Shown here: piece after piece, positions 1-64,000 of the stretch
Numbering within the stretch: position 1 is the first letter of the stretch
How the letters are laid out: every line of letters begins with the position of its first letter
NCBI RefSeq assembly: GCF_024345835.1
Contig: NZ_JAGQBW010000011.1
Location: 1-64,000 of the forward strand
Reading direction: 5' to 3'
Length of the DNA: 64,000 bases
From: Synechococcus sp. HJ21-Hayes
GTDB lineage: Bacteria; Cyanobacteriota; Cyanobacteriia; PCC-6307; Cyanobiaceae
Made by a program: the position numbers and the translations under genes
Notes under the pieces: generated by a model
The model's input: the letters and a program-made list of their open reading frames with translations, nothing else
Told to the model about the DNA's origin: nothing
Databases searched by the model: none

Positions 1-191
1 CGACCCTGGCCTTGAACTCGGGACTGTGGGTGCGGCGCTTACTCATTGACGGGAGCCCCGATCAGGGGCGGTACCCCGCCTCAGAGACTAACGATGGGGC
101 CTATCCAGAAAAACCAGTCCACCTCACCCTTCGTGTTCCTTCTACTTCAGCTCTATGCGGCCTAGTGATGGCGAGCGCTAGCAGGACAAGG
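1..191. other. Window edge, no gene supported
   Basis: This stretch contains one short forward reading frame (12-230) with no recognisable domain and no plausible ribosome binding site. It runs into the 3' end of the reverse gene that ends at 192. I see no tRNA, terminator or attC-like right end here, so the left border of the accessory island probably lies outside the window. Confidence 0.4.
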
Positions 192-1049
192 CTACTCAGC
201 ATGACTCATCAAGTCATCGATAGCCTTTAATGCTTCAGCTGCTTCCTCACCGCTAGCAAGAAGATCAACGCATAGCCTGCCTGAGCCAGCTGTCTCTAGT
301 GATCCTTCTTCTTCCTCAATCATTAGCACAAGATTCTCAATGCTATATCCATAAGACACGCCCTGAGAGTAGCTGCTTGCTATGTCATCCGCAGAGACCG
401 TGCTGCTCTCAATCCGCAGAGCGGTGACACTGTCAAACTCCAAGCTACTTTCCTTTGAAGCATCACTATTACTTTGATGTGTGCCTAAAAATTCCTCGAT
501 CTTCGACAGATCCAGGCATGAGTCCCACGAGGAATGCCCCATGTCGCCGGATTCCTGATAGACCTCGATATACCCCTTGGAGATTGCTAGTTCTACGGCT
601 GAATCCAGGTGTATACCGTTTACCATGACTAACTTGGAGGTTATTATCCCTATAAAGTCAGTGTCACAAGGGTAGCAACGAGGTGCAGAGGACAATGCTC
701 TTTCCTGGTAGGCCCTAAGGATTTCTTCACTGGTTAGTGCTTGGCATCCTCCCAGCTTTGACCAGAGGTCAGAGAGGGGCATCATAGGTGTATGTGGATG
801 GTCTCCATGAAGTAAAGACTGGATAACGCCTTCAGCAACAAAATCAAGTCGACACGACGAAGTGGGACCATCAGCACATGACCCTATCTCTAGAGAGTGG
901 CGAACATGCTCGGTTTCAAATAGGCATACATTCTCGCCCTCCGACAGCTCGCTGACTTGCTCACAAGCGAGAAGAATTATTGTTGTTGGATCCGCCTGAA
1001 GTATGCGCGAGCGAATTACGGCGCTCGCATCCGTCTGTTTATTGCCCAC
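192..1049 (-). CDS. Unrecognised protein in a putative gene cassette
   Basis: An uninterrupted reverse-strand frame of about 285 codons from a GTG at 1049. The frame stays open to an ATG at 1142, but that longer version would translate through the attC-like palindrome at 1057-1187, so I prefer the internal GTG. I recognise no family. The product has scattered cysteines, an acidic C-terminal half with a run of glutamates near the end, and no clear signal peptide or membrane segment. Base composition is visibly more AT-rich than the genes after 3 kb, with codons such as ATT, AGT and GAT used freely, which suggests recent acquisition. The coding strand is opposite to the orientation usual for cassette genes relative to their attC site. 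Confidence 0.5.
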   Translation of the reverse strand: MGNKQTDASAVIRSRILQADPTTIILLACEQVSELSEGENVCLFETEHVRHSLEIGSCADGPTSSCRLDFVAEGVIQSLLHGDHPHTPMMPLSDLWSKLGGCQALTSEEILRAYQERALSSAPRCYPCDTDFIGIITSKLVMVNGIHLDSAVELAISKGYIEVYQESGDMGHSSWDSCLDLSKIEEFLGTHQSNSDASKESSLEFDSVTALRIESSTVSADDIASSYSQGVSYGYSIENLVLMIEEEEGSLETAGSGRLCVDLLASGEEAAEALKAIDDLMSHAE

Positions 1050-1056
1050 GGCCCAA

Positions 1057-1187
1057 TGCGCTAACAATCCTTGAAATATAGCACTGCTAACGAAGCAGCA
1101 CACCCGCCCTGTGCCTGCAAAAGTATACACCAAGCGAATCAATGCCGGCGATGGTGCTTGCGGGCGGGTGATCCTTGGCGTTATGCA
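1057..1187 (+). other. attC-like recombination site 1 (putative)
   Basis: An imperfect palindrome of about 130 bp. The left end reads GCTAACAATCCTTG and the right end GATCCTTGGCGTTATGC, the layout of an integron attC (AAC at the left, GTT at the right). An inner stem is formed by CACCCGCCC (1101-1109) and GGGCGGGTG (1162-1170). The right half from about 1135 to 1184 is clearly similar to the right half of the element at 1943-2053, with the same GAATCA, CCGGC, TGCTTGCGG/TGCTGCGG, GGTGATC and TTGGCGTTA blocks. The core GTTATGC departs from the strict GTTRRRY consensus. Established knowledge: attC sites vary in length and are recognised by structure rather than sequence. Confidence 0.55.
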
Positions 1188-1195
1188 GACAGCAG

Positions 1196-1897
1196 CTACT
1201 GATAGATAGTATCAAAGTCGGCAACAATATCGTCGACTATCTCCTTAAACATACTCGTTTCATCGTAATCCTCGTCATCCTCTTCGGGATCCCAGTCTTC
1301 AAGCTCAATCTCTACAATGCTGTATTCGATTTCCTCGCTCGAAATGGTGGAATCATTGACACTCATGGTGAGTTCCATTGAGTATCCACAAGCAATTGAA
1401 AATGAATAGATAGACTCATTCTCATTGTCTTCCGACTGGCTTTTCGACAGAAGTGTGACCGTTCCACCGCTAACAACTCTTGTTTCTTCGGGATTCAGTG
1501 AGAATGCATTGGCTATCTTAAGAGCAGTTGCGATATCGTCTGGAATACTTGCCTGCTCCCTCTTTAGCTTTGACTCACCCGCGGGTTTGTGTACCCGATC
1601 TCGGTGTTGACAGCCATACTCATACGTGTAGCCATCGATCTGCGCATTCCTTAGGGCCTCCTTGCATGGATCACCAAGAGTCGAGCTCTCAGAAAGTTGC
1701 TCGTCAATCCAGTCCCAGCAATCATCCCCATTCCATGCACATGAGAAACCTACATTGAGCTCATCACCCCCAGTTTCAATATCGACATCACCGCCATAGC
1801 CAAAAAGTCTAGACTCCTCAATCGAGTTCCCCAATTCTGTAGCTGCTTCTTTTCCCTTCATGCTAATAGAGAGATAACCAGATGCAATGTTTGCCAT
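1196..1897 (-). CDS. Acidic unrecognised protein in a putative gene cassette
   Basis: A 233-codon reverse frame with an ATG at 1897. It fills the segment between two attC-like sites: its stop lies about 10 bp from the right end of site 1 and its start about 45 bp from the left end of site 2. The product is strongly acidic, with a C-terminal run of Asp and Glu and a GDDCWDWIDEQL motif around residues 55-67. The N-terminal part (ANIASGYLSISMKG) loosely recalls small ferredoxin-like alpha/beta proteins found on plasmids and phages, but I cannot assign a family. GC is low compared with the core genome. An acidic protein of this kind could be an immunity or inhibitor protein; that is inference only. 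Confidence 0.55.
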   Translation of the reverse strand: MANIASGYLSISMKGKEAATELGNSIEESRLFGYGGDVDIETGGDELNVGFSCAWNGDDCWDWIDEQLSESSTLGDPCKEALRNAQIDGYTYEYGCQHRDRVHKPAGESKLKREQASIPDDIATALKIANAFSLNPEETRVVSGGTVTLLSKSQSEDNENESIYSFSIACGYSMELTMSVNDSTISSEEIEYSIVEIELEDWDPEEDDEDYDETSMFKEIVDDIVADFDTIYQ

Positions 1898-1942
1898 GAA
1901 GCTATAAGAGGCTGCCTTCAGGTTAATCAGATCTGGATGCCA

Positions 1943-2053
1943 ATGTCAACAACCCCTTGGCGACGCAATGCACCTGGCCCGCGCCACCGAATATCCGCAT
2001 CCAGTGAATCATTCCGGCAAAGGCTGCTGCGGCCAGGTGATCTTGGCGTTAGC
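1943..2053 (+). other. attC-like recombination site 2 (putative)
   Basis: A second imperfect palindrome. The stem arms are CACCTGGCC (1971-1979) and GGCCAGGTG (2031-2039), and the element ends GATCTTGGCGTTAGCC, close to the consensus right end of environmental attC sites (CGTTAGSC). The left end contains GTCAACAACCCCTTGG, which mirrors the right-end TTGGCGTT. About 50 bp of the right half match site 1 with few differences, while the segments on either side are unrelated. That is the pattern expected of cassette recombination sites rather than a duplicated gene. Confidence 0.6.
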
Positions 2054-2115
2054 CAGAGCAAGGGAGATGTGCTGAAGTCGCGAGCGTGGCCACACTGTGA
2101 GCACGTCTGCAGGGT

Positions 2116-2364
2116 GTGGCCGTGGTTCGAGCGAAGCTGGTCAAAATCGGCAATTCGAGAGGGATCCGTCTCGCCAAGCCGCTGCTTGAGGTTGCGGGGC
2201 TGGCTGACGAAGTCGAGATCGAGGCTGCTCCAGGGGTTCTGACCATCAGGCCATCGGCACATCCGAGGGCTGGCTGGGCAGAGGCGGCATCGTCTTTTGA
2301 GGCGGAGGGACTTCTCGATGAGATGAGCGCCACTCGGTTTGATGATGAAGAGTGGTCATGGTGA
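2116..2364 (+). CDS. mazE: MazE-like antitoxin, SpoVT/AbrB domain
   Basis: An 82-codon gene whose N-terminus (RAKLVKIGNSRGIRLAKPLL) is a typical SpoVT/AbrB swapped-hairpin DNA-binding domain. The C-terminal third is acidic and ends in DDEEWSW, as expected of the toxin-wrapping tail of MazE antitoxins. The GTG at 2116 is used here; a GTG at 2122 would fit the family length equally well. The gene begins about 65 bp after the right end of attC-like site 2 and overlaps the start of a mazF-like frame by a few bases. Family knowledge: MazE neutralises the MazF endoribonuclease and represses its own operon. Toxin-antitoxin pairs are frequent in integron cassette arrays, which fits this position. Confidence 0.8.
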   Translation: MAVVRAKLVKIGNSRGIRLAKPLLEVAGLADEVEIEAAPGVLTIRPSAHPRAGWAEAASSFEAEGLLDEMSATRFDDEEWSW

Positions 2365-2691
2365 CCCAAGAATGCGTCTCAAGAGAGGATATCTACCTGG
2401 TTGCATTGAATCCCACGCGAGGATCTGAAGTCAGGACAACAAGGCCTTGTCGTCGTGTCACCGGATGAGCTCAATGCTCATCTTCGTCCTTTCATTGTCG
2501 CGTCTTTTACCACTGGTGGACATCCATGCCCTTTTCGTGTGCGATGCAGTTTGGATGGCAAACACGGCCACGTTGTGGCTGATCAGCTAAGGGCTGTAGA
2601 TCGGGAACGTCTCGTCAGGCGATTGGGGAGTCTGTCGGAGACTCCGCTGAATGAGCTACTGGCTGTTTTGCAGGCGATGTTCGCTGTGTAG
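2358..2691 (+). pseudogene. mazF: MazF/PemK-like toxin, frameshifted
   Basis: The frame opens with an ATG at 2358 overlapping mazE and encodes the classic PemK/MazF start (DIYLVALNPTRGSE...TRPC), then hits TGA at 2466-2468. The rest of the protein continues in another frame from about 2449 to the TAG at 2691 (VVSPDELNAH, MTTGGHP-like FTTGGHPCPF, DQLRAVDRERLVRRLG). Two bases appear to be missing in the codon after TRPC, near 2448. Reconstructed, the protein would be about 112 aa, the normal MazF length. The intact antitoxin beside an inactivated toxin suggests decay of the module. A sequencing error is the main alternative. Confidence 0.75.
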
Positions 2692-2693
2692 AC

Positions 2694-2735
2694 GCCTGGC
2701 TAACACAGCCATGCACCTGACAGCCATCGCACCAT
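2694..2735 (+). other. Possible left half of a third attC-like site
   Basis: Immediately after the mazF stop the sequence reads GCCTGGCTAACACAGCC followed by ATGCACCTGACAGCC. This parallels the left half of site 2 (AACAACCCC, then GCAATGCACCTGGCC) and sits exactly where a cassette's attC should be. No matching right half (GGCTGTCAGGTG followed by TTGGCGTTA) is found before 3060, so the site would be truncated. The support is short and this call is tentative. Confidence 0.35.
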
Positions 2736-3060
2736 TCACCACGGGGCGCGCGGCTCACGGGTGCTGCTGTTTGTGCGTGAGCAGCGCCAGCAGGATGGCC
2801 GCCCCAGCGCCCTCACCGAACCCCTCGTATGCCTGGGGTTTGCGCGCTACGACAGTCATGAGGGCGAGCGGCCGCGTGGCTACCAGTGATGGGCTTGGTG
2901 TTTTGAGGCGGCAGTGTGGGGAAGACAGAAGAAGGCTCACGGCCTCGGGGAGGGCAGCGGCGTGAAAGCGCCGTACTGGCCCTCCCGGTTGATGCGGATG
3001 CCCCCACTGTTGGCGCTGCGCTGGTCGGTGCGGTTCTGTTCAGCAGTCGGGATGGGCGCA
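2736..3060. other. Gene-free stretch between island and core genes
   Basis: About 325 bp with only short overlapping frames on both strands and no family signature. It separates the cassette-like island from the reverse core gene rsmE, whose stop is at 3061. I see no terminator with a T-run and no tRNA. GC returns to the high value of the rest of the window within this stretch, so the island border is probably here. Confidence 0.4.
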
Positions 3061-3780
3061 TCAGCACCCACCCGGCAAGGCCTGGGCGAGCACGGTGATC
3101 AGGGCCGTATCCACGCTCAGGATCCGTTCCCCCAGACCCACCCGCTGCGCGATCACCGATTCGGCCAGTTGCACTTCAAAGGGCACGAAGCCGCCCTCCG
3201 GGCCGATCATCACCACCGCCGGCACCGGCGGCGCTTCCGCAAGCGATGTTGGAGCACCCATATCCGCCAGCCAACAGGGACGTCCCGCACACAGCCCCGG
3301 CAGCTGGTCTTCGATAAAGGGGCGGAACCGCCGGTGCAGATGGACCCTGGGGGCGATCGTGTCGCGGGATCGCTCCAATCCCGCCACCAGAGCTTCCTCA
3401 ACCCTGGCTGGTTGCAACAACGGGCTCTGCCAGTAGCTCTTCTCCACCCGGGCGCTGTGGATCAGGTGCAGGTCGGCGATGCCAAACTCGGCGCACTGCC
3501 GCAGGATCCGGCGCAGCATCTTCGGGCGCGGCAAGGCCAGCACGATCTCAAAGCGATGCCTCGCCGGCGGCGGCTCACTGAGCTGAACGCTCAGCCGCAC
3601 GCCGCTTGGATCAAGGGCTTCGATCACCCCCTGGCCGCACAGGCCGCCGAGCAGACCCACCCGCAGGCTGTCGCCCACCTGCGCTCGCAGCACCTCGCGC
3701 ATGTGCATGGCGCGGTGATCCCGCACCACGGCAACATCGTCAGCGATCCAGTCCTCTGGGTGGAGCAGAACGATGTTCAT
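3061..3780 (-). CDS. rsmE: 16S rRNA m3U1498 methyltransferase RsmE
   Basis: RsmE uses S-adenosylmethionine to methylate N3 of uridine 1498 in 16S rRNA. From ATG 3780 the protein has 239 residues, the family size. It shows an N-terminal PUA-like part (HPEDW, HMREVLRAQVGD) and a C-terminal SPOUT methyltransferase domain with the knot motifs MIGPEGGF and LGERILSVDTAL near the end. The frame stays open upstream to 3978, but that extension is low-complexity and overlaps nothing conserved, so the internal ATG before NIVLLHPEDW was chosen. It is followed by the nuclease gene on the same strand, 52 bp upstream. Confidence 0.88.
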   Translation of the reverse strand: MNIVLLHPEDWIADDVAVVRDHRAMHMREVLRAQVGDSLRVGLLGGLCGQGVIEALDPSGVRLSVQLSEPPPARHRFEIVLALPRPKMLRRILRQCAEFGIADLHLIHSARVEKSYWQSPLLQPARVEEALVAGLERSRDTIAPRVHLHRRFRPFIEDQLPGLCAGRPCWLADMGAPTSLAEAPPVPAVVMIGPEGGFVPFEVQLAESVIAQRVGLGERILSVDTALITVLAQALPGGC

Positions 3781-3832
3781 CGGCTGGCCCTGGGGGTTTG
3801 TCTGACTGTGGTCCCGCACGAGGCCAGCGCCT

Positions 3833-4336
3833 TTAGCTCCGGCGCTGGCGGCGCACCTCCCAGGGCCGGGGGATGCCGCCGGGCGGCTGCCACACCCCGA
3901 AGCGATGGCGGCTCGCCCTGAATTCCGCATCGAGATAGGCAGGGGCGTTGCAGCCATGCAGGTAGCGCCGGTAGGCAAAGGCCTGGCCGTCTTCCACCAG
4001 CGCCAGCCCCAGGTTGCTGTCGCTGATCACCTCGGCCACCAGCCGGCCATAGCGATCTTTGGTGTGGATGTCGAGGGTCACCACAGCGCCAAGCGGTAAC
4101 CGCTGCCGCAGGTAGGCCCGGGCCTGGGCGCCGTAGGGGCTCTGGGCCAGTTCGGGCGCATCAATGCAGGCCAGCCGCACCGTCATGGTCCGCCCGTCCT
4201 CGCGGACGCGGATCGTGTCGCCATCACCGATCGAGAGCACCACGGCTCGAAGGGGCTGGCTACGGCCCGCATTGCAGCCCACCAGGGCCAGCCATCCCGC
4301 CAGCAGCAGGCCCCGAAGCGGTGAAGCTGCCTTCAT
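3833..4336 (-). CDS. Thermonuclease-like lipoprotein (SNase family)
   Basis: A staphylococcal-nuclease-fold protein of 167 aa from ATG 4336. Residues 1-20 form a lipoprotein signal peptide with a lipobox ending in LVGC, so it is probably anchored in a membrane facing the periplasm. The SNase core is clear: DGDTIRV (calcium-binding Asp), VRLACIDAPEL with the catalytic Arg and Glu, and DRYGRLVAEV with the second catalytic Arg. Family members hydrolyse DNA and RNA with calcium, so a role in extracellular nucleic acid turnover or phosphate scavenging is likely. The longer open frame up to 4558 has no conserved content. Confidence 0.82.
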   Translation of the reverse strand: MKAASPLRGLLLAGWLALVGCNAGRSQPLRAVVLSIGDGDTIRVREDGRTMTVRLACIDAPELAQSPYGAQARAYLRQRLPLGAVVTLDIHTKDRYGRLVAEVISDSNLGLALVEDGQAFAYRRYLHGCNAPAYLDAEFRASRHRFGVWQPPGGIPRPWEVRRQRRS

Positions 4337-4757
4337 GAAGCGCTGTGTGGCCAGGTGAAGAGAGGATGCGGGTTGGGCAGCACGTGTTGCCAGGGTGCTG
4401 TGGCCGATTGATGCTGGCAGCAACGGGATTCGGAGGCTCCACAGATGGACGACACCCCCCCTGAGCACCAGATAGGAGCGCGCTGACGATCCGGCCCCTG
4501 CTCCAACACTCTCGACGGATCTCTGGTTTCCCTGGCGTGTGACGTTGTCGCCGTCCATTGCATCGCCCTAGGTGCCCCGGACCCCACGGGAAGCCCCACT
4601 TGTCACCTGGCCCCAGGTGCCAGCGCCGGCAGCTCCGCCATCACCTCAAGCACCAACGCCAACAAGCACACCTCAACGGCCCGGGGCTAACGCTCCGGGC
4701 TTCGTTGTGGCGTCACGCCACTGCATCGCTGGATACCGCGGCCCCCCGAAGCAACCC
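4337..4757. other. Gene-free stretch upstream of hli
   Basis: About 420 bp between the reverse nuclease gene and the hli promoter region. Several short frames exist on both strands, but none has a recognisable domain, signal peptide or conserved start. The two flanking genes diverge, so promoters for both must lie here. I see no convincing small RNA hairpin with a T-run. Confidence 0.4.
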
Positions 4758-4775
4758 TTTACACTTTTTAAAGTT
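4758..4775 (+). promoter_or_regulatory. Possible RpaB/HLR1-like element upstream of hli
   Basis: TTTACACTT is followed directly by TTTAAAGTT, an AT-rich imperfect direct repeat ending 16 bp before the hli start. The HLR1 element bound by the regulator RpaB at cyanobacterial high-light genes is a direct repeat of TTTACA-type half sites with a 10-bp period; here the period is 9 and the second half has one mismatch. The resemblance is suggestive only. Confidence 0.3.
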
Positions 4776-4791
4776 TCTTGAAACTCCGGTC

Positions 4792-4935
4792 ATGGCCGAC
4801 TCCTCCTCCCGCTTCGGTTTCGTTGCCTTCGCTGAAACCTGGAATGGCCGCCTGGCCATGCTGGGCTTCGTGATCGGTCTGGGCACCGAGCTGCTCACCG
4901 GTCAGGGTGTCCTCGCTCAGATCGGCCTGGGCTGA
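4792..4935 (+). CDS. hli: High-light-inducible protein (single-helix Hli)
   Basis: A 47-residue one-helix protein of the chlorophyll a/b-binding superfamily. The signature is FAETWNGRLAMLGFVIGLGTELLTG, of which the ETWNGRLAMLGF part carries the chlorophyll-ligating Glu, Asn and Arg. ATG 4792 gives the compact form typical of picocyanobacterial Hli proteins. Hli proteins sit in the thylakoid membrane, associate with photosystem II assembly factors and quench excess excitation. The gene stands alone: an AT-rich HLR1-like repeat lies just upstream and a strong intrinsic terminator follows. Confidence 0.92.
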   Translation: MADSSSRFGFVAFAETWNGRLAMLGFVIGLGTELLTGQGVLAQIGLG

Positions 4936-4967
4936 GCCCTGCGTTTCCGCGGCCTCTGAAGTCACGC

Positions 4968-4998
4968 ACCCGGATGGTTTTGCCGTCCGGGTTTTTTT
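4968..4998 (+). terminator. Intrinsic terminator after hli
   Basis: The stem CCCGGA (4969-4974) pairs with TCCGGG (4986-4991) across an 11-nt loop, followed by seven T residues. It lies 33 bp after the hli stop and makes hli a monocistronic unit. Confidence 0.85.
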
Positions 4999-5034
4999 GT
5001 CCATTGCCCCTGTTCCCCTCTCCACTCTCCTTCT

Positions 5035-5772
5035 GTGGTTCACGCCCTGGCTTTTGTGTTGGCACCAGCTGCAGACCTGCCGGGCGATCAGGCGAGCTGG
5101 GATCAGCTCGTGCAGGCCCAGAAACGGGGATTGCGCAGTGGTGTGGCTCTGCGCCTCTGCTCCGCACCCGCAACCTGCTCCGACAACCTGCATGTGGAAG
5201 TGGATCGCGGCCTGCTTCAGGCCAGTGGTGATCTGCCAGGCACGGCCAGCCAGTGGTACTGCGACTGCCTGGTGCCCCACTTCGATGTGCACTCCCTGTG
5301 GATGGGCGTGTACGCCATCAGCGGCACAGCTCTGGAGCCTGCCGCACCGATGTTTGGCCCGCCCCTCGAGATCACCCGTTGCCAGTGCCTCGATCGCTTT
5401 CCCCTGCAGGATGCCGGCAACGAAACCTGCTGGTTCTATCCCACCGACAGCGGGCGCTACCTGCGCTGGGAGAACCACCGCCAGATTGAAACCTTGCCCG
5501 GCCTGCTAGCGGATCAGCCTGTTCAGGCCGAGCCCACCCCCTATTCCCGCGAGGCCCTGCATGTGCTCTGGTCGTTGATGGCCGACGACCGCTTCCTGAC
5601 TTGCGTGGGTATCACCTTGGCGGGCAAACGGATCGAATGGCCGCTCCAGGGTGCGAAGCCGGAGCCCTTCGCCACCTGGACAGCCTTTGCGGTGAATGAT
5701 CAGGACGACGAGGGTTTCACCGAGTTGTCGAGCGCCGTGGTGTTCAGCCCTGACCAGCCAGCCAACCCGTAG
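5035..5772 (+). CDS. Conserved-looking hypothetical protein
   Basis: A 245-aa protein from GTG 5035. I do not recognise the family. It is acidic, soluble, without signal peptide or membrane segments, and has a cluster of cysteines in its first half (RLCSAPATCSDN, WYCDCLVPHF, TRCQCLDRF) and many aromatic residues. The Cys pairs could bind a metal or form disulfides; this is inference. Codon use matches the neighbouring core genes. Its 3' end overlaps the convergent DoxX gene by 29 bp. Confidence 0.65.
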   Translation: MVHALAFVLAPAADLPGDQASWDQLVQAQKRGLRSGVALRLCSAPATCSDNLHVEVDRGLLQASGDLPGTASQWYCDCLVPHFDVHSLWMGVYAISGTALEPAAPMFGPPLEITRCQCLDRFPLQDAGNETCWFYPTDSGRYLRWENHRQIETLPGLLADQPVQAEPTPYSREALHVLWSLMADDRFLTCVGITLAGKRIEWPLQGAKPEPFATWTAFAVNDQDDEGFTELSSAVVFSPDQPANP

Positions 5773-6379
5773 TGCCAGACGCCTCGGCCCCGTTCCCAGC
5801 CGCTTGCGGCTGGGTTTCCAGCCATTCCGCAGTTATGCCGGCGTCAAAGGAGAAGCGGCCTGGCCCCACCAGCAGCACAGCCGCGCTACCGCCCAGATAG
5901 AGCACCACCAGCTCCAGCACGTAGATATTCAGGCCACTGGTGAGGATGTGGTGGTACCCCGCCACGGCCATGGTGCTGCTCAGGGCCAGGGCGCCCAGCG
6001 GCGTGAACAGTCCGAAGATCAACAGCCAGGAGCCCAGGATTTCCGCGTAGCCCGCCGCATAGGCCATCAGCAGCGGAAAGGGCAGATGCAGGGCGGCCAC
6101 GTAGTTGGTGGCAAAGCTCTGCGGGTCGGCCAGTTTGTCCTGCCCGTGGTGGATCATCATCACGCCGATGGCCAGCCGCAGCGCCAGCAGCCCCAGGCTC
6201 TGCAGCAGGCCCGGACCCATCAGGTAGCCCTGGATCGCGGAGCGCAGCTTGAGGGGCAAGCTCCAGGGGGCTGCTGCCACCACCGGTTGATCAGCTTTGG
6301 AGCCATTGCGCAGTAAGCCCACCGTGAGGGTGGCGGCACACACGCCAGCCACGATTTCCAGGGGTAGGGGGGTGGCCAT
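5744..6379 (-). CDS. DoxX family membrane protein
   Basis: A 211-aa integral membrane protein from ATG 6379 with four or five hydrophobic helices. The DoxX signature is visible: LRLAIGVMMIHHGQDKL followed by the GYAEILGSWLLIFGLFTPLGAL region. DoxX-family proteins are small quinone-reactive or redox-linked membrane proteins whose substrate is usually unknown; no partner gene is next to it here. The upstream open frame to 6523 is compositionally biased and was not included. It converges with, and overlaps by 29 bp, the gene at 5035-5772. Confidence 0.8.
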   Translation of the reverse strand: MATPLPLEIVAGVCAATLTVGLLRNGSKADQPVVAAAPWSLPLKLRSAIQGYLMGPGLLQSLGLLALRLAIGVMMIHHGQDKLADPQSFATNYVAALHLPFPLLMAYAAGYAEILGSWLLIFGLFTPLGALALSSTMAVAGYHHILTSGLNIYVLELVVLYLGGSAAVLLVGPGRFSFDAGITAEWLETQPQAAGNGAEASGTTGWLAGQG

Positions 6380-6562
6380 GGCCGAGGGATCAGTGGCCCA
6401 AGTCTGGCGAGTGTCGTAACGAACCGTGAAGTAACTGAGGGCCGCTGCGGCCGCCTGTGGCTTGCGTTGATCTCCGCACTTCGCCCCTTGGTTGTGGCGC
6501 CGATGCTCCGGCGTGACTCTCATGTGGGGGATCCCCGTCCGAGTTGCTCGGAAGCCAATCCC

Positions 6563-7336
6563 ATGACCGATTCAACGGGACGCTGGCTGCAAGCCGCTGG
6601 TACTGCGGCTCCCCTGCTCACCGCTTCCCAGGAACTCACCCTTGGTCGCAGTGTGCGGGAGTGGCTGGATTGGCCCGGCGGCCCCGAGGGCGCGCCGGCG
6701 GCTGTGAAACAGCGGGGCTTGAGGGCCCGTGATCGCATGGTGCAGAGCAACCTGCGCCTGGTGATGGCCGTGGCCAAGCGCTACTGGCGCACCGTTCACC
6801 AGCGCGGCCTGGCCATGGAGGATGCCCTGCAGGAAGGCGCCCTTGGCCTCACCCACGCCATCGAAAAGTTCGAGCCGGCCAAGGGCTATCGCCTCTCCAC
6901 CTATGCCTTCTGGTGGATTCGTCAGTCGATCCATCGCTGGCTGGGCAGTGCCGGCCTGGTGCGGGTGCCGTCCAATGTGAGCGAGCTCAGCGCTCGCCTG
7001 CTCCAGGGGGAGGCCAGCAGCCTGAGTGCAAGTGAACGGGAGAGGGCCCTGGCGGCGCTGGCTGTGAGCCACTTGGCCCGCCTCGATGCTCCGGTTGGCG
7101 ACGACAACAGCCCCTTGGGTGAGCTCTTGGCCGCTCCCCAGGATGACCCCCTGCATCAGCTGGATCTGGATCTGCGCCTGCGGCCCCTCAAGGCGGCTCT
7201 CCCCGATGACATGGCCTTACTGCTGGAACTGCAGGTGGAGAAACCCGCTGTGGTGGCCAGGCATCGCGGTGTCAGTCGCCAGGCCATCAGCCAGCAGGCC
7301 ACGAAAGCGATGATGCGCGTGCGGATGTTGGGCTGA
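6563..7336 (+). CDS. Sigma-70 family RNA polymerase sigma factor (group 2/3 type)
   Basis: A 257-aa sigma factor from ATG 6563. A short region 1.2 (SQELTLGRSVREWLDW) is followed by a full region 2 (NLRLVMAVAKRYW, EDALQEGALGLTHAIEKF, GYRLSTYAFWWIRQSI), a reduced region 3 (VRVPSNVSEL) and a region 4 helix-turn-helix (ARHRGVSRQAISQQATKAMMR). The lack of a long N-terminus and its small size separate it from the primary sigma factor. Picocyanobacteria carry several such alternative sigma factors for light and stress responses. The target promoters cannot be read from this window. Confidence 0.88.
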   Translation: MTDSTGRWLQAAGTAAPLLTASQELTLGRSVREWLDWPGGPEGAPAAVKQRGLRARDRMVQSNLRLVMAVAKRYWRTVHQRGLAMEDALQEGALGLTHAIEKFEPAKGYRLSTYAFWWIRQSIHRWLGSAGLVRVPSNVSELSARLLQGEASSLSASERERALAALAVSHLARLDAPVGDDNSPLGELLAAPQDDPLHQLDLDLRLRPLKAALPDDMALLLELQVEKPAVVARHRGVSRQAISQQATKAMMRVRMLG

Positions 7337-7397
7337 ACCCAGGGAGCACGGGGGGCGAAGGTCTGCCCCAGTCCTAGCCAGAGTGGGGCTGATCGGA

Positions 7398-7811
7398 ATG
7401 CTCTCCCTCCCCATGACCAGCCTTGCCATCCCTACGTTGATCAGCGTGGCGGCCCTCGTGCTTTATCAGGGCACCGCCCTGTTGGTGGGCAAGGTCCGCT
7501 TCCAGCACAAGGTGATGCCGCCCGCCACCAGCGGTCCGCCGGAATTTGAACGGGCGCTGCGGGTGCAGCAGAACACCCTGGAGCAACTGGTGTTCTTCCT
7601 GCCCTGCTTCTGGCTAGCCAGCCTGGTGAGCCAGGCCAGCGTGGCGGCGGTGCTGGGCATCCTCTGGGTGGCCGGTCGGCTTGCCTATGCCGTGGGCTAC
7701 CTCCAGGCACCGGAGAAACGGGGGCCTGGGTTTGGCATCAGCTTTCTCAGCAGTGTGGTTCTGCTGGTGATGGCCCTGGTGGGTGCCATCGCGCAGGTGC
7801 TTCATGGATGA
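7398..7811 (+). CDS. MAPEG-family membrane protein
   Basis: A protein of about 137 aa with four hydrophobic helices, matching the MAPEG family (membrane-associated proteins in eicosanoid and glutathione metabolism). The diagnostic segment is FERALRVQQNTLEQLVFFLP, which carries the conserved Arg/Asn/Glu of the family, and AGRLAYAVGY follows. Bacterial members act as microsomal-type glutathione transferases or peroxidases. Start choice is uncertain: ATG 7398 is used, ATG 7413 and GTG 7383 are in frame. Confidence 0.82.
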   Translation: MLSLPMTSLAIPTLISVAALVLYQGTALLVGKVRFQHKVMPPATSGPPEFERALRVQQNTLEQLVFFLPCFWLASLVSQASVAAVLGILWVAGRLAYAVGYLQAPEKRGPGFGISFLSSVVLLVMALVGAIAQVLHG

Positions 7812-7860
7812 GCAGCTGAACCGGCTACGCGGGGCACCGCTCCCGGCTTAGTTTGAGGGG

Positions 7861-8064
7861 ATGGGCATGGCGTATTTCGACACCACATCTGGCACCAAGG
7901 TGGAATACCTGAGCTCCTCCAAGGGCTGGGTTGCGGCCGTGTTCGTGGGGGAGGGGGATCACGGCGATACGAGCCGCTGCCTGATCCGCATCGATGGCAG
8001 CGATGCCCTGTCGCAGGTGTCGCGCTGGAGCGTGAGGCTGCCCCAAACGCCCGCCTCCACTTGA
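7861..8064 (+). CDS. Small hypothetical protein
   Basis: A 67-codon frame with ATG 7861 (or ATG 7867). The product is soluble, rich in Gly, Asp and Ser, with a beta-rich pattern (KVEYLSSSKGWVAAVFVGEG, CLIRIDG, WSVRLPQ) and no recognised domain. Codon use resembles the core genes, and it lies between the MAPEG gene and the ocp promoter with no better candidate on either strand. Confidence 0.5.
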   Translation: MGMAYFDTTSGTKVEYLSSSKGWVAAVFVGEGDHGDTSRCLIRIDGSDALSQVSRWSVRLPQTPAST

Positions 8065-8171
8065 GCCTGGCTGGCCTGCAACCCGGCACGGATCTGCTGT
8101 AGCCCAGCGCTGTTGAGCGGCTTTGGTGCGGGATTAAATCACCGCATAGCCAATCTCGCCCGGCAATGGCC

Positions 8172-8177
8172 TAGAGT
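8172..8177 (+). promoter_or_regulatory. -10-like element of the ocp operon
   Basis: TAGAGT lies 34 bp before the ocp ATG and matches the TAGRNT pattern seen ahead of many genes in this window. The start of an inverted repeat overlaps its last bases, so binding there would block initiation. Confidence 0.4.
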
Positions 8178-8198
8178 TTGTAAAACTCCTTTACAAAC
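8176..8198 (+). promoter_or_regulatory. Perfect inverted repeat upstream of ocp, candidate operator
   Basis: GTTTGTAAA (8176-8184) and TTTACAAAC (8190-8198) form a perfect 9-bp inverted repeat around a 5-bp spacer, 13 bp before the ocp start codon. It is AT-rich in a GC-rich genome and covers the predicted transcription start. It could be a repressor or activator site, or a hairpin in the 5' leader. Each arm contains a TTTACA half site like those of HLR1 elements, but inverted rather than direct. Confidence 0.5.
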
Positions 8199-8211
8199 GG
8201 GGCTGTCGCCG

Positions 8212-9165
8212 ATGTTCACGCTCGAGAAGGCTGCCCAGATCTTTCCTGACACCCTCTCGGCGGATGTGGTTCCAGCCATCACCGCGCGTTTCCGCCTGCT
8301 CAGCGCCGAAGATCAACTGGCGCTGATCTGGTACGCGTACCTCGAGATGGGCTCCACCATCACGATTGCAGCCCCTGGGGCTGCGCGCATGCAGTTCGCG
8401 GAGCCGGTGCTCAATCAGATCAAGGCGATGAGCTTCGCCGAGCAGAGCCAGGTGATGTGTGACCTGGCCAATAGCAGTGATACCTCCATTGGCCGCACCT
8501 ATTCCACCTGGTCGGTGAATATCAAGCTCGGCTTCTGGTACCAACTTGGCCAGTGGATGGCTGCCGGCCTGGTGGCTCCCATCCCCGAGGGTTACCAGCT
8601 CTCTGCCAACGCGGCCTCGGTGCTGAGCTCCGTGAAAACCGTGGAGCAGGGCCAGCAGATCACCCTGCTGCGCAATTTCGTGGTGGACATGGGTTACGAC
8701 CCCGCCAAGGGTGAAGGCCAGCGCGTGATGGAGCCGGTGGCAGCTCCCACGCCCGAAGAGCAGCGCAAGAAGGTGTTCATCGAGGGGGTGATCAACCCCA
8801 CGGTGAACAGCTATATGGATCTGCTCAACGCCAACGACTTCGACAACCTGATTCAGCTCTTCCTGCCGGATGGCGCCCTGCAGGCCCCGTTCCAGAAACC
8901 GATCGTGGGCTCCGAGGCGATCCTGCGCTTCTTCCGTGAGGACTGCCAGAACCTGCGCCTCCTGCCGGAGCGGGGCTATGCCGAACCCACCGATGGTGAC
9001 TACACCCAGATCAAGGTGACGGGCAAGGTGCAGACCCCCTGGTTCGGGGCTGGCATCGGCATGAACGTGGCCTGGCGTTTCCTGCTCAACCCCGAAGGCA
9101 AGATCTACTTCGTGGCCATTGATCTGCTGGCCTCCCCCGCCGAGCTGCTCAAGTTCGCCCGTTGA
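8212..9165 (+). CDS. ocp: Orange carotenoid protein
   Basis: A 317-aa photoactive carotenoid protein that binds a keto-carotenoid and quenches phycobilisome energy under strong light. Both domains are complete: the helical N-terminal domain (DQLALIWYAYLEMG, TITIAAPGAARMQFAE, MCDLANSSDT) and the NTF2-like C-terminal domain (NANDFDNLI, PFQKPIVGSEA, KVTGKVQTPWFG). The residues that contact the keto ring and polyene in the Synechocystis protein have clear equivalents: Tyr in WYAYLEMG, Trp in TYSTWSVN, Tyr in NSYMDLL and Trp in QTPWFG. The linker carries the usual acidic/proline stretch. It is the first gene of an operon with crtW and frp. Confidence 0.97.
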   Translation: MFTLEKAAQIFPDTLSADVVPAITARFRLLSAEDQLALIWYAYLEMGSTITIAAPGAARMQFAEPVLNQIKAMSFAEQSQVMCDLANSSDTSIGRTYSTWSVNIKLGFWYQLGQWMAAGLVAPIPEGYQLSANAASVLSSVKTVEQGQQITLLRNFVVDMGYDPAKGEGQRVMEPVAAPTPEEQRKKVFIEGVINPTVNSYMDLLNANDFDNLIQLFLPDGALQAPFQKPIVGSEAILRFFREDCQNLRLLPERGYAEPTDGDYTQIKVTGKVQTPWFGAGIGMNVAWRFLLNPEGKIYFVAIDLLASPAELLKFAR

Positions 9166-9986
9166 TCGGCACCCCGCCTTCCAAGGGGATCCTGCTGGCG
9201 GCCGCGATCCTGGGTGCCTGGGGAATCAGCCTGGTGGCCCTTCTGGCTCAGGATCCGGCCCAGCTCTCCCCAGGGCTGCTGCTGTTGGCGGTGCTCTTGC
9301 GCAGCCTGTGCCAAACCGGTTTGTTCATCGTCGGTCACGACGCCATGCACGGCTTGCTGTTGCCGGCCCATGCGGGCTGGAACCACCGGTTTGGGGCTTT
9401 GGCCCTGGCTCTCTATGGGGCCTTGCCCTACGAGCTCTGCCGTCGCAATCACCTCCGTCACCACGGTGCCCCCGGCACGGATCAAGATCCTGATTTTTGT
9501 GCCGAAGGTGCCCCATCCCCCGTGGCCTGGTACGTGCGGTTTCTGAGGGGCTATCTGTCTGTTCCCCAGATGTTGCTGCTGTTGAGCGGTTGGGGTCTGC
9601 TGGCGGTTGTGGCCACTCCTGGTCAGGTGCTGCTGTTTTGCACAGTTCCCCTGCTGCTCAGTTCCCTGCAGTTGTTCGTGGTGGGCACCTATCTGCCCCA
9701 CCGCCAGCAACCACAGCCGGGCGATCCACACCATGCCATCAGCCTGGATCTCCCGGAATGGGCCTCCCTGCTGGCTTGCTTTCACTTCGGCTACCACTGG
9801 GAGCACCACGCCTACCCGCAGCTGGCGTGGCATCAGTTGCCCCTCAGTCGCCGCTCTCGCGGCGGCGATTGTTACGCGATAGGGTCTCCGTCATGGAAAC
9901 CACACTGGCTGGCTGGACGGACCAAGAACAGGCAGTGGCAAGAGCCGCCTTTGCCGTTGCCTACAACCGGGCCATTGATGGGGTGA
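9162..9986 (+). CDS. crtW: Beta-carotene ketolase CrtW
   Basis: A di-iron membrane ketolase that adds the 4-keto group to beta-carotene, giving echinenone or canthaxanthin, the pigment class OCP needs. The histidine boxes are present: HDAMH, RNHLRHH and HWEHH, with the CrtW-type context GTYLPHR and YHWEHHAYPQLAWHQLP. Translation probably starts at TTG 9162, overlapping the ocp stop by 4 bp; no ATG is available nearby. The conserved domain ends around LPLSRR, yet the frame continues for about 40 more codons and runs 94 bp into frp in another frame. The tail has no counterpart in CrtW proteins I know. Confidence 0.9.
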   Translation: MIGTPPSKGILLAAAILGAWGISLVALLAQDPAQLSPGLLLLAVLLRSLCQTGLFIVGHDAMHGLLLPAHAGWNHRFGALALALYGALPYELCRRNHLRHHGAPGTDQDPDFCAEGAPSPVAWYVRFLRGYLSVPQMLLLLSGWGLLAVVATPGQVLLFCTVPLLLSSLQLFVVGTYLPHRQQPQPGDPHHAISLDLPEWASLLACFHFGYHWEHHAYPQLAWHQLPLSRRSRGGDCYAIGSPSWKPHWLAGRTKNRQWQEPPLPLPTTGPLMG

Positions 9987-10219
9987 TCACGGCCGTTCGC
10001 CAGCAGGTGGATGGCTTGCAGTCTGTGGATTCGTTGTGGCAACTCCACGACTTCCTGAGTATTCAACGCCACGTGATTGAAGGGCGGTTTGACTTCCGCC
10101 TGGATGGCATTTTGTTCGTCTTTGCCAGCTTGGTGAAAGATGGCCTCCTGCAGTTCGAGGAACTGCAGGGCCTGGATGCCGACAAGATGGGCAAAATCAC
10201 GGCGATGGCCCGCTTTTAG
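9893..10219 (+). CDS. frp: Fluorescence recovery protein (OCP antagonist)
   Basis: A 108-aa all-helical protein from ATG 9893. It matches the fluorescence recovery protein family in WLHDFLS-type and FVF-type motifs (LWQLHDFLSIQRHVIEGRFD, DGILFVFASLVKDG, ELQGLDADKMGKI). FRP binds the C-terminal domain of active OCP, speeds its return to the orange form and helps release it from the phycobilisome. The third position in ocp-crtW-frp is a known arrangement. The start lies inside the extended 3' end of the crtW frame, so translational coupling is likely. Confidence 0.93.
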   Translation: METTLAGWTDQEQAVARAAFAVAYNRAIDGVITAVRQQVDGLQSVDSLWQLHDFLSIQRHVIEGRFDFRLDGILFVFASLVKDGLLQFEELQGLDADKMGKITAMARF

Positions 10220-10337
10220 TGGCGGCCTCCGCGGTTGCCATTGATGTGGTGTCTACCCTCTTCGGGGTTCCCTTGCGCCAGCTGATGCTGGCGGCTGGTT
10301 TCTTGCCGGTGTTGATCCGGCCCCTTGGCCAGGGGGC

Positions 10338-10568
10338 TCAGCTGAGATACCAGTGCAGCACTGCGGCCAACTGACCGACAATTCCCTTGCCGCTCAGCAG
10401 TTCCCCCACCAGGGCCGCTGCAAAGCCCAGCATGGCCACGCGGCCGTTCAGCCGCTCCACCCCCGTGAGGGCCTCAGTGTTCCAGGGCCTGCGGGTGGTC
10501 AGCCCCTCCCCGAACTTCTCGATGGGCTCGTAGAGAAAGCCGTCCTGGGGGTTTGGCTGTTGGGGCAT
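10338..10568 (-). CDS. hli: High-light-inducible protein (longer Hli form)
   Basis: A 76-aa one-helix Hli protein from ATG 10568. The chlorophyll-binding helix is VERLNGRVAMLGFAAALVGELLSG, with Glu, Asn and Arg in the standard spacing. The N-terminal 40 residues are a hydrophilic extension (FLYEPIEKFGEG, RRPWNTEALTG), as in the longer Hli type that associates with other thylakoid proteins. It faces the end of the OCP operon, so two photoprotection units are adjacent. Confidence 0.9.
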   Translation of the reverse strand: MPQQPNPQDGFLYEPIEKFGEGLTTRRPWNTEALTGVERLNGRVAMLGFAAALVGELLSGKGIVGQLAAVLHWYLS

Positions 10569-10597
10569 GGGGTCTCGGCAAGCCGGGTGGAGCAGGC

Positions 10598-10603
10598 AGC
10601 CTA
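10598..10603 (-). promoter_or_regulatory. -10-like element of the second hli
   Basis: On the reverse strand the sequence is TAGGCT, 30 bp before the hli start at 10568, matching the recurring TAGRNT pattern. Confidence 0.35.
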
Positions 10604-10669
10604 GAAATGGGGGCTGTGCCGTAGCGGCGTACCAGGTCTAACTTCCCAACAGTGCCGCCCCGCATCCCC

Positions 10670-10975
10670 ATGCTCCACGTTCTCAAATTCAGCTCGGAAG
10701 ACTGCGGCACCTGCCATCGCATGAGCCATTACGACGCCAGCGTGTGCGTCGAGCTGGGCTGCACCTTTGTGAGCGTGATGCTGCAGGACACGGAGGTGTA
10801 CCGCCGCTATCGCAAGGTGCTGATGGCCCAGTACCCCAACAAGGAGGGGATGGGCTGGCCTACCTATCTGGTGGTGACCGATCCCGAAGGGGAGTTCACC
10901 ATCCATGGCGAGCTCAAGGGGGGCATGCCCAAGGGCGACTTCCGCACCCGGCTCTCGGCCCTGCTGCCGGCCTGA
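10670..10975 (+). CDS. Thioredoxin-fold protein
   Basis: A 101-aa thioredoxin-like protein from ATG 10670 (GTG 10652 is in frame but not needed). The redox motif is CGTC in SSEDCGTCHRMSHYD, after a short first strand (LHVLKF). The fold continues with MGWPTYLVVTDPEGE, where the cis-proline region reads GWPTY, and ends with a helix (RTRLSALLPA). No signal peptide is present, so it is cytoplasmic. The CGTC active site differs from the CGPC of classical thioredoxins, so its partner may differ. It diverges from hli. Confidence 0.8.
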   Translation: MLHVLKFSSEDCGTCHRMSHYDASVCVELGCTFVSVMLQDTEVYRRYRKVLMAQYPNKEGMGWPTYLVVTDPEGEFTIHGELKGGMPKGDFRTRLSALLPA

Positions 10976-11084
10976 GGGCGCATTGGCTCGCCACTGGTGG
11001 GCCATCCCCCGTTTGGTGGTGGTTGTAACCCGTTGGCTGGCCCGGGCTGGGTACGGTCCGATCTGTTGTTCTTCCTTCCCTTTC

Positions 11085-11249
11085 TTGCTTCAACAGAAAG
11101 CCTTCACCCTGCTGGCCCTGGTGTTCAGCTTCGCGGTGGCCCTGGCCTCCTCTGTGATGGCCCATCCTGATCACCAACAGGCCACGCAGCAGGGCAATCC
11201 CGCTGCCCAGCACGATCACGACCACTCCCACGAACAGGCGCCGCGCTGA
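11085..11249 (+). CDS. Small secreted His-rich peptide (putative)
   Basis: A 54-residue frame from TTG 11085. Residues 1-25 form a clear signal peptide with a VMA cleavage site (FTLLALVFSFAVALASSVMA). The mature part is about 30 residues, very rich in His, Gln and Asp (HPDHQQ, QHDHDHSHEQ). Such tails bind divalent metals such as nickel, zinc or copper. The gene lies 60 bp before the guanidine riboswitch of a nickel-dependent enzyme operon, which makes a metal-related role tempting but unproven. The rare start codon keeps confidence moderate. Confidence 0.45.
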   Translation: MLQQKAFTLLALVFSFAVALASSVMAHPDHQQATQQGNPAAQHDHDHSHEQAPR

Positions 11250-11311
11250 ATCTCCATTTCGTAGTGGATGGCACCACGCCATTCCTCAATGCAGCGCAAA
11301 GTCCACGAGCG

Positions 11312-11433
11312 GATGTGATGCCTAGGGTTCCGGCTTCCCATGGGAAGTGCCTGGTCCGAGAGGCTCGGGCCGGCTATGCCGGTTGCACGGAGGGATAAAA
11401 GCCCGGGAGACCGCTCTCTCCATACCCCTCCCG
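11312..11433 (+). ncRNA. Guanidine-I (ykkC) riboswitch
   Basis: The conserved aptamer blocks occur in order: CTAGGGTTCCG (11322-11332), CTGGTCCGAGAG (11351-11362), and ACGGAGGGATAAAAG followed by CCCGGGAGA (11387-11410). Between them lie GC-rich stems, for example CGGGCCGGC/GCCGG. This is the ykkC consensus that binds free guanidinium. A possible expression platform is visible: CGGGAG (11404-11409), part of the aptamer, can pair with CTCCCG (11428-11433) immediately before the gdmH start codon. Ligand binding would then free the start region. The downstream gene encodes a guanidine hydrolase, which confirms the assignment. Confidence 0.95.
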
Positions 11434-11435
11434 TC

Positions 11436-12626
11436 ATGACATCAGAGTCTGGCGCCTCGAGCGCCTTCGAGCGGCAGCATCCCAGCGAGGGGATGCGCGC
11501 CCTAGAAAAAGAGCGTGCCCTGCCTTTAACCGGCTGGCAGCAGGAAGTGGATCAAGGCCTTCGCTACGGCCTCGAAGCTGCCGAGAGCATTGTTGATCGC
11601 CGCATCTCGACCTTCTCGAGAGGGGAACTTCCCCATTACGCCGGCATCAACACCTTTATGAAGGCCCCGTACATCGAGGATGTCAATCGGGTTGGTGAGT
11701 TTGACGTTGCCATCGTGGGGGTGCCCCATGACAGCGGCACCACCTACCGGCCCGGCACCCGTTTTGGCCCCCAGGGGATCCGGCGTATTTCGGCCCTCTA
11801 CACCCCCTACAACTACGAGATGGGAGTGGATCTGCGGGAGCAGATCACCCTCTGCGATGTGGGCGACATTTTCACCATTCCTGCCAACAACGAGAAGTCC
11901 TTCGACCAGATCTCGAAGGGCATCGCCCACGTGTTCTCCAGTGGTGCCTTCCCCATCATCCTCGGCGGTGATCATTCGATCGGCTTCCCCACGGTGCGGG
12001 GTGTGTGCCGCCACCTGGGCGACAAGAAGGTGGGCATCATTCACTTCGACCGACATGTGGACACCCAGGAGATCGACCTGGATGAACGCATGCACACCTG
12101 CCCCTGGTTCCATGCCACCAACATGGCCAATGCACCGGCCGAAAATCTTGTGCAACTGGGCATCGGTGGGTGGCAGGTACCCCGTGAGGGTGTGAAGGTG
12201 TGTCGGGAACGGGGTACCAATGTGCTCACCGTGACCGACATCTGTGAGATGGGCCTGGAGGCGGCGGCTAAGTTCGCGATTGAGCGGGCCACCGATGGCA
12301 CCGACTGCGTGTACATCTCCTTCGATATCGACTGCATTGATGCAGGCTTTGTGCCCGGAACAGGCTGGCCGGAACCCGGAGGGCTCCTGCCCCGCGAAGC
12401 CCTGAAACTGTTGGAGCTGATTGTTCGCAATGTGCCCATCTGTGGCCTTGAGGTGGTGGAGGTTTCTCCTCCCTATGACATCAGTGACATGACCTCTCTG
12501 ATGGCTACCCGTGTGATCTGTGACACCATGGCCCACATGGTGGTGAGTGGCCAGTTGCCGCGCCAATCATTGCCCTCCTGGATCAACAAGGAGTGCAACA
12601 TGGGCGTGGATCGCAAATGGAGATAG
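11436..12626 (+). CDS. gdmH: Guanidine hydrolase, Ni-dependent, ureohydrolase family
   Basis: A 396-aa arginase/agmatinase-fold enzyme predicted to hydrolyse guanidine to urea and ammonia. The metal-ligand motifs are LGGDHSIG (around residue 177), HFDRHVDTQ (around 203) and SFDIDCIDAG (around 295). The HFDRHVD sequence, with Arg where agmatinases have Ala, and the WFHATN segment match the cyanobacterial guanidine hydrolase of Synechocystis (Sll1077 type) rather than SpeB agmatinase. The N-terminus is about 60 residues longer than in agmatinases, as in that subfamily. Position directly behind a guanidine-I riboswitch and in front of HypA/HypB-like nickel chaperones supports the call strongly. 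Confidence 0.93.
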   Translation: MTSESGASSAFERQHPSEGMRALEKERALPLTGWQQEVDQGLRYGLEAAESIVDRRISTFSRGELPHYAGINTFMKAPYIEDVNRVGEFDVAIVGVPHDSGTTYRPGTRFGPQGIRRISALYTPYNYEMGVDLREQITLCDVGDIFTIPANNEKSFDQISKGIAHVFSSGAFPIILGGDHSIGFPTVRGVCRHLGDKKVGIIHFDRHVDTQEIDLDERMHTCPWFHATNMANAPAENLVQLGIGGWQVPREGVKVCRERGTNVLTVTDICEMGLEAAAKFAIERATDGTDCVYISFDIDCIDAGFVPGTGWPEPGGLLPREALKLLELIVRNVPICGLEVVEVSPPYDISDMTSLMATRVICDTMAHMVVSGQLPRQSLPSWINKECNMGVDRKWR

Positions 12627-12630
12627 GGCC

Positions 12631-13017
12631 ATGCATGAAGTTGACATGACCAAATGCCTGCTGCTCTCCATGAATGAGTGGCGCACCCGGCATGAGCCTG
12701 CTGTTCCCACGGTGGATACCGTGCACCTTCAGGTGGGTGCCTTCACCTGTGTAGAGCCGGACCAACTGGTGTTCACCTGGCAGGCCGCCGTGCGCGGCAG
12801 TTGGTTGGACGGCGCTCGCCTGAAGATCGAACCGGTGCCCCTCGTGGGCCGTTGCGTGGTGTGTTCCAGCACCTATGCACCATCTGCCGAGCAGGGCTAT
12901 CGCTCCCCCTGCTGTGAGCATCCAATGGAGGAGATCGAGAGTGGCCGTGAACTGCGCATCCGCTCCGTTGATTACACCCTGACTTCCACCCCGTTGACCG
13001 TCGCCAGCGCATCCTGA
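12631..13017 (+). CDS. HypA-like nickel chaperone of the guanidine hydrolase
   Basis: A 128-aa HypA-family protein that starts with MHE, the nickel-binding N-terminus of HypA. The zinc-binding part is modified: CVVC (residues 75-80) is followed by [14 protein letters not shown] near residue 100, where classical HypA has two CxxC pairs separated by about 12 residues. No hydrogenase or other hyp genes are present. Its location 4 bp after gdmH matches the known accessory proteins needed to load nickel into guanidine hydrolase. Annotating it as hydrogenase maturation would be misleading. Confidence 0.85.
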
Positions 13018-13027
13018 GGACCTTCCC

Positions 13028-13738
13028 ATGCATATGCCCCTCGAGGACACCCTCGGGCTCAACCTCCTGGCTGCCAATCAACACCAGGCCGAGCACAACC
13101 GTGCCCATTTCGATGCCTGGTCGCTGCTGTGTCTCAATGTGATGAGCAGCCCGGGTGCCGGCAAAACGTCCTTGCTGGAACACACCATCACCGCCCTCGC
13201 CAGTGACCTCGAGATGGCGGTGCTGGAAGGTGACATGACCACCCAACTCGATGCCCAACGGCTCGAGGCGGTGGGGGTGCCGGTGATACCCATCACCACC
13301 GGCCGTGCCTGCCATCTGGATGCCGCGATGGTGAGTGGTGGCTTGTCATTGCTGCAGCAACGGCTCGATCCGGCCAGCCTCGATGTGCTCTGGGTGGAGA
13401 ACGTGGGCAATCTGGTGTGCCCGGCGGAGTTTGAGGTGGGTGAGCACCGCAAGGTGGCCCTGCTGAGTGTCACCGAAGGCGACGACAAGCCCCTCAAGTA
13501 TCCGGTGATGTTCCGCGAGGCGGATTGCGTGTTGATCACCAAGACCGACCTGCTTCCCTACCTGCCGGTGGATCTCCAGCGCTTTGAGGCCCACATCCGC
13601 GAGGTGAATCCTCGCTGCACCGTTTTGCCGGTGTCCGCCACCAGTGGCGATGGGCTGGAGGCCTGGTACCGCTGGGTGCTGTCCAGCTGCGCCGCGTTGC
13701 GCGCCGATCCATCCCCTTGTGTGCTGGTGCCCGCATGA
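13028..13738 (+). CDS. HypB-like GTPase, nickel insertion for guanidine hydrolase
   Basis: A 236-aa SIMIBI-class GTPase of the HypB type. Visible motifs are the P-loop SSPGAGKTS (around residues 39-47), [24 protein letters not shown] with the nickel-coordinating Cys-His, [13 protein letters not shown], and the guanine specificity motif TKTD. The N-terminal CxxCGC nickel site and poly-His stretch of some HypB proteins are missing. The pair hypA-hypB behind gdmH is the known nickel delivery set. Its stop overlaps the next start by 4 bp (ATGA), indicating translational coupling to the GlnT-like ligase. Confidence 0.9.
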
Positions 13739-15093
13739 CCACCCCCTTGACGACCGCCGCACCATCCCTGCGGGCGGCATTGGAAGCCAAGGGTGTGCGC
13801 TACGCCCTGGCCAGCTTTGTTGATCTCCACGGCGTCAGCAAGGCCAAGGCTGTGCCCTTGGCCCATCTCGGCCAGATGTTCGCCGGTTCCGAGCTGTTCA
13901 CCGGCGCCGCCCTCGATGGCGTGCCCCAGGAGGTGAGTGACAACGAAGTGGCTGCGGTTCCTGATCCTTCCACCTGCACCGTGCTGCCCTGGCAGCCGGA
14001 GGTGGCTTGGTTTGCCAGTGATCTGCACCTGCAGGGCGAGCCGTTCACCGCCTGCAGCCGGAACATCCTGCAACGGGTTCGGGCCGAAGCGGCATCCATG
14101 GGGTATCGCTTCAACCTGGGCATCGAAACGGAGTTCTTCGTGCTGAAGCGCGATGCCGATGGTCGTGCCGTTCCCTTCAGCGATCGCGACACCCTCGAGA
14201 AGCCCGCCTACGACGTTCGTGGGCTGCTCGACAACCTGCCCTGGCTCGATGAACTCGTGGGCGCCATGAATCAGCTGGGTTGGGGGGTGTATTCCTTCGA
14301 CCATGAAGATGGCCCCGGACAGTTCGAAACCGACTTCGACTACGCCGACGCGTTGACCATGGCTGATCGGCTCACCTTCTTCAAGCTGATGGCCAAGGAG
14401 ATCGCCCACCGCCATGGGTTGATCGCCTCCTTCATGCCCAAGCCCTTCGGCGATCGCACAGGCAGCGGTGCCCACTACAACATGTCCCTGGCGGATGTGA
14501 CAACGGGCCAGAATCTGTTTCTCTCCGAGTCAGGAGCGCCAGGCACGGTGAGCCGTCTGGCGGATCACTTCATCGCCGGCATCCTCCGCCATGCCGCCGC
14601 CATCTGCGCGGTGATTGCCCCCACGGTGAATAGCTACAAGCGCCTGGTGGCGCAGGGCAGCATGTCCGGCTTCACCTGGGCACCGGTGTTCATCTGTTAT
14701 GGCAATAACAATCGCACCAATATGTTGCGGATTCCCTCGCCTGGAGGGCGGGTGGAGTGCCGCGCTGCAGATATCTCCTGCAATCCCTACCTGGGGGCGG
14801 CGATGATCCTTGCAGCTGGCCTGGAGGGGATCCGGGAGCAATTCGATCCTGGTGAGCCCAATCTCGTGAATGCCTACTCCCTAACTGCTGATCAGTTGGC
14901 CGAGCGGGGTATTGGCATGTTGCCACGCACGCTGGCTCAAGCCATCGAAGCCTTTGCCATGGATCCCCTTTCCAAAAAGGTATTCGGCGATGCCATGTTC
15001 GATGCCTATGTGACCTACAAACGTCAGGAGTGGGAGTCGTACCACTGCGCTGTCTCTGATTGGGAACAGAAGCGCTACTTGGAGTTCTTCTGA
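13735..15093 (+). CDS. glnT: GlnT-like glutamine synthetase family ligase (first copy)
   Basis: A 452-aa member of the small type III-like (GlnT) branch of the glutamine synthetase superfamily, which includes gamma-glutamylmethylamide synthetase. It has the catalytic-domain features of the superfamily: [10 protein letters not shown] (metal-binding Glu), [31 protein letters not shown] (ATP and glutamate site), PTVNSYKRL and [10 protein letters not shown]. Family members join glutamate to ammonia or a primary amine using ATP. Coupled to a guanidine hydrolase, it could trap the released ammonia, or a methylamine if substituted guanidines are processed. A second copy lies at 22893. Confidence 0.85.
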
Positions 15094-15132
15094 AGCGGCT
15101 GCCTGATTCCGTTTACCTGCATAACGCCTCCC

Positions 15133-16140
15133 ATGAAATTGTCATCGAAAACCCAGCGCCGCCGCGCCTTGGCACTCTCTCTGCTCACGGCGCTTGGGGC
15201 TGGCATGCTCACGGCCTGCCAGAAGCCTGGCGGTGATTCGGCCACTGTACGGCTTGGCTACAGCGCCTGGCCGGGCTGGTTCCCCTGGGCCGTTACCGAA
15301 GCCAAGGGCCTGTTTGGCGCTGCCAATGTTGGCGTGAAGCTGCAGTGGTTTGATGGCTACCTCGATTCCATCAATGCCCTGAATGCGGGGCAGCTCGATT
15401 GCAACAGCCAAACCCTGAACGACACCATCAGTTCGATTGCTGGTGGCGCTGATCTGCAGGTGGTGCTTCAGAACGACTACTCCACGGGCAATGACCAGAT
15501 CATCGCCGCTCAGGAGATCAAGACGGTGGCCGATCTCAAAGGCAAGAAGGTGGCCGCTGAGGAGGGCACTGTGGATCATTACCTGTTGCTCAAGGTGCTC
15601 AAGGATGGTGGCCTGAAGGCCTCGGATATCACCTTTGTGCCGCTGGAAACCGGAGCGGCGGCGGCGGCCTTTGCTGCCGGCAAGGTGGATGCGGCGGGTG
15701 TGTATGCACCCTTCACCACCCAGGCCCTCAAGCGACCTGGCAGCAAGGCTCTCACCACCTCCAAGGAGCACCCTGGCGCCATCAGCGACTTGTTGGTCTG
15801 TCGTCGCGGGTTTGTGGAGAAGAATCCCGAGGCTATTCAGAAGGTGGTGAATGCCTGGTTCGCCACGCTCAAGCTGATCAACGACGATCCCGCTGCCACC
15901 CTGCCCATCTTGGTGCAGCGCTCCGGGGTTTCAGAAGCTGAGTTCAAGGCCTACGACGCCGGCACAACGATTCAGACCCTGGCCCAAAACCAGGCCAACT
16001 TCAAACCTGGCAGCACGATGATTGCGCTGCCCTATGCGGCCGAGCAGATCAGCGCGTTCCTCGTGGAGGTTGGGCTGGCCAAGACCAAGCCGGACATCAG
16101 CAACTTGCTGAATGCCACCTTCGTGGATAACGCCAAGTAG
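15133..16140 (+). CDS. ABC transporter substrate-binding lipoprotein (guanidine or nitrogen compound)
   Basis: A 335-aa periplasmic binding lipoprotein of the SsuA/TauA/NMT1 type. The signal peptide ends in a lipobox (GMLTAC, Cys at about residue 29). The mature protein has the family pattern RLGYSAWPGWFPW, QWFDGYLDSINALNAGQLD, and LKGKKVAAEEGTVDHYLLL. NitT/TauT-type binding proteins are known partners of guanidine-I riboswitches, so guanidine or a derivative is the most likely ligand; the sequence alone does not prove it. The permease and ATPase genes follow directly. Confidence 0.85.
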   Translation: MKLSSKTQRRRALALSLLTALGAGMLTACQKPGGDSATVRLGYSAWPGWFPWAVTEAKGLFGAANVGVKLQWFDGYLDSINALNAGQLDCNSQTLNDTISSIAGGADLQVVLQNDYSTGNDQIIAAQEIKTVADLKGKKVAAEEGTVDHYLLLKVLKDGGLKASDITFVPLETGAAAAAFAAGKVDAAGVYAPFTTQALKRPGSKALTTSKEHPGAISDLLVCRRGFVEKNPEAIQKVVNAWFATLKLINDDPAATLPILVQRSGVSEAEFKAYDAGTTIQTLAQNQANFKPGSTMIALPYAAEQISAFLVEVGLAKTKPDISNLLNATFVDNAK

Positions 16141-16148
16141 GGCCTGTG

Positions 16149-16922
16149 ATGACAACAGTCGAGCTGCGGAGACTCCTGAGCCAGCCATGGGTTTTGGGCC
16201 TTTTTGGCATCCTGGGGGTGCTGATCGTGTGGTTCCTCTCCACGGCCAGTGGTGCTGTTGACAAGCTGTTCCTGCCCTCGCCTCTGGCGGTCTGGCAGGC
16301 CGGCCAGACCCAGTGGTCCAGAGGCATCCTCGTGAAGGATGCCCTGGCCAGCATCCAGCGCGTGTTCCTTGGTTTTGCCCTCTCGGCAGGGGTTGCCCTG
16401 CCCCTGGGCATTGCCATGGGCACGAATGCCGTGATCTGTCGCCTGCTGGAGCCCCTGATTGGCTTGATCCGCTATATGCCGGCGCCCGCTTTCATCCCGC
16501 TGCTGATCATCTACTTCGGCCTGGAGGAGTTGCCCAAGGTGCTGTTGATCTTCATCGGCACCGTGTTCTTCAACACCCTGATGATCATGGATGCGGTGAA
16601 GTTCGTGCCCCGGGAGCTGGTGGAAACGGCCCTCACCCTGGGGGGCAAGGGTTTTCCCATCCTTACCCGAGTGGTTGCTCCCTTCATTGCCCCCCAGGTG
16701 TTGGACACCTACCGAATCAATATGGCCTCCGCCTGGAATCTCGTGATCGTGGCGGAACTCGTGGCGGCCACTGAGGGTCTTGGCAAACGCATCAGCCTGG
16801 CCCAGCGCTTCCTGCACACCGATGAGATCTTTGTGGGTTTAATTGTGATCGGTTTGATCGGCCTTGTGATCGATCTTGGCTTCCGGTTCTTGATGCGCCG
16901 TGCCTGCTCCTGGGCCAACTGA
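16149..16922 (+). CDS. ABC transporter permease, SsuC/TauC type
   Basis: A 257-aa permease with about six hydrophobic helices and the EAA-type coupling loop region (ETALTLGGKGFPILTRVVAP). The family pattern IRYMPAPAFIPLLIIYFGLEE is that of nitrate/sulfonate/taurine permeases. ATG 16149 is preferred; a GTG at 16146 precedes it directly. It forms the membrane channel with the lipoprotein upstream and the ATPase 10 bp downstream. Confidence 0.87.
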   Translation: MTTVELRRLLSQPWVLGLFGILGVLIVWFLSTASGAVDKLFLPSPLAVWQAGQTQWSRGILVKDALASIQRVFLGFALSAGVALPLGIAMGTNAVICRLLEPLIGLIRYMPAPAFIPLLIIYFGLEELPKVLLIFIGTVFFNTLMIMDAVKFVPRELVETALTLGGKGFPILTRVVAPFIAPQVLDTYRINMASAWNLVIVAELVAATEGLGKRISLAQRFLHTDEIFVGLIVIGLIGLVIDLGFRFLMRRACSWAN

Positions 16923-16932
16923 CTAGATCCCC

Positions 16933-17703
16933 ATGCATCTTCAGGTTTCCAGCGTCTGCAAGAGCTTCGGCCACGGCAAGGCCCGCAAGTTGGTGCTCGA
17001 TCATGTGTCCTTCGATCTTCACTCTGGGGACTTTCTCGCCCTGGTGGGTCCCTCGGGTTCGGGCAAGTCCACCGTGATGCGTCTCATTGCCGGGCTTGAC
17101 CATCCCAGCAGCGGCAGCATCTGCCTGGATGGACAGCCGGTGCTTGGTCCCGGTTCGGACCGGGGCATGGTGTTTCAAAAGTACAGCCTTTATCCCTGGC
17201 TCACTGCTGCTCAGAACGTGGCCTTCGGCATGGAGTTGCAGGGGCGTTCCCGTTCCGAGGTGCGGGAGCGCACGGGCTATTTCCTTGAGGTTGTGGGTTT
17301 GGCGGATGCAGCACGGCGTCTGCCCCGGGAACTCTCCGGTGGCATGCAGCAGCGGGTGGCCATCGCCCGCGCCCTCGCCGCCGATCCCAAGCTGTTGCTG
17401 CTGGATGAACCCTTCGGTGCCCTGGATATCCAGATCCGTGAATCGATGCAGGAGTTCCTGCATCAGCTCTGGCAGCGCACCGGGCTCACGGCCCTGTTGA
17501 TCACCCACGACCTGGAGGAGGCCTTGCTGCTGGCCAATCGTGTGCACATCTTGGCGCCGAATCCAGGCCGGATTGTGCGCAGCGTGGCTGTGACCTTGGA
17601 TCGCACCGCGATGGCGGACGTGCGGCTGTCTGCGGAGTTTCTCGCCATGCGCGAGGACTTGGCCAGGGGGCTGCGGGCCCTGGAGCCGGCCCTGCCTTCA
17701 TGA
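16933..17703 (+). CDS. ABC transporter ATP-binding protein, SsuB/TauB type
   Basis: A 256-aa ATPase with Walker A GPSGSGKST (around residues 38-46), Q-loop VFQKYSLYPWLT, signature LSGGMQQR, Walker B LLLLDEPFGALD and the H-loop LITHDLEEA. It completes the three-gene importer of the riboswitch-controlled operon. Its stop overlaps the start of the Rieske gene by 4 bp (ATGA), so the oxygenase is translationally coupled to the transporter. Confidence 0.9.
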   Translation: MHLQVSSVCKSFGHGKARKLVLDHVSFDLHSGDFLALVGPSGSGKSTVMRLIAGLDHPSSGSICLDGQPVLGPGSDRGMVFQKYSLYPWLTAAQNVAFGMELQGRSRSEVRERTGYFLEVVGLADAARRLPRELSGGMQQRVAIARALAADPKLLLLDEPFGALDIQIRESMQEFLHQLWQRTGLTALLITHDLEEALLLANRVHILAPNPGRIVRSVAVTLDRTAMADVRLSAEFLAMREDLARGLRALEPALPS

Positions 17704-18743
17704 CCCTCTCCGAATCAGGGCCCCAGCCCTTTTTGCCCGCTTCGGTGTATGGCTCTGCCGCCATTGCCCAGCAGGAGCGCGAGCGCTACGCCCCGCAGTT
17801 CTGGCACCCCGTCGCCAGCCTGGATGGGCTGCCCCCGGGCCACAGCCTCGCCCTTGAGGTGCAGGGGTTGCCGGTGCTGCTCACCCGCACGGAAGACACC
17901 CCCACGGCCTTTGTGAACCGGTGCCCCCATCGTGGTGTGGCGCTGTTGGCGGCTAAAGCGGAGGCTCGGGCCTGTCGCCGTCTGGTCTGTCCCTACCACG
18001 GCTGGACCTACAACCTCCAGGGTGACCTCCTGGCCGCTGCCCGCGAGGGAGATTTCCTCACACCGTTTGATCGCCGCCAATGGCCCCTGGCTGGACTGGG
18101 CTGTGAGGTGTTCGCCAACCTGATCTGGGTGGCGATCGGCTCCAACCCCCTGCCCCTCGCGCAGCAACTCGATCTCGTGCTGCAGGAGGCGGTTGATCTA
18201 CTCGATCGGCCCCGGGTGTTACTGGCTCAGCAGAGCCGCATCCTGCAGTGCAACTGGAAGATCGCCCACGACAACACTCTCGACGACTATCACGTTGCCA
18301 TTGCCCATCCCACCACGCTCCACCGCGAGCAGGGGCCGGTGCGCCAGTACCGCCACGCCCTGAGCTCCCATGGCTCGTTGCTGGCCACGCCCTACCCGGC
18401 GGGCGGTGAGTTCCTCACCTTCGGCCTGGCCCCCTGGACCCACCTGCTGTTCTGGCCAGATGGCCGCATGGCGGTGATCAGTTTTCCCCCGTTGGATCCC
18501 CAGCACTGCCGCATGGATGTGTGGCTTCTGGGCCACCCCAGCCTTCGCCCCGGAGCAGATGCCTGGATGGAGGAGGTGCTGGGCTTTCTCGAGGAAGACC
18601 GGCTGCTGGTGGAATCGGCCCAGATCGGCTACGCCAGTGGCCTGGTGCCAGGGCCGCCCCATCGCCTCGAGCAACGCATCCTCCAGCATCAGGCCCTCTA
18701 CGCCGCGCTGATGGGGTTCAGCGCTCCAGAGCTCCTGCCTTGA
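17700..18743 (+). CDS. Rieske non-heme iron oxygenase, alpha subunit
   Basis: A 347-aa oxygenase. The N-terminal Rieske domain carries the [2Fe-2S] ligands in CPHRG (around residue 79) and CPYHGWTY (around residue 99). The C-terminal domain has the mononuclear iron motif DDYHVAIAHP (around residue 195), close to choline- and carnitine-monooxygenase-type enzymes. No reductase gene is adjacent. Its co-translation with a putative guanidine importer suggests it processes an imported N-alkylated compound, for example by oxidative N-demethylation. That is inference; no substrate can be read from the sequence. The 3' end overlaps the convergent epimerase-like gene by 26 bp. Confidence 0.85.
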   Translation: MTLSESGPQPFLPASVYGSAAIAQQERERYAPQFWHPVASLDGLPPGHSLALEVQGLPVLLTRTEDTPTAFVNRCPHRGVALLAAKAEARACRRLVCPYHGWTYNLQGDLLAAAREGDFLTPFDRRQWPLAGLGCEVFANLIWVAIGSNPLPLAQQLDLVLQEAVDLLDRPRVLLAQQSRILQCNWKIAHDNTLDDYHVAIAHPTTLHREQGPVRQYRHALSSHGSLLATPYPAGGEFLTFGLAPWTHLLFWPDGRMAVISFPPLDPQHCRMDVWLLGHPSLRPGADAWMEEVLGFLEEDRLLVESAQIGYASGLVPGPPHRLEQRILQHQALYAALMGFSAPELLP

Positions 18744-19563
18744 TCCAAGCCCCCAGGCTGCAGTTGATCTCCTCCAGGTCAGCCACCGGTTGGCCTGTGA
18801 AGGGCAACTGGGGCAGGTAGCCATCCGGGCCAAACTCCGGGGTCATCGTGCGTGGGGCCAAGCCACGCCGGCGTTGCGATTGGCTGAATAGAGCCCAGCA
18901 GCGCCGATGGGCCTCCAAGGCCTCGGCCCATTCCGGGGCCAATGGGTGACCTACCGAGGGGCCCTGGGCATGGCCCACCCGCGCGTGGATGTGGTCCACC
19001 CGTTCGGCCATGGCCTGGATGGGCGTGAGCTCTGGGGTCATCAGGCGTTCAGCCACCGCACACCAGTGACTCAAATCCGCCGTGAGGCGTAGATCGGGAT
19101 AGGTGCTCAGCCAATCCTCGATGGTCCAGGGGTTGAACAGGCTGCGGGAGCGATGGGTTTCAAAGCTCACCGGAGCCGCTGCCCCCTTGGCCAGCGCCAC
19201 GGCCTCGCCCCAGAATTCCCGTTGCTGCTGAGCTCCCCAGGCGTCGGAGCCGGCAATCACGCTGATCCGCAGCGGCTGCAGCTCCAGGGCCTGCTGCAGC
19301 CGCTCGCCCAGCTCCTGCAGCTGCTGCGCCGGGCCCCGCTCAAGGCTTGGTACGTAGTCACCGCCGGTGACAATCTCCACAATCAAGCCCTGACGGGCCT
19401 GGCTGAAGGTCTCGAGCACCTGCTGCGTCGTGAGCCCGGCAAGGCACGAATGGTGCAGGTTCAGCTCGAGGCCATCAAAACCCTGAGCCGCGGCCAGGTT
19501 CTGAGCCTGGGCCAGGCTGCCGCTGAAGCCCCAGAGGGTCTTGAACAGCAGCAGCTCGCTCAC
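18718..19563 (-). CDS. Sugar phosphate isomerase/epimerase-like TIM-barrel protein
   Basis: A 281-aa AP-endonuclease-2/xylose-isomerase-like TIM-barrel protein. Typical strand-end motifs are GFDGLELNLHH (residues 29-39), VSFETHRSRSLF (around residue 131), LTADLSHWCAV (around 160) and VDHIHARVGHAQG (around 189), with the His, Asp and Glu residues expected to bind a divalent metal. The substrate is unknown. It is transcribed against the guanidine operon, so it is not part of that unit. It overlaps the small gene upstream on the same strand by 4 bp. Confidence 0.78.
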   Translation of the reverse strand: MSELLLFKTLWGFSGSLAQAQNLAAAQGFDGLELNLHHSCLAGLTTQQVLETFSQARQGLIVEIVTGGDYVPSLERGPAQQLQELGERLQQALELQPLRISVIAGSDAWGAQQQREFWGEAVALAKGAAAPVSFETHRSRSLFNPWTIEDWLSTYPDLRLTADLSHWCAVAERLMTPELTPIQAMAERVDHIHARVGHAQGPSVGHPLAPEWAEALEAHRRCWALFSQSQRRRGLAPRTMTPEFGPDGYLPQLPFTGQPVADLEEINCSLGAWIKAGALER

Positions 19564-19766
19564 GGCGCCTCGTTCTGGGTGAACAGATCCGGCTGGATGT
19601 CGAGATACACCGCTTCCTTGAAGAGGGCCTGCTTGGCCTCCGCATCGTCGTGTTCCAGGGCCTTCGTGTAGCGCTCCCGCAGGGACGCGATCAGGGCCTG
19701 GCGCTGGGCGTCACTGCTGGCCATGGTCTGGAGGCTGAAGCTCTGGGCAATGTAGGCAGGCTCCAC
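19560..19766 (-). CDS. Small conserved-looking protein coupled to the TIM-barrel gene
   Basis: A 68-aa helical, charged protein from GTG 19766 (ATG 19724 is in frame). I do not recognise the family. It has no signal peptide and shows amphipathic helices (RQALIASLRERYTKALEH, EAKQALFKEAVYLDI). The stop overlaps the start of the TIM-barrel gene by 4 bp, so the two are probably one transcription unit and may work together. Confidence 0.6.
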   Translation of the reverse strand: MEPAYIAQSFSLQTMASSDAQRQALIASLRERYTKALEHDDAEAKQALFKEAVYLDIQPDLFTQNEAP

Positions 19767-19825
19767 CAGGGCGCCGACAGCCTGGCCAGCCGGTGCGATG
19801 CTTTTGGCCTGCCCTTGGTTGTGGT

Positions 19826-20896
19826 GTGCCCGAGCCAGTCCAGAAGCACCCAGTCGCCCTGCTCTGCGGCTACTACGGCGAACACAACCTCGGCGATGAC
19901 GCCCTGCTGGACTCCTTGCTGCGCCAGTTGCCCAGCGGCGTCGCGCCGCTGGTGACCGCCCACGACGAGGCCGAGGTGCAGCAGCGCTTTGGCTTGGCCA
20001 CGGTGCCCCGCCGCCGTTTGCAGCGAGTGTTGGCAGCCCTGCGCTCCAGCGATGCCCTGGTGCTGGGGGGCGGCAGCCTCCTGCAGGACTCCACCAGTTT
20101 TCGCAGCCTTCTGTATTACGCCGCTCTCATCGTCGCCGCGCGACTGCAGGGCAAGCCGGTACTGCTCTGGGCCCAGGGCCTCGGCCCCCTGAAGCGTCGT
20201 CGTAGCCGGGCCCTGGTGCGCGCCCTGCTGCCCATGGCCACGGCCATCAGCTGGCGGGATCCTGAATCCGATCAGCTCGCCCGTCGCCTCGGCGTCAGCG
20301 CTGACCACGGCGCCGATGCCGTTTGGGCCCTGGAGCCGCAGCCCTGGATCGGTGGCGGTGGGCCGATCGTGGTGTGCTGGCGGCCATCGGTGCTGTTGCA
20401 GGGCGAAGGCTGGCGTCCCTATCTCGAGGCCCTGGAGCAGCTGGCGGAGCTCCACAACCGCGAGGTGCTGTGGCTGCCCTTTCACCGCGGCCAGGATGCC
20501 GGGTTACTGGATCAGCTGGTGGCCCAGGGGCTGGTGGGTGAGGCGCTGCAACGGCGTAGCCGTGAACTGGTCGCCAGTCGGCCCCGCGAGGCCATGGCCG
20601 TGTTCCGCAGCGCTGGCCTGGTGGTGGCCATGCGGTTGCATGCCCTGATCCTGGCGGCCCTGTCCGGCAGTCCCACCTCCGCCCTGAGTTACGACCCCAA
20701 GGTGCGCGCTTGCGCCACGCAGTTCGGCTGCAGCTGCAGGGATCTCGCTGATGCGCCGATCTCCACCGCCGACCTGCTGAGTACCTGGCAGGAGGCTCTG
20801 GACCATCCCGCCGCCAGCGGCGCCATTGCTGACATGCGCCAGGCCACCGCCGTGCATCGCCAGTTGCTGGAGCAGCTCCACACCCTGGCCGAGTAG
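19826..20896 (+). CDS. csaB: Polysaccharide pyruvyl transferase (CsaB type)
   Basis: A 356-aa protein from GTG 19826; the frame is open to GTG 19793, but the family normally starts just before LLCGYYGEHNLGDDA. Conserved motifs are GYYGEHNLGDDALL, LGGGSLLQD, LWAQGLGPL, WRDPESDQLA and the C-terminal MRLHALILAALSG with the catalytic His region. CsaB-type enzymes transfer pyruvate from phosphoenolpyruvate onto cell-surface polysaccharide sugars, which can anchor S-layer proteins. It heads a co-directional group with a desaturase, hydrolase, ligase and glycosyltransferase. Confidence 0.85.
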   Translation: MPEPVQKHPVALLCGYYGEHNLGDDALLDSLLRQLPSGVAPLVTAHDEAEVQQRFGLATVPRRRLQRVLAALRSSDALVLGGGSLLQDSTSFRSLLYYAALIVAARLQGKPVLLWAQGLGPLKRRRSRALVRALLPMATAISWRDPESDQLARRLGVSADHGADAVWALEPQPWIGGGGPIVVCWRPSVLLQGEGWRPYLEALEQLAELHNREVLWLPFHRGQDAGLLDQLVAQGLVGEALQRRSRELVASRPREAMAVFRSAGLVVAMRLHALILAALSGSPTSALSYDPKVRACATQFGCSCRDLADAPISTADLLSTWQEALDHPAASGAIADMRQATAVHRQLLEQLHTLAE

Positions 20897-20971
20897 CCCA
20901 GCGAGGGCCAAGCCGCCAAATGGTGGCGATGCCTACCGCTCCCGCTCCCCTTCCACTGGTGTGATGGCGCG

Positions 20972-21889
20972 ATGGCACAGGCATCGACACCCCTGATTCC
21001 TCGGCAACCCCTCGCGGAGCTGAATGGTCTGCGGGATGCCCCTGGCTGGATCCGGCTCACCTCCCATGTGCTCACCATCGTGGTGGGGGGCATCCTCTGG
21101 CGAGCGGCGGGCCTGCCCTGGGGGTTGCGCCTGCTGGGCCTGTTGGCCAGTGGCATTGGCCTGGCCACTGGCTTTGCTCCGTTGCACGAGTGCGGCCATC
21201 GCACCGTGTTCCGCAGCAAGCGTCTCAACGACGGCGTGGCCTGGTGCGCCGGCTTGCTGAGCTTCTACAACAGCACCTTCTACCGCCGCTACCACCAGTG
21301 GCACCACCGCTTCACCCACCAGCCCGGCCTTGATCCGGAGCTGGAGGATCCCGTGCCGACCAGCGGCTGGACCTATCTCCTGGAGGTGAGCGGTTGGCAC
21401 TGGTGGACCGGCAAGCTCTCCGGCTATCACTCCCTGCTCTGGGGAGATCTCTCCGATCGTGCCTACCTCAGCCCGGAGTCGATTCCGCAGGTACGCCGCT
21501 CGGTGCGTGTTCAATTCCTGGTGTACGGCCTGCTGCTGCTGGCCTCGCTGATCGGTGGCAACGGCTTTCTGTGGTGGAGTTGGCTCCTGCCCCTGGCGGT
21601 GGGGCAGCCCTTCCTGCGGCTGCTGCTGCTAGCGGAGCACAGCGGTTGCAGTTTCGGCACCGATGGCACCACCAACACCCGCACCACCCTCACGATCGCT
21701 CCGGTGCGCTGGTTGATGTGGAACATGCCATTCCACGCCGAGCACCATTTGTATCCCTCCTTGCCGTTCCATGCCCTGCCTGCGGCGCACCGCTGGACAG
21801 CTCCCCACCTGAGCCACTTGGATCCCGGCTACCTCGCCGTGCACCGCGAGCTGCTGCGTCAGCTGCCCAGCCTGGCCCTGCCCCGATGA
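20972..21889 (+). CDS. Fatty-acid-desaturase-fold protein
   Basis: A 305-aa membrane protein with the three histidine boxes of membrane di-iron desaturases/hydroxylases: HECGH (around residue 74), HQWHHRFTH (around 109) and HAEHH (around 252). Four hydrophobic segments surround them. The family includes acyl-lipid desaturases, carotenoid ketolases and alkyl hydroxylases. The box spacing resembles fatty acid desaturases more than CrtW. The substrate is unknown. Its stop overlaps the MetX-like gene start by 4 bp (ATGA), linking it to that enzyme. Confidence 0.8.
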   Translation: MAQASTPLIPRQPLAELNGLRDAPGWIRLTSHVLTIVVGGILWRAAGLPWGLRLLGLLASGIGLATGFAPLHECGHRTVFRSKRLNDGVAWCAGLLSFYNSTFYRRYHQWHHRFTHQPGLDPELEDPVPTSGWTYLLEVSGWHWWTGKLSGYHSLLWGDLSDRAYLSPESIPQVRRSVRVQFLVYGLLLLASLIGGNGFLWWSWLLPLAVGQPFLRLLLLAEHSGCSFGTDGTTNTRTTLTIAPVRWLMWNMPFHAEHHLYPSLPFHALPAAHRWTAPHLSHLDPGYLAVHRELLRQLPSLALPR

Positions 21890-22875
21890 GTGCTGTGATC
21901 AGCCGTCAGGCCGACAGCTTTGCCCTTGGGGATCTGATCCTCGCCTGCGGCCAGACCATCCCCAACGCCCAGCTCAGCTACCTCGCCATCGGTGAGCTCA
22001 ACGCCGATCGCTCCAACCTGATCCTGGTGCCGACCTCCTATGGCGCCCGGCCAGAGGATCTTGCCTGGATTGCAGGCCTTGTTCTGGATCCAGAGCGCTA
22101 CTGCATCGTGATCGCCGGAAGCTTTGGCAATGGCGCCTCCAGCAGCCCTAGCCATGGCGCCATGGGTCTGGCGGAACAGGGTTGGCTGGTGCAGCACGCC
22201 GACAACGTGGCGGCCCAGAAGCGGCTGCTGGAGGAGGTGTTCCAGGTGCAGCAGCTGCCGCTCATCTATGGCTGGTCCATGGGGGCGCAGCAGGCCTACC
22301 AGTGGGCAGTGACCTATCCCGACTGGGTGCAGCGGATCTGCTGCCTCTGCGGCACCACGCGCACCTCGCCCCACAACCGCCTGTTCTGCCTCAGCCTGCG
22401 CCAGGCCCTCACCGCCGACCGCCATTGGAATGGCGCCGGTTTCGATGCCGAACCGCTCGATGGCCTGCGCACCTATGCCCTGATCTACGCCAGCTGGGCC
22501 GCCAGCCAACCCTTCTTTCGCACGATTGACACCTCCGTAGAGGAGCACGTGGAGCAGGCCTGGCTGCCCCACTACCGCCGCCATGACCCTCGGGATCTGA
22601 TCGCCATGCTCGACACCTGGCTCAGCCACGATGTGGCTGCAGGGGGTGATCTCGGGGCCGCCCTGCGGCGCATCAGCGCCCGCACGGCCGTGGTGGCCTG
22701 CAACCGCGACCTCTACTTCACCCTCGACGACATGGCCGCCGATGTCGACCGCATCCGCGGCGCCTCTCTGCACGTGATCGATTCCCTGTTGGGCCATCGC
22801 GCCGGGAACCCCCACAGCAGTGCTCCGGAGCAGCAACAGCTGCGCCGCATCGTTGAGCAGCTGCTGGCCAGCTGA
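21886..22875 (+). CDS. Alpha/beta hydrolase, homoserine acetyltransferase (MetX)-like
   Basis: A 329-aa alpha/beta hydrolase with the nucleophile elbow YGWSMGAQQAY (Ser around residue 130), the NHRLG-like segment HNRLFCLSL and a C-terminal LGHRAG His. It resembles the MetX branch of acyltransferases, but the typical GGSMGG elbow is altered to GWSMGA and the homoserine-binding context is weak. It may therefore act as a hydrolase or acyltransferase on another substrate. Coupling to a desaturase upstream and a GlnT-like ligase 17 bp downstream suggests a dedicated pathway rather than methionine synthesis. Confidence 0.78.
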   Translation: MSAVISRQADSFALGDLILACGQTIPNAQLSYLAIGELNADRSNLILVPTSYGARPEDLAWIAGLVLDPERYCIVIAGSFGNGASSSPSHGAMGLAEQGWLVQHADNVAAQKRLLEEVFQVQQLPLIYGWSMGAQQAYQWAVTYPDWVQRICCLCGTTRTSPHNRLFCLSLRQALTADRHWNGAGFDAEPLDGLRTYALIYASWAASQPFFRTIDTSVEEHVEQAWLPHYRRHDPRDLIAMLDTWLSHDVAAGGDLGAALRRISARTAVVACNRDLYFTLDDMAADVDRIRGASLHVIDSLLGHRAGNPHSSAPEQQQLRRIVEQLLAS

Positions 22876-22892
22876 GTTCTCTCGCCTTCCCC

Positions 22893-24194
22893 ATGACTGA
22901 CCTCGCCAGCCTGGCCCGTGAGCACCAGCTCAAGTTTCTGCTGATCTCCTTCACCGACCTCTTCGGTGTGCAGCGCTCCAAGTTGGTGCCCGCCAGCGCC
23001 ATCCCGGCGATGGCCCGCGATGGCGCCGGCTTCGCAGGTTTTGCCGCCTGGCTCGAGCTCAGTCCGGCGGATGGCGATGTGATGGCCATCCCGGACGCTT
23101 CCAGCCTCATGCCCCTGCCCTGGCAGCCCGAGGTGGGCTGGGTGGCCGCCGAGCTCACCCTCAACGGTGCCCCCATGGCCCAATGTCCGCGCCGGCTATT
23201 GCGTGCCCAGCAGCAGCGGGCTGCTGCCCTGGGTTTCCAGCTGCGCACCGGGGTGGAGGCGGAGTTCTTCCTGCTGGAGGCCAGCGGCGAGGCCATCGCC
23301 GACCCGGCCGACACCCAGATCAAACCCTGCTACGACCAGATGGCGCTGATGCGGCGCTACGGATTGATCGGCCCCCTGCTGGAGGGTATGGAGCAGCTGG
23401 GCTGGGGCCCCTACCAGGCCGATCATGAGGATGCCAATGGCCAGTTCGAAGTGAACTGGACCTATGCCGATGCCCTGGTGACAGCCGATCGCCATGCCTT
23501 TTTCAAGGTGATGGTGAAGTCCCTGGCGGAGCAGCAGGGCCTGCGGGCCAGCTTCATGCCCAAGCCGTTCGCGAGCCTCACCGGCAACGGCTGCCACACC
23601 CACCTGTCCCTGTGGGATCGCGAGGGTCGCAATGCCTTCCACGACCCCAGCGGTGAGCTCGGCCTCTCGGCGGTGGCCTACCAGTTCCTCGCGGGCCTGA
23701 TCGCCCATGCTCCTGCCCTGGCCTGCCTCACCAACCCCACGGTGAACAGCTACCGCCGCCTCGCGGCCCCTCCCACCACCTCTGGAGCCACCTGGAGTCC
23801 AGGCGGCATCAGCTACAGCGGCAACAACCGCACCCACATGGTGCGCATCCCGGATGATCAGCGGTTGGAGTTCCGCCTGCCCGATGGTGCCGTTCATCCC
23901 TACCTGCTGCAGGCGGCTGTTCTGGCGGCGGGGCTCGATGGCCTGGAACGGCAACTCAGCCCCGGCCCCCGCTGCGACAACGACAACTATGCCGAGCCCC
24001 TGGCGACGGGCGACGCTGCCCGGCTGCCCCGTGATCTCGGCGAGGCCCTCCATGCCTTTGCCGGTGATGCGGTGCTGCGCGCAGCCCTTGGTGAGGAGTT
24101 CTGCCGGGCCTATGAGCGACTGCGCCGGCGCCAGTGGGAGGCCTACCGCAGTGAGGTGACAGCCTGGGAGCGGCACACCGGGTTGGATGGTTGA
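22893..24194 (+). CDS. GlnT-like glutamine synthetase family ligase (second copy)
   Basis: A 433-aa paralogue of the ligase at 13735. Shared landmarks are GVEAEFFLL, DHEDANGQFEVNWTYADAL, MPKPFASLTGNGCHTHLSL, PTVNSYRRLAAP and NNRTHMVRIP. The residues around the ATP/glutamate site are kept, so it should be an active ATP-dependent gamma-glutamyl ligase. The amine-side pocket differs from the first copy (for example NGCHTH against GSGAHYN), suggesting a different acceptor. Its stop overlaps the glycosyltransferase start. Confidence 0.83.
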   Translation: MTDLASLAREHQLKFLLISFTDLFGVQRSKLVPASAIPAMARDGAGFAGFAAWLELSPADGDVMAIPDASSLMPLPWQPEVGWVAAELTLNGAPMAQCPRRLLRAQQQRAAALGFQLRTGVEAEFFLLEASGEAIADPADTQIKPCYDQMALMRRYGLIGPLLEGMEQLGWGPYQADHEDANGQFEVNWTYADALVTADRHAFFKVMVKSLAEQQGLRASFMPKPFASLTGNGCHTHLSLWDREGRNAFHDPSGELGLSAVAYQFLAGLIAHAPALACLTNPTVNSYRRLAAPPTTSGATWSPGGISYSGNNRTHMVRIPDDQRLEFRLPDGAVHPYLLQAAVLAAGLDGLERQLSPGPRCDNDNYAEPLATGDAARLPRDLGEALHAFAGDAVLRAALGEEFCRAYERLRRRQWEAYRSEVTAWERHTGLDG

Positions 24195-25381
24195 TGCAGG
24201 TGCAAGGGGCGGTGTCGCTGCTGGCTTGGCTCCCTGTGGCGGGCCTGGCGTTGATGCTGCTCAAGCTGGAGCTTGAACTGGGCCGTGCCCCACGGCTCCA
24301 GCCCCTCGCCCCTTGTGCTGAACCCGTCTCTCCGGTGCCGTTGCACCTGCGGGTGGTGATCCCCGCCTACAACGAGGCCGACAACATCGCCGACTGCATC
24401 AGCGCGGCCCTGGCCAGCCGTGATCCCGGCGTGCCCTGGCAGTTGGTGGTGATCGACGATGCTTCCAGCGACACCACCCATGCCCTGGCCCGCGAGGCCC
24501 TGGGTCCCGATACACCTGAACGGTTGCTGTTGCAGGCGGGTCCGCGCCCGGTGGGGGAGCGCTGGTGTGGCAAGAACTGGGCCGCCGGTCTGGCGGCCGC
24601 TGCCCCCTGGCCGGCAGGGGATCCAGCCCAGCAGTGGCTGTTGTTTCTCGATGCCGACGTGCGCCTGCGCCCTGAAGCCCTGGCTGCCGCCCTGGCGGAT
24701 GCCACCGCCCACGGCAGCGACCTGCTCTCCCTGGCCCCGCGCCTGCAGTGCAGCTGCCTGGCGGAATGGCTGGTGCAGCCGATCGTGGCCACGCTGCTGG
24801 GCCTGGGCTTTCCGATGGAGCGCAGCAATGACCCCGCCGATCCCACCGCCTTTGCCGCCGGGCCGTTCATGTTGTTCCGCCGCAGTGCCTATGCAGCTGT
24901 TGGCGGCCATGCCGCCGTGGCTGGCGAGGTGGTGGAAGACCTGGCCCTGGCGCGGTTGATTAAGGCCTCTGGCCTGCAGCTGCGCTACCTGCTCGGGGTG
25001 GACTTGGTGGATTTGCAGATGTATCGCAGCCTTTCTGCCCTGTGGGAGGGCTGGACCAAGAACTGGTTCCTCGGTCTCGACCGCGACTGGATCAAGGCCC
25101 TTGGCAGTGCGGGGGTTGTGCTGCTGCTGTTTGCGGCTCCCTGGGGGGTGTTGCTGGCCGCCTTGGGGCTGCATCAGCCCCTCTGGCTGCCGCCAGCCCT
25201 GGTGGGCATCAGCCTGCTGTTGGCCCTGCGGCTGTGGAGCTGGTGGCGCTTTGGTACACCAATTCGCTACTGGTGGCTGAGCTGGTTGGGGGCTCTGTTG
25301 ATCGCGGCGATCGTGCCAGCCAGTATCTGGAAAACCAGCACCGGACAGGGATGGACCTGGCGCGGCCGCCAGCTGGCCTAA
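24194..25381 (+). CDS. Family 2 glycosyltransferase, membrane-bound
   Basis: A 395-aa GT-A glycosyltransferase. After one N-terminal hydrophobic segment comes the catalytic domain with VVIPAYNEADNI, VVIDDASSD, the metal-binding LFLDADVRL (DxD), and a late VVEDLALARLIK motif. Three C-terminal hydrophobic helices follow. The layout resembles hopanoid- or carotenoid-associated GT2 enzymes (HpnB/CruC-like), but the acceptor is not evident. Translation starts at ATG 24194, overlapping the ligase stop by one base. It converges with a short reverse frame. Confidence 0.83.
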   Translation: MQVQGAVSLLAWLPVAGLALMLLKLELELGRAPRLQPLAPCAEPVSPVPLHLRVVIPAYNEADNIADCISAALASRDPGVPWQLVVIDDASSDTTHALAREALGPDTPERLLLQAGPRPVGERWCGKNWAAGLAAAAPWPAGDPAQQWLLFLDADVRLRPEALAAALADATAHGSDLLSLAPRLQCSCLAEWLVQPIVATLLGLGFPMERSNDPADPTAFAAGPFMLFRRSAYAAVGGHAAVAGEVVEDLALARLIKASGLQLRYLLGVDLVDLQMYRSLSALWEGWTKNWFLGLDRDWIKALGSAGVVLLLFAAPWGVLLAALGLHQPLWLPPALVGISLLLALRLWSWWRFGTPIRYWWLSWLGALLIAAIVPASIWKTSTGQGWTWRGRQLA

Positions 25382-25560
25382 TCACTGCTGTTTGCGATGC
25401 GAAGGACATGGGACTCGAGGCCCTTGACCCTCACCACCAGCTCCATCTCGGTGCGTCCCGTTCGCCAGTCGTACGGGCAGACCGATAGCCCGAAGTGCCT
25501 GTCCAGGGCTCCCACTTGGCGCAACGGGTTGCCCCGCTGGGACGTGGAAGGTGCTGGCAC
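25378..25560 (-). CDS. Small hypothetical protein (uncertain)
   Basis: A 60-codon reverse frame between the glycosyltransferase and the peroxiredoxin gene, starting at ATG 25560. The middle (LDRHFGLSVCPYDWRTGRTEMELVVRVKG) looks like real protein, with an alternating beta pattern, but no family is recognised. It overlaps the glycosyltransferase stop by a few bases. The competing forward frame (25397-25609) is Ser/Arg-rich and less convincing. Confidence 0.4.
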   Translation of the reverse strand: MPAPSTSQRGNPLRQVGALDRHFGLSVCPYDWRTGRTEMELVVRVKGLESHVLRIANSSD

Positions 25561-25577
25561 CGGCTGGTTGATGACCG

Positions 25578-26156
25578 TCAGGCGCGCAGAGCAGGCTGCT
25601 GTTGCCTGAGGGTGGCCAACACCTCCTGGCTGTGGCCGCTGGGCCGCACGGCCACCCAGCTGCTGCGCAGCACCCCCTGCGGGTCGATCAGGAAGGTGTG
25701 GCGCTGGGAGAAGGGTGCGATCCAGCTGCCGTAGCGCTTGCTCACCGTGCCCGCGGGATCCGAGAGCAAGGGAAAGGCCAGGGCTTCGCTGCCGCAGAAC
25801 TCAGCATGGGAATCGGGATCATCGGCGCTGATCCCCACCACCTGGGCTCCGGCCTGGTGGAAGGCCTCCAGATCCTTTTGAAAGCCCCGGGCTTCGATCG
25901 TGCAGCCACCGGTGAAATCCCGGGGGTAGAAATAGAGCACCAACCACTGGCCAGCGAAATCCGAGAGGCTGCGGCTCGCGGCCACGGCCGTGCCGGCAGC
26001 GGCGCCTTCGCCGGGCCCCACGCCACCCAGCTGGAAGCCCGGGGCCGGCTGGTTCAACGCGGGCAGCACCCCGCCAATGGAAAGGGCCTGCGGCGGGAAC
26101 GCCAGCAGGCCCAAAGCGGAGACGCTGATGCCGCGAAGCAGATCGCGACGCTTCAT
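25578..26156 (-). CDS. Peroxiredoxin (PrxQ/BCP-like), exported
   Basis: A 192-aa thiol peroxidase from ATG 26156. The N-terminus has a twin-arginine-like signal (KRRDLLRGISVSALGLLAF), so it probably acts in the thylakoid lumen or periplasm. The AhpC/TSA core reads WLVLYFYPRDFTGGCTIEARGF, with the peroxidatic Cys in GGCT rather than the usual PGCT. The resolving Cys five residues later in PrxQ proteins is replaced (IEARGF); a later Cys (AEFCGSE) could serve instead. It reduces hydrogen peroxide or organic peroxides. It is followed upstream by rpmB on the same strand. Confidence 0.85.
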   Translation of the reverse strand: MKRRDLLRGISVSALGLLAFPPQALSIGGVLPALNQPAPGFQLGGVGPGEGAAAGTAVAASRSLSDFAGQWLVLYFYPRDFTGGCTIEARGFQKDLEAFHQAGAQVVGISADDPDSHAEFCGSEALAFPLLSDPAGTVSKRYGSWIAPFSQRHTFLIDPQGVLRSSWVAVRPSGHSQEVLATLRQQQPALRA

Positions 26157-26193
26157 CGGTTTCACAGATTGTGGGGATTGGGGATCTGGAGGG

Positions 26194-26430
26194 TCAGATC
26201 TTGGCGAGGTTCACGCCCAGTTCCTTGGCGTAGGCGCCGAGGCCCTTCTTCTGGATGGTCTTGAGGGCGCGGGTGGACACGCGCAGCTTCACGAAGCGAT
26301 TGCCTTCGGCCCACCACAGACGACGCTCCTGCAGGTTCACTTGCTGGAGTTTCTTGGTGCGCACGTGGGAGTGGCTGACGGCCATGCCGTTGTTAGCGCG
26401 CTTGCCGGTGAGTTGGCAGACCCGGGACAT
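26194..26430 (-). CDS. rpmB: 50S ribosomal protein L28
   Basis: A 78-aa ribosomal protein with the L28 signature [20 protein letters not shown] at the start and [16 protein letters not shown] in the middle. It stabilises the 50S subunit. The start at ATG 26430 is fixed by the conserved MSRVC N-terminus. It lies 37 bp upstream of the peroxiredoxin gene on the same strand, so the two may be co-transcribed. Confidence 0.95.
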
Positions 26431-26476
26431 GACCTTCAACCGATGAAAAACATTGCAGGCGTTGGCCTACTCATCA

Positions 26477-26482
26477 ATCCTA
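26477..26482 (-). promoter_or_regulatory. -10-like element of rpmB
   Basis: Reverse-strand TAGGAT, 47 bp before the rpmB start, matching the recurring TAGRNT pattern. The rest of the 26431-26654 gap holds no supported gene. Confidence 0.35.
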
Positions 26483-26654
26483 CCAAATGGGTGATAAGGG
26501 CCCGCACCTTCAGCGGCAGCATTCACCTGAGCTCTCCACACACCAGAGTTCCTGCTGCGGTTGCCAGCTCACCTCCCGCTGATTTGGCATTGGCAGGTCC
26601 GCCGCCCCCAGCCGCCGCGTGGCCGGCGAGGATGGGAACCAGGCCCTCAACCGA

Positions 26655-28571
26655 TCAGAGGCCGCGCTCCATCAGCTTGCCCATCAGATCGCAGCTGCGC
26701 TGCTGGAAACCGGCCAGTTGGTTGGGCTCAAGCCCCCCCACGGCCAGGCGAGCCATTTCATAGACATGACGGCTGAGGTCGTCGGCCAGTTGCTGACTGG
26801 GGGAGCTGCCGCCGCTGCCGCCCGGCGTGGTGATCACCGAGCCCGCCGAGAGTTTGATCAGTCCCTCCACCAGCTTGTGTTTGCGGTTCACCAGCAGCAC
26901 GTGGTGGTCGGGCAAGCCAGGCAGCCGCTGCTCCATCAGGGCGCCCATGTCGTTGATGCGGCGCATTTGCTCCGGCAGCAGGATCAGGGCTGCGGGGGCG
27001 CCGTCGCCCTTGAGGGACTGCACCTGGATGGTCACCTTGTCGTTGGCCAGGGCAGCCTTGAACAGGTCGCGCAGCTTCTCGCTCACGTCCTTGCCGTCGG
27101 CATCGCTGATCTCGCTCTCCTTCTCCTGCAGGGAGTCGTCGAGCTCGGCATCCACGCGCTGGAATTTCAGTTCCTCGTGGCGGTACTCCAACCAGGGGAT
27201 GAACTGCGTGTCGATGAACGTGTCGGCCAGCAGCACCTCCGCCTCCTGGCTCTTCCAGAGGGCCAGGGGTCCGGCCTGACCGGCCTCATCGGTGCAATAG
27301 AGGATGCGCTTGTCGTTGTCGCTGCCGAGCCTGGAGCGATAGCCCGCCAGGGTGGTGTAGGCCTTTCCGGTCTCGCCGGGGATGGGATCGGGGCTGTCGC
27401 CTTCGCCCGCGCTAGCTGTGGTTCCGAACAGCACCAGATCGGCCACCTGGTCGGCGAACTTGTCGTCCTCCATGGCGCCGATCTTGATGAACGGGGCCAA
27501 CGACTCCCAGATCTCGGCGTAGCGCTTGGGATCGTCGCGGTGGAGCTCCTTGAGCCGGTCGCCCACCTTCTTGGCCACGAAGCCACCGATGGAGCGCACC
27601 CGCCGGTCGGTCTGCAGGGCTGAACGGCTCACATTCAGCGGGATATCGGGTGAATCGATCACGCCGCGCAGGGGCAGCAGATAGCGCGGCACCACCTCCT
27701 TGATGGAATCGCTCACGAACACCTGGTTGCAGTAGAGCTTGATCTCACCCTTCTCCCAGTCAGCCCGGCCTGTGGATTTGGGGAAGTAGAGGATGCCCTG
27801 CAGGTTGTAGGGATAGTCCGTGTTGAGGTGCACCCACAGCAGTGGATCGCCCTGGAAGGGGTAGAGGTAGCGGTAGAGCTCGATGTAGTCGTTGTCGGTG
27901 AGATCCCGGGGACTCTTGCGCCAGGGGGCTTCCCGCTTGTTCACGGTTTCACCCTCCAGCTGCACCTCCACGGGCATGAAGTCGCAGTAGGTGGTGATCA
28001 GCGTGCGGATTCGGGATGGCTCGATGTACTCGAGCTCTTCCTCCATCAGGTGCAGGATCACATCGGTGCCGGGCTCGCTCCGCTCGCTGCCCTCAAGGCT
28101 GAAGTTGGGGGAGCCATCGCAGCTCCAGCGCACCGCCTCAGCGCCCTCGCGGGCGGAGAGGGTCACCAGCTCCACCTGCTTCGCCACCATGAAGCTGGAA
28201 TAGAAGCCCAGGCCGAAGTGGCCGATGATCGCGTCGCTCTCCTGCTTGTACTTCTCCAGGAAATCCTCGGCGCTCGAAAACGCCACCTGGTTGATGTAGC
28301 GCTTCACCTCATCGGCGGTCATGCCGATACCGTTGTCTGAAATGGTGAGGGTGTTGGCTTCCCGGTCGATCCGGATCGCAATCCTGCCTTCGGGGCCTTC
28401 GCTGCAATCGCCACCCATGGCGGCCATGCGCCGCTTGCTGATGGCATCCACGCCGTTGCTCACCAGCTCCCGCAGGAACACCTCATGGCCGCTGTAGACG
28501 GCCTTTTTGATGATCGGGAAGATGTTTTCGGTGTGGATCTGAATCTGACCCTGTTCTTCCAGCACCGGCAT
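26655..28571 (-). CDS. htpG: HtpG, Hsp90-family chaperone
   Basis: A 638-aa bacterial Hsp90, full length. The N-terminal GHKL ATPase is clear: FLRELVSNGVDAI (ATP-binding Asn), ISDNGIGMTADE, and HFGLGFYSSFMV, which includes the lid and glycine-rich motif. The middle domain (PLRGVIDSPDIPLNVSRS) and dimerisation domain follow. The canonical NASDA reads NGVDA, a small deviation. In cyanobacteria HtpG protects during heat and high light and interacts with phycobilisome and tetrapyrrole proteins. It stands alone with its own -10-like element. Confidence 0.95.
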   Translation of the reverse strand: MPVLEEQGQIQIHTENIFPIIKKAVYSGHEVFLRELVSNGVDAISKRRMAAMGGDCSEGPEGRIAIRIDREANTLTISDNGIGMTADEVKRYINQVAFSSAEDFLEKYKQESDAIIGHFGLGFYSSFMVAKQVELVTLSAREGAEAVRWSCDGSPNFSLEGSERSEPGTDVILHLMEEELEYIEPSRIRTLITTYCDFMPVEVQLEGETVNKREAPWRKSPRDLTDNDYIELYRYLYPFQGDPLLWVHLNTDYPYNLQGILYFPKSTGRADWEKGEIKLYCNQVFVSDSIKEVVPRYLLPLRGVIDSPDIPLNVSRSALQTDRRVRSIGGFVAKKVGDRLKELHRDDPKRYAEIWESLAPFIKIGAMEDDKFADQVADLVLFGTTASAGEGDSPDPIPGETGKAYTTLAGYRSRLGSDNDKRILYCTDEAGQAGPLALWKSQEAEVLLADTFIDTQFIPWLEYRHEELKFQRVDAELDDSLQEKESEISDADGKDVSEKLRDLFKAALANDKVTIQVQSLKGDGAPAALILLPEQMRRINDMGALMEQRLPGLPDHHVLLVNRKHKLVEGLIKLSAGSVITTPGGSGGSSPSQQLADDLSRHVYEMARLAVGGLEPNQLAGFQQRSCDLMGKLMERGL

Positions 28572-28594
28572 GGCCGCTCACGTCACTGGGTCGA

Positions 28595-28600
28595 ACCCTA
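28595..28600 (-). promoter_or_regulatory. -10-like element of htpG
   Basis: Reverse-strand TAGGGT within CCCTAGGGTTCG, 24 bp before the htpG start, matching the recurring TAGRNT pattern. No CIRCE-type inverted repeat was seen nearby. Confidence 0.4.
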
Positions 28601-28667
28601 GGGATCAGTTGGCATTCCGCTCAATGGCCGCTGTGGAGGGGTCTCCGAACCGAGCGCCAGTGCCGCT

Positions 28668-28892
28668 TCAGCCGGCCCGCTGCAGCTCTGGCTTCTCTTC
28701 AGGCACGATTGCTCCGGCCACCGGGCACACCTGCAGGCAGATGCCGCAGTCGATGCAGGTGTCGAAATCGATCCAGTAGAAGGCCGTGCCCTTGGCGTTG
28801 GCTCCACTGCCCGGGTTGATGCAGGCCACCGGACAGGCATCCACGCAATCCGCCACGCCTTCGCAGACGTCGGTGAGGATCGTATGGGCCAT
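28668..28892 (-). CDS. Ferredoxin with two bacterial-type iron-sulfur clusters
   Basis: A 74-aa bacterial-type ferredoxin. The second cluster motif is canonical (CIDCGICLQVCPV). The first is CEGVADCVDACPVAC, with five residues between the first two cysteines, typical of seven-iron (3Fe-4S/4Fe-4S) ferredoxins. It is soluble and carries electrons at low potential; its partner is not apparent from the neighbours hisZ and htpG. ATG 28892 is preceded by a well-placed -10-like element. Confidence 0.9.
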   Translation of the reverse strand: MAHTILTDVCEGVADCVDACPVACINPGSGANAKGTAFYWIDFDTCIDCGICLQVCPVAGAIVPEEKPELQRAG

Positions 28893-28916
28893 GGAACGGT
28901 TTGCCGACAGATTGCA

Positions 28917-28922
28917 ATCCTA
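28917..28922 (-). promoter_or_regulatory. -10-like element of the ferredoxin gene
   Basis: Reverse-strand TAGGAT in TTCCTAGGATTGC, 25 bp before the start at 28892, matching the recurring pattern. Confidence 0.4.
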
Positions 28923-28941
28923 GGAACTCCCGGGCCGCTGC

Positions 28942-30120
28942 CTACTGCTGCACCCAGACGGTGGAGCTGCACCCGCGTTCCGCGGCCCGGGCCTGGGCCT
29001 CCGCCTCGCTGCTGCAGGGATGGTTGAGCAGCACGGCGCGGCTCCCGCTGCGGTGCATGGCTTCCAGCTGATCCAGTGCTGCGGTTAGCAGGGTGGCATC
29101 GGCGTAGGCCACCAGGGCCGGAGTGGGGCGCTGGGTGGCGCTGGCCTCGGTGCCCAGCAGATCGCGGATGGCTTCCACGTCAAAGCTGAACCCCATGCCA
29201 GCTGCGGGGCCTCCAAACCGCCCCACCAGGGCGTCGTAGCGGCCGCCACTGGCGATCTCCACGGGGGCATCGGGCCCCTGGCACACCAATTTGAGCACCA
29301 GGCCGTCGTAGAGGTCGAAGTGGGGCTGGAAGCTGGGATCCAACTGCACGGTGACCCCTTGGCTCGCCGCCACCGGGGCGATCGCCTTGAGGGTATCCGC
29401 GAGTCCATCCAGAAGGGCGCAGGGGCCGAGCTGCTGTTCCAGCTGGTAGAGCACCGCGCTCGCCTCACCCCGCAGCCGCATCAGCACCTGCAAGGCCTGC
29501 AGCTGGTGGGCCGGCAGATCCAGGGCACCAAGGGCGAGGGGATCAAAGCTGGTGAGGGCTTGGCGGGCAGCGGTGCGCTGCTGGGCAGGAACCTGATCCA
29601 GTAGGGCCGAGAGCACACCGTGGTGGCCCAACAGCAGGCGAGGCTGATGGTCGGCGGTCAGGCCCAGCTGGCGCAAGCAGGCCAGCAGCAACCGAAGCAG
29701 TTCGGCGTCATCGGCGGCGGAGGCTTCCCCCGCGCCACCCAGCAGCTCCACACCACTCTGCAGCTGTTCATCGATGCGGTGACCGCCTGAATCGGACACA
29801 CCACTGCGAAACACCGGGCCGCAGCTCCACAGCCGCAGCGGTCGGGGTCGCTCCGCCATGCGTGTACAGGCGGCGCGGGCAATCGAGGCCGTCATCTCGG
29901 GCCGCAGGCCCAGGGGTTCATCGGCGGCCAGGCGCACCAATTCACGACCATTGATCCCGCCGCCCGCGGCCAGGGTTTCCAGCCGTTCAATCGCCGGTGG
30001 CGCCACCTCCTCGTAGCCCCAGAGCCGGTACACCTCGGCCAGCTGGTCGCTGAGGCGGCGGTTGCCATCCACCTCCCGTGGGTTGAGATCCCTGGCGCCG
30101 GCAGCGGGTTGCAGGGCCAT
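28942..30120 (-). CDS. hisZ: ATP phosphoribosyltransferase regulatory subunit HisZ
   Basis: A 392-aa paralogue of histidyl-tRNA synthetase that lacks tRNA charging activity and forms the first histidine-biosynthesis enzyme with short-form HisG. Class II synthetase-like motifs are visible: RRLSDQLAEVYRLWGYEEVAPP at the start (split here as RRLSDQLAEVY and RLWGYEEV), LRPEMTASIARAA, and GGRYDALVGRFGGPAAGMGF near residue 280. The N-terminal GARDLNPREV matches HisZ. It is in the same direction as the ferredoxin gene and follows the phosphatase gene. Confidence 0.9.
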   Translation of the reverse strand: MALQPAAGARDLNPREVDGNRRLSDQLAEVYRLWGYEEVAPPAIERLETLAAGGGINGRELVRLAADEPLGLRPEMTASIARAACTRMAERPRPLRLWSCGPVFRSGVSDSGGHRIDEQLQSGVELLGGAGEASAADDAELLRLLLACLRQLGLTADHQPRLLLGHHGVLSALLDQVPAQQRTAARQALTSFDPLALGALDLPAHQLQALQVLMRLRGEASAVLYQLEQQLGPCALLDGLADTLKAIAPVAASQGVTVQLDPSFQPHFDLYDGLVLKLVCQGPDAPVEIASGGRYDALVGRFGGPAAGMGFSFDVEAIRDLLGTEASATQRPTPALVAYADATLLTAALDQLEAMHRSGSRAVLLNHPCSSEAEAQARAAERGCSSTVWVQQ

Positions 30121-30150
30121 GGGAGTGCGGATCGGGGAAAGGATCGGCTG

Positions 30151-30156
30151 ATCCTA
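30151..30156 (-). promoter_or_regulatory. -10-like element of hisZ
   Basis: Reverse-strand TAGGAT, 31 bp before the hisZ start and overlapping the end of the phosphatase gene, matching the recurring TAGRNT pattern. Confidence 0.35.
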
Positions 30157-31071
30157 TGGAGTGGCCTGGGTGGCACCATCCAGTTCCGGTGCGCCGAAGC
30201 TGGCCCCGCTCAGGGGCCTGCAGGCCGCCAGCCCGTCAATCAAGGCCTGTCGCAGGCCAGGCGTACAGGCGATCAGTCGTCCCTCGGCGAGGGAGGCGGG
30301 GGAGCCGTCGTAGGCGCACACCACGCCACCGGCCTGCTCCACCAGCACCACACCGGCAGCCAGGTCCCAGGAGGAGAGTCCGCGCTCCCAGTAGCCATCG
30401 AGCTTGCCCGCGGCCACAAAGGCGAGATCCACGGCGGCCGCACCGCCGCGGCGCACGCCGCGGTTGCGGTGTGTGAAGTAGGCGAATTCGGCGTAGTTGT
30501 TATCGAGCCGGGTGTGGCGGTCGTAGGCGAAGCCCGTGACCAGCAGCGACTGGCTGAGCTCGTCGCAGCTGCTCACTTCAATGGCCGTGTCGTTGCACCA
30601 GGCCCCCAGACCCGGTGCAGCCCAGTAGAGCTGGTCCAGGGCGGGGACCGCCAGGGCGCCCAGCAGGGGTTGTCCCCGCCAGGTGAGGCCGATGGAGGTG
30701 CCGAACAAGGGATAGCCGTGGGCGTAGTTCGTGGTGCCATCGAGGGGGTCGACGCACCACTCCAGCCCCGAACCCTGGCCTGGGCGGCGGCCGCTTTCCT
30801 CCGCTAGCACCCCCAGCTGCGGCGTTTCCTGCTCCAGCACGGCCAGCACGGCCTGCTCGGCGGCCACATCCGCCTCGGTGACCAGATCACCGGCCCGCCC
30901 CTTCTCGCGAATCCGCTCCAGTTGGCCGAAGTGATGGCGCAGCACCCCTGCCCCAGCCATGGCCGCCTTGCGGGCCACAGCGGCCAAAGCGCTGAGCGCC
31001 TGCGCATCCAGCGCGGCATCCAGCGCGGCTTGATCGGAGAGGCGGGAGGAGGAGGCGCTGCTCGGGTTCAT
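30154..31071 (-). CDS. Inositol monophosphatase family protein
   Basis: A 305-aa metal-dependent phosphatase with the family motifs GDLVTEADVAAE, LAEESG, WCVDPLDGTTNYAHG (metal-binding Asp and catalytic Thr) and the C-terminal SSWDLAAGVVLVEQAGG. Substrates in this family include inositol-1-phosphate, histidinol phosphate and fructose-1,6-bisphosphate. Its position between hisZ and a ferredoxin makes a histidinol-phosphatase role worth testing, but the sequence does not distinguish these. The start overlaps the upstream ferredoxin stop by 4 bp. Confidence 0.85.
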   Translation of the reverse strand: MNPSSASSSRLSDQAALDAALDAQALSALAAVARKAAMAGAGVLRHHFGQLERIREKGRAGDLVTEADVAAEQAVLAVLEQETPQLGVLAEESGRRPGQGSGLEWCVDPLDGTTNYAHGYPLFGTSIGLTWRGQPLLGALAVPALDQLYWAAPGLGAWCNDTAIEVSSCDELSQSLLVTGFAYDRHTRLDNNYAEFAYFTHRNRGVRRGGAAAVDLAFVAAGKLDGYWERGLSSWDLAAGVVLVEQAGGVVCAYDGSPASLAEGRLIACTPGLRQALIDGLAACRPLSGASFGAPELDGATQATP

Positions 31072-31448
31072 TCGTCGTCCAGCGGTAGGCCAGCACGCAC
31101 CTTGCCACGTCCGAAAAACCGCCCGAACTGCAAGTCGTACACCTCGTCCTCATCCTGGGTTTCCACCTCAAGGGGGCCCGTGGCCTTGGCCACGCAGAGC
31201 AGTCCGTAGCCCTGCTTGCGGATCTCGCGGGACAGCCCGAGGGCTTCGCGCTGGTCGATGTCCCCATCGAGAACCCGAACGGCGCAGGCGGTGCAACAGC
31301 CGTTGCGGCAGCTGAAGGGCAAGGGTTCCCCCTGCTCCTCAAAGCTGCGCAAGATGTACTCGCCCTCTGGCACCTCCAGGCGGATCGTCCGCTGCTCCTG
31401 GCGCCAGTGCACCGTGATCGGGTGGCTGCGGCGCTGCAGGCTGGGCAT
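31068..31448 (-). CDS. [2Fe-2S] plant-type ferredoxin
   Basis: A 126-aa ferredoxin with the cluster ligands CRNGCCTAC and LLCVAK (CX4CX2C, then Cys about 35 residues later). It is longer than PetF, with an N-terminal basic extension and an acidic C-terminal tail (RAGLPLDDE), so it is a specialised ferredoxin rather than the main photosynthetic one. It forms a translationally coupled pair with the inositol-monophosphatase-family gene. Confidence 0.88.
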   Translation of the reverse strand: MPSLQRRSHPITVHWRQEQRTIRLEVPEGEYILRSFEEQGEPLPFSCRNGCCTACAVRVLDGDIDQREALGLSREIRKQGYGLLCVAKATGPLEVETQDEDEVYDLQFGRFFGRGKVRAGLPLDDE

Positions 31449-31565
31449 GGCAGGAATTCAAAGCAGGAGGGGTGACTGCTACATTCTCACCGTTGCCCCG
31501 CGCAGCCACGTCATCCGTTGATCTCCTCGAGATCTCCATCGGTGGCGTTGCGAAAAGCCCCTCAC

Positions 31566-31652
31566 GGAGAGGTGGCCGAGTGGTCGAAGGCGCAGCACTG
31601 GAAATGCTGTATAGGGGCAACTCTATCGAGGGTTCGAATCCCTCCCTCTCCG
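31566..31652 (+). tRNA. tRNA-Ser (anticodon GGA)
   Basis: An 87-nt class II tRNA. The acceptor stem GGAGAGG pairs with CCTCTCC, the anticodon loop reads CTGGAAA with anticodon GGA, a long variable arm follows (TATAGGGGCAACTCTATC), and the T-loop GGTTCGAATCC is canonical. CCA is not encoded. It is followed at once by an intrinsic terminator. Confidence 0.97.
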
Positions 31653-31655
31653 TTT

Positions 31656-31682
31656 AAAAAGCCGCCTTTGGGCGGCTTTTTT
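31656..31682. terminator. Bidirectional terminator between tRNA-Ser and pstB
   Basis: Stem GCCGCC/GGCGGC with a TTTG loop, flanked by five A residues on one side and six T residues on the other. It can stop transcription of the tRNA on the forward strand and of pstCAB on the reverse strand. Confidence 0.9.
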
Positions 31683-31719
31683 CATGGCTGCCCTGATCAT
31701 TTGCCCCACGGGTTGGCCG

Positions 31720-32529
31720 TCAGCCGAATCGGCCTGAGACGTAGTCCTGGGTGGCCTGCTGACTGGGGGAATTGAAGATCTGTTCCGTGTCTGCGAATTC
31801 CACCAAGCAGCCCACCTTGCGATCGCCCTCCGCACGGTGGCTCACGTTGAAGAAGCCCGTGACATCGCTCACCCGCACGGCTTGCTGCATGTTGTGGGTC
31901 ACGATCACAATCGTGTAACTCTTCTTGAGTTCATGCATCATCTCCTCGATTTTGAGCGTGGAGATGGGATCGAGGGCTGAGCAGGGTTCATCCATCAGAA
32001 TCACCTCGGGCTCAATGGCGATGGCTCGGGCAATGCAGAGGCGCTGCTGCTGTCCACCCGAGAGGGCATAGCCACTCTCATTGAGCTTGTCTTTGGCTTC
32101 ATCCCAGAGGGCTGACTTACGCAGGGAGCGCTCCACCAACTCGTCCATATCGCCGCGGAAGCCATTGATCCTGGCGCCGAAGGCGATGTTTTCGTAGATG
32201 GTCTTGGGGAAGGGATTGGGTTTCTGGAATACCATGCCGATGCGCCGCCTCACCTCCACGGGATCCACGTTCTTGGCATAGAGATCGTGGCCGTCAAACA
32301 GCACCCGACCCTTGAGGGAGCACCCCTCGATCAGGTCGTTCATGCGGTTCAGGGCCCGCAGCACCGTGCTCTTGCCGCACCCCGATGGTCCGATGAAGGC
32401 CGTCACCTTGCCGCGGGGAATATCCATGTACACGCCCCGCACCGCCTCCTGGCTGCCGTAGCTGATGCTCACGTTCTGCACGGCAATGCAGGTGTCGGTG
32501 GCCATCGTGGAGGGGCTGGAAACGGTCAT
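31720..32529 (-). CDS. pstB: Phosphate ABC transporter ATP-binding protein PstB
   Basis: A 269-aa ATPase of the high-affinity phosphate importer. It shows Walker [12 protein letters not shown] (around residue 45), the PstB-specific VFQKPNPFP, signature [14 protein letters not shown], Walker [14 protein letters not shown] and the H-loop IVTHNMQQA. It is the last gene of pstCAB. No pstS or phoU lies in this window. Confidence 0.97.
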
Positions 32530-32572
32530 CGGGCTGAAGGAAGTGAGTGGTGCTGAGATTCAGTCCGGAGAC

Positions 32573-33454
32573 TCAGGTTCTGGAGAGCTTGCCCAGCCAG
32601 CGGGCCAGCAGATTGGCGGCAAGAATCATCACCACCAGCACAAATGACGCCGCCCAGGCCAGGGAGATCTGGGCCTCATAGGGCATGATCGCGAAGTTGT
32701 AGATCAGCACCGACATCGAGGCGATCGGGTTGAGTAGCCCATCGGGCCAAAAGGGTGAAAACAGGGCGGTGAAGATCAGGGGTGCCGTTTCCCCGGCTGC
32801 CCGGGCGATGGCCAGCACAATCCCAGTGGCGATCGGTGCCAGGGCCGCCGGCAGGGTGATGCGGGTGATGGTGACGAACTTGGAGGCGCCCACCCCCAGG
32901 GCTCCCCAGCGCAGCTCATTGGCCACCAACTTCAAGGCCTCATCGGTGGTTTTGATCACCGTGGGAACCATCAGCACCGCCAGGGCGATGCCACCGGCCA
33001 GGGCGCTGTAGCTCTGGCCCGCAAAGGCCCGGGTCGCCACGATCAGGCCATAGATGAACACGCCGCAGATGATCGAGGGCACGCCGGCCAGCACGTTGGT
33101 GCCGAAGCGCACGAAGCGCGCAAAGGCCCCGCCCCGGGAGTATTCGGCCAGGTACACCCCCGATCCCACCCCGACAGGGATGGCGATCAGGGAGGCAATC
33201 AGGGTCACGATCAGCGTGCCCACCAGGGCATTACCGATGCCACCGCCCTCCAGGCCCGGTGCCGGCGGCAGTTCACTCAGTAGCCGCAGGCTGATCAGTG
33301 AGCCGCCCTTGATCAGCACGTACACGAGTACGAGCACCAGCGGAAGCACCGCCAGCGCGGTGAACACGGCGGCCAGACCTGTGAACAGCTGGTTGCAGCG
33401 GTTGCGGGCCAGGCCAGGTCGGTAGGTGAGGGCGCCTCGGGGAAAGGACGTCAT
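32573..33454 (-). CDS. pstA: Phosphate ABC transporter permease PstA
   Basis: A 293-aa permease with six hydrophobic helices. Family landmarks are GVGSGVYLAEYS (around residue 97), AGVPSIICGVFIYG and the EAA loop NELRWGALGVGASKF. With PstC it forms the phosphate channel. It lies 43 bp upstream of pstB and 5 bp after pstC. Confidence 0.95.
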   Translation of the reverse strand: MTSFPRGALTYRPGLARNRCNQLFTGLAAVFTALAVLPLVLVLVYVLIKGGSLISLRLLSELPPAPGLEGGGIGNALVGTLIVTLIASLIAIPVGVGSGVYLAEYSRGGAFARFVRFGTNVLAGVPSIICGVFIYGLIVATRAFAGQSYSALAGGIALAVLMVPTVIKTTDEALKLVANELRWGALGVGASKFVTITRITLPAALAPIATGIVLAIARAAGETAPLIFTALFSPFWPDGLLNPIASMSVLIYNFAIMPYEAQISLAWAASFVLVVMILAANLLARWLGKLSRT

Positions 33455-33459
33455 GGCGC

Positions 33460-34416
33460 TCAGTTGTATTTGAGACTCAGGCGCCGCACGATCTGCTGGG
33501 CCATCACATTCACCACCAGGGTGAGCAGCATGAGTACGAGGGCTGCATACATCAGAGCGGACACCTGCACCCCATCGGCTTCGCCGAATTGGTTGGCCAG
33601 CATCGAGGAGATCGTGTTGCCCGGGGCCAGCAGGCTGAGGGAGAAGTTGTTGGAGTTGCCGATGATCATGGTGACAGCCATGGTTTCGCCCATGGCGCGG
33701 CCCAGGGCCAGCATCACGCCGCCGGTGATGCCCGAAATCGCAGCGGGAAGAATCACGTGCAGGATCGCGCCCCAGCGGGTTGCACCGATCCCGTAGGCGG
33801 CCTGGCGCAGGCTTGGCGGCACCTGGTTGAGGGAATCGCGGGAAATGGCCGTGATGATGGGCAGGATCATCACCACCAGAATCAGTACCGCCGGGGCAAT
33901 CCCCGGGCCTTGGGGTTCAGTTGAAAAGAACGGCAGCCAGCCCAGCAGGTTGTGCAGCCCCGTGAGGCACGGCCTCAGAAAGGGTTCCATCACGAAGATC
34001 GCCCACAGGCCCAGCACCACCGATGGGATGGCCGCCAGCAGTTCAACCATGACGCCCAGGACCTGGCGAATCTGGAGCGGAATGATGTTCTCAGTGATGA
34101 ACACGGCCGTGCCGACCCCCAGGGGTACGGCGATCAGCAGCGCCAACAGGGAGGTGATCAGGGTTCCGTAGATGGCCGTGAAGGCGCCGTAGTGGCCGCC
34201 CACCGGATCCCAGTCGGAGGTGGTGAGAAAGCCCAGGCCGAACTGGCCCATGGCCTCGCGAGAGCCCCCCAGCACGGTGATCAGGATGCCGAGCAGAACC
34301 AGGCCCACCAGCGAGGCAAGGACCACGGTGAGCCTTTGGAAACTGAGATCGAGAAGTTTTTCCCCAGGTGGTCGTCGCCGCTGAGCGAAGAGATCGGGGC
34401 GCTGACCCGTAGCCAT
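33460..34416 (-). CDS. pstC: Phosphate ABC transporter permease PstC
   Basis: A 318-aa permease. Diagnostic segments are WDPVGGHYGAFTAIYGTL (around residue 70), LLAAIPSVVLGLWAIF and the coupling loop RQAAYGIGATRWGAI, followed by GRAMGETMAVTMIIGNS. It begins the pstCAB operon, behind a -10-like element and a Pho-box-like repeat, which points to control by the PhoB/PhoR system under phosphate limitation. Confidence 0.96.
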   Translation of the reverse strand: MATGQRPDLFAQRRRPPGEKLLDLSFQRLTVVLASLVGLVLLGILITVLGGSREAMGQFGLGFLTTSDWDPVGGHYGAFTAIYGTLITSLLALLIAVPLGVGTAVFITENIIPLQIRQVLGVMVELLAAIPSVVLGLWAIFVMEPFLRPCLTGLHNLLGWLPFFSTEPQGPGIAPAVLILVVMILPIITAISRDSLNQVPPSLRQAAYGIGATRWGAILHVILPAAISGITGGVMLALGRAMGETMAVTMIIGNSNNFSLSLLAPGNTISSMLANQFGEADGVQVSALMYAALVLMLLTLVVNVMAQQIVRRLSLKYN

Positions 34417-34436
34417 GGGGTTTGTGGTTCGTCCGA

Positions 34437-34442
34437 AATCTA
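34437..34442 (-). promoter_or_regulatory. -10-like element of pstCAB
   Basis: Reverse-strand TAGATT, 21 bp before the pstC start. The Pho-box-like repeat lies 19 bp upstream of it, in the place of a -35 element, the arrangement seen at PhoB-activated promoters. Confidence 0.45.
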
Positions 34443-34461
34443 GGGGTCGCCCCCCACCGCA

Positions 34462-34480
34462 AGACTAAGGAACGGTTAAA
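34462..34480 (-). promoter_or_regulatory. Pho-box-like repeat upstream of pstC
   Basis: On the reverse strand TTTAACCG and CTTAGTCT are separated by 3 bp. The cyanobacterial Pho box is a tandem of 8-bp units of the form PyTTAAPyPy(T/A) with 3-bp spacers; each unit here has one mismatch. Position relative to the -10-like element supports a PhoB site. Confidence 0.5.
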
Positions 34481-34576
34481 GCTGCGGCTCCACTCCACCC
34501 TTGCCCCGATGGACGCCAGCCCTGGTGCCGTTAGCTTGGGGCTTCCATGTTGTGGACTCCTCAGGCGGCGGCTGGC

Positions 34577-36817
34577 ATGGGTCGAATAGTTGGGATCGAC
34601 CTGGGCACCACCAATTCCGTGGTGGCAGTACTCGAGGGCGGTCGCCCCCAGGTGATCGCCAGTGCTGAAGGGGGACGCACCACCCCCTCAGTTGTGGGCT
34701 TCACCAAGGACCAGGAGTTGCTGGTGGGGCAACTGGGCCGGCGCCAGCTGGTGCTCAACCCCCGCAACACCTTCGCCAACCTCAAGCGCTTTGTGGGGCG
34801 CCAGTGGGATGAACTGGAGGAGGGCAGCCTCTCGGTGCCTTACACCGTGCGCGCCAACGACCAGGGCAACGTGCGGGTGGTGTGCCCCGCCACCGAGCGC
34901 GAATACGCGCCGGAAGAACTGGTGGCGAGCATCCTGCGCAAGCTGGTGGATGACGCCTCCACTTACCTCGGCGAGGCCGTGGAAGCGGCGGTGATCACGG
35001 TTCCTGCCTACTTCAACGACGCCCAGCGTCAGGCCACCCGCGATGCCGGCCGGCTGGCCGGCATCAGCGTGGAGCGCATTCTCAACGAGCCCACCGCGGC
35101 CGCCCTCGCCTACGGCTTTGACCGCAGCACCGTGAAGCGGGTGTTGGTGTTCGACCTGGGTGGCGGCACCTTTGACGTGTCCGTGCTGCGCATCGCCCAA
35201 GGGGTGTTCGATGTGAAGGCCACCAGCGGCGACACCCAGCTGGGTGGCAACGACTGGGATCGCCGCATCGTGGATTGGCTGGCCGATGCGTTCCAGCAGG
35301 AGCATGGCCTCGACCTGCGCCGTGATCGCCAAGCCTTGCAGCGACTCACGGAGGCGGCGGAGAAGGCCAAGATCGAACTGAGCGGCGTGCAGAGCACCCC
35401 GATCTCCCTCCCCTTCATCGCCACCGGCGGAGAGGGTCCGCTTCACATCGAAACCACCCTGGAGCGGGCCACCTTCGAGAGCCTCTGCCCTGACCTGCTC
35501 GATCGCCTGCTTCGGCCCGTGCAGCGGGCCCTGCGGGATTCCGGCCTGGCGGCCGAGGACATCGACGATGTGGTGCTGGTGGGTGGCTCCACGCGCATGC
35601 CGATGGTGCAGCAGATGGTGCGCACCCTGGTGCCACTGGAGCCCTGCCAGTCGGTGAACCCCGATGAGGTGGTGGCCATCGGTGCGGCCGTGCAGGCGGG
35701 CATCCTCACCGGCGAGCTGCGGGATCTGATGCTCAACGACGTCACTCCCCTGTCGTTGGGGTTGGAGACGATCGGCGGCGTGATGAAGGTGCTGATTCCG
35801 CGCAACACCCCCATCCCGGTGCGCAAGAGCGATCTGTTCAGCACTTCGGAGGCAAACCAGAGCTCGGTGGAGATCCACGTGCTCCAGGGCGAACGCCAGA
35901 TGGCGGAGGGCAACAAGAGCCTGGGCCGCTTCCGGCTCTCTGGGATTCCTCCCGCTCCCCGCGGGGTGCCCCAGGTGCAGGTGTCCTTCGACATCGACGC
36001 CAACGGGCTGCTGCAGGTGTCCGCCACCGACCGCACCACGGGCCGCCAGCAGAGCGTGAGCATCCAGGGCGGTTCCAACCTCGGCGAAGAGGAGATCGCC
36101 AAGCTGATCGAGGAGGCCGAGCAGAAGGCCAGCGAGGATCGCCGCAAGCGGGCAGAGATCGACCGTCGCAACCGAGCCCAGACCCTCGTGGCTCAGGCGG
36201 AACGGCGCCTGCGCGATGCCGCCCTGGAACTGGGTCCCTACGGCGCTGAACGCCAGCAACGCGCCGTGGAAATCGGCATGCGCGAGGTGCAGGATCTGCT
36301 CGCCGCCAACGACCTGGGCGAGCTCGAGCTGGCCGTGAGCCAGCTGCAGGAGGCGCTCTACGGCCTGAATCGCCGCCTGGCCAGCGAGCGCAAGGTGGAC
36401 AGCAACCCGTTGCAGGGTCTCAAAAACACCCTGGGTTCCCTCAAGGACGAGCTGTTTTCCGACGACGACTGGGATGACTGGGATCGGGGCGGCCGCTCCC
36501 GCGACCCCTGGGCTGAGCCCGCCTGGTCGGCGGCCCGCAGCGAGCGCCAAGCGGGAGCAGGTGGTGGGGGTTGGGACCGTTCCAGCTGGGATCAGGGCAG
36601 CTGGGATCGGCCCCCCATGGAGCAGAACCGCTGGGATCCTCCAGCCCGCTGGGAGCGGGAGCCCGAACCTGAGCCCAGGCCCAGCCGCTATGAGCCCCCC
36701 CAGCGCGACCAGTCGGCTGAGTGGGACGACCCCTCCTCCCGCTACGGCGAGCCCCGTCGTGCCCCGCGGCCGAGCCGGCCCAGCCGGGCCAACGACGATC
36801 CCTGGGCTGAGGACTGA
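34577..36817 (+). CDS. dnaK: Hsp70 chaperone, DnaK1-like, with Trp/Asp-rich tail
   Basis: A 746-aa Hsp70 from ATG 34577 (an in-frame ATG at 34547 gives an unconserved extension). The ATPase domain is complete: GIDLGTTNSVVAV, AVITVPAYFNDAQRQ, VFDLGGGTFDVSVL and VVLVGGSTRMPMV. The substrate-binding domain begins around DVTPLSLGLETIGG. After about residue 625 the usual C-terminal lid gives way to a low-complexity tail of roughly 120 residues rich in Trp, Asp, Arg and Pro, with repeated WDR/WDQ units (SSWDQGSWDRP). It lacks the EEVD-like ending of the main DnaK. The size and tail suggest the cyanobacterial DnaK1 type. A dnaJ gene follows 5 bp later. Confidence 0.93.
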   Translation: MGRIVGIDLGTTNSVVAVLEGGRPQVIASAEGGRTTPSVVGFTKDQELLVGQLGRRQLVLNPRNTFANLKRFVGRQWDELEEGSLSVPYTVRANDQGNVRVVCPATEREYAPEELVASILRKLVDDASTYLGEAVEAAVITVPAYFNDAQRQATRDAGRLAGISVERILNEPTAAALAYGFDRSTVKRVLVFDLGGGTFDVSVLRIAQGVFDVKATSGDTQLGGNDWDRRIVDWLADAFQQEHGLDLRRDRQALQRLTEAAEKAKIELSGVQSTPISLPFIATGGEGPLHIETTLERATFESLCPDLLDRLLRPVQRALRDSGLAAEDIDDVVLVGGSTRMPMVQQMVRTLVPLEPCQSVNPDEVVAIGAAVQAGILTGELRDLMLNDVTPLSLGLETIGGVMKVLIPRNTPIPVRKSDLFSTSEANQSSVEIHVLQGERQMAEGNKSLGRFRLSGIPPAPRGVPQVQVSFDIDANGLLQVSATDRTTGRQQSVSIQGGSNLGEEEIAKLIEEAEQKASEDRRKRAEIDRRNRAQTLVAQAERRLRDAALELGPYGAERQQRAVEIGMREVQDLLAANDLGELELAVSQLQEALYGLNRRLASERKVDSNPLQGLKNTLGSLKDELFSDDDWDDWDRGGRSRDPWAEPAWSAARSERQAGAGGGGWDRSSWDQGSWDRPPMEQNRWDPPARWEREPEPEPRPSRYEPPQRDQSAEWDDPSSRYGEPRRAPRPSRPSRANDDPWAED

Positions 36818-36822
36818 TCCTG

Positions 36823-37788
36823 GTGAGCCCTGTTGCCCCAGCGTCCCAGGTGATCAATCACTGGGCCGTTCTCGGCCTTGAGCCGGGTGCCGATGCCACG
36901 AGCCTGAAACGGGCCTTCCGCCAGCAGGCCCGCCGCTGGCATCCCGACCTCAACGGCAACGATCCCCACGCTGAAGACCAATTCAAGGCGGTGAATGAGG
37001 CCTACGCCGTCCTCAGCGATCCCCTGCGCCGCCAGCAGTGGGAGGCTGCTCTGGATGGTCGGGATGCGGCCGCCGCAGGCCTTGATCCCTTCGCCAGTGG
37101 CTTTCCCGAGTTCAACGACTACCTCGACGTGCTCTTTGGCGGTCGGCGTCGCCGTGGGTCCGTGGAGGACGAGGGTCCGGACGACCACGGGCGCGGACGG
37201 GAGGCTGCCGATCGTGCGGAGGTTGAACCCGACGGCCCCCGCGGTGGTGGCGTCACGGCATCCCCGCCACCTCCACCCCCGGTCACGGCCAGTTCCGACA
37301 GCGAGACCCTCGTGGCGCTGACCCCCGAGCAGGCCCTGGCGGGCGAGCGGGTGGAACTCGACCTGGCCGATGGCACCACCGTGGAGGTGTGGACGCCACC
37401 CCTTGCCGGTGACGGCTGGCGGCTGCGGCTGGCAGGCGTGGCCCCGGGCGGCGGGGATCACTTTCTGCAACTGCGGGTTCGCACCGAGGAGGGCCTGCGG
37501 ATCGATGGCCTGCGGGTGCTCTATCAACTGGAGCTCTCGCCAGCCGATGGAGCCCTGGGCTGTGCGGTGGTGGTGCCCACCCTCGATGGCCCCGTGCAAG
37601 TGCGGGTGCCGGCGGGATCCTCCAGTGGCCGCCTGTTGCGGCTGCGCGGGCGGGGTCTGCAGCGGGGGAGCGAACGCGGTGACCAGCTGGTGGAGATTCG
37701 CCTCGTGGTGCCCCAGGCCCTCACCGAGGCGGAGGAGGCTCTCTATGGCCGCTTGCAGCAGCTGGCTGCGGAGTTCGGTGAACAGTGA
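36823..37788 (+). CDS. dnaJ: DnaJ-type co-chaperone without zinc finger
   Basis: A 321-aa class II-like J protein. The J domain occupies residues 10-75 with the HPD motif in RRWHPDLNGND. A Gly/Arg/Pro-rich linker with an eight-proline run follows, then a C-terminal substrate-binding part (LTPEQALAGERVELDL, LRLRGRGLQRGSERGDQLVEI) typical of DnaJ/CbpA. The CxxCxGxG zinc repeats are absent. GTG 36823, only 5 bp after dnaK, implies co-translation, so it is the likely dedicated partner of that Hsp70. Confidence 0.9.
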   Translation: MSPVAPASQVINHWAVLGLEPGADATSLKRAFRQQARRWHPDLNGNDPHAEDQFKAVNEAYAVLSDPLRRQQWEAALDGRDAAAAGLDPFASGFPEFNDYLDVLFGGRRRRGSVEDEGPDDHGRGREAADRAEVEPDGPRGGGVTASPPPPPPVTASSDSETLVALTPEQALAGERVELDLADGTTVEVWTPPLAGDGWRLRLAGVAPGGGDHFLQLRVRTEEGLRIDGLRVLYQLELSPADGALGCAVVVPTLDGPVQVRVPAGSSSGRLLRLRGRGLQRGSERGDQLVEIRLVVPQALTEAEEALYGRLQQLAAEFGEQ

Positions 37789-37817
37789 GACACTGACGTC
37801 CTTTGACGCGTTCGACC

Positions 37818-38231
37818 ATGGCGGTGCACGTGCTTCTCTTCGACGCGGGAAGCGAGAACGAGGGAATTCACTCCCTTGAACTCAACGGCACCACCGTGGT
37901 GCTGTTGTTTGAGGAGCGGGATGACGCCGAGCGCTATGCCGGCCTGCTTGAGGCCCAGGACTTTCCCCTGCCCACGGTGGAGGCCCTCGATCGCGCCGAG
38001 ATGGAGGAGTTCTGCAGCAGCGCTGGCTACGAGGCCCGCTTCGTGCCCGCGGGCTTCCTGCCCCAATCCCCGGAGGAGCGGCTGCTGATTGCTCCCCCGG
38101 AAAAAAACATGGATGTGTCCACCTGGCGCGAGCAGGATCAGCCCGAGCCCACCGCCGTGGCCGAGGAGCCGATCAGCAGTGGCAATTCCGAGCTCGAGGC
38201 CTTCCGGCGGCGGCTCGAGGGCCTGCTGTGA
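37818..38231 (+). CDS. DUF3110 domain protein
   Basis: A 137-aa protein from ATG 37818. The first 85 residues match DUF3110, a domain of cyanobacteria and plastids (VHVLLFDAGSENEGIHSLEL, VVLLFEERDDAERYAGLLEAQ, FCSSAGYEARFV). The C-terminal third is acidic, poorly conserved and ends in a short helix (LEAFRRRLEGLL). No biochemical role is established. The stop overlaps murQ by 4 bp (GTGA). Confidence 0.85.
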   Translation: MAVHVLLFDAGSENEGIHSLELNGTTVVLLFEERDDAERYAGLLEAQDFPLPTVEALDRAEMEEFCSSAGYEARFVPAGFLPQSPEERLLIAPPEKNMDVSTWREQDQPEPTAVAEEPISSGNSELEAFRRRLEGLL

Positions 38232-39139
38232 ACGCTCCAGCCTCCGGCAGCCGCGGCCACCTGCTCACCGAGCAGCCCAACCCCCTCAGCACCCACCTGG
38301 ATCAGCTGCCCACTGCGGAGCTGGTGCGGGTGTTCTGCGAGGAAGACCGTCGCCCCCAGGAGGCGGTGGCGGCCGCTGCCTCCGACCTCGCCGCTGCCAT
38401 TGATGCCATTGCGGAGCGTCTGCGCCAGGGTGGCCGGCTCTTTTACCTGGGGGCAGGCACGTCGGGCCGGCTGGGTGTGCTCGATGCCGCTGAGTGCCCG
38501 CCCACCTTTTGCAGTGCGCCCGAGTTGGTTCAGGGGGTTCTGGCCGGAGGGGCCGCAGCCCTGTTGCGCAGCTCCGAGGGTCTGGAAGACCTGTTCGATG
38601 CCGGACGCGATGACCTGATGGAACGGGGTTTTGGACCAGCCGATTGCCTGGTGGGGATTGCCGCTGGCGGCACCACCCCCTACGTGCATGGCGGTCTCAG
38701 CCATGCCCGCAGCATCGGCGCCCTGGCCATTGCCATGGCCTGCGTGCCTGCGGAGCAGGTGCCCATGCTCTGCGACATCGACATCCGCCTGCTCACCGGC
38801 CCTGAGTTGCTCACGGGCTCCACGCGCCTCAAGGCCGGCACCGCCACCAAGATGGCCCTCAACATTCTCAGCACCGGCGTGATGGTGCGCCTGGGCAAGG
38901 TGTACGCCAACCGCATGGTTGACGTGGCGGTGACCAACAGCAAACTCGAGGACAGGGCCCTGCGCATCCTCCAGGACCTTGGCGGCATTGCCCGGGACCA
39001 GGGGCGCGAGCTGCTGGTCCAGAGCGGGGGTTCCGTGAAGCTGGCCCTCCTGATGGCCCAGCGCGGTTGCGACGCCGATCAGGCCAAGCAGCTCGTCCAG
39101 CTGCACGGCGGGCAGTTGCGTCCGGCTCTGGAGGCCTAA
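38228..39139 (+). CDS. murQ: N-acetylmuramic acid 6-phosphate etherase MurQ
   Basis: A 303-aa SIS-domain etherase that cleaves the lactyl ether of MurNAc-6-phosphate, giving GlcNAc-6-phosphate in peptidoglycan recycling. Motifs are STHLDQLPTAELVRVF at the start, FYLGAGTSGRLGVLDAAECPPTF (in parts GAGTSGRLG and DAAECPPTF), GIAAGGTTPYVHG, and LTGSTRLKAGTATKMALN. GTG 38228 overlaps the preceding stop. It converges with mtnP with only 7 bp between the stops. Confidence 0.94.
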   Translation: MNAPASGSRGHLLTEQPNPLSTHLDQLPTAELVRVFCEEDRRPQEAVAAAASDLAAAIDAIAERLRQGGRLFYLGAGTSGRLGVLDAAECPPTFCSAPELVQGVLAGGAAALLRSSEGLEDLFDAGRDDLMERGFGPADCLVGIAAGGTTPYVHGGLSHARSIGALAIAMACVPAEQVPMLCDIDIRLLTGPELLTGSTRLKAGTATKMALNILSTGVMVRLGKVYANRMVDVAVTNSKLEDRALRILQDLGGIARDQGRELLVQSGGSVKLALLMAQRGCDADQAKQLVQLHGGQLRPALEA

Positions 39140-39146
39140 ACGGGCC

Positions 39147-40058
39147 TCAGCCCTCGGCGGGGCCCCAGTAGGGGCTGGTGAATAGATCCAGCTTGTGACG
39201 CGTCGCGGCCGGCACCTGATCCTTGGGTGTCATCAGCCCATCACGAAGGGCCTGGTGGGCGATGCTGGCGGGCCGAAGGGCTGCGATGCGCTCCGCCGTT
39301 GTGCGCACGATTTGGGTGGCCAGTTCGGCATTGGCCCGCAGGTTGCCGATCACCATCTCCACCGTCACGCTGTCGTGATCGGCGTACCAGCAGTCGTAAT
39401 CGGTGGCCATGGCCAGGGTGGCGTAGGCGATCTCCGCTTCGCGGGCCAGCCGAGCTTCCGTGTGGTTCGTCATGCCGATCACGCTGCACCCCCAGCTGCG
39501 GTAGAGGTTTGATTCCGCCCGGGTGGAGAAGGCTGGCCCCTCCATGCACAGGTAGATGCCGCCGCGGTGGAGCTGGCGTCCCTCGGGCATCAGGCTGTCG
39601 GCCACGTCACCGAGCAGCCGCGAGAGGCTGGGGCAGAAGGGATCCGCCAGGGCCACGTGGGCCACAGCCCCCTCGCCGAAAAAGCTCAGGGGGCGCTGGT
39701 GGGTGCGATCGATGAACTGATCAGGCACCAGCATGTCCAGCGGTCGAACGCTCTGCTGCAGGGATCCCACCGCGGAGGGCGAGAGGATCCAGCGCACCCC
39801 CAGGGAGCGCATGGCCCAGATGTTGGCCCGATAGGGCACCTCGGTGGGGGTGAAGGTGTGGTGGCGGCCGTGGCGGGCCAGGAACACCACCTCCATACCC
39901 CCAAGGGTTCCCAGGCGCAGGCTGTCGGAGGGCTGGCCGAAGGGGGTTTCGATCACCAGTTCCTGCACATCCTCCAGACCCTCCATGGCGTAGAGGCCAC
40001 TGCCACCCAGCACCCCCAGCCGCGCCCGGGATAGATCAAGGGAACCGGTTGCCGTCAT
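39147..40058 (-). CDS. mtnP: S-methyl-5'-thioadenosine phosphorylase
   Basis: A 303-aa purine nucleoside phosphorylase family enzyme that splits methylthioadenosine into adenine and methylthioribose-1-phosphate for methionine salvage. Motifs: LGVLGGSGLYAMEGL, ARHGRHHTFTPTEVPYRANI (in parts ARHGRHH and PTEVPYRAN), MEGPAFSTRAES and GMTNHTEARLAREAE with the catalytic Asp region DYDCW. Length fits the family. The gene stands alone. Confidence 0.93.
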   Translation of the reverse strand: MTATGSLDLSRARLGVLGGSGLYAMEGLEDVQELVIETPFGQPSDSLRLGTLGGMEVVFLARHGRHHTFTPTEVPYRANIWAMRSLGVRWILSPSAVGSLQQSVRPLDMLVPDQFIDRTHQRPLSFFGEGAVAHVALADPFCPSLSRLLGDVADSLMPEGRQLHRGGIYLCMEGPAFSTRAESNLYRSWGCSVIGMTNHTEARLAREAEIAYATLAMATDYDCWYADHDSVTVEMVIGNLRANAELATQIVRTTAERIAALRPASIAHQALRDGLMTPKDQVPAATRHKLDLFTSPYWGPAEG

Positions 40059-40172
40059 GGCCTGTCGTCAGGTTCCACCGTTTTACCGGAGCGGTGGAAG
40101 CGCCTCGCCGGTTATCCGGGCTTCAGCCAGCCCGGAGAGATGCCCATACTGAAACGGTTTGCGTGAGACGCC

Positions 40173-40613
40173 GTGACCAAAGCCGTGATGGACACCGACG
40201 CCGGCACGATTGAGCTGGAGCTGTTCGAAACCGACGCTCCCAACACCGTGGCCAACTTTGTGAAGCTCGCCAAGGACGGCTACTACGACGGGCTGGCTTT
40301 CCACCGCGTGATCCCCGGCTTCATGGCCCAGGGTGGTTGCCCTAACAGCCGCGAAGGCGCCCGCGGCATGGCCGGTACCGGCGGCCCCGGCTACCAGATC
40401 GACTGCGAGATCAACCCCCAGAAGCACCAGGCCGGCACCCTTGCCATGGCCCACGCCGGTAAGAACACCGGTGGCTCGCAGTTCTACATCTGCCACGAGG
40501 CTCAGCCCCATCTCGATGGCGTGCACACCGTGTTCGGCCACACCGGCAACATGGATGTGGTTCAGGCCCTCAAGAACGGCAGCCGCATCAACAAGGTGAC
40601 GATTCAGGACTGA
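40173..40613 (+). CDS. Peptidyl-prolyl cis-trans isomerase, cyclophilin B type
   Basis: A 146-aa cytosolic cyclophilin from GTG 40173. The active-site Arg lies in [13 protein letters not shown] and the catalytic core continues with [21 protein letters not shown] (in parts GSQFYI and [10 protein letters not shown]). No signal peptide is present. It accelerates proline isomerisation during protein folding. A strong terminator follows. Confidence 0.93.
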
Positions 40614-40635
40614 GCCTGATTTGTTCCCGACAAGG

Positions 40636-40660
40636 GCTGGCCTACGGGCCAGCTTTTTTT
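40636..40660 (+). terminator. Intrinsic terminator after the cyclophilin gene
   Basis: Stem GCTGGCC/GGCCAGC with a TACG loop followed by seven T residues, 22 bp after the stop codon. Confidence 0.92.
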
Positions 40661-40682
40661 GCGTGCATGGTGGGCTGCTGGT

Positions 40683-42338
40683 TCAGCACCAGCGCATCAA
40701 GGTGCCCGGGCTGAGTCGCAGCAGGGGCTGATCGGTCGCCAGTTCCACCAGGGGGCGCCGCTGCGCTTCCAGGGTGTTGCTGGGATGGTTGCTGCGTTGG
40801 GCATCAGGGGCCAGCAGCAGGCTCACACTGGCAGTGGCCGGCCAGCGGGCCATGCGGTGCAGGGCCTCCGCCAGGCGCTGGTTGTCGCTGCCGGGAAGTA
40901 CCACGGCCAGCTCGGGCTGATCCAGCAGGGCCAGGACGCGGGGGTGCTCCTCCCGTTCCAGCTCCAGGCTCTGCTCGGCGGCCCAGGTCTGCAGTTCCTG
41001 CAGGTGGGCCGCCAGTTCGGCCGTTTCCGGTTCTCCCTCTCCGCTCCACCGCCAGGCCAGAACCGCAGCGGGGCCCTGGTTCACGCTGGCCTTGCCCATC
41101 ATGTGGCCGAGTTTGTCCTGCTTGGTCTGCAGGTAGCCGGCGTTGTGTTGGCCGGCATCCATCACCAGGGGCACCCGATCCACCACCTGCAGGCCATAGC
41201 CACCGAGCCCGGCGATCTTGCGCGGGTTGTTGGTGATCAGGCGCAGGCGATGCACCCCCAGCTCGCTGAGGATCTGGGCTCCCACGCCGTAGTTGCGCAG
41301 ATCGGCCGGGAAGCCGAGGCGCTCGTTGGCCTCCACCGTGTCTAAGCCGCCATCCTGCAGGGAATAGGCCTTGAGCTTGTTGATCAGGCCAATGCCGCGC
41401 CCTTCCTGGCGCAGATACACCACCACGCCCTCACCGGCGGCCTCAATGATCCGCAGAGCTGCCTCCAGCTGCGGCCGGCAGTCACAGCGGAGGGAGCCGA
41501 AGGCATCGCCCGTGAGGCATTCGCTGTGCACCCGCACCAGCACCGGGGCTTCGGCCTGCTCCGGGTGCCCCTTCACGATCGCGACGTGCTCGCTGCCATC
41601 CAGCTCGTTGCGGTAGCCAATGGCCCGGAAATCCCCGAAGGCACTGGGCAGGGTGGCCACGGCCTGGCGGCGCACGAAACGCTCGGTATCGAGGCGGTAG
41701 CGGATCAGATCGGCGATATTGATCAGCCGCAGGCCATGGCGCTGGGCGTACTCCACCAGCTGGGGGAGCCGTGCCATGGAGCCGTCCACGTTCTGGATCT
41801 CACAGATCACCCCGGCGGGGTAGAGCCCCGCCAGGCGTGAGAGATCCACCGCTGCTTCGGTGTGGCCGGCCCTTTTGAGCACGCCGCCCTGCTTGGCCCG
41901 CAGGGGAAAGATGTGACCCGGTCGTCGCAGGTCCGCGGGCCGCGTGGCGGGATGGATGGCCACCTGAATGGTGCGGGCACGATCTTCGGCGGAAATGCCG
42001 GTGCTCACGCCCTTCTCGGGGCCCGCGTCCACGCTCACGGTGAAGGCGGTCTGGTTGCTGTCGGTGTTGCGATCCACCATCAGCGGCAGATCCAGCTCAT
42101 CGAGCCGCTCTCCCTCCATGGCGAGGCAGATCAGCCCCCGGGCCTCTGTGGCCATGAAGTTGATCTGCTCCGGCGTGGCGAACTGGGCCGCACAGATCAG
42201 ATCCCCCTCGTTTTCGCGGTTTTCGTCGTCCACCACAACGATGGATTCACCGTTCCGGATCGCGGCGAGGGCATCAACGATCGAGTCGAAACGCAAGTCG
42301 GTACTGAGCTCTGCGGTGTTCAAGTCGTCGGGGCTCAC
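40683..42338 (-). CDS. ribBA: RibBA: DHBP synthase / GTP cyclohydrolase II
   Basis: A bifunctional riboflavin enzyme of 551 aa from GTG 42338. The N-terminal RibB domain shows [19 protein letters not shown] (metal-binding DENRENEGD) and [13 protein letters not shown]. The RibA domain shows [20 protein letters not shown] (zinc-binding SLRCDC), [10 protein letters not shown] and [10 protein letters not shown]. About 130 residues beyond RibA form a C-terminal extension common in cyanobacteria and without assigned function. The frame is open further upstream to 42509, but that would overlap the argC start and lacks conservation. Confidence 0.94.
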
Positions 42339-42403
42339 GGGGACAGCGGGCGGCGGGCGGCGGTTCGGCCGGCGCCAAGGTCTGGCACTTTTATAAAGCC
42401 CGG

Positions 42404-42409
42404 TACGAT
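42404..42409 (+). promoter_or_regulatory. -10-like element of argC
   Basis: TACGAT lies 23 bp before the argC ATG, in the short divergent gap with ribBA. An AT-rich TTTTATAAAG is just upstream. Confidence 0.35.
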
Positions 42410-42431
42410 CTGGCGTTCCCGACACTCCGGC

Positions 42432-43496
42432 ATGGCTAGTAAGCGCGTTGCGGTGATTGGCGCCACCGGGTACGGCGGCCTCCAGACCCTTCGCCTGCTG
42501 CAGGGCCACCCGAATCTGACGGTGAGCTACCTGGGAGGAGAACGCAGCTCCGGCAAACGCTGGAGTGACCTGGTGCCGTTCCTCCCCTTGCCGGGTGATC
42601 CGGTGGTGCAGAGCCCGGAGGTGGAGGCCATCGCCAGCGCTGCCGACATGGCGGTGCTCAGCTTGCCTAACGGCCTGGCTTCAGGCCTGGTGCCGGGCCT
42701 GCTGGAGCGGGGCGTGAAGGTGGTGGATCTCTCCGCCGACTACCGCTACAGCGCGCTGCAGCAGTGGAAAGAGGTGTATGCCACCGAGGCCCGTCAGTTT
42801 CCCCGCAGCGACGACGAGCTGTGCCAGGAGGCGGTGTATGGCCTGGTGGAGTGGGAGCAGGAGCGGATCCGCGAGGCGCGCCTGGTGGCGGCCCCGGGTT
42901 GTTTCCCCACCGCCAGCCTGCTGGCCCTCACCCCCTTCCTCAAGCAGGGATTGATCGAGACCAGCGGCATCGTGGTGGATGCCAAGACCGGCACCAGTGG
43001 TGGCGGCCGGGCCGCCAAGGAACACCTGCTGTTGGCCGAGGCCTCCGAGGGCGTGGCCCCCTATGGAGTGGTGGGCCATCGCCACACCAGCGAGATCGAG
43101 CAGCTCTGCAGCCGCGCCGCAGGCCAGGCCGTGCAGCTGCAGTTCACCCCCCACCTGATCCCGATGGTGCGGGGTCTGCTGGCCACCGTCTACGGACGGC
43201 TGCGGGATCCCGGGCTGACCGCGGAGGATTGCACCACCCTGCTGCAAGCGGCCTACCGCCATGCCCCCTGCGTGGATGTGTTGCCCGTGGGCACCTACCC
43301 CTCCACGAAGTGGGTGCGGCAGACCAATCGCGCCCTGCTCTCGGTGCAGGTGGATCAACGCACCGGCCAGCTGATCGTGATGAGTGCCATCGACAACATG
43401 ATCAAAGGCCAGGCCGGCCAGGGGGTGCAATGCCTCAACCTGATGGCCGGCCTGCCAGCAGAGACCGGCCTACCGCTGCTGCCCTTCTACCCCTAA
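42432..43496 (+). CDS. argC: N-acetyl-gamma-glutamyl-phosphate reductase
   Basis: A 354-aa NADPH-dependent enzyme of arginine synthesis from ATG 42432. The Rossmann start [18 protein letters not shown] is followed by [18 protein letters not shown], and the catalytic Cys in [14 protein letters not shown], then VGHRHTSEI and [11 protein letters not shown]. Length matches the family. Its 3' end overlaps the convergent purN gene by 27 bp. Confidence 0.95.
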
Positions 43497-44177
43497 GCAG
43501 TGCTCCGCCGCGGCGGGCAACAACCCCAGCTGCTCCGCCGCCAGTTGAACCGCCAGGGGCAGGATCTGATGTTCCTGTGCATGGATCCTGGTGGCCAGGC
43601 TCTCGTGGCTGTCCGTGGCATCCACCGGCACCGCCGCTTGCACCAGGATCGGCCCACCATCCACCTCCAGGCTCACCAGGTGGGCTGTGCACCCGCTCAG
43701 CCGCACCCCTGCCCGCAGGGCCTGGCCGACCCCATCGACGCCGGGAAAGCTGGGCAGCAGCGAGGGATGGATATTCACAAGTCGCTGCGGGAAGGCATCG
43801 ATGAGTCGCTGGGTGACGATCCGCATCCACCCCGCCATCACCACCAGATCCACCTGTTCGGCGTTGAAGGCCGCCGCCAGGGCGTCATCCAGCTGCTCTC
43901 GGCTGGCGAAGCTGCGGTGATCGAGGCTGGATACCGAAATACCCAGTCGTTGAGCCCGCTGGGTGGCACCGCAGCCGGGGTTGTTCACCACCAGCAGGGC
44001 GATTTCGGCCGCTAGCTGGCCGTTGAGGCAGGCCAGGGCCAGGGCTTCAAAATTGCTGCCGTTGCCCGAGGCCATCACGCCAAGCCGCAGGCGGCGGGGC
44101 CCTGCGGCAGCCCTGAGCGGTGTCTGTGGCCACTGAATGGCCTGCTGGAGATCGCTAGGGTCTGGAAAAGCGGGCAT
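43470..44177 (-). CDS. purN: Phosphoribosylglycinamide formyltransferase PurN
   Basis: A 235-aa enzyme of purine synthesis that transfers a formyl group from 10-formyltetrahydrofolate to GAR. Motifs: LGVMASGNGSNFEAL, VMAGWMRIVTQRLIDAFP, NIHPSLLPSFPG with catalytic Asn and His, and GCTAHLVSLEVDGGPIL. Starting at ATG 44177 leaves about 35 residues ahead of the core, slightly longer than E. coli PurN. The longer open frame to 44429 would overlap the ycf35 homologue and was rejected. Confidence 0.92.
   Translation of the reverse strand: MPAFPDPSDLQQAIQWPQTPLRAAAGPRRLRLGVMASGNGSNFEALALACLNGQLAAEIALLVVNNPGCGATQRAQRLGISVSSLDHRSFASREQLDDALAAAFNAEQVDLVVMAGWMRIVTQRLIDAFPQRLVNIHPSLLPSFPGVDGVGQALRAGVRLSGCTAHLVSLEVDGGPILVQAAVPVDATDSHESLATRIHAQEHQILPLAVQLAAEQLGLLPAAAEHCLGVEGQQR
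44156..44161 (+). promoter_or_regulatory. -10-like element of the ycf35 gene
   Basis: TAGGGT, 22 bp before the start at 44184, inside the first codons of the divergent purN gene, matching the recurring pattern. Confidence 0.35.
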
Positions 44178-44183
44178 CGGGCC

Positions 44184-44528
44184 ATGTCCCATCTCTCCAT
44201 CCTGCCAACCGTGCTGCGGGACGAAACCGTTCTCACCCGTGCCTTGCAGGACCTGGGACTCACCGTTCAGCAAGGGGGCACCTTGAAGGGGTTTGCCGAG
44301 GACCGTGAGTCGGTGACGTTGCAGGTGGATGTGGCTGAAGGGGCGCCCCTGGGCTGGGCTCGCCAACCCGATGGCACCCTGGCCCTGGTGGGCGATCTGC
44401 AGCGCCTGGGCCGCTCCCGTTCCCTGCAACAGCTGCTCGGGCGCATCACCCGTCGCTACGCCGCACGGCTAGCCCTGCAACAGGCTGCGGAGCAGCTACC
44501 TGGCGCCACGATCGAGCTGGTGGGTTGA
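44184..44528 (+). CDS. ycf35: Ycf35 / DUF1257 protein
   Basis: A 114-aa protein conserved in cyanobacteria and plastids. The characteristic start SHLSILPTVLRDETVLTRAL and the end RRYAARLALQQAAEQLPGAT match DUF1257. Its function is unknown. It is 9 bp upstream of the M61 peptidase gene and probably co-transcribed with it. Confidence 0.88.
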   Translation: MSHLSILPTVLRDETVLTRALQDLGLTVQQGGTLKGFAEDRESVTLQVDVAEGAPLGWARQPDGTLALVGDLQRLGRSRSLQQLLGRITRRYAARLALQQAAEQLPGATIELVG

Positions 44529-44537
44529 ACCGGCCGC

Positions 44538-46265
44538 GTGGTTGATCTACATCTCGATGTCTCGGCGCCACACCAGCACCAGGTGGCGGTCAGCCTGAGG
44601 GTCCGGCCCCACCATCGGGTGATGCGCCTGCGGCTGCCGGGCTGGACGCCAGGCTCCTATCTGATGCGCGACTACGTGCGTCACCTCGAGGAGCTCACGG
44701 TGGAGCAGCAGGGGCGCTTGCTCCCCTGCCGGCGCCTTGAGCCGGCCTGCTGGCTGGTGGAGCCCGACCCCCAGGCCGGCGAGCTGTTGATCCGTTACCG
44801 GGTCATGGCCACCGAGCTGTCGGTGCGCACCTGTCATTTGGATGGTGATCACGGCTTTCTGGCCCTGGCCGCCGTGGTGTTGGAGGTGGAAGGCGAGCGC
44901 TGGGCAGAGCACCGGCTCAGTTGCTCCCTGCCGCCCCGCTGGCAGGCCTTTGTGCCCTTGCCCCAGCAGAGCGATGGCAGTTGGATCGCCACGACTTTTG
45001 ATGAGCTGGTGGATAGCCCCGTGGAGCTGGGCCCCCACCGCGAGCATGGCTTTGCCGTGGGCGGTGTTGCGCATCGCTGGGTCACCTGGGGTGGGGCTGC
45101 CGGCGCCGGCGACTGGCTGTTGCAGCACTTCCCCAGCCTTCTGGACGATGTGGCCCAGGTGTGCCACGCCTGCTGCCGCCTGATGGCCGTGGAGGCTCCG
45201 CCCTGCAACGGCTATTTGTTTGTGCTGCACCTCCTGGATGAGGGCTATGGCGGGCTGGAGCACAACCACAGCACGGTTCTGGTGTATGGCCGGCGTGCCC
45301 TGGAGAAGCCCAATGGCTATCGCAAGTTCCTGCAGCTGGTGGCGCACGAGTATCTGCACCAGTGGAACGTGCGTCGGCTCAGGCCCGCTGAGCTGTGCCC
45401 GATCGACTACCACCAGCCCCCCGTGGTTCCCAGCCTGTGGTTTGCCGAGGGCATCACCAGCTACGTGGATCAGCTGCTTCCCCTGAGTGCAGGGCTGTCC
45501 ACACCCGATCAGCTGCTGGAGGATCTCGGCGAGGATCTGAGCCGCTTTCTGCTCACCCCCGGCCGGAGCGTCCAGAGCCTTGCAGCCAGCAGTGAGGAGG
45601 CCTGGGTGAAGCTCTACCGCGCCGATGCCTATGCGGCTGACAGCCAGGTGAGCTACTACCTCAAGGGTGCCGTGGTGGCCCTTTGCCTCGATCTGCATCT
45701 GCGGCGCCACGGCACTGCCCTGGCGCCCGTGTTGCAGCGGCTCTGGCTGGAGCTGGGTCAATGGCAGCGGGGCTACACCGAGCAGGCTCTGATCGCCGCA
45801 TTCACGGCATCTGCCCCCGATCTCGAGGGTCTGTTGCCGTCATGGCTCCATCAGGTCGACGATCCCGATCTCCATGGCTACCTCCAGGAGGTGGGCCTGC
45901 TGCTTCAGCCGATTGTTGCCACTATCCCGTGGGCAGGCTTCACCTGTCGCCCTGAGGCCTCAGGCCTAACCGCCCAGCGGGTATGGCGTGGCGGGCCTGC
46001 GGAAACGGCTGGCCTGATGGTGGGCGATGAGGTGCTGGCCATCGATGGCCAGCGGGTGAGGCAGAGCGATCAGATCGGCCCTCTGCTGCGCACCGATGCG
46101 GCTCAGGAGCTGTTGATCAGTCGGCGGTCCGAGCTGCGCAGCCTGCCGCTGCGCTGCGCTGCCCCTCGGGTGGAGCGCTACCAGTTGACCCGCGATCCCC
46201 AGGCCAGCCGCCAAGCGCTCGAGCGGCAGCGGCGCTGGCTGCGGTTGTGGGAGGCCCCCTGGTGA
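44538..46265 (+). CDS. M61 family metallopeptidase with PDZ domain
   Basis: A 575-aa glycyl-aminopeptidase-like enzyme from GTG 44538. The zinc motif is HEYLHQWN (around residue 272), with the third ligand in WFAEGITSY. The N-terminal beta domain has LPGWTPGSYLMRDYVRHL, a hallmark of M61 peptidases. A C-terminal PDZ domain covers about residues 475-550 (GGPAETAGLMVGDEVLAIDG). No signal peptide is evident. The last codons overlap the amidase start (GTGA). Confidence 0.9.
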   Translation: MVDLHLDVSAPHQHQVAVSLRVRPHHRVMRLRLPGWTPGSYLMRDYVRHLEELTVEQQGRLLPCRRLEPACWLVEPDPQAGELLIRYRVMATELSVRTCHLDGDHGFLALAAVVLEVEGERWAEHRLSCSLPPRWQAFVPLPQQSDGSWIATTFDELVDSPVELGPHREHGFAVGGVAHRWVTWGGAAGAGDWLLQHFPSLLDDVAQVCHACCRLMAVEAPPCNGYLFVLHLLDEGYGGLEHNHSTVLVYGRRALEKPNGYRKFLQLVAHEYLHQWNVRRLRPAELCPIDYHQPPVVPSLWFAEGITSYVDQLLPLSAGLSTPDQLLEDLGEDLSRFLLTPGRSVQSLAASSEEAWVKLYRADAYAADSQVSYYLKGAVVALCLDLHLRRHGTALAPVLQRLWLELGQWQRGYTEQALIAAFTASAPDLEGLLPSWLHQVDDPDLHGYLQEVGLLLQPIVATIPWAGFTCRPEASGLTAQRVWRGGPAETAGLMVGDEVLAIDGQRVRQSDQIGPLLRTDAAQELLISRRSELRSLPLRCAAPRVERYQLTRDPQASRQALERQRRWLRLWEAPW

Positions 46266-47101
46266 GAGAGCCCTGCGGACTTCCAGCCTGGCAGGCTCGC
46301 CATGGTTGGCTGCTGCTGGCCGGCGTTCTCGCAGGCTCGGCCCTGCTGATCTTCTGCGGCATCGCCCTGCAACGGCAGTTGCGCCCCCCCGCGGCCCCAC
46401 CACCAGGATCCCGTCAACTCCCGGCGCCTCCTGCCCAGGCAGCCTGGATCAGTCCGCTCCGTGCCCAGTGCTCCGTGAACGACCGCGCCCTCGTGCAGCG
46501 CCTTAACACGCTTCGCCAGGGTCTACCGCAGCGGCTACAGCGCATTCGCATCGATGCCAGCAACTTTGGCGAGCGCTTCCGTGAGGACGCCTTCGGCAAT
46601 CCTCTGGATGTGATCCCCTCGATGGTGGTCCTTCACGAAACGGTGTATGGCCTGAACTCCGCCATCAATACCTTCATGACCCACCATCCCAACGATGAGG
46701 ACCAGGTCAGTTACCACGTGCTGATCGGCGAGAAGGGACAGATCGTGCAGGCGGTGGATCCCAGCAAGCGGGCCTTTGGTGCGGGGAATTCCGCCTTTAA
46801 CGGTCGCTGGGTGGTCACCAACGCCAAGCTTTCTGGCTCAGTGAACAACTTTGCCCTGCATCTCAGTCTGGAAACCCCCCTGGATGGCGAGGACGACGGA
46901 CCCGCCCACAGCGGTTACACGGCTGCCCAGTACGACGCCCTGGCCGTGGTGTTGGCCGATTGGATGGATCGCTTTGCGATTCCGCCCGAGCACATCACCA
47001 CCCATCGCCATGTGGATCTGGGGCTGGAACGGGCGGATCCCCGCAGTTTTGAATGGCAGAAACTCCAGATTCGCCTGGCGGCACTGGGCTTCCTCTGCTG
47101 A
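46262..47101 (+). CDS. N-acetylmuramoyl-L-alanine amidase (Amidase_2 type)
   Basis: A 279-aa membrane-anchored amidase from GTG 46262. A single hydrophobic helix near residues 15-35 (WLLLAGVLAGSALLIFCGIAL) anchors it, followed by a Pro-rich linker. The amidase domain has SMVVLHETV (zinc His), DQVSYHVLIGEKGQIVQAV and HITTHRHVDLG. It cleaves the bond between MurNAc and the stem peptide. The GTGA overlap with the peptidase suggests coordinated expression. Confidence 0.85.
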   Translation: MREPCGLPAWQARHGWLLLAGVLAGSALLIFCGIALQRQLRPPAAPPPGSRQLPAPPAQAAWISPLRAQCSVNDRALVQRLNTLRQGLPQRLQRIRIDASNFGERFREDAFGNPLDVIPSMVVLHETVYGLNSAINTFMTHHPNDEDQVSYHVLIGEKGQIVQAVDPSKRAFGAGNSAFNGRWVVTNAKLSGSVNNFALHLSLETPLDGEDDGPAHSGYTAAQYDALAVVLADWMDRFAIPPEHITTHRHVDLGLERADPRSFEWQKLQIRLAALGFLC

Positions 47102-47131
47102 TCCCTGCCTGCCACCAAGTGGGCGCTGGAT

Positions 47132-47926
47132 CTAAATCAGTGGCGATACAGCTTTCTTGCGCTGGCTATAGATCAGGCCATGCAGTTCAGAATCCTGCAT
47201 GTAGCGCAGGATTCGCGTGGGGTAATCCAGCTTGCCGTTGTGCAGGTAGGCCAGGGTGGCCACTGTTTTGGCACTGCGAAACGCGGCACTCACATTGTTG
47301 GTGTCACGTGCCTCAAGCTTCAACAGCGCCAGCAGACGGCAGAGTTTGCCCGCCAACAGCGCCACATTGCGCTCGGGGTTGAGCAGCTCGGTGCGGGCCG
47401 CCTGGATCTCAGCTTGAGAAGCCTCGGGCCGTAGCAGGCCCTGTTTCACCATTTCACTGAGGCCGAGCTGGGCAGGGCCGTGGGTGCTGAACAAACCGGA
47501 GTGGGCCGCGAGAGGCAAGTCCTCACCGGGTTTGGCGTGCTGCATTTCATCGAAGAGGATCGCCGCCAACACCATCGGGTTCAGGCCTGTACGGCGGCTT
47601 TCCCGCAGGATCACCGGCTGCAATTCCTCCAGGCGGTTCACGGTGTGGCTGCGCAGGGGGGTGAGCTGATCCACGCCCTTGGTGAACAGCTGGGCCAAAC
47701 GTGGTTGTGGGCCGTGCACGCCAAAACGGCGCTGCAGCTCTTTGAGCTCGGCCGCCGTGAACGAGGAGGGATTCGGGCCCTGCGGCTCGTTGATGACACC
47801 TGGGGTGTTGCTGTGGCTGCGGGAGGCTGAGCCCTGATCAGCGCTGAAGGGAACCGGCAGTTCAGCGCTGGATCCCATGAAGATGGCCGTCGCGAGCAGA
47901 CCGGCCGACAGCAGAGCGCGCCGCAT
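47132..47926 (-). CDS. Secreted transglycosylase-like (DUF1402-like) protein
   Basis: A 264-aa protein with an N-terminal signal peptide (LLSAGLLATAIFMGSSA). The core around residues 110-165 (RRTGLNPMVLAAILFDEMQH, SGLFSTHGPAQLGLSEMV) resembles DUF1402 and lysozyme-like lytic transglycosylases, with a possible catalytic Glu or Asp in FDEMQH. A role in peptidoglycan turnover is likely but not proven. It converges with the amidase gene, placing two cell-wall genes side by side. Confidence 0.6.
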   Translation of the reverse strand: MRRALLSAGLLATAIFMGSSAELPVPFSADQGSASRSHSNTPGVINEPQGPNPSSFTAAELKELQRRFGVHGPQPRLAQLFTKGVDQLTPLRSHTVNRLEELQPVILRESRRTGLNPMVLAAILFDEMQHAKPGEDLPLAAHSGLFSTHGPAQLGLSEMVKQGLLRPEASQAEIQAARTELLNPERNVALLAGKLCRLLALLKLEARDTNNVSAAFRSAKTVATLAYLHNGKLDYPTRILRYMQDSELHGLIYSQRKKAVSPLI

Positions 47927-48170
47927 CAGGCCCGGCGTGAACCGATGAGGCGACGATCGGATCCAGCGGGCCAGAGGGGATCACAAAAGAATTCAGCACA
48001 CTTTATGGCGGGAAACCAAAAAGGCCGCAGCCGTGGTAACCGGCTTGTGTGGCGGTCCACACAGTCCCGTTCCGGACCAAGCATTTTTGGTTCCAGCGCC
48101 GCGCAAGGGCTATCGCTGCGGGACCTTCGCGGATAGCGTTCAGCTGCGCTGCCTCAACGCTGCCTCGGCC

Positions 48171-49772
48171 ATGACCCAGCTTGCGAACCCCACCAGCGCC
48201 GGACCCCAGGACCTCTGGCAGCGTTTTTGTGCCCTGCTCTGGCACGACGAGGCGTTGGGCTTCTGGCTGGACGTCAGTCGCATGGGCATCGACACGCCCT
48301 TACTCGAGGAGCTGCGCCCCCGCTTTGCCAAGGCGTTCACAGCCATGGCGGCCCTGGAGGCCGGTGCGATCGCCAATGCCGATGAACAGCGGCAGGTGGG
48401 CCACTACTGGCTGCGTACGCCTCAGTTGGCACCTGATCCTGCCGCTGCGGCCCACATCAGTGCCGAAGTGGATCGGATTGAACAGTTCGGCCTCGATGTG
48501 CTCAGTGGTGCCGTGGGCCCGGCTGCCGGCAGGGCGTTCACCGACGTGCTGTGGATTGGCATTGGCGGCTCGGGATTGGGCCCGCTGCTGATGATCCGTG
48601 CCCTGCAGGATCCAGGCTCTGGTCTTCCTTTCCATTTCTTTGACAACGTTGATCCCGACGGCATGCGCCGCACCCTGGCCTCCCTCGGCCAGCGGTTGCA
48701 GACGACGCTTGTGGTGGTGGTGAGCAAATCCGGTGGGACCCCCGAGCCCCATATCGGCATGCTCCAGGCACGCCGTGCCGTGGAGGCCCACGGCGGCAAC
48801 TGGATGCGGCAAGCCGTGGCCATCACCATGGCGGGCAGCCGGCTGGACCAGGAGGCCGAATCCGGTGATTGGCTCGCCCGCTTCGACATGTTCGATTGGG
48901 TGGGGGGACGCACCAGCGTGACCAGTGCCGTGGGCCTGCTGCCCGGGGTTCTGATTGGTAGCGATATCCGCGCCTTCCTCGCCGGTGCTGAGGCCATGGA
49001 TGCCGTGACGCGCCAACCGGATCTGCAGCGCAACCCCGCTGCCCTGCTGGCGGCCGCCTGGTATGCGGCGGGTGGCGGCAAGGGCCAGCGGGACATGGTG
49101 GTGTTGCCCTATCGCGACCGCCTGGAGGTGTTCAGCCGCTACCTCCAGCAGTTGGTGATGGAATCCCTGGGTAAGAAGCTCGACCGTGACGGCCAGGTTG
49201 TGCACCAGGGCCTGGCTGTCTATGGCAACAAGGGGTCTACCGACCAGCACGCCTACGTCCAGCAGCTGCGGGATGGGGTCGACAACTTTTTTGTGACCTT
49301 TGTGGAAGTGCTGGAGGATCCCGGTGACATTCCGCCTCTGGAGGGCGAGAACCCCGGAGATTTTCTCGATGGCTTCCTGCAGGGCACCAGGGCGGCCCTC
49401 ACGGAGGAAGGGCGCCAGAACCTCAGCATCACCATGCAGCGGCTCAATGAGCACAGCCTTGGGGCGCTGATCGCCCTGTTCGAACGGGCGGTGGGTCTCT
49501 ATGGCGAACTGGTGAATGTGAATGCCTACCACCAGCCCGGCGTTGAGGCTGGCAAGAAAGCCGCAGCCGCTCTCCTGGATCTGCAGGTGCGCCTGGAGCA
49601 GTGCATGGCGGACAAGCGCGAGCACACCCTCGCCGAGCTGCAGGAGCTGATGGGGCTCGATTCACCCGATCCCCTCTACTGGATCCTGCGCCACCTCTGC
49701 GCCAATCGTCGCCACATCGATGCCCGGGGCGATTGGGGCCGGCCCGACAGCCTCGTGTTCCTGCACGACTGA
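48171..49772 (+). CDS. pgi: Glucose-6-phosphate isomerase
   Basis: A 533-aa isomerase from ATG 48171 that interconverts glucose-6-phosphate and fructose-6-phosphate. Motifs: VLWIGIGGSGLGPLLM (phosphate loop), VVSKSGGTPEP, DWVGGRTSVTSAVGLLP, VMESLGKK, VYGNKGSTDQHAYVQQLRDG (in parts GNKGSTDQH) and NAYHQPGVEAGKKAA with the catalytic Lys and His regions. The upstream frame to 48033 is unconserved. The 244-bp gap before it holds no supported gene. Confidence 0.95.
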   Translation: MTQLANPTSAGPQDLWQRFCALLWHDEALGFWLDVSRMGIDTPLLEELRPRFAKAFTAMAALEAGAIANADEQRQVGHYWLRTPQLAPDPAAAAHISAEVDRIEQFGLDVLSGAVGPAAGRAFTDVLWIGIGGSGLGPLLMIRALQDPGSGLPFHFFDNVDPDGMRRTLASLGQRLQTTLVVVVSKSGGTPEPHIGMLQARRAVEAHGGNWMRQAVAITMAGSRLDQEAESGDWLARFDMFDWVGGRTSVTSAVGLLPGVLIGSDIRAFLAGAEAMDAVTRQPDLQRNPAALLAAAWYAAGGGKGQRDMVVLPYRDRLEVFSRYLQQLVMESLGKKLDRDGQVVHQGLAVYGNKGSTDQHAYVQQLRDGVDNFFVTFVEVLEDPGDIPPLEGENPGDFLDGFLQGTRAALTEEGRQNLSITMQRLNEHSLGALIALFERAVGLYGELVNVNAYHQPGVEAGKKAAAALLDLQVRLEQCMADKREHTLAELQELMGLDSPDPLYWILRHLCANRRHIDARGDWGRPDSLVFLHD

Positions 49773-49874
49773 GCGGCGTGAGGCCTGCGGATCGTCCTTG
49801 AGCGGTTGGGCGTCGTGCACACGGCCTTGCCGCCGCGCGGCAGCCTGAATCGCATCAGGGCAGCTCCCAGGACA

Positions 49875-52532
<2,658 letters not shown>

Positions 52533-52582
52533 TGGCTGGCTGGGATCCGTGACAGTGATGCTCCCACAGCTGGTTTCGCGGT

Positions 52583-52822
52583 TCAGCCCAGGGCTCGCAG
52601 CAGGGCGACGGCCTGGCGGTTGAGCAGCACAGGTTCGCCGTCCTGCTCCGGTTGCAGGGCCAGGTAGTCGCAATCCACCCAGCGAACCACCCCCTCCAGC
52701 CGGGTGCCATCCAGCAGCTGAATGCTCAGCAGGGTTCGGGCCCGAATCCAGCCCTGGATCTGGCGAATGCCTGGCTGGGAGGTGTCCAGCTCCTGCCCAC
52801 GCCCCTCAAAGAGGTTCCCCAT
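52583..52822 (-). CDS. hfq: Hfq, cyanobacterial type
   Basis: A 79-aa Sm-fold protein from ATG 52822. Sm1 is visible as [24 protein letters not shown] and Sm2 as [16 protein letters not shown], where E. coli Hfq has the YKHA motif. This substitution is typical of cyanobacterial Hfq, which binds RNA weakly and works with type IV pili components. The divergent dapF neighbour is a recurrent arrangement in picocyanobacteria. Only 33 bp separate the two starts. Confidence 0.88.
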
Positions 52823-52855
52823 AGGATCCAACTCTGTCCTCGTAGGCCGCCTCGC

Positions 52856-53983
52856 GTGCTCCAGTTCAGCAAATACCAGGGATTAGGCAACGATTTCCTC
52901 CTGCTGGATGGGCGCCAAGCCACCGATCCCGACGACCGACTCGGTCTCACCCCCGCCTGGGTGCAACACCTGTGTAACCGCCGCTTCGGCGTGGGTGGCG
53001 ATGGCGTGATCCTGGCCCTGCCGCCCAATGCCGGCGGTGAGTTGCGCATGCGCATCTTCAACGCCGATGGCAGTGAGCCGGAAATGTGCGGCAACGGCAT
53101 CCGCTGCCTGGCCCGTTTCCTCGCCGATCGGGATGGCGATGGCCCCGGTCGCACCTGGCAGATCGACACCCTGGCGGGTCGCATCGTGCCGGAGCTACTG
53201 GCCGATGGCACGATTCGCGTGGATATGGGAGCTCCGTTCCTCGAGCCTGATCAGGTGCCCACCACCCTCAGCGTGGGCCCCCATGGACTGCCCCAGGGCG
53301 AGCTGGTGGTGGATGGCGAGGCCTTTGCCGTGGCGGCTGCCGGCATGGGCAACCCCCATGTGGTGATCCCGGTGGATGCGGTGGAGGAGATCGACCTCGA
53401 GCGATTCGGCGCCGGCTTTGAGCTGCACCCGGCCTTCCCGGCCCGAACCAACGTGCACTTCGTGCAGGTGCTGGCGCCCGACCATCTGGTGATGCGGGTG
53501 TGGGAGCGGGGAGCGGGCCCCACCCTGGCCTGCGGCACGGGCGCCTGCGCCACGCTCGTGGCCTGCCACAGCCTGGGCCTGAGCGACCGGCGCGCCCGCC
53601 TCGATCTTCCCGGTGGCCCCTTGCAGATCCACTGGGATGCCGCCAGCGGCAAGGTGTTCATGGATGGCCCCGCCGAGCACGTGTTCGATGGCGCCATTCC
53701 CGATCCCGAGGAGGTGATGGCCGCCCGTCGCCAGGCTGCTGAGCAGCCGCGACCTGGGAGCGAGCCAGCACCCCAGGCCGACCAGGCCGCCACCATCGAC
53801 TGCGCGGTGGTTTGTGCCAATGGCTGTGTGCGTCCCGACAACTGCCCCAGCGCCGAGGCCCGCCAGCGGGCCCTGGCCCTGCTGAATTCCAGTTCCCTCG
53901 ACGACCTGGTGGCCATGGCCACCAACTCGTTCGAATCGCGCACCCGGGCTCGCTTCGAGCGCGACAGCGGCCTCTCCGGTTAA
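52856..53983 (+). CDS. dapF: Diaminopimelate epimerase with Cys-rich C-terminal extension
   Basis: A 375-aa protein from GTG 52856. Residues 1-280 form a standard DapF that converts LL- to meso-diaminopimelate for lysine and peptidoglycan: KYQGLGNDFLLLDG, EMCGNGIRCLARF with the first catalytic Cys, and LACGTGACATLVAC with the second. About 95 residues follow the normal end (AEHVFDGAIP). They begin with a Pro/Ala-rich linker, then CAVVCANGCVRPDNC, a four-cysteine cluster, and an Arg/Ser-rich helix. The extension is in frame without a stop and has core-like codon use, so a real fusion is likely. Its role is unknown. Confidence 0.92.
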   Translation: MLQFSKYQGLGNDFLLLDGRQATDPDDRLGLTPAWVQHLCNRRFGVGGDGVILALPPNAGGELRMRIFNADGSEPEMCGNGIRCLARFLADRDGDGPGRTWQIDTLAGRIVPELLADGTIRVDMGAPFLEPDQVPTTLSVGPHGLPQGELVVDGEAFAVAAAGMGNPHVVIPVDAVEEIDLERFGAGFELHPAFPARTNVHFVQVLAPDHLVMRVWERGAGPTLACGTGACATLVACHSLGLSDRRARLDLPGGPLQIHWDAASGKVFMDGPAEHVFDGAIPDPEEVMAARRQAAEQPRPGSEPAPQADQAATIDCAVVCANGCVRPDNCPSAEARQRALALLNSSSLDDLVAMATNSFESRTRARFERDSGLSG

Positions 53984-53987
53984 GGCC

Positions 53988-55199
53988 TTGACGTACGCAG
54001 AACCCGTCTACCTCGATTCCTGCGCCACCACGCCGCCGGCGCCGGAGGTGCTCGAGGCCATGGCAGCAGTCCACGCTGAGGCCTGGGCCAACCCCTCCAG
54101 CCTGCACGGCTTTGGTCTGGCGGCGGCTGAGCGGCTGGAGCGCTCCCGCCAGCGCGTGGGGGAGATCCTCGTTTGCGAGGGCAGCCAGGTGTTGTTCAGC
54201 TCGGGCGGCACTGAATCGATCCACACCGCTCTGCTCGGGGCCGCCGGCGACGGCCCGCCGGGCCGTCTGTTGATTTCGGCCGTTGAACATCCGGCCACCG
54301 TGGCCGCCGCCAGCCAGCTGCAACAGCGGGGCTGGCAGGTGGAGCGGCTGCCGGTGGATCATCTCGGCGTGGTGGATCTGGAGGCCCTCGATCGCTTGCT
54401 GGCCCCACCCACGCGGCTGGTGTCGCTGATCTGGGGCCAGAGCGAGGTGGGCACCGTGCAACCGATCGAGCCGATCGGCCGCCGCTGCCGCGAGGCCGGC
54501 GTGTTGCTGCATGTGGATGCGGTGCAGGTGGTGGGCCACCTGCCGGTGGCGTTCAACGCCCTGCCGATCGATCTGCTCAGCGTTGCCTCCCACAAGTTGC
54601 AGGGCCCCCGCGGGGTTGGCGCTCTGCTGGTGCGCCCCGACCTCCCGTTGAAGCCCTTCCTCGGCGGTGGTGGCCAGGAGGGGGGCCGGCGCGGGGGTAC
54701 CGAGCCCGTGGCCCTGGTGGCCGGCTTCGCCCGCGCCCTGGATCTGTGTGCGGCCCGCCTACAGGCCCACGGCGACCGTGATCCCATCGCCGATCTGCGC
54801 GATGGGCTGCTGGCCTCGCTGCTGCAGCTGGAGGGGGTGCGGCTCAGTGGACCCGATCCCCGCGACCCCGCCGCTCCGGCGCGTTTGCCCCACCACATCA
54901 GCCTGGTGATGGCCAGCCCGGGTGGCAAGCCCATCTCGGGCCGGCGCCTGGTGCAGACCATCTGGCAGCAGGGCTACGCGGTGAGCAGTGGATCCGCCTG
55001 CAGCAGCGGCCGAGGTGCCAATCCCTGGGGTTTGGCCCCCAGTCCCATCCTGCAGGCCATGGGCTACCCAGACGACCAGGCCGCCAGCGGCCTGCGGTTG
55101 AGCCTGGGGCCCTGGCTCACACCGGCGGATCTCGAGGGGGTACCGGGCGCCGTGGAGCGCGGCCGGCTACGGGTGCTGGCTGGCGAACCCGTGGGCTGA
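53988..55199 (+). CDS. Cysteine desulfurase (NifS/IscS-like)
   Basis: A 403-aa PLP enzyme, probably starting at TTG 53988, 5 bp after dapF. Motifs: VYLDSCATTPP, NPSSLHGFG, FSSGGTESIH, SAVEHPAT, DAVQVVGHLP, and the PLP lysine in SVASHKLQGPRGVGALLV. The active Cys loop reads SSGSACSSGRG. It provides sulfur for iron-sulfur clusters or thiolation. The usual DNATT start is DSCATT here. Confidence 0.9.
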   Translation: MTYAEPVYLDSCATTPPAPEVLEAMAAVHAEAWANPSSLHGFGLAAAERLERSRQRVGEILVCEGSQVLFSSGGTESIHTALLGAAGDGPPGRLLISAVEHPATVAAASQLQQRGWQVERLPVDHLGVVDLEALDRLLAPPTRLVSLIWGQSEVGTVQPIEPIGRRCREAGVLLHVDAVQVVGHLPVAFNALPIDLLSVASHKLQGPRGVGALLVRPDLPLKPFLGGGGQEGGRRGGTEPVALVAGFARALDLCAARLQAHGDRDPIADLRDGLLASLLQLEGVRLSGPDPRDPAAPARLPHHISLVMASPGGKPISGRRLVQTIWQQGYAVSSGSACSSGRGANPWGLAPSPILQAMGYPDDQAASGLRLSLGPWLTPADLEGVPGAVERGRLRVLAGEPVG

Positions 55200-55220
55200 G
55201 TAAGCGTGTCGGCGAACTCC

Positions 55221-55226
55221 TAGGGT
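55221..55226 (+). promoter_or_regulatory. -10-like element of the DUF1995 gene
   Basis: TAGGGT in CTCCTAGGGTCGCC, 21 bp before the ATG at 55248, matching the recurring pattern. Confidence 0.4.
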
Positions 55227-55247
55227 CGCCCGACCTGATCAGCCCTG

Positions 55248-55940
55248 ATGCTCCCCGCCGATCTGCGCACCGCCGAAGCCGAGGCCCTGGACTCCTTGGG
55301 CGCGGCCCTGGCGGCTGATGCCAAGGGGATGTGGACGGTGGAGTTTCGCTTCGAGGGACTGCGGATCATGCCCGTAGCTCTGCGGATGATCGCGGCCCTC
55401 AGCTCCAGCCAGAGCGGTGTGCGCTTCTTATTTCCCGATGCCGGCGCCACGGCCCTGGCCCAGCGGGATGCCCCCGAGTTCGCGACCCAGTTCGCCAGCC
55501 TGCGCGATCAGATGCGGCTGCAACAGGCCGATGGGGGCAGCGAGGGCCTGCTGGTGCTCGTGGCTCCCTCACCGGCCGATTATGAAGACGTGGAGCAGGT
55601 CTGTGCGCTGCACCGGGGCTCGGTTGTGTTGCTGAACGGCAAGTTGGAGGATGCCGCGGTGGGGATTGGCACGGTGGCCCGAGATCGCCGCAAGGGCTTC
55701 CTCTCGGGATGGCAGAGCGCCTATGCCCTGATCCCCACGGGTGAAGGGGCCCTGCGTCGCGCCTACCCGGCCGAATGGGAGCTCTACCGCCGCGATCCCG
55801 ACGGCCATCGTTTTGTGGCCAGCTTTGAGCTGAAGCCCGATGCCGAGCAGCAGGCTGAAGCGCTTGATGCCGGCGCTGCCCCTGGCGTGGGCCGCAGTCT
55901 TCAGGCAGTGGATCGCTTCATCGAGGGGCTGCGCAGCTGA
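55248..55940 (+). CDS. DUF1995 protein
   Basis: A 230-aa soluble protein of the DUF1995 family, found in cyanobacteria and plastids. It starts MLPADLRTAEAEALDSLGAA and contains WTVEFRFEGLRIMPVALRM and a Rossmann-like stretch (LLVLVAPSPADYEDVEQVCA). The segment VLLNGKLEDAAVGIGTVARDR is characteristic. The family has no settled biochemical role; plant relatives have been linked to photosystem assembly. Confidence 0.82.
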   Translation: MLPADLRTAEAEALDSLGAALAADAKGMWTVEFRFEGLRIMPVALRMIAALSSSQSGVRFLFPDAGATALAQRDAPEFATQFASLRDQMRLQQADGGSEGLLVLVAPSPADYEDVEQVCALHRGSVVLLNGKLEDAAVGIGTVARDRRKGFLSGWQSAYALIPTGEGALRRAYPAEWELYRRDPDGHRFVASFELKPDAEQQAEALDAGAAPGVGRSLQAVDRFIEGLRS

Positions 55941-55995
55941 TCCGCCTTGTGTCGCCTGGCCAGGCTCCGTATTGTTCGGCATCTGCTGATCCCTG

Positions 55996-56511
55996 ATGGC
56001 CACCACCACCCGTCGCTTCGGACTCGTGGATGCCGGAGCCGCTGTGGCGGTTGCGCTGGCGGCAGTGGGTGTGATTTGGAGTCCGAAGCTCAGCGGTGCC
56101 GTGGCCAAGGCCACCGGTGCCCTGCAGCCGGTCACGGTGCTCGTGGATGTGCGGGGGATCCCAGCGGCTGACCCCGCTGCCCTGATCGCCACCGCCCGTG
56201 AATACGGAAAGGTGGCCATTGTGATCCGCAACCAACCCCACGGCAGCGTGGCCGTGAAGGAGGTGAAGCCGTTGGCCCGCCGGATTTCTGCCTTCCTTCC
56301 GGACGGCAAATTGATCTCCGCCCCGGATCCCAATCAACAGGTGTTCAGCACCCTCGATGCCCGCTTTGTGCTCGAGGGCGAAGGGCGCAAAGGTGCCGAT
56401 GGGGTGGTGTTTGGCAATCAGAATCTCAAGATCGGTGCCCCGGTGGAACTGGAAGGGCAGAACTTTCGGGTGATGGGGTCCGTTACGGGCCTGCGCCTGG
56501 GGGCCTCCTGA
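55996..56511 (+). CDS. DUF4330 membrane-anchored protein
   Basis: A 171-aa protein with an N-terminal hydrophobic helix (residues 12-28, AGAAVAVALAAVGVIW) and a beta-rich periplasmic or luminal domain with PVTVLVDVRG and FRVMGSVTGLRLG. It matches DUF4330, a cyanobacterial family of unknown function. It lies one base before dacB, so the two are probably co-expressed. Confidence 0.8.
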   Translation: MATTTRRFGLVDAGAAVAVALAAVGVIWSPKLSGAVAKATGALQPVTVLVDVRGIPAADPAALIATAREYGKVAIVIRNQPHGSVAVKEVKPLARRISAFLPDGKLISAPDPNQQVFSTLDARFVLEGEGRKGADGVVFGNQNLKIGAPVELEGQNFRVMGSVTGLRLGAS

Positions 56512-56512
56512 G

Positions 56513-57811
56513 ATGAGCTCCCCGCTGATCCACCGTGCACACCTGGCCCTTGGCCTGGGGTTGGGCCTGTGTGCCTCCCCAGTAGCGCCAGCCCTGGCTC
56601 AGGCGTGGGATCCGCAGATCCCTACGATCACGGCCACCTCCCTACCGGCCGCACCCCCGCCCGTTGGTCTGCCCCTGTTGCAGTCCATCGTGAGCTGCCC
56701 AGCTCTGCAGCAACGGCTCACCAGCCTGGTGGGAGCCGAATTGGCGGTGTGGAGCGTGAGCGTGGCCGACGGCAGCGGACGGTTGCTAGCGGACATCAAC
56801 GGCCAGCGCCCGCGCATTCCCGCATCCAATCAGAAGCTGATCAGCACCGCCATCGCCCTGGATCGCCTGGGCCCTGATTACCGCCTCACCACCCGGCTTT
56901 GGCGTCAGCCCGATGGCAGCCTGCGCATCACCGGTGAGGGTGACCCCGATCTCGACCTGGTCCAGCTCAAGCGCTTCGCCCAATTGGCGCTTGGTTCCGG
57001 TGGTGGTCCGGGCGACGCCCCTGGCCCCGTGCGGATTCAGTTGGCGGAGGAGCCCGCCCAGCGCTGGTGGCCCCAGGGCTGGCACTGGGCCGATCGTGCC
57101 GAGGCCTATGGCGCCCCTATCACCCGCCTGGCCCTGACGAGCAATGCGTTGGACATGGCCGTGCCCAACCCTCCCAGCCGCTTGCAGCGCCTGTTGAGTC
57201 AGGAAATTGCCCGTCAGGGGGGCAGCGCCAGCATCAGCCTGGTTTCCGCAGACCTGCAACCCAACGCCAACGGTGCGTTGCTCCACGAGGAACGCTCCGT
57301 GGGCATGCACGGCCTGCTGAGCCTTGCCAACACGGATAGCCACAACTTCACCTCGGAGGTGCTGCTGCGCCAGGGAGCTGGCAGCTGGGACTTGGCCCAG
57401 GCCCGGCAGGTGACCATGCAATGGCTCGCCAGCCAGGGCCTGCCCATGGCTGGTGTTTCTGTCGTGGATGGCAGTGGTCTTGATCGCGGCAACCGGGTCA
57501 CCAGCCGGTTCCTCACGGCCTTGTTGCTGCGCATGTCGCAGCATCCCTACGCCGCCAACTACACCGCTTCGATGGCGATTGCTGGCCAGCGTGGCACTTT
57601 GCGAAATCTTTACCGCGGCACCAACCTCGAGGGGCGGTTCCGCGGCAAGACGGGAACCATCTCGGGCGTGCGCTCCATCAGCGGGATTCTCGAAACCCCG
57701 GAAGGCCCCCGTTTCGTGAGCATGGTGTCCAACGGAGCCAGCTCCCCCAACACAACGATCGGGGCCATCCTGCGCCAGAGCCAGTTGGCGGGGCTCTGCC
57801 CCGCCAACTGA
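56513..57811 (+). CDS. dacB: D-alanyl-D-alanine carboxypeptidase (PBP4/DacB type)
   Basis: A 432-aa low-molecular-weight class C penicillin-binding protein with a signal peptide ending near APALAQ. The active-site motifs are SNQK (in IPASNQKLIST, around residue 104), SHN (in NTDSHNFTSEVLL) and KTG (in GRFRGKTGTISG). It trims or cleaves peptidoglycan stem peptides in the periplasm. Length is typical of DacB. It converges with the coiled-coil gene with no gap. Confidence 0.92.
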   Translation: MSSPLIHRAHLALGLGLGLCASPVAPALAQAWDPQIPTITATSLPAAPPPVGLPLLQSIVSCPALQQRLTSLVGAELAVWSVSVADGSGRLLADINGQRPRIPASNQKLISTAIALDRLGPDYRLTTRLWRQPDGSLRITGEGDPDLDLVQLKRFAQLALGSGGGPGDAPGPVRIQLAEEPAQRWWPQGWHWADRAEAYGAPITRLALTSNALDMAVPNPPSRLQRLLSQEIARQGGSASISLVSADLQPNANGALLHEERSVGMHGLLSLANTDSHNFTSEVLLRQGAGSWDLAQARQVTMQWLASQGLPMAGVSVVDGSGLDRGNRVTSRFLTALLLRMSQHPYAANYTASMAIAGQRGTLRNLYRGTNLEGRFRGKTGTISGVRSISGILETPEGPRFVSMVSNGASSPNTTIGAILRQSQLAGLCPAN

Positions 57812-58753
57812 TCAGCCCCGACCGACTGTGGCCTGGCGCAGCCGCTCAGCGGCACGCCGGGCCCGGCTGATGGGCACGGCAGCAGCCTCGGCAGGAGTGT
57901 TGGAGTGCACCAGTGCGGTGGGATCCACCGATTGCAGGCGCACCAGCTCGCGGCGGCCGGCCACCACCACCTTGCCCATGTCCTGCAGACGACCTTCCAG
58001 CTCCCCCAGAACCTGCTCGGCGTAGCGGTTGGCTCCCTCCTGGATCGTGGCCGACTCCTGGCGGGAACGACTGATCAGGGCTTCACACTGCTGCTGAGTC
58101 TGCTGGCGGAATTGCAGGGCATCAGCGTGCAGACGCTCGGCCTCCGCCTGGCTGGTCTGCTGAATGCGCAGGGATTCCTGGCGGATCTGTTCCAGTTCCA
58201 CCAGGCTTTGCTGGCGGGCCTGTTCATGCTGCTCGGCGAGCTGGCGCCTGCGTTCGCTGGCTTCCTGATCGAGTTGCTGGCGGCGCTGCAGAGATTCCTG
58301 CTCCAGCTGCTGTCGGCGTTGGCCGAACTGCTGTTCCATCTGGGCCAGACGCGCCTGATGCTCCTGCTCCGTCTTGGCCACCTGCTGGCGGGCCTGGCCA
58401 ATCATCTGCTCGCACTGCTGGCGGGCCTGGTCCCGCAATTCCGCCACCTGGCGCTCGGCCTCCTGGCGGATCGACTGGCTATTGATCAGCTGTTCCCGTT
58501 GCTGGCGGGCCTGGTTGAGGATGTCCTCCGCCTGCTGGCGGGCCTGGCCGATGAACTCCTCCTTCTGACGAACCAGATCCTCTGCCTTGGCAAGCTGGGA
58601 CGGCAGGGCTTCTCGCACCGCATCCATCGCCTCGATGGCATCCTGTTCGTTCACGAGACGGCCACCGCTGAACGGCACCCGAGTGCCATCCAGCACGATC
58701 TCTTCGAGCTGATCCAGTTGATCCAGCACGGAGGTGAGCTGCGCCTCGGTCAT
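57812..58753 (-). CDS. Long coiled-coil protein (DivIVA-like), Gln/Arg-rich
   Basis: A 313-aa protein from ATG 58753 (GTG 58756 is the alternative). A short N-terminal helical part (TEAQLTSVLDQLDQLEEIV) is followed from about residue 55 to 260 by an almost continuous coiled coil, with repeats built on QARQQ (for example EDILNQARQQREQLI and EQMIGQARQQVAK). The basic C-terminus ends in RRAAERLRQATVGRG. It resembles DivIVA-like or ATP-synthase-b-like scaffold proteins. The start overlaps the coaD stop, a linkage that suggests co-expression rather than function. Confidence 0.7.
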   Translation of the reverse strand: MTEAQLTSVLDQLDQLEEIVLDGTRVPFSGGRLVNEQDAIEAMDAVREALPSQLAKAEDLVRQKEEFIGQARQQAEDILNQARQQREQLINSQSIRQEAERQVAELRDQARQQCEQMIGQARQQVAKTEQEHQARLAQMEQQFGQRRQQLEQESLQRRQQLDQEASERRRQLAEQHEQARQQSLVELEQIRQESLRIQQTSQAEAERLHADALQFRQQTQQQCEALISRSRQESATIQEGANRYAEQVLGELEGRLQDMGKVVVAGRRELVRLQSVDPTALVHSNTPAEAAAVPISRARRAAERLRQATVGRG

Positions 58754-59247
58754 CACACCTGGTCGGGGGATGTCCGATTAAAGAGCCTGGCCAGATCCTT
58801 GGCCACTCCCGGCGGCACCATGTGGGCCACAGGACCTCCAAACCGGGCCACTTCCTTCACCACGGAGCTGCTCAGGAAGCTGTGGGCCGTGGCCGTGGCC
58901 ATGAACAGGGTTTCCAGCTGGGGCGCCAGGCTCTTGTTGGTGTGGGCGATCTGGAGTTCGAACTCAAAGTCGCTCATGGCCCGCAGGCCCCTCAGGATCA
59001 CACCGGCTCCGGTGGCTCTGGCGAAGTCCACAGTCAAACCGTCGAAACCAGCCACCTCCACGGCGGGGAGATGGGCCGTGGCCTTGCGGATCTGCTCCAG
59101 CCGTTGGTCCACGGTGAAGCAGGGGTTCTTGCTGGGGTTCTGCAGCACCGCCACCACCAGCCCATCAAACAGCTGGGAGGCCCGCTCGATCAGGTCCAGG
59201 TGCCCGAGCGTGAGCGGATCGAAGCTGCCGGGATAGAGAGCCTTCAT
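58753..59247 (-). CDS. coaD: Pantetheine-phosphate adenylyltransferase
   Basis: A 164-aa nucleotidyltransferase that makes dephospho-CoA. Motifs: [20 protein letters not shown] (HIGH-like TLGH), [12 protein letters not shown] and the C-terminal [15 protein letters not shown] with the ISSS-type loop. Length fits the family. A -10-like element lies 37 bp upstream. Confidence 0.95.
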
Positions 59248-59283
59248 TGCCGCTCCCCCTGTAGGGATGTCCGGGGCCGCTGG

Positions 59284-59289
59284 ATCCTA
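59284..59289 (-). promoter_or_regulatory. -10-like element of coaD
   Basis: Reverse-strand TAGGAT in CCATAGGATCC, 37 bp before the coaD start, matching the recurring pattern. Confidence 0.35.
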
Positions 59290-59320
59290 TGGAGGCCTGC
59301 TCCGCGGGGGATGGGGTTTC

Positions 59321-59326
59321 TAGAGT
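59321..59326 (+). promoter_or_regulatory. -10-like element of the flavin reductase gene
   Basis: TAGAGT in TTTCTAGAGTCAGC, 25 bp before the ATG at 59352; identical hexamer to the one before ocp. Confidence 0.4.
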
Positions 59327-59351
59327 CAGCTCCAGCCCCGAGAGCGCCACC

Positions 59352-59834
59352 ATGGCCCTGAACGCCGAAGCCAAGAAGACCCTCCTGCGCAAGATCCCCC
59401 ACGGCGTTTTCATCTGCGGTGTCGCCGAGGGGGATGAGGTGAATGGCTTCACCGCCAGCTGGGTGACCCAGGGCTCCTTCGAGCCGCCCCTGGTGGTGAT
59501 GGCCGTGCGCGCCGACAGCACCAGCAACGCCATCATTCAGCGCACCCGCAAGTTCGCCTTGAATGTGCTTGCGGCAGACCAGAAGGATTTGGCTGCGGTG
59601 TTCTTCAAGCCCCAGAAGGCCATCGGGGGGCGCTTCGACGCCGCTCCGTTCAGCCTGGGGGAGCTCGGGCTACCGATCCTCAACGATGCCCTTGGGGCCG
59701 TGGAGTGTGAGCTGGTGGGTGAGGTGGCCGCAGGCGATCACACCGTGTTCGTCGGCGAGGTGAAATCTGCCACCCTCCACCGTGATGCAGCAGCTCTGGA
59801 ACTCAGCAGCACCGGCTGGCAATACGGCGGCTGA
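59352..59834 (+). CDS. Flavin reductase-like FMN-binding split-barrel protein
   Basis: A 160-aa protein from ATG 59352 with the flavin-reductase-like fold: PHGVFICGVAEGDEVNGFTASWVTQGSFEPP, here seen as VNGFTASWVTQ and FEPPLVVMAV, then FALNVLAADQ and a late VGEVKSATLH. Free-standing versions are related to the C-terminal part of flavodiiron proteins, which in cyanobacteria reduce oxygen with NAD(P)H. The partner is not in view. The stop is immediately followed by the uvrC start. Confidence 0.85.
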   Translation: MALNAEAKKTLLRKIPHGVFICGVAEGDEVNGFTASWVTQGSFEPPLVVMAVRADSTSNAIIQRTRKFALNVLAADQKDLAAVFFKPQKAIGGRFDAAPFSLGELGLPILNDALGAVECELVGEVAAGDHTVFVGEVKSATLHRDAAALELSSTGWQYGG

Positions 59835-61916
59835 GTGACCCTGCCGGAGCCCGCGGGGGCCAGCCAGCGCCCCCTGCTGCAACAAGCGGACCGTCTCAAG
59901 GCCCGGCTCAAGGAGATTCCCTCGGAGCCGGGCTGTTATCTGATGCGCGATGGCGAGGACCGCATCCTCTACATCGGCAAAGCCAAGGTGTTGCGCCAAC
60001 GGGTGCGCAGCTACTTCCAGAGCGGCAGCGGCCATGGTCACAGCCCGCGCATCGCCCTGATGGTGCGGCAGGTGTGCGAGATCGAATTCATCGTCACCGA
60101 CAGCGAGGCGGAGGCCCTGGCCCTGGAGGCCAACCTGATCAAAAACCATCAGCCCCACTTCAACGTGTTGCTGAAGGACGACAAGAAATACCCCTACCTC
60201 TGCATCACCTGGAGTGAGGCCTACCCGCGCATCTTCATCACGCGGCGGCGGCGTTTTCGCTCACCCCTGGACCGATTTTACGGCCCCTACGTGGATGTGG
60301 GGTTGTTGCGGCGCACCCTTGGCCTGGTGAAACGGGTGTTTCCTTTGCGCCAGCGGCCCCAGCCGCTGTATCGCGAGCGCACCTGCCTCAACTACGACAT
60401 CGGCCGTTGTCCAGGGGTCTGCCAGGAGAAGATCAGTTCGGAGGCCTATCACCAGACCCTGCGGCAGGTGGCGATGGTGTTCCAGGGGCGCAACGATGAG
60501 TTGTTGGAGTTGCTGCGGGATCAGATGCAGCGCTATGCCGAGCGGCTTGATTACGAGAGTGCCGCCCGGGTGCGCGACCAGTTGCAGGGTCTGGATGCCC
60601 TCACGGCCGACCAGAAAATGAGCCTGGGCGATAGCTCCGTGAGCCGCGATGTGATCGCCCTCGCGGCCGACGAGCGGGTGGCCGCCGTGCAGCTGTTCCA
60701 GATGCGGGCCGGCAAGCTGGTGGGGCGCCTGGGCTACACGGCCGATTCCCTGGGGCTGCCCGCTGCGCAGATGGGTGCGGGCGGAGACTTGCCGGCGAGT
60801 CCTGAACTGCAGCAGGGCCTGGGCCTGATCCTGCAACGGGTGATTGAGGAGCACTACAGCCAGGTGGAAGGGGTGGAAATCCCACCGGAGTTGCTGGTGC
60901 AGCATCCCCTACCCCAGCAGAGCCTGATCGAGGACTGGCTCAGCGACCTGCGGGGCCGCAAGGTGCGATTGGCGGTGCCCCAGCGCTCCCAGAAAGCCGA
61001 TCTGGTGGAGCTGGTGGAACGCAACGCCAGCTATGAATTGCAGCGGGCCCAGCGGGCCAGTGAACAGAACCTCTTGGCCACGGAAGACCTGGCCCAAATG
61101 CTCGAACTCTCCTCTCCTCCTCGGCGCATCGAGGGCTACGACATCAGCCACATCCAGGGCAGTGATGCGGTGGCCTCCCAGGTGGTGTTCATCGATGGGT
61201 TGCCGGCCAAGCAGCACTACCGCAAATACAAGATCCAGAGCAGCTCCATCCACGCTGGCCACTCCGACGACTTCATGGCCATGGCGGAAATCATGCGCCG
61301 GCGATTCCGCCGCTGGGCCCAGGCCAAGGCGGAGGGAGCCGATCTGCGCGCCCTGCGGCGGGCTGCAGGCAGCGCCCTGCATACGGGTGGCCTCAATGAC
61401 TGGCCGGATGTGGTGATGATCGACGGCGGCAAGGGCCAGCTCTCGGCTGTGATGGAGGCCCTACGGGAGCTCAATCTGGATGAGGAGCTGGTGGTGTGCT
61501 CCTTGGCCAAGCAGCGGGAGGAGGTGTTTGTACCAGGCGCCAAGCAGCCCCTGGAGAGCGAGCCGGAACAGCTGGGGGTGCAGTTGTTGCGTCGCTTGCG
61601 GGATGAGGCCCACCGGTTTGCGGTGAGTTTTCACCGCCAGCAGCGGGGCGAACGGATGAAGCGCTCACGCCTGTCGGACATTCCCGGCCTTGGCCCCAAG
61701 CGGATCAAGGAGTTGCTGGCCCATTTCCGCTCGATCGATGCCATCCAGCTAGCGAGCGTGGCGGCCCTAGCGGCCGCTCCCGGCATGGGTCCGGGGCTGG
61801 CCAAGGTGGTGTGGGCCTACTTCCACCCTGAGGCCGATGGCGATGAAGCAGCAGATCTGGGCACAGCGGCGGTCACCGCCCAGGAGAATGAACGCCCCCT
61901 GGAGCGAGTCGGATAA
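59835..61916 (+). CDS. uvrC: Excinuclease ABC subunit UvrC
   Basis: A 693-aa nucleotide excision repair nuclease from GTG 59835. The GIY-YIG domain ([19 protein letters not shown] in part) makes the 3' cut; a UVR motif ([13 protein letters not shown]) binds UvrB; the RNase H-like domain ([20 protein letters not shown]) makes the 5' cut; and tandem HhH motifs ([16 protein letters not shown]) close the protein. It is somewhat longer than E. coli UvrC through an acidic C-terminal tail. It lies upstream of a photolyase-like gene, so two DNA-repair-type genes are clustered. Confidence 0.96.
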
Positions 61917-62221
61917 TGGCGATACGCGGGCTGCTGCTCCGGTGCCTTGGTCTCACCTTGGGGATGGTTCTGCTCCTGGCAGGAGTGACTCCTGTGTTGG
62001 CCTCTCCAGGGTTGTGCATTGGCCCGGTCTGTGCAGACCAGATCCGGAGGGGCACCAACCATGCATTTCTGCTGCACATGCGGGTCACCGATCAACGAGG
62101 TCATCACGAACGCACTGTTGTGGACTGTCGTGACGGCCATCTGAGTCCGGCCAGCGGTCCGGTGGAACGGGGACATGTGCGAGCGATTGCTCGCAAGGCT
62201 TGCCAGCTCTCTGCTGCGTGA
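61916..62221 (+). CDS. Small secreted protein of unknown function
   Basis: A 101-aa protein from ATG 61916, overlapping the uvrC stop by one base. Residues 1-29 form a signal peptide (LLLRCLGLTLGMVLLLAGVT, cleavage near VLASPG). The mature part of about 70 residues contains four Cys (GLCIGPVCADQ, VVDCRDGH, RKACQLS), likely as disulfides, and many His and Arg. No family is recognised. It may be co-transcribed with uvrC and the following gene. Confidence 0.6.
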   Translation: MAIRGLLLRCLGLTLGMVLLLAGVTPVLASPGLCIGPVCADQIRRGTNHAFLLHMRVTDQRGHHERTVVDCRDGHLSPASGPVERGHVRAIARKACQLSAA

Positions 62222-62263
62222 GTTGCACCCTATGTCCGGTCTGTCTTCCAGCTCTCTGACCCC

Positions 62264-63814
62264 ATGACCATCGGGATCTGGGTCCTGGGAGATCAGCTGA
62301 GTGCATCCCAGGCGGCGTTGTGCTCCTCCTCGCCTGAGGACAGTCGGGTGTTGCTGGTGGAGAGCAACTCTGTGCTGTCCAACCGTGCCTACCACCAGCA
62401 GAAGCTTGTGCTGGTGTGGAGTGCGATGCGCCATTTTGCCGCTGATCTCGGCGCGCATGGCTGGCGCGTGGACTATCACGAATCGGATTGTTTTTCTGAT
62501 GTCTTGCCGAACTGGCTAGCCAGCCATCAGATCACAGAACTCCGAATCATGGAACCGGAGGATCGCGGCTTTCGCGCAGCCATCGAACGCCTGCACTTCC
62601 CTGTCCCGCTGGTGTGGCTACCAAGCAATGCGTTTCTCTGGAGCCGGGAGGACTTTGCTGCCTGGGCCTCGGGCTACAAGCAGCTGCGGATGGAGTTGTT
62701 CTATCGCGAAGGCCGTCGCCGCTTTGGGGTTCTGATGCAGCCCGATGGCACGGGCCTTGCACCGCTCGGTGGCCAATGGAATTACGACCACGACAACCGC
62801 AAATCACCACCCAAGGGCCTGCGCGGACCGGATCCCCTCTGGTTTCAGCCCGATGGCATCACCGGTGCCGTGATCGAGAAGGTGCGCCAGCTCAATCACG
62901 CCAGACAGGCCCAGGGCTTGGCTTCCCTGCCTGGGGATCTGGAACCGTTTGGCTGGGGCGTCAGCCGCCGCGAGGCCCTGCAGGTGCTGGACCACTTCAT
63001 CGCCACCCGCCTGGCCGGTTTTGGTCCCTACCAGGACGCCATGGTGACCGGTGAACCCACCCTCTGGCATGCCCTGCTGTCGCCCTATCTGAACATCGGC
63101 TTGCTGCACCCCCTGGAGGTGATCTGCCGGCTGGAGCAAGCCGGTCTGGAACTCCAGGTGCCCCTAGCCAGCCTGGAGGGCGTGATCCGCCAGCTACTCG
63201 GGTGGCGGGAGTACACCCATGGCCTTTATCACTGGTTTGGCCCCGGGTACGGGCAACTGAATCACTTCAGGGCCAGTCAGCCCCTGCCGCCGTGGTTCGA
63301 GCAGCTGGGGGGCAGTGGCTTGGCCTGTCTGGACACGGTGCTTGGGGAGGTGCGGGGTCGCGGCTATGCCCATCACATCCAGCGCCTGATGGTGCTGGCC
63401 AATTACGGACTGCTGGCCGGCCTGGATCCCCAGGCCCTCACCGCCTGGTTCCACGCTTCCTTCATCGATGGCTTCGATTGGGTGATGCAGACCAATGTGC
63501 TGGGCATGGGTGTCTATGCCGACGGCGGCCGCCTGGCTAGCAAGCCCTACGCCGCCAGCGGCAATTACATCCGCCGCATGAGCACCTACTGCCAGAACTG
63601 CCGCTATGACCCGAAGCAGCGCAGCGGGGCGGACGCCTGTCCCTTCAACAGCCTCTACTGGGATTTCCTGGCTCGCCACGAGCCTGAGCTGCGGGGGAAC
63701 CCCCGCATGGCCCTGGTGCTGAAGCAGTTGCAGAAGCTGCCAGCGGAGGAGTTGGAGGCTGTACGACACGCCGCGGCTATCCACCGTGCCGCCATGCTCG
63801 CCCCCCCGACCTAA
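62264..63814 (+). CDS. FeS-type cryptochrome/photolyase-related protein
   Basis: A 516-aa flavoprotein of the FeS-BCP group (prokaryotic 6-4 photolyase-like). The N-terminal Rossmann part starts IWVLGDQLSASQAAL. Family hallmarks are QWNYDHDNRKSPPKG (around residue 172), AHHIQRLMVLANYGLLAGLD, FDWVMQTNVLGMGVYADGG and KPYAASGNYIRRMSTYC. Cysteines in LACLDTV, YCQNCRYD and DACPFN fit the four ligands of the [4Fe-4S] cluster. Members repair (6-4) photoproducts or act as blue-light sensors. The position after uvrC favours repair. Confidence 0.92.
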   Translation: MTIGIWVLGDQLSASQAALCSSSPEDSRVLLVESNSVLSNRAYHQQKLVLVWSAMRHFAADLGAHGWRVDYHESDCFSDVLPNWLASHQITELRIMEPEDRGFRAAIERLHFPVPLVWLPSNAFLWSREDFAAWASGYKQLRMELFYREGRRRFGVLMQPDGTGLAPLGGQWNYDHDNRKSPPKGLRGPDPLWFQPDGITGAVIEKVRQLNHARQAQGLASLPGDLEPFGWGVSRREALQVLDHFIATRLAGFGPYQDAMVTGEPTLWHALLSPYLNIGLLHPLEVICRLEQAGLELQVPLASLEGVIRQLLGWREYTHGLYHWFGPGYGQLNHFRASQPLPPWFEQLGGSGLACLDTVLGEVRGRGYAHHIQRLMVLANYGLLAGLDPQALTAWFHASFIDGFDWVMQTNVLGMGVYADGGRLASKPYAASGNYIRRMSTYCQNCRYDPKQRSGADACPFNSLYWDFLARHEPELRGNPRMALVLKQLQKLPAEELEAVRHAAAIHRAAMLAPPT

Positions 63815-63868
63815 CCCGTCCGGCGGGTGCGAGCTTTACCTTGATGGCCTGTTTGGCTCTGGTCGGTG

Positions 63869-64000
63869 ATGACCCTGGCGGCCCTGCCCCCCGAGGCCTA
63901 CCTCTGGTTCAAGACGCTCCACATCGTGGGGGTGGTGGTGTGGTTTGCCGGCCTCTTCTACCTCGTGCGGCTCTTCATCTATCACCGTGAGGCTGAGGAG
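63869..64000 (+). CDS. hemJ: HemJ, protoporphyrinogen IX oxidase (partial, cut by window end)
   Basis: The first 44 codons of a HemJ (CopD-related) membrane protein. The visible start has EAYLWFKTLHIVGVVVWFAG, with the heme-binding His in LHIVGVV, and FYLVRLFIYHREAEE. HemJ oxidises protoporphyrinogen IX in heme and chlorophyll synthesis and replaces HemG/HemY in most cyanobacteria. The rest lies beyond the window. Confidence 0.9.
   Translation, partial: MTLAALPPEAYLWFKTLHIVGVVVWFAGLFYLVRLFIYHREAEE

Follow-up and report, generated by a model that had tools for sequence, protein, structure and literature searches.

Guanidine biology was opened up by riboswitches, and the locus described here raises the question of which compounds a cell handles when its guanidine-controlled operon encodes, besides a hydrolase and an importer, a GlnT-like ligase and a Rieske oxygenase. 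The locus lies in a 64,000-nucleotide stretch of DNA from Synechococcus sp. HJ21-Hayes, referred to below as the window. In our reading, which is given a probability of about 0.48, it is a guanidine assimilation operon extended to N-substituted guanidines, in which the Rieske enzyme would act as an N-dealkylase and GlnT as a gamma-glutamyl ligase for an amine other than ammonia. The substrates of the Rieske enzyme, of GlnT and of the importer are ones that we infer. A guanidine-I riboswitch is followed by eight co-directional genes:

11310..11411, + strand: guanidine-I (ykkC) riboswitch aptamer (RF00442, 82.9 bits, gathering score 63, E 2.8e-13)
11436..12626, + strand: gdmH, predicted Ni-dependent guanidine hydrolase (guanidinase, 396 aa; PF00491, Arginase, 261 bits; 776 bits to 7esr/7oi1)
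12631..13017, + strand: hypA-like nickel chaperone (PF01155, 86 bits)
13028..13738, + strand: hypB-like nickel GTPase (TIGR00073, 279 bits, cut-off 121)
13735..15093, + strand: GlnT-like gamma-glutamyl ligase, predicted operon-specific subgroup (TIGR03105, 574 bits; residue pattern; tree)
15133..16140, + strand: SsuA/TauA-type substrate-binding protein (TIGR01728, 225.3 bits, cut-off 163.5)
16149..16922, + strand: ABC importer permease (PF00528, BPD_transp_1, 76.5 bits)
16933..17703, + strand: ABC importer ATPase (PF00005, ABC_tran, 116.5 bits)
17700..18743, + strand: Rieske non-heme iron oxygenase, proposed N-dealkylase (PF00355, 54 bits; PF00848, Ring_hydroxyl_A, 55.5 bits)

The covariance-model match to RF00442 exceeds the curated gathering score, and the motif is kept in homologous operons. 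The ATG of gdmH, at 11436, lies 24 nt 3' of the end of the riboswitch. From gdmH through to the Rieske gene, the intergenic gaps are, in order, +4, +10, -4, +39, +8, +10 and -4 bp, with glnT overlapping hypB and the Rieske gene overlapping the ATPase gene by 4 bp each. Simple scans of 10950-19600 found no promoter-like sites, and the 7 terminator-like matches there are no excess over shuffled sequences (5.3, sd 2.5). The earlier note on this DNA had described the riboswitch with its closely packed eight-gene array, and had named an internal promoter or terminator separating the Rieske gene as evidence that would speak against it; the array is confirmed, and the scans showed no such signal. That one guanidine-riboswitch operon encodes all eight genes is supported, and this operon is apparently induced by guanidine.

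The first part of the operon is devoted to guanidine itself. Enzymes of the GdmH family convert guanidine to urea and ammonia, and the gdmH product, which matches 7esr/7oi1 (PDB name 'Probable agmatinase 2') over residues 9-396 of 396, is a predicted Ni-dependent guanidine hydrolase; 7oi1 is the GdmH of Synechocystis. Full-length homologues in other cyanobacteria share 81-93% identity. Directly 3' of gdmH lie hypA and hypB; HypB passes its equivalog cut-off, and HypA scores 81.5 bits with the NCBI HypA equivalog, below the cut-off of 88.1, while being matched by the Pfam HypA model. A urease alpha subunit is also present in the genome. The substrate-binding protein clears its family cut-off and has SsuA (2x26, 72.5 bits) as its best PDB match. 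In this way, both a GdmH with HypA/HypB-type nickel helpers and an SsuABC-type importer, as the earlier note had proposed, are borne out. The importer would carry guanidine together with a small alkyl derivative of it, methylguanidine for instance.

A survey of synteny, suggested earlier as a check, found the same gene order in dozens of genomes. It started from 94 loci, three of which had no Rieske match above 33% (L034, L045, L046); filters of at least 900 bp and at least 7 kb of upstream sequence gave 89 and 78 family loci, respectively. The Rieske gene lies directly (<250 bp) 3' of the importer ATPase gene in 89 of 89, and GdmH is encoded upstream of it in 76 of 78. This constant ATPase–Rieske adjacency is new here, and it is kept even in two genomes with gdmH elsewhere (L130 and L132, about 145 and 163 kb away), where no riboswitch was found before the importer and Rieske genes. 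Riboswitch motifs stand upstream of gdmH in 49/49 loci with the type-A substrate-binding protein, in 17/19 type-B loci other than the Prochlorococcus-like ones (the remaining two having just the 3' motif) and in 25/26 loci outside the family, two loci being too near a contig end for this count. Prochlorococcus-like loci keep the stretch from gdmH to the Rieske gene, with the motif in 0/12. Outside the family, importer genes accompany gdmH with no Rieske gene in 18 of the 26 gdmH loci. Across 18 hand-picked locus pairs, median dN/dS ranges from 0.07 for GdmH (17 values) to 0.23 for the Rieske enzyme (18), GlnT (15) and the substrate-binding protein (18) included; all four genes are under purifying selection. 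Given the recurrent order and these medians, the operon is more than a chance arrangement.

The ligase is distributed differently. Among loci with at least 7 kb upstream, it accompanies the type-A importer in 45/45 cases (as pieces only in L107) vs 0/30 for type-B loci, whose importer belongs to a different clade. Inheritance of GlnT and the type-A importer as a single unit was considered and rejected, as the GlnT operons L048 and L167 have substrate-binding proteins outside the type-A clade, and GlnT is missing beside the type-A importers of L045 and L155; the same lack is seen in the type-A locus L103. The genome of L045 (G370) contains gdmH and the importer, and neither a close Rieske gene nor an operon GlnT was found anywhere in it. 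In Tildeniella, a guanidine-I riboswitch precedes GlnT, substrate-binding protein, permease, ATPase and Rieske genes without gdmH, and a second one, on another contig, precedes gdmH-hypA-hypB. This separate placing of GlnT, importer and Rieske genes behind a guanidine-I riboswitch is also new here. The close GlnT form (at least 67% identity) occurs in 7 of 386 genomes sampled across the phylum, always in a gdmH operon; with the Tildeniella case, this makes it a marker.

Relatives of the Rieske gene were followed further in a genome scan limited to the best 80 loci, hence a sample. Of these, nine cyanobacterial loci (L159-L167) have the operon or a part of it (contig-cut or Tildeniella); at the other 71, tblastn with the window proteins gave no close match to gdmH or GlnT. 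Weak tblastn matches were seen to an arginase-family protein at L212 (32%), GlnT at L170 (33%), GlnT2 at L217 (46% over 254 residues) and importer-like genes at L172 (24-42%). A plasmid search with the Rieske protein returned 33 records, 25 of them listed at 26-34% identity.

The Rieske protein has the CxH...CxxH cluster and a 2-His-1-Asp iron site. Leaving aside two short sequences, C75, H77, C97, H198, H203 and D300 are present in 93/93 sequences and H100 in 92, with one X. Its model (pLDDT 90) is nearest to CntA (Z 35.2), with the terephthalate dioxygenase TPADO just 1.6 Z behind (33.6) and the stachydrine demethylase 3vca at 33.2, these Foldseek/VIA comparisons indicating fold, not substrate. 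Among solved enzymes, its closest kin are carnitine monooxygenase and stachydrine demethylase, both of which oxidise N-alkyl cations. Membership in group V (quaternary amine) was nevertheless rejected: at CntA position 203, where group V has Tyr/Phe (Va) or Asn (Vb), Thr193 stands in 93/93, so that an aromatic residue, as in carnitine/choline enzymes, is absent, Asp takes the place of Glu205, and the Cys206/Cys209 pair is missing. Because these published signatures are missing, N-dealkylation is not settled by kinship.

The family model TIGR03105, by name a type III glutamate–ammonia ligase, takes GlnT at 574.1 (cut-off 469.6), and it also takes the window's GlnT2, which has methylamine-ligase residues, at the higher score of 628. 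The best PDB match of GlnT is the glutamate–methylamine ligase 9qur (406 bits), with glutamine synthetases reaching at most 281. All 50 distinct operon GlnTs keep the GmaS-type K30', Y147, Y174, D177, E186 and R312, among which Asp177, Glu186 and Arg312 are catalytic in GmaS (PMC7948447). In the same 50/50, the glutamine-synthetase ammonia site FDGSS is replaced by FTGAA and the neighbouring active-site His by Asp, and Ser175 and Asp188 stand where the methylamine pocket of GmaS has Gln175 and Asn188. This set comprises 51 rows, with L048 entered twice, and omits the contig-cut L077 and L092 and, by the identity filter, the broken GlnT of L107. Asp188, Phe189 and Asn237 equal those of the two solved glutamine synthetases compared, so that these three positions may reflect the ancestral state and not a new design. 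In a tree of 38 hand-picked rows, the 15 operon GlnTs group together on a 100/99 branch that also holds one Rhodococcus row. The AlphaFold model is poor (pLDDT 46, five sequences), and no conclusion rests on it. Judged by its residues, the operon GlnT differs in its predicted amine pocket from both methylamine ligases and glutamine synthetase, which is new here. It is best read as a subgroup of gamma-glutamyl-amide ligases whose amine would not be ammonia; an ordinary glutamine synthetase was rejected on the grounds of the replaced FDGSS site and active-site His.

Under the extended-assimilation reading, guanidine would bind the riboswitch and the operon would be expressed, so that the SsuA-type importer would take up guanidine and probably a small alkylated guanidine. 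The Rieske enzyme would hydroxylate the N-alkyl carbon, giving guanidine and an aldehyde, a job done in Vreelandella by the unrelated dioxygenase MgdH. HypA and HypB would load nickel into GdmH for the release of urea and ammonia, urease would finish the route, and GlnT would join glutamate to a cationic amine of the pathway, thereby trapping or detoxifying it. Guanidine, with or without a substituent, would be the first candidate for this amine, ahead of ammonia and methylamine. An alkylguanidine may induce the operon only after conversion, since the Vreelandella guanidine-I riboswitch showed no binding of methylguanidine up to 1 mM (PMC12508155); a review expects instead that methylguanidine acts on guanidine riboswitches (PMC12186494). 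A bolder version, in which GlnT couples glutamate straight to guanidine or one of its alkyl derivatives and forms, with the importer and the Rieske enzyme, a second, hydrolase-independent module such as stands alone behind the Tildeniella riboswitch, is rather doubtful. Against the extended-assimilation reading stand the poor nucleophilicity of guanidinium and the absence from the operon of any enzyme for a gamma-glutamyl product, as well as the missing group V signatures, the closeness of TPADO, the glutamine-synthetase-like GlnT positions, the Prochlorococcus-like and split loci without a riboswitch, and G370.

The earlier note had assigned to GlnT the trapping of released ammonia or methylamine. 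Trapping of ammonia is unlikely, as the ammonia site and His are replaced throughout and further GS-domain proteins are encoded in the genome. These points, together with the higher TIGR03105 score of GlnT2, make it very improbable that GlnT is a moonlighting glutamine synthetase assimilating ammonia from GdmH and urease, in spite of its family name and score and the shared residues 188, 189 and 237; the Rieske enzyme, a passenger in that account, keeps its ligands, one X apart, in every sequence compared. A methylated guanidine might instead be opened to methylamine or ammonia and captured as gamma-glutamylmethylamide or glutamine, in line with the best solved relative of GlnT, its kept catalytic residues and the proteobacterial plasmid records, 7/7 of which place a GlnT homologue beside glutamate-synthase-like genes, as in N-methylglutamate operons. 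Oxidative demethylation, however, releases formaldehyde, not methylamine. Methylguanidine yields no urea with the comammox guanidinase, a result said there to match findings for the cyanobacterial enzyme (PMC11410670), and methylamine would thus be without a source. It would also be without a sink, because a GXGXG-family search of the genome (97.7% complete) found one protein only, in a 1588-residue GOGAT-like frame, and hence no stand-alone subunit of an N-methylglutamate synthase from this family. With positions 175 and 188 unlike methylamine ligases and the ammonia site gone, the methylamine trap is weakened, and capture of either amine is unlikely.

A further account holds that importer and Rieske enzyme serve a second, non-guanidine cation, such as a small betaine or a guanidino acid, and share the transcript only since both functions scavenge nitrogen, with GlnT handling the amine released. 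The split loci L130 and L132, the quaternary amines oxidised by the nearest solved Rieske relatives, the faster evolution of the Rieske enzyme than of GdmH and the SsuA family of the importer would all suit it. The Tildeniella module directly behind a guanidine-I riboswitch, the importer genes that accompany gdmH without a Rieske gene in most loci outside the family, and Thr193 in place of the carnitine/choline aromatic residue argue otherwise, and this account is on the unlikely side, though it deserves some weight. Chance neighbourhood or hitch-hiking could appeal to the type-A loci lacking GlnT, to the pieces in L107 and to G370; it is already contradicted by an order conserved across distant cyanobacteria, the 4-bp overlaps, purifying selection and the separate Tildeniella module, and is hardly tenable.

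On the extended-assimilation reading, the operon hints at a use of modified guanidines as well by such cells, and the two additional enzymes, retained under control by guanidine, suggest substrates open to direct testing. The close GlnT form may represent a new enzyme activity. As the Rieske gene is also found in Prochlorococcus genomes, what the enzyme acts on may matter for the supply of nitrogen in the sea.

Several known systems resemble parts of this operon. Syn-eCAG_001 and Pro-eCAG_004 of marine Synechococcus and Prochlorococcus share with it the ykkC riboswitch, the speB2 guanidinase, hypA, hypB, a TauABC-like importer and the Rieske gene (Dore et al. 2023, PMC10119275); the main text of that paper nowhere uses the term 'glutamine synthetase', whereas the window operon has GlnT. 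The 30 type-B loci are taken to be of this marine kind. Of the two couplings regarded as new in the earlier note, that of the Rieske gene had therefore already been described, and that of GlnT stands, no report of a GlnT-like ligase in guanidine operons having been found in a literature search that did not reach the 2022 Nature GdmH and 2025 PNAS cyanobacterial guanidine papers. The sll1077-sll1082 operon of Synechocystis PCC 6803 likewise has a riboswitch, guanidinase, two chaperones and an SsuA-type importer, with no GlnT among the operon genes listed for it (PMC8390497); it differs in having no Rieske gene, as stated by Dore et al. (PMC10119275). In Vreelandella, an oxygenase has also been added to a guanidine-riboswitch nitrogen operon, where MgdH/MgdL set a precedent for methylguanidine demethylation (PMC12508155). 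There, a 2-oxoglutarate dioxygenase, a lyase and a guanidine carboxylase pathway take the place of the Rieske route, and none of the eight operon proteins has a Pfam match to the 2-oxoglutarate/Fe(II) dioxygenases of the MgdH family. The oxidative demethylation suggested earlier for the Rieske enzyme, whose metal ligands are intact and whose gene overlaps that of the ATPase, fits this precedent and its nearest solved relatives, with a substrate that would be an alkylated guanidine. GmaS (RhGmaS 7cql; 9qur) resembles GlnT in family, catalytic residues, Lys30' and loss of the ammonia site, and differs in positions 175 and 188, in its FAG(F/G)A flap (FTGAA in the operon GlnT) and in belonging to a pathway with a GXGXG subunit, of which the search of the genome found no separate copy. 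The group V enzymes CntA, Stc2 and GbcA, although set apart by the signature residues described above, are nearest to the operon Rieske enzyme in sequence and, with TPADO close to CntA, in fold.

The operon opens with the sole guanidine-I riboswitch of the window:

11310-11411, + strand, guanidine-I riboswitch (Rfam, 82.9 bits)

It is followed by eight genes, all on the + strand, in the order gdmH, hypA, hypB, a glnT-like gene (product GlnT), binding protein, permease, ATPase and Rieske oxygenase, with intergenic spacings of +4, +10, -4, +39, +8, +10 and -4 bp. The riboswitch and the co-directional row of eight described in an earlier note are thus borne out, and the gene names used there match family searches. 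GdmH scores 776 bits against 7esr/7oi1, the latter of which we take to be the Synechocystis GdmH. A promoter or terminator splitting the operon was looked for; no promoter-like site was found across the operon stretch, and terminator-like sites there did not exceed the expectation from shuffles. The genome comprises 2.94 Mb in 39 contigs and is 97.7% complete. On the opposite strand, a protein without Pfam match (18718-19563, -) adjoins the operon in many loci of the family; depending on the locus, its gene lies upstream of gdmH or downstream of Rieske.

GdmH was searched for at E <= 1e-80 in 386 genomes sampled across the phylum and was present in 59, namely the window's own, 14 others of its family and 44 outside it. 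This family was taken as that of the picocyanobacteria, from the named relatives carrying the operon (Synechococcus sp. UW140 and BO 8801, and the marine form, Prochlorococcus). The gdmH loci were read in 40 of the 58 other genomes, 14 in the family and 26 outside. In the family, 5/14 loci hold glnT, flanked by hypB and the binding-protein gene, and 11/14 hold a Rieske gene. Among those without the latter, L034 runs into a contig end and its genome's Rieske gene is in L079, the genome of L046 carries one elsewhere (L132), and that of L045 (G370) holds only a remote match of 30 bits. Outside the family, importer genes without Rieske occur in 18/26 loci, a Rieske gene in two (L063, L067) and glnT in one (L048), there placed between hypA and hypB; the genome of L048 (G170) gave no full-length close Rieske.

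Within the family, the Rieske protein (E <= 1e-30) is present in 92 of 400 genomes sampled. Loci around these matches, together with the earlier family loci, formed a set of 94. The survey of synteny across cyanobacteria that had been proposed shows that the operon recurs, with the Rieske gene directly (<250 bp) behind the ATPase gene in 89/89 family loci having at least 900 bp upstream. GdmH lies upstream of Rieske in 76 of the 78 loci with at least 7 kb, the exceptions being L130 (genome G601) and L132 (G324), which consist of importer and Rieske alone. In these genomes gdmH lies on the same contig, about 145 kb and 163 kb away, respectively, and in G324 it is accompanied by hypA and hypB, with no importer there (L046). 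Rieske has therefore stayed with the importer in both.

The 76 loci with GdmH fall into 45 that combine glnT (only broken pieces of it in L107) with a type-A binding protein, 30 that lack glnT and have a type-B one, and L103, which lacks both. L045 and L155, two loci that fall outside the set filtered at 7 kb, carry a type-A binding protein but no glnT. In the binding-protein tree, types A and B form separate groups (each 100/100), and the proteins of the other two GlnT operons, L048 and L167, fall outside the type-A group. Taken with the type-A loci that lack glnT, this indicates that GlnT tracks guanidine operons and not one importer. Some strains seem able to do without glnT, since it is broken or missing in L107, L103, L155 and L045, whose operons are otherwise of type A or related to it.

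Both aptamer motifs were sought upstream of gdmH with few mismatches allowed, two loci being too close to a contig end for this. They were found in 49/49 type-A loci, in L103, in 17/19 type-B loci that are not Prochlorococcus-like (3' motif only in the remaining two) and in 25/26 loci outside the family; L046 has the 5' motif only. In the outside exception, L047, gdmH closes the gene row, which means that the stretch searched did not lie at the cluster start. Prochlorococcus-like loci, so labelled by small genomes and a Rieske identity of 35-37% as in named Prochlorococcus loci, gave no guanidine-I motif upstream of gdmH in any of 12 testable cases (among L141-L154), with gdmH to Rieske kept. 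A Glutamine-II riboswitch is located elsewhere in L141, L162, L130 and L132.

The best indication that the guanidine response includes GlnT and Rieske is a separable unit in Tildeniella torsiva UHER 1998/13D (Oculatellaceae), seen in one genome, whose record is titled MAG. Its locus L167 lacks gdmH; a guanidine-I riboswitch (83.8 bits) there stands directly before the genes for GlnT (70% identity), the importer in the order binding protein, permease and ATPase, and Rieske (37%). On another contig (L245), gdmH-hypA-hypB follow a second riboswitch of this class (85.7 bits).

All 93 Rieske sequences share the same cluster and iron ligands, bar one X at H100. At the bridging position, 195, 90 of them have Asp and three have Cys followed by an invariant Asp:

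L063, 7774-8862, Rieske with Cys for the usual bridging Asp
L067, 7707-8807, the same
L167, 9836-10984, the same

A good AlphaFold model (pLDDT 90, 17 sequences) places the predicted fold nearest to CntA (Z 35.2, rmsd 2.5, 332 aligned), followed by terephthalate dioxygenase (Z 33.6) and stachydrine demethylase entries (Z 33.2 and below). According to PMC10952381 and PMC7948474, group V enzymes have aromatic/Asn, Cys and Cys where, by sequence alignment, the operon Rieske differs in having Thr193, Asp196 and Val199. Median dN/dS values in pairs of related genomes were 0.072 for GdmH, 0.075 for GlnT, 0.10 for the binding protein and 0.23 for Rieske; all four are under purifying selection, Rieske least.

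These features are best read as guanidine use widened to N-substituted guanidines. PMC11410670 describes a comammox guanidinase that frees no urea from methylguanidine, a result it calls consistent with studies of the cyanobacterial enzyme, so a cell importing methylguanidine would need a demethylase step ahead of GdmH. The Rieske enzyme would be the natural candidate for it; we infer its substrate, as well as that of GlnT and the ligand of the importer. MgdH/MgdL, encoded in a guanidine-riboswitch operon, demethylate methylguanidine (PMC12508155). Against this reading, the same paper reports discrimination against methylguanidine by the guanidine-I riboswitch of Vreelandella, no further operon gene could be an MgdL-like lyase, and Prochlorococcus-like loci retain the genes without a riboswitch match.

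For GlnT, the earlier note proposed that it traps ammonia or methylamine as a gamma-glutamyl compound. Its best PDB match is a glutamate--methylamine ligase (9qur, 406 bits), with 337 bits against the methylamine ligase RhGmaS (7cql) and 281 and below against glutamine synthetases. Numbered after RhGmaS (PMC7948447), all 50 distinct operon GlnTs carry the methylamine-ligase residues Lys30', Tyr147, Tyr174, Asp177, Glu179, Glu186 and Arg312. In the methylamine ligases compared, positions 175, 188, 189 and 237 are Gln, Asn, Trp/Tyr and His and the flap reads FAG(F/G)A; the operon GlnTs differ from them in Ser175, Asp188, Phe189, Asn237 and an FTGAA flap. The two solved glutamine synthetases in the comparison carry Glu174, Ala175, His177 and FDGSS. 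A tree built from 38 rows sets its 15 operon GlnTs apart both from two groups of methylamine ligases and from the long-branched (2.98) glutamine synthetases; the separating branch (100/99) also includes one long, unsure Rhodococcus row, and the fork of operon GlnTs only has support 89/70. Proteobacterial plasmid homologues (39-45% identical) adjoin glutamine-amidotransferase-type, GXGXG/glxC and FMN glutamate-synthase-like genes, which presumably encode N-methylglutamate synthase, in 7/7 records read (Pseudomonas, Acinetobacter, Aquabacterium, Paraburkholderia, Rhizobium, Aminobacter, Paracoccus). Such neighbours were not seen in the Leptolyngbya, Rhodococcus and Natronorubrum records, and the window's genome has one GXGXG protein only, within a 1588-residue frame. 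On this evidence, GlnT appears to be a ligase whose amine substrate is not ammonia, and a standard methylamine route is unlikely. The ammonia or methylamine trap is the weaker reading. The changed pocket of this putative non-ammonia ligase may be tuned to another cation, a hypothesis only, because positions 188, 189 and 237 are also glutamine-synthetase-like.

A further GlnT-like gene lies outside the operon, in a gene row at 20972-25381 (+) with the order fatty-acid-desaturase-like, alpha/beta hydrolase, GlnT2 and glycosyltransferase:

20972-21889, + strand, desaturase-like protein, top NCBIfam match guanitoxin arginine hydroxylase GntB
22893-24194, + strand, second GlnT-like gene (GlnT2), TIGR03105 628 bits, methylamine-ligase residue pattern

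The GntB match, at 41 bits vs a cut-off of 380, indicates superfamily kinship only. The first three genes are also found in other family loci, in L249 and on the Leptolyngbya plasmid L256. L247 has them at a great distance from its genome's gdmH.

In marine picocyanobacteria, Dore et al. 2023 (PMC10119275) describe a cluster of ykkC riboswitch, speB2 guanidinase, hypA, hypB and TauABC-like importer, with a putative Rieske protein in most cluster-bearing Synechococcus/Cyanobium genomes. The novelty once claimed for coupling to extra enzymes therefore falls away for Rieske and stands for GlnT within the literature searched, where no paper on its coupling to a guanidine operon was found; the 2022 GdmH and 2025 PNAS cyanobacterial guanidine-assimilation papers were not covered. 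'Glutamine synthetase' is absent from the main text of Dore et al. As far as searched, neither the GlnT subgroup nor the separable riboswitch-GlnT-importer-Rieske module has been reported, and the operon represents a real, testable extension of the known system.
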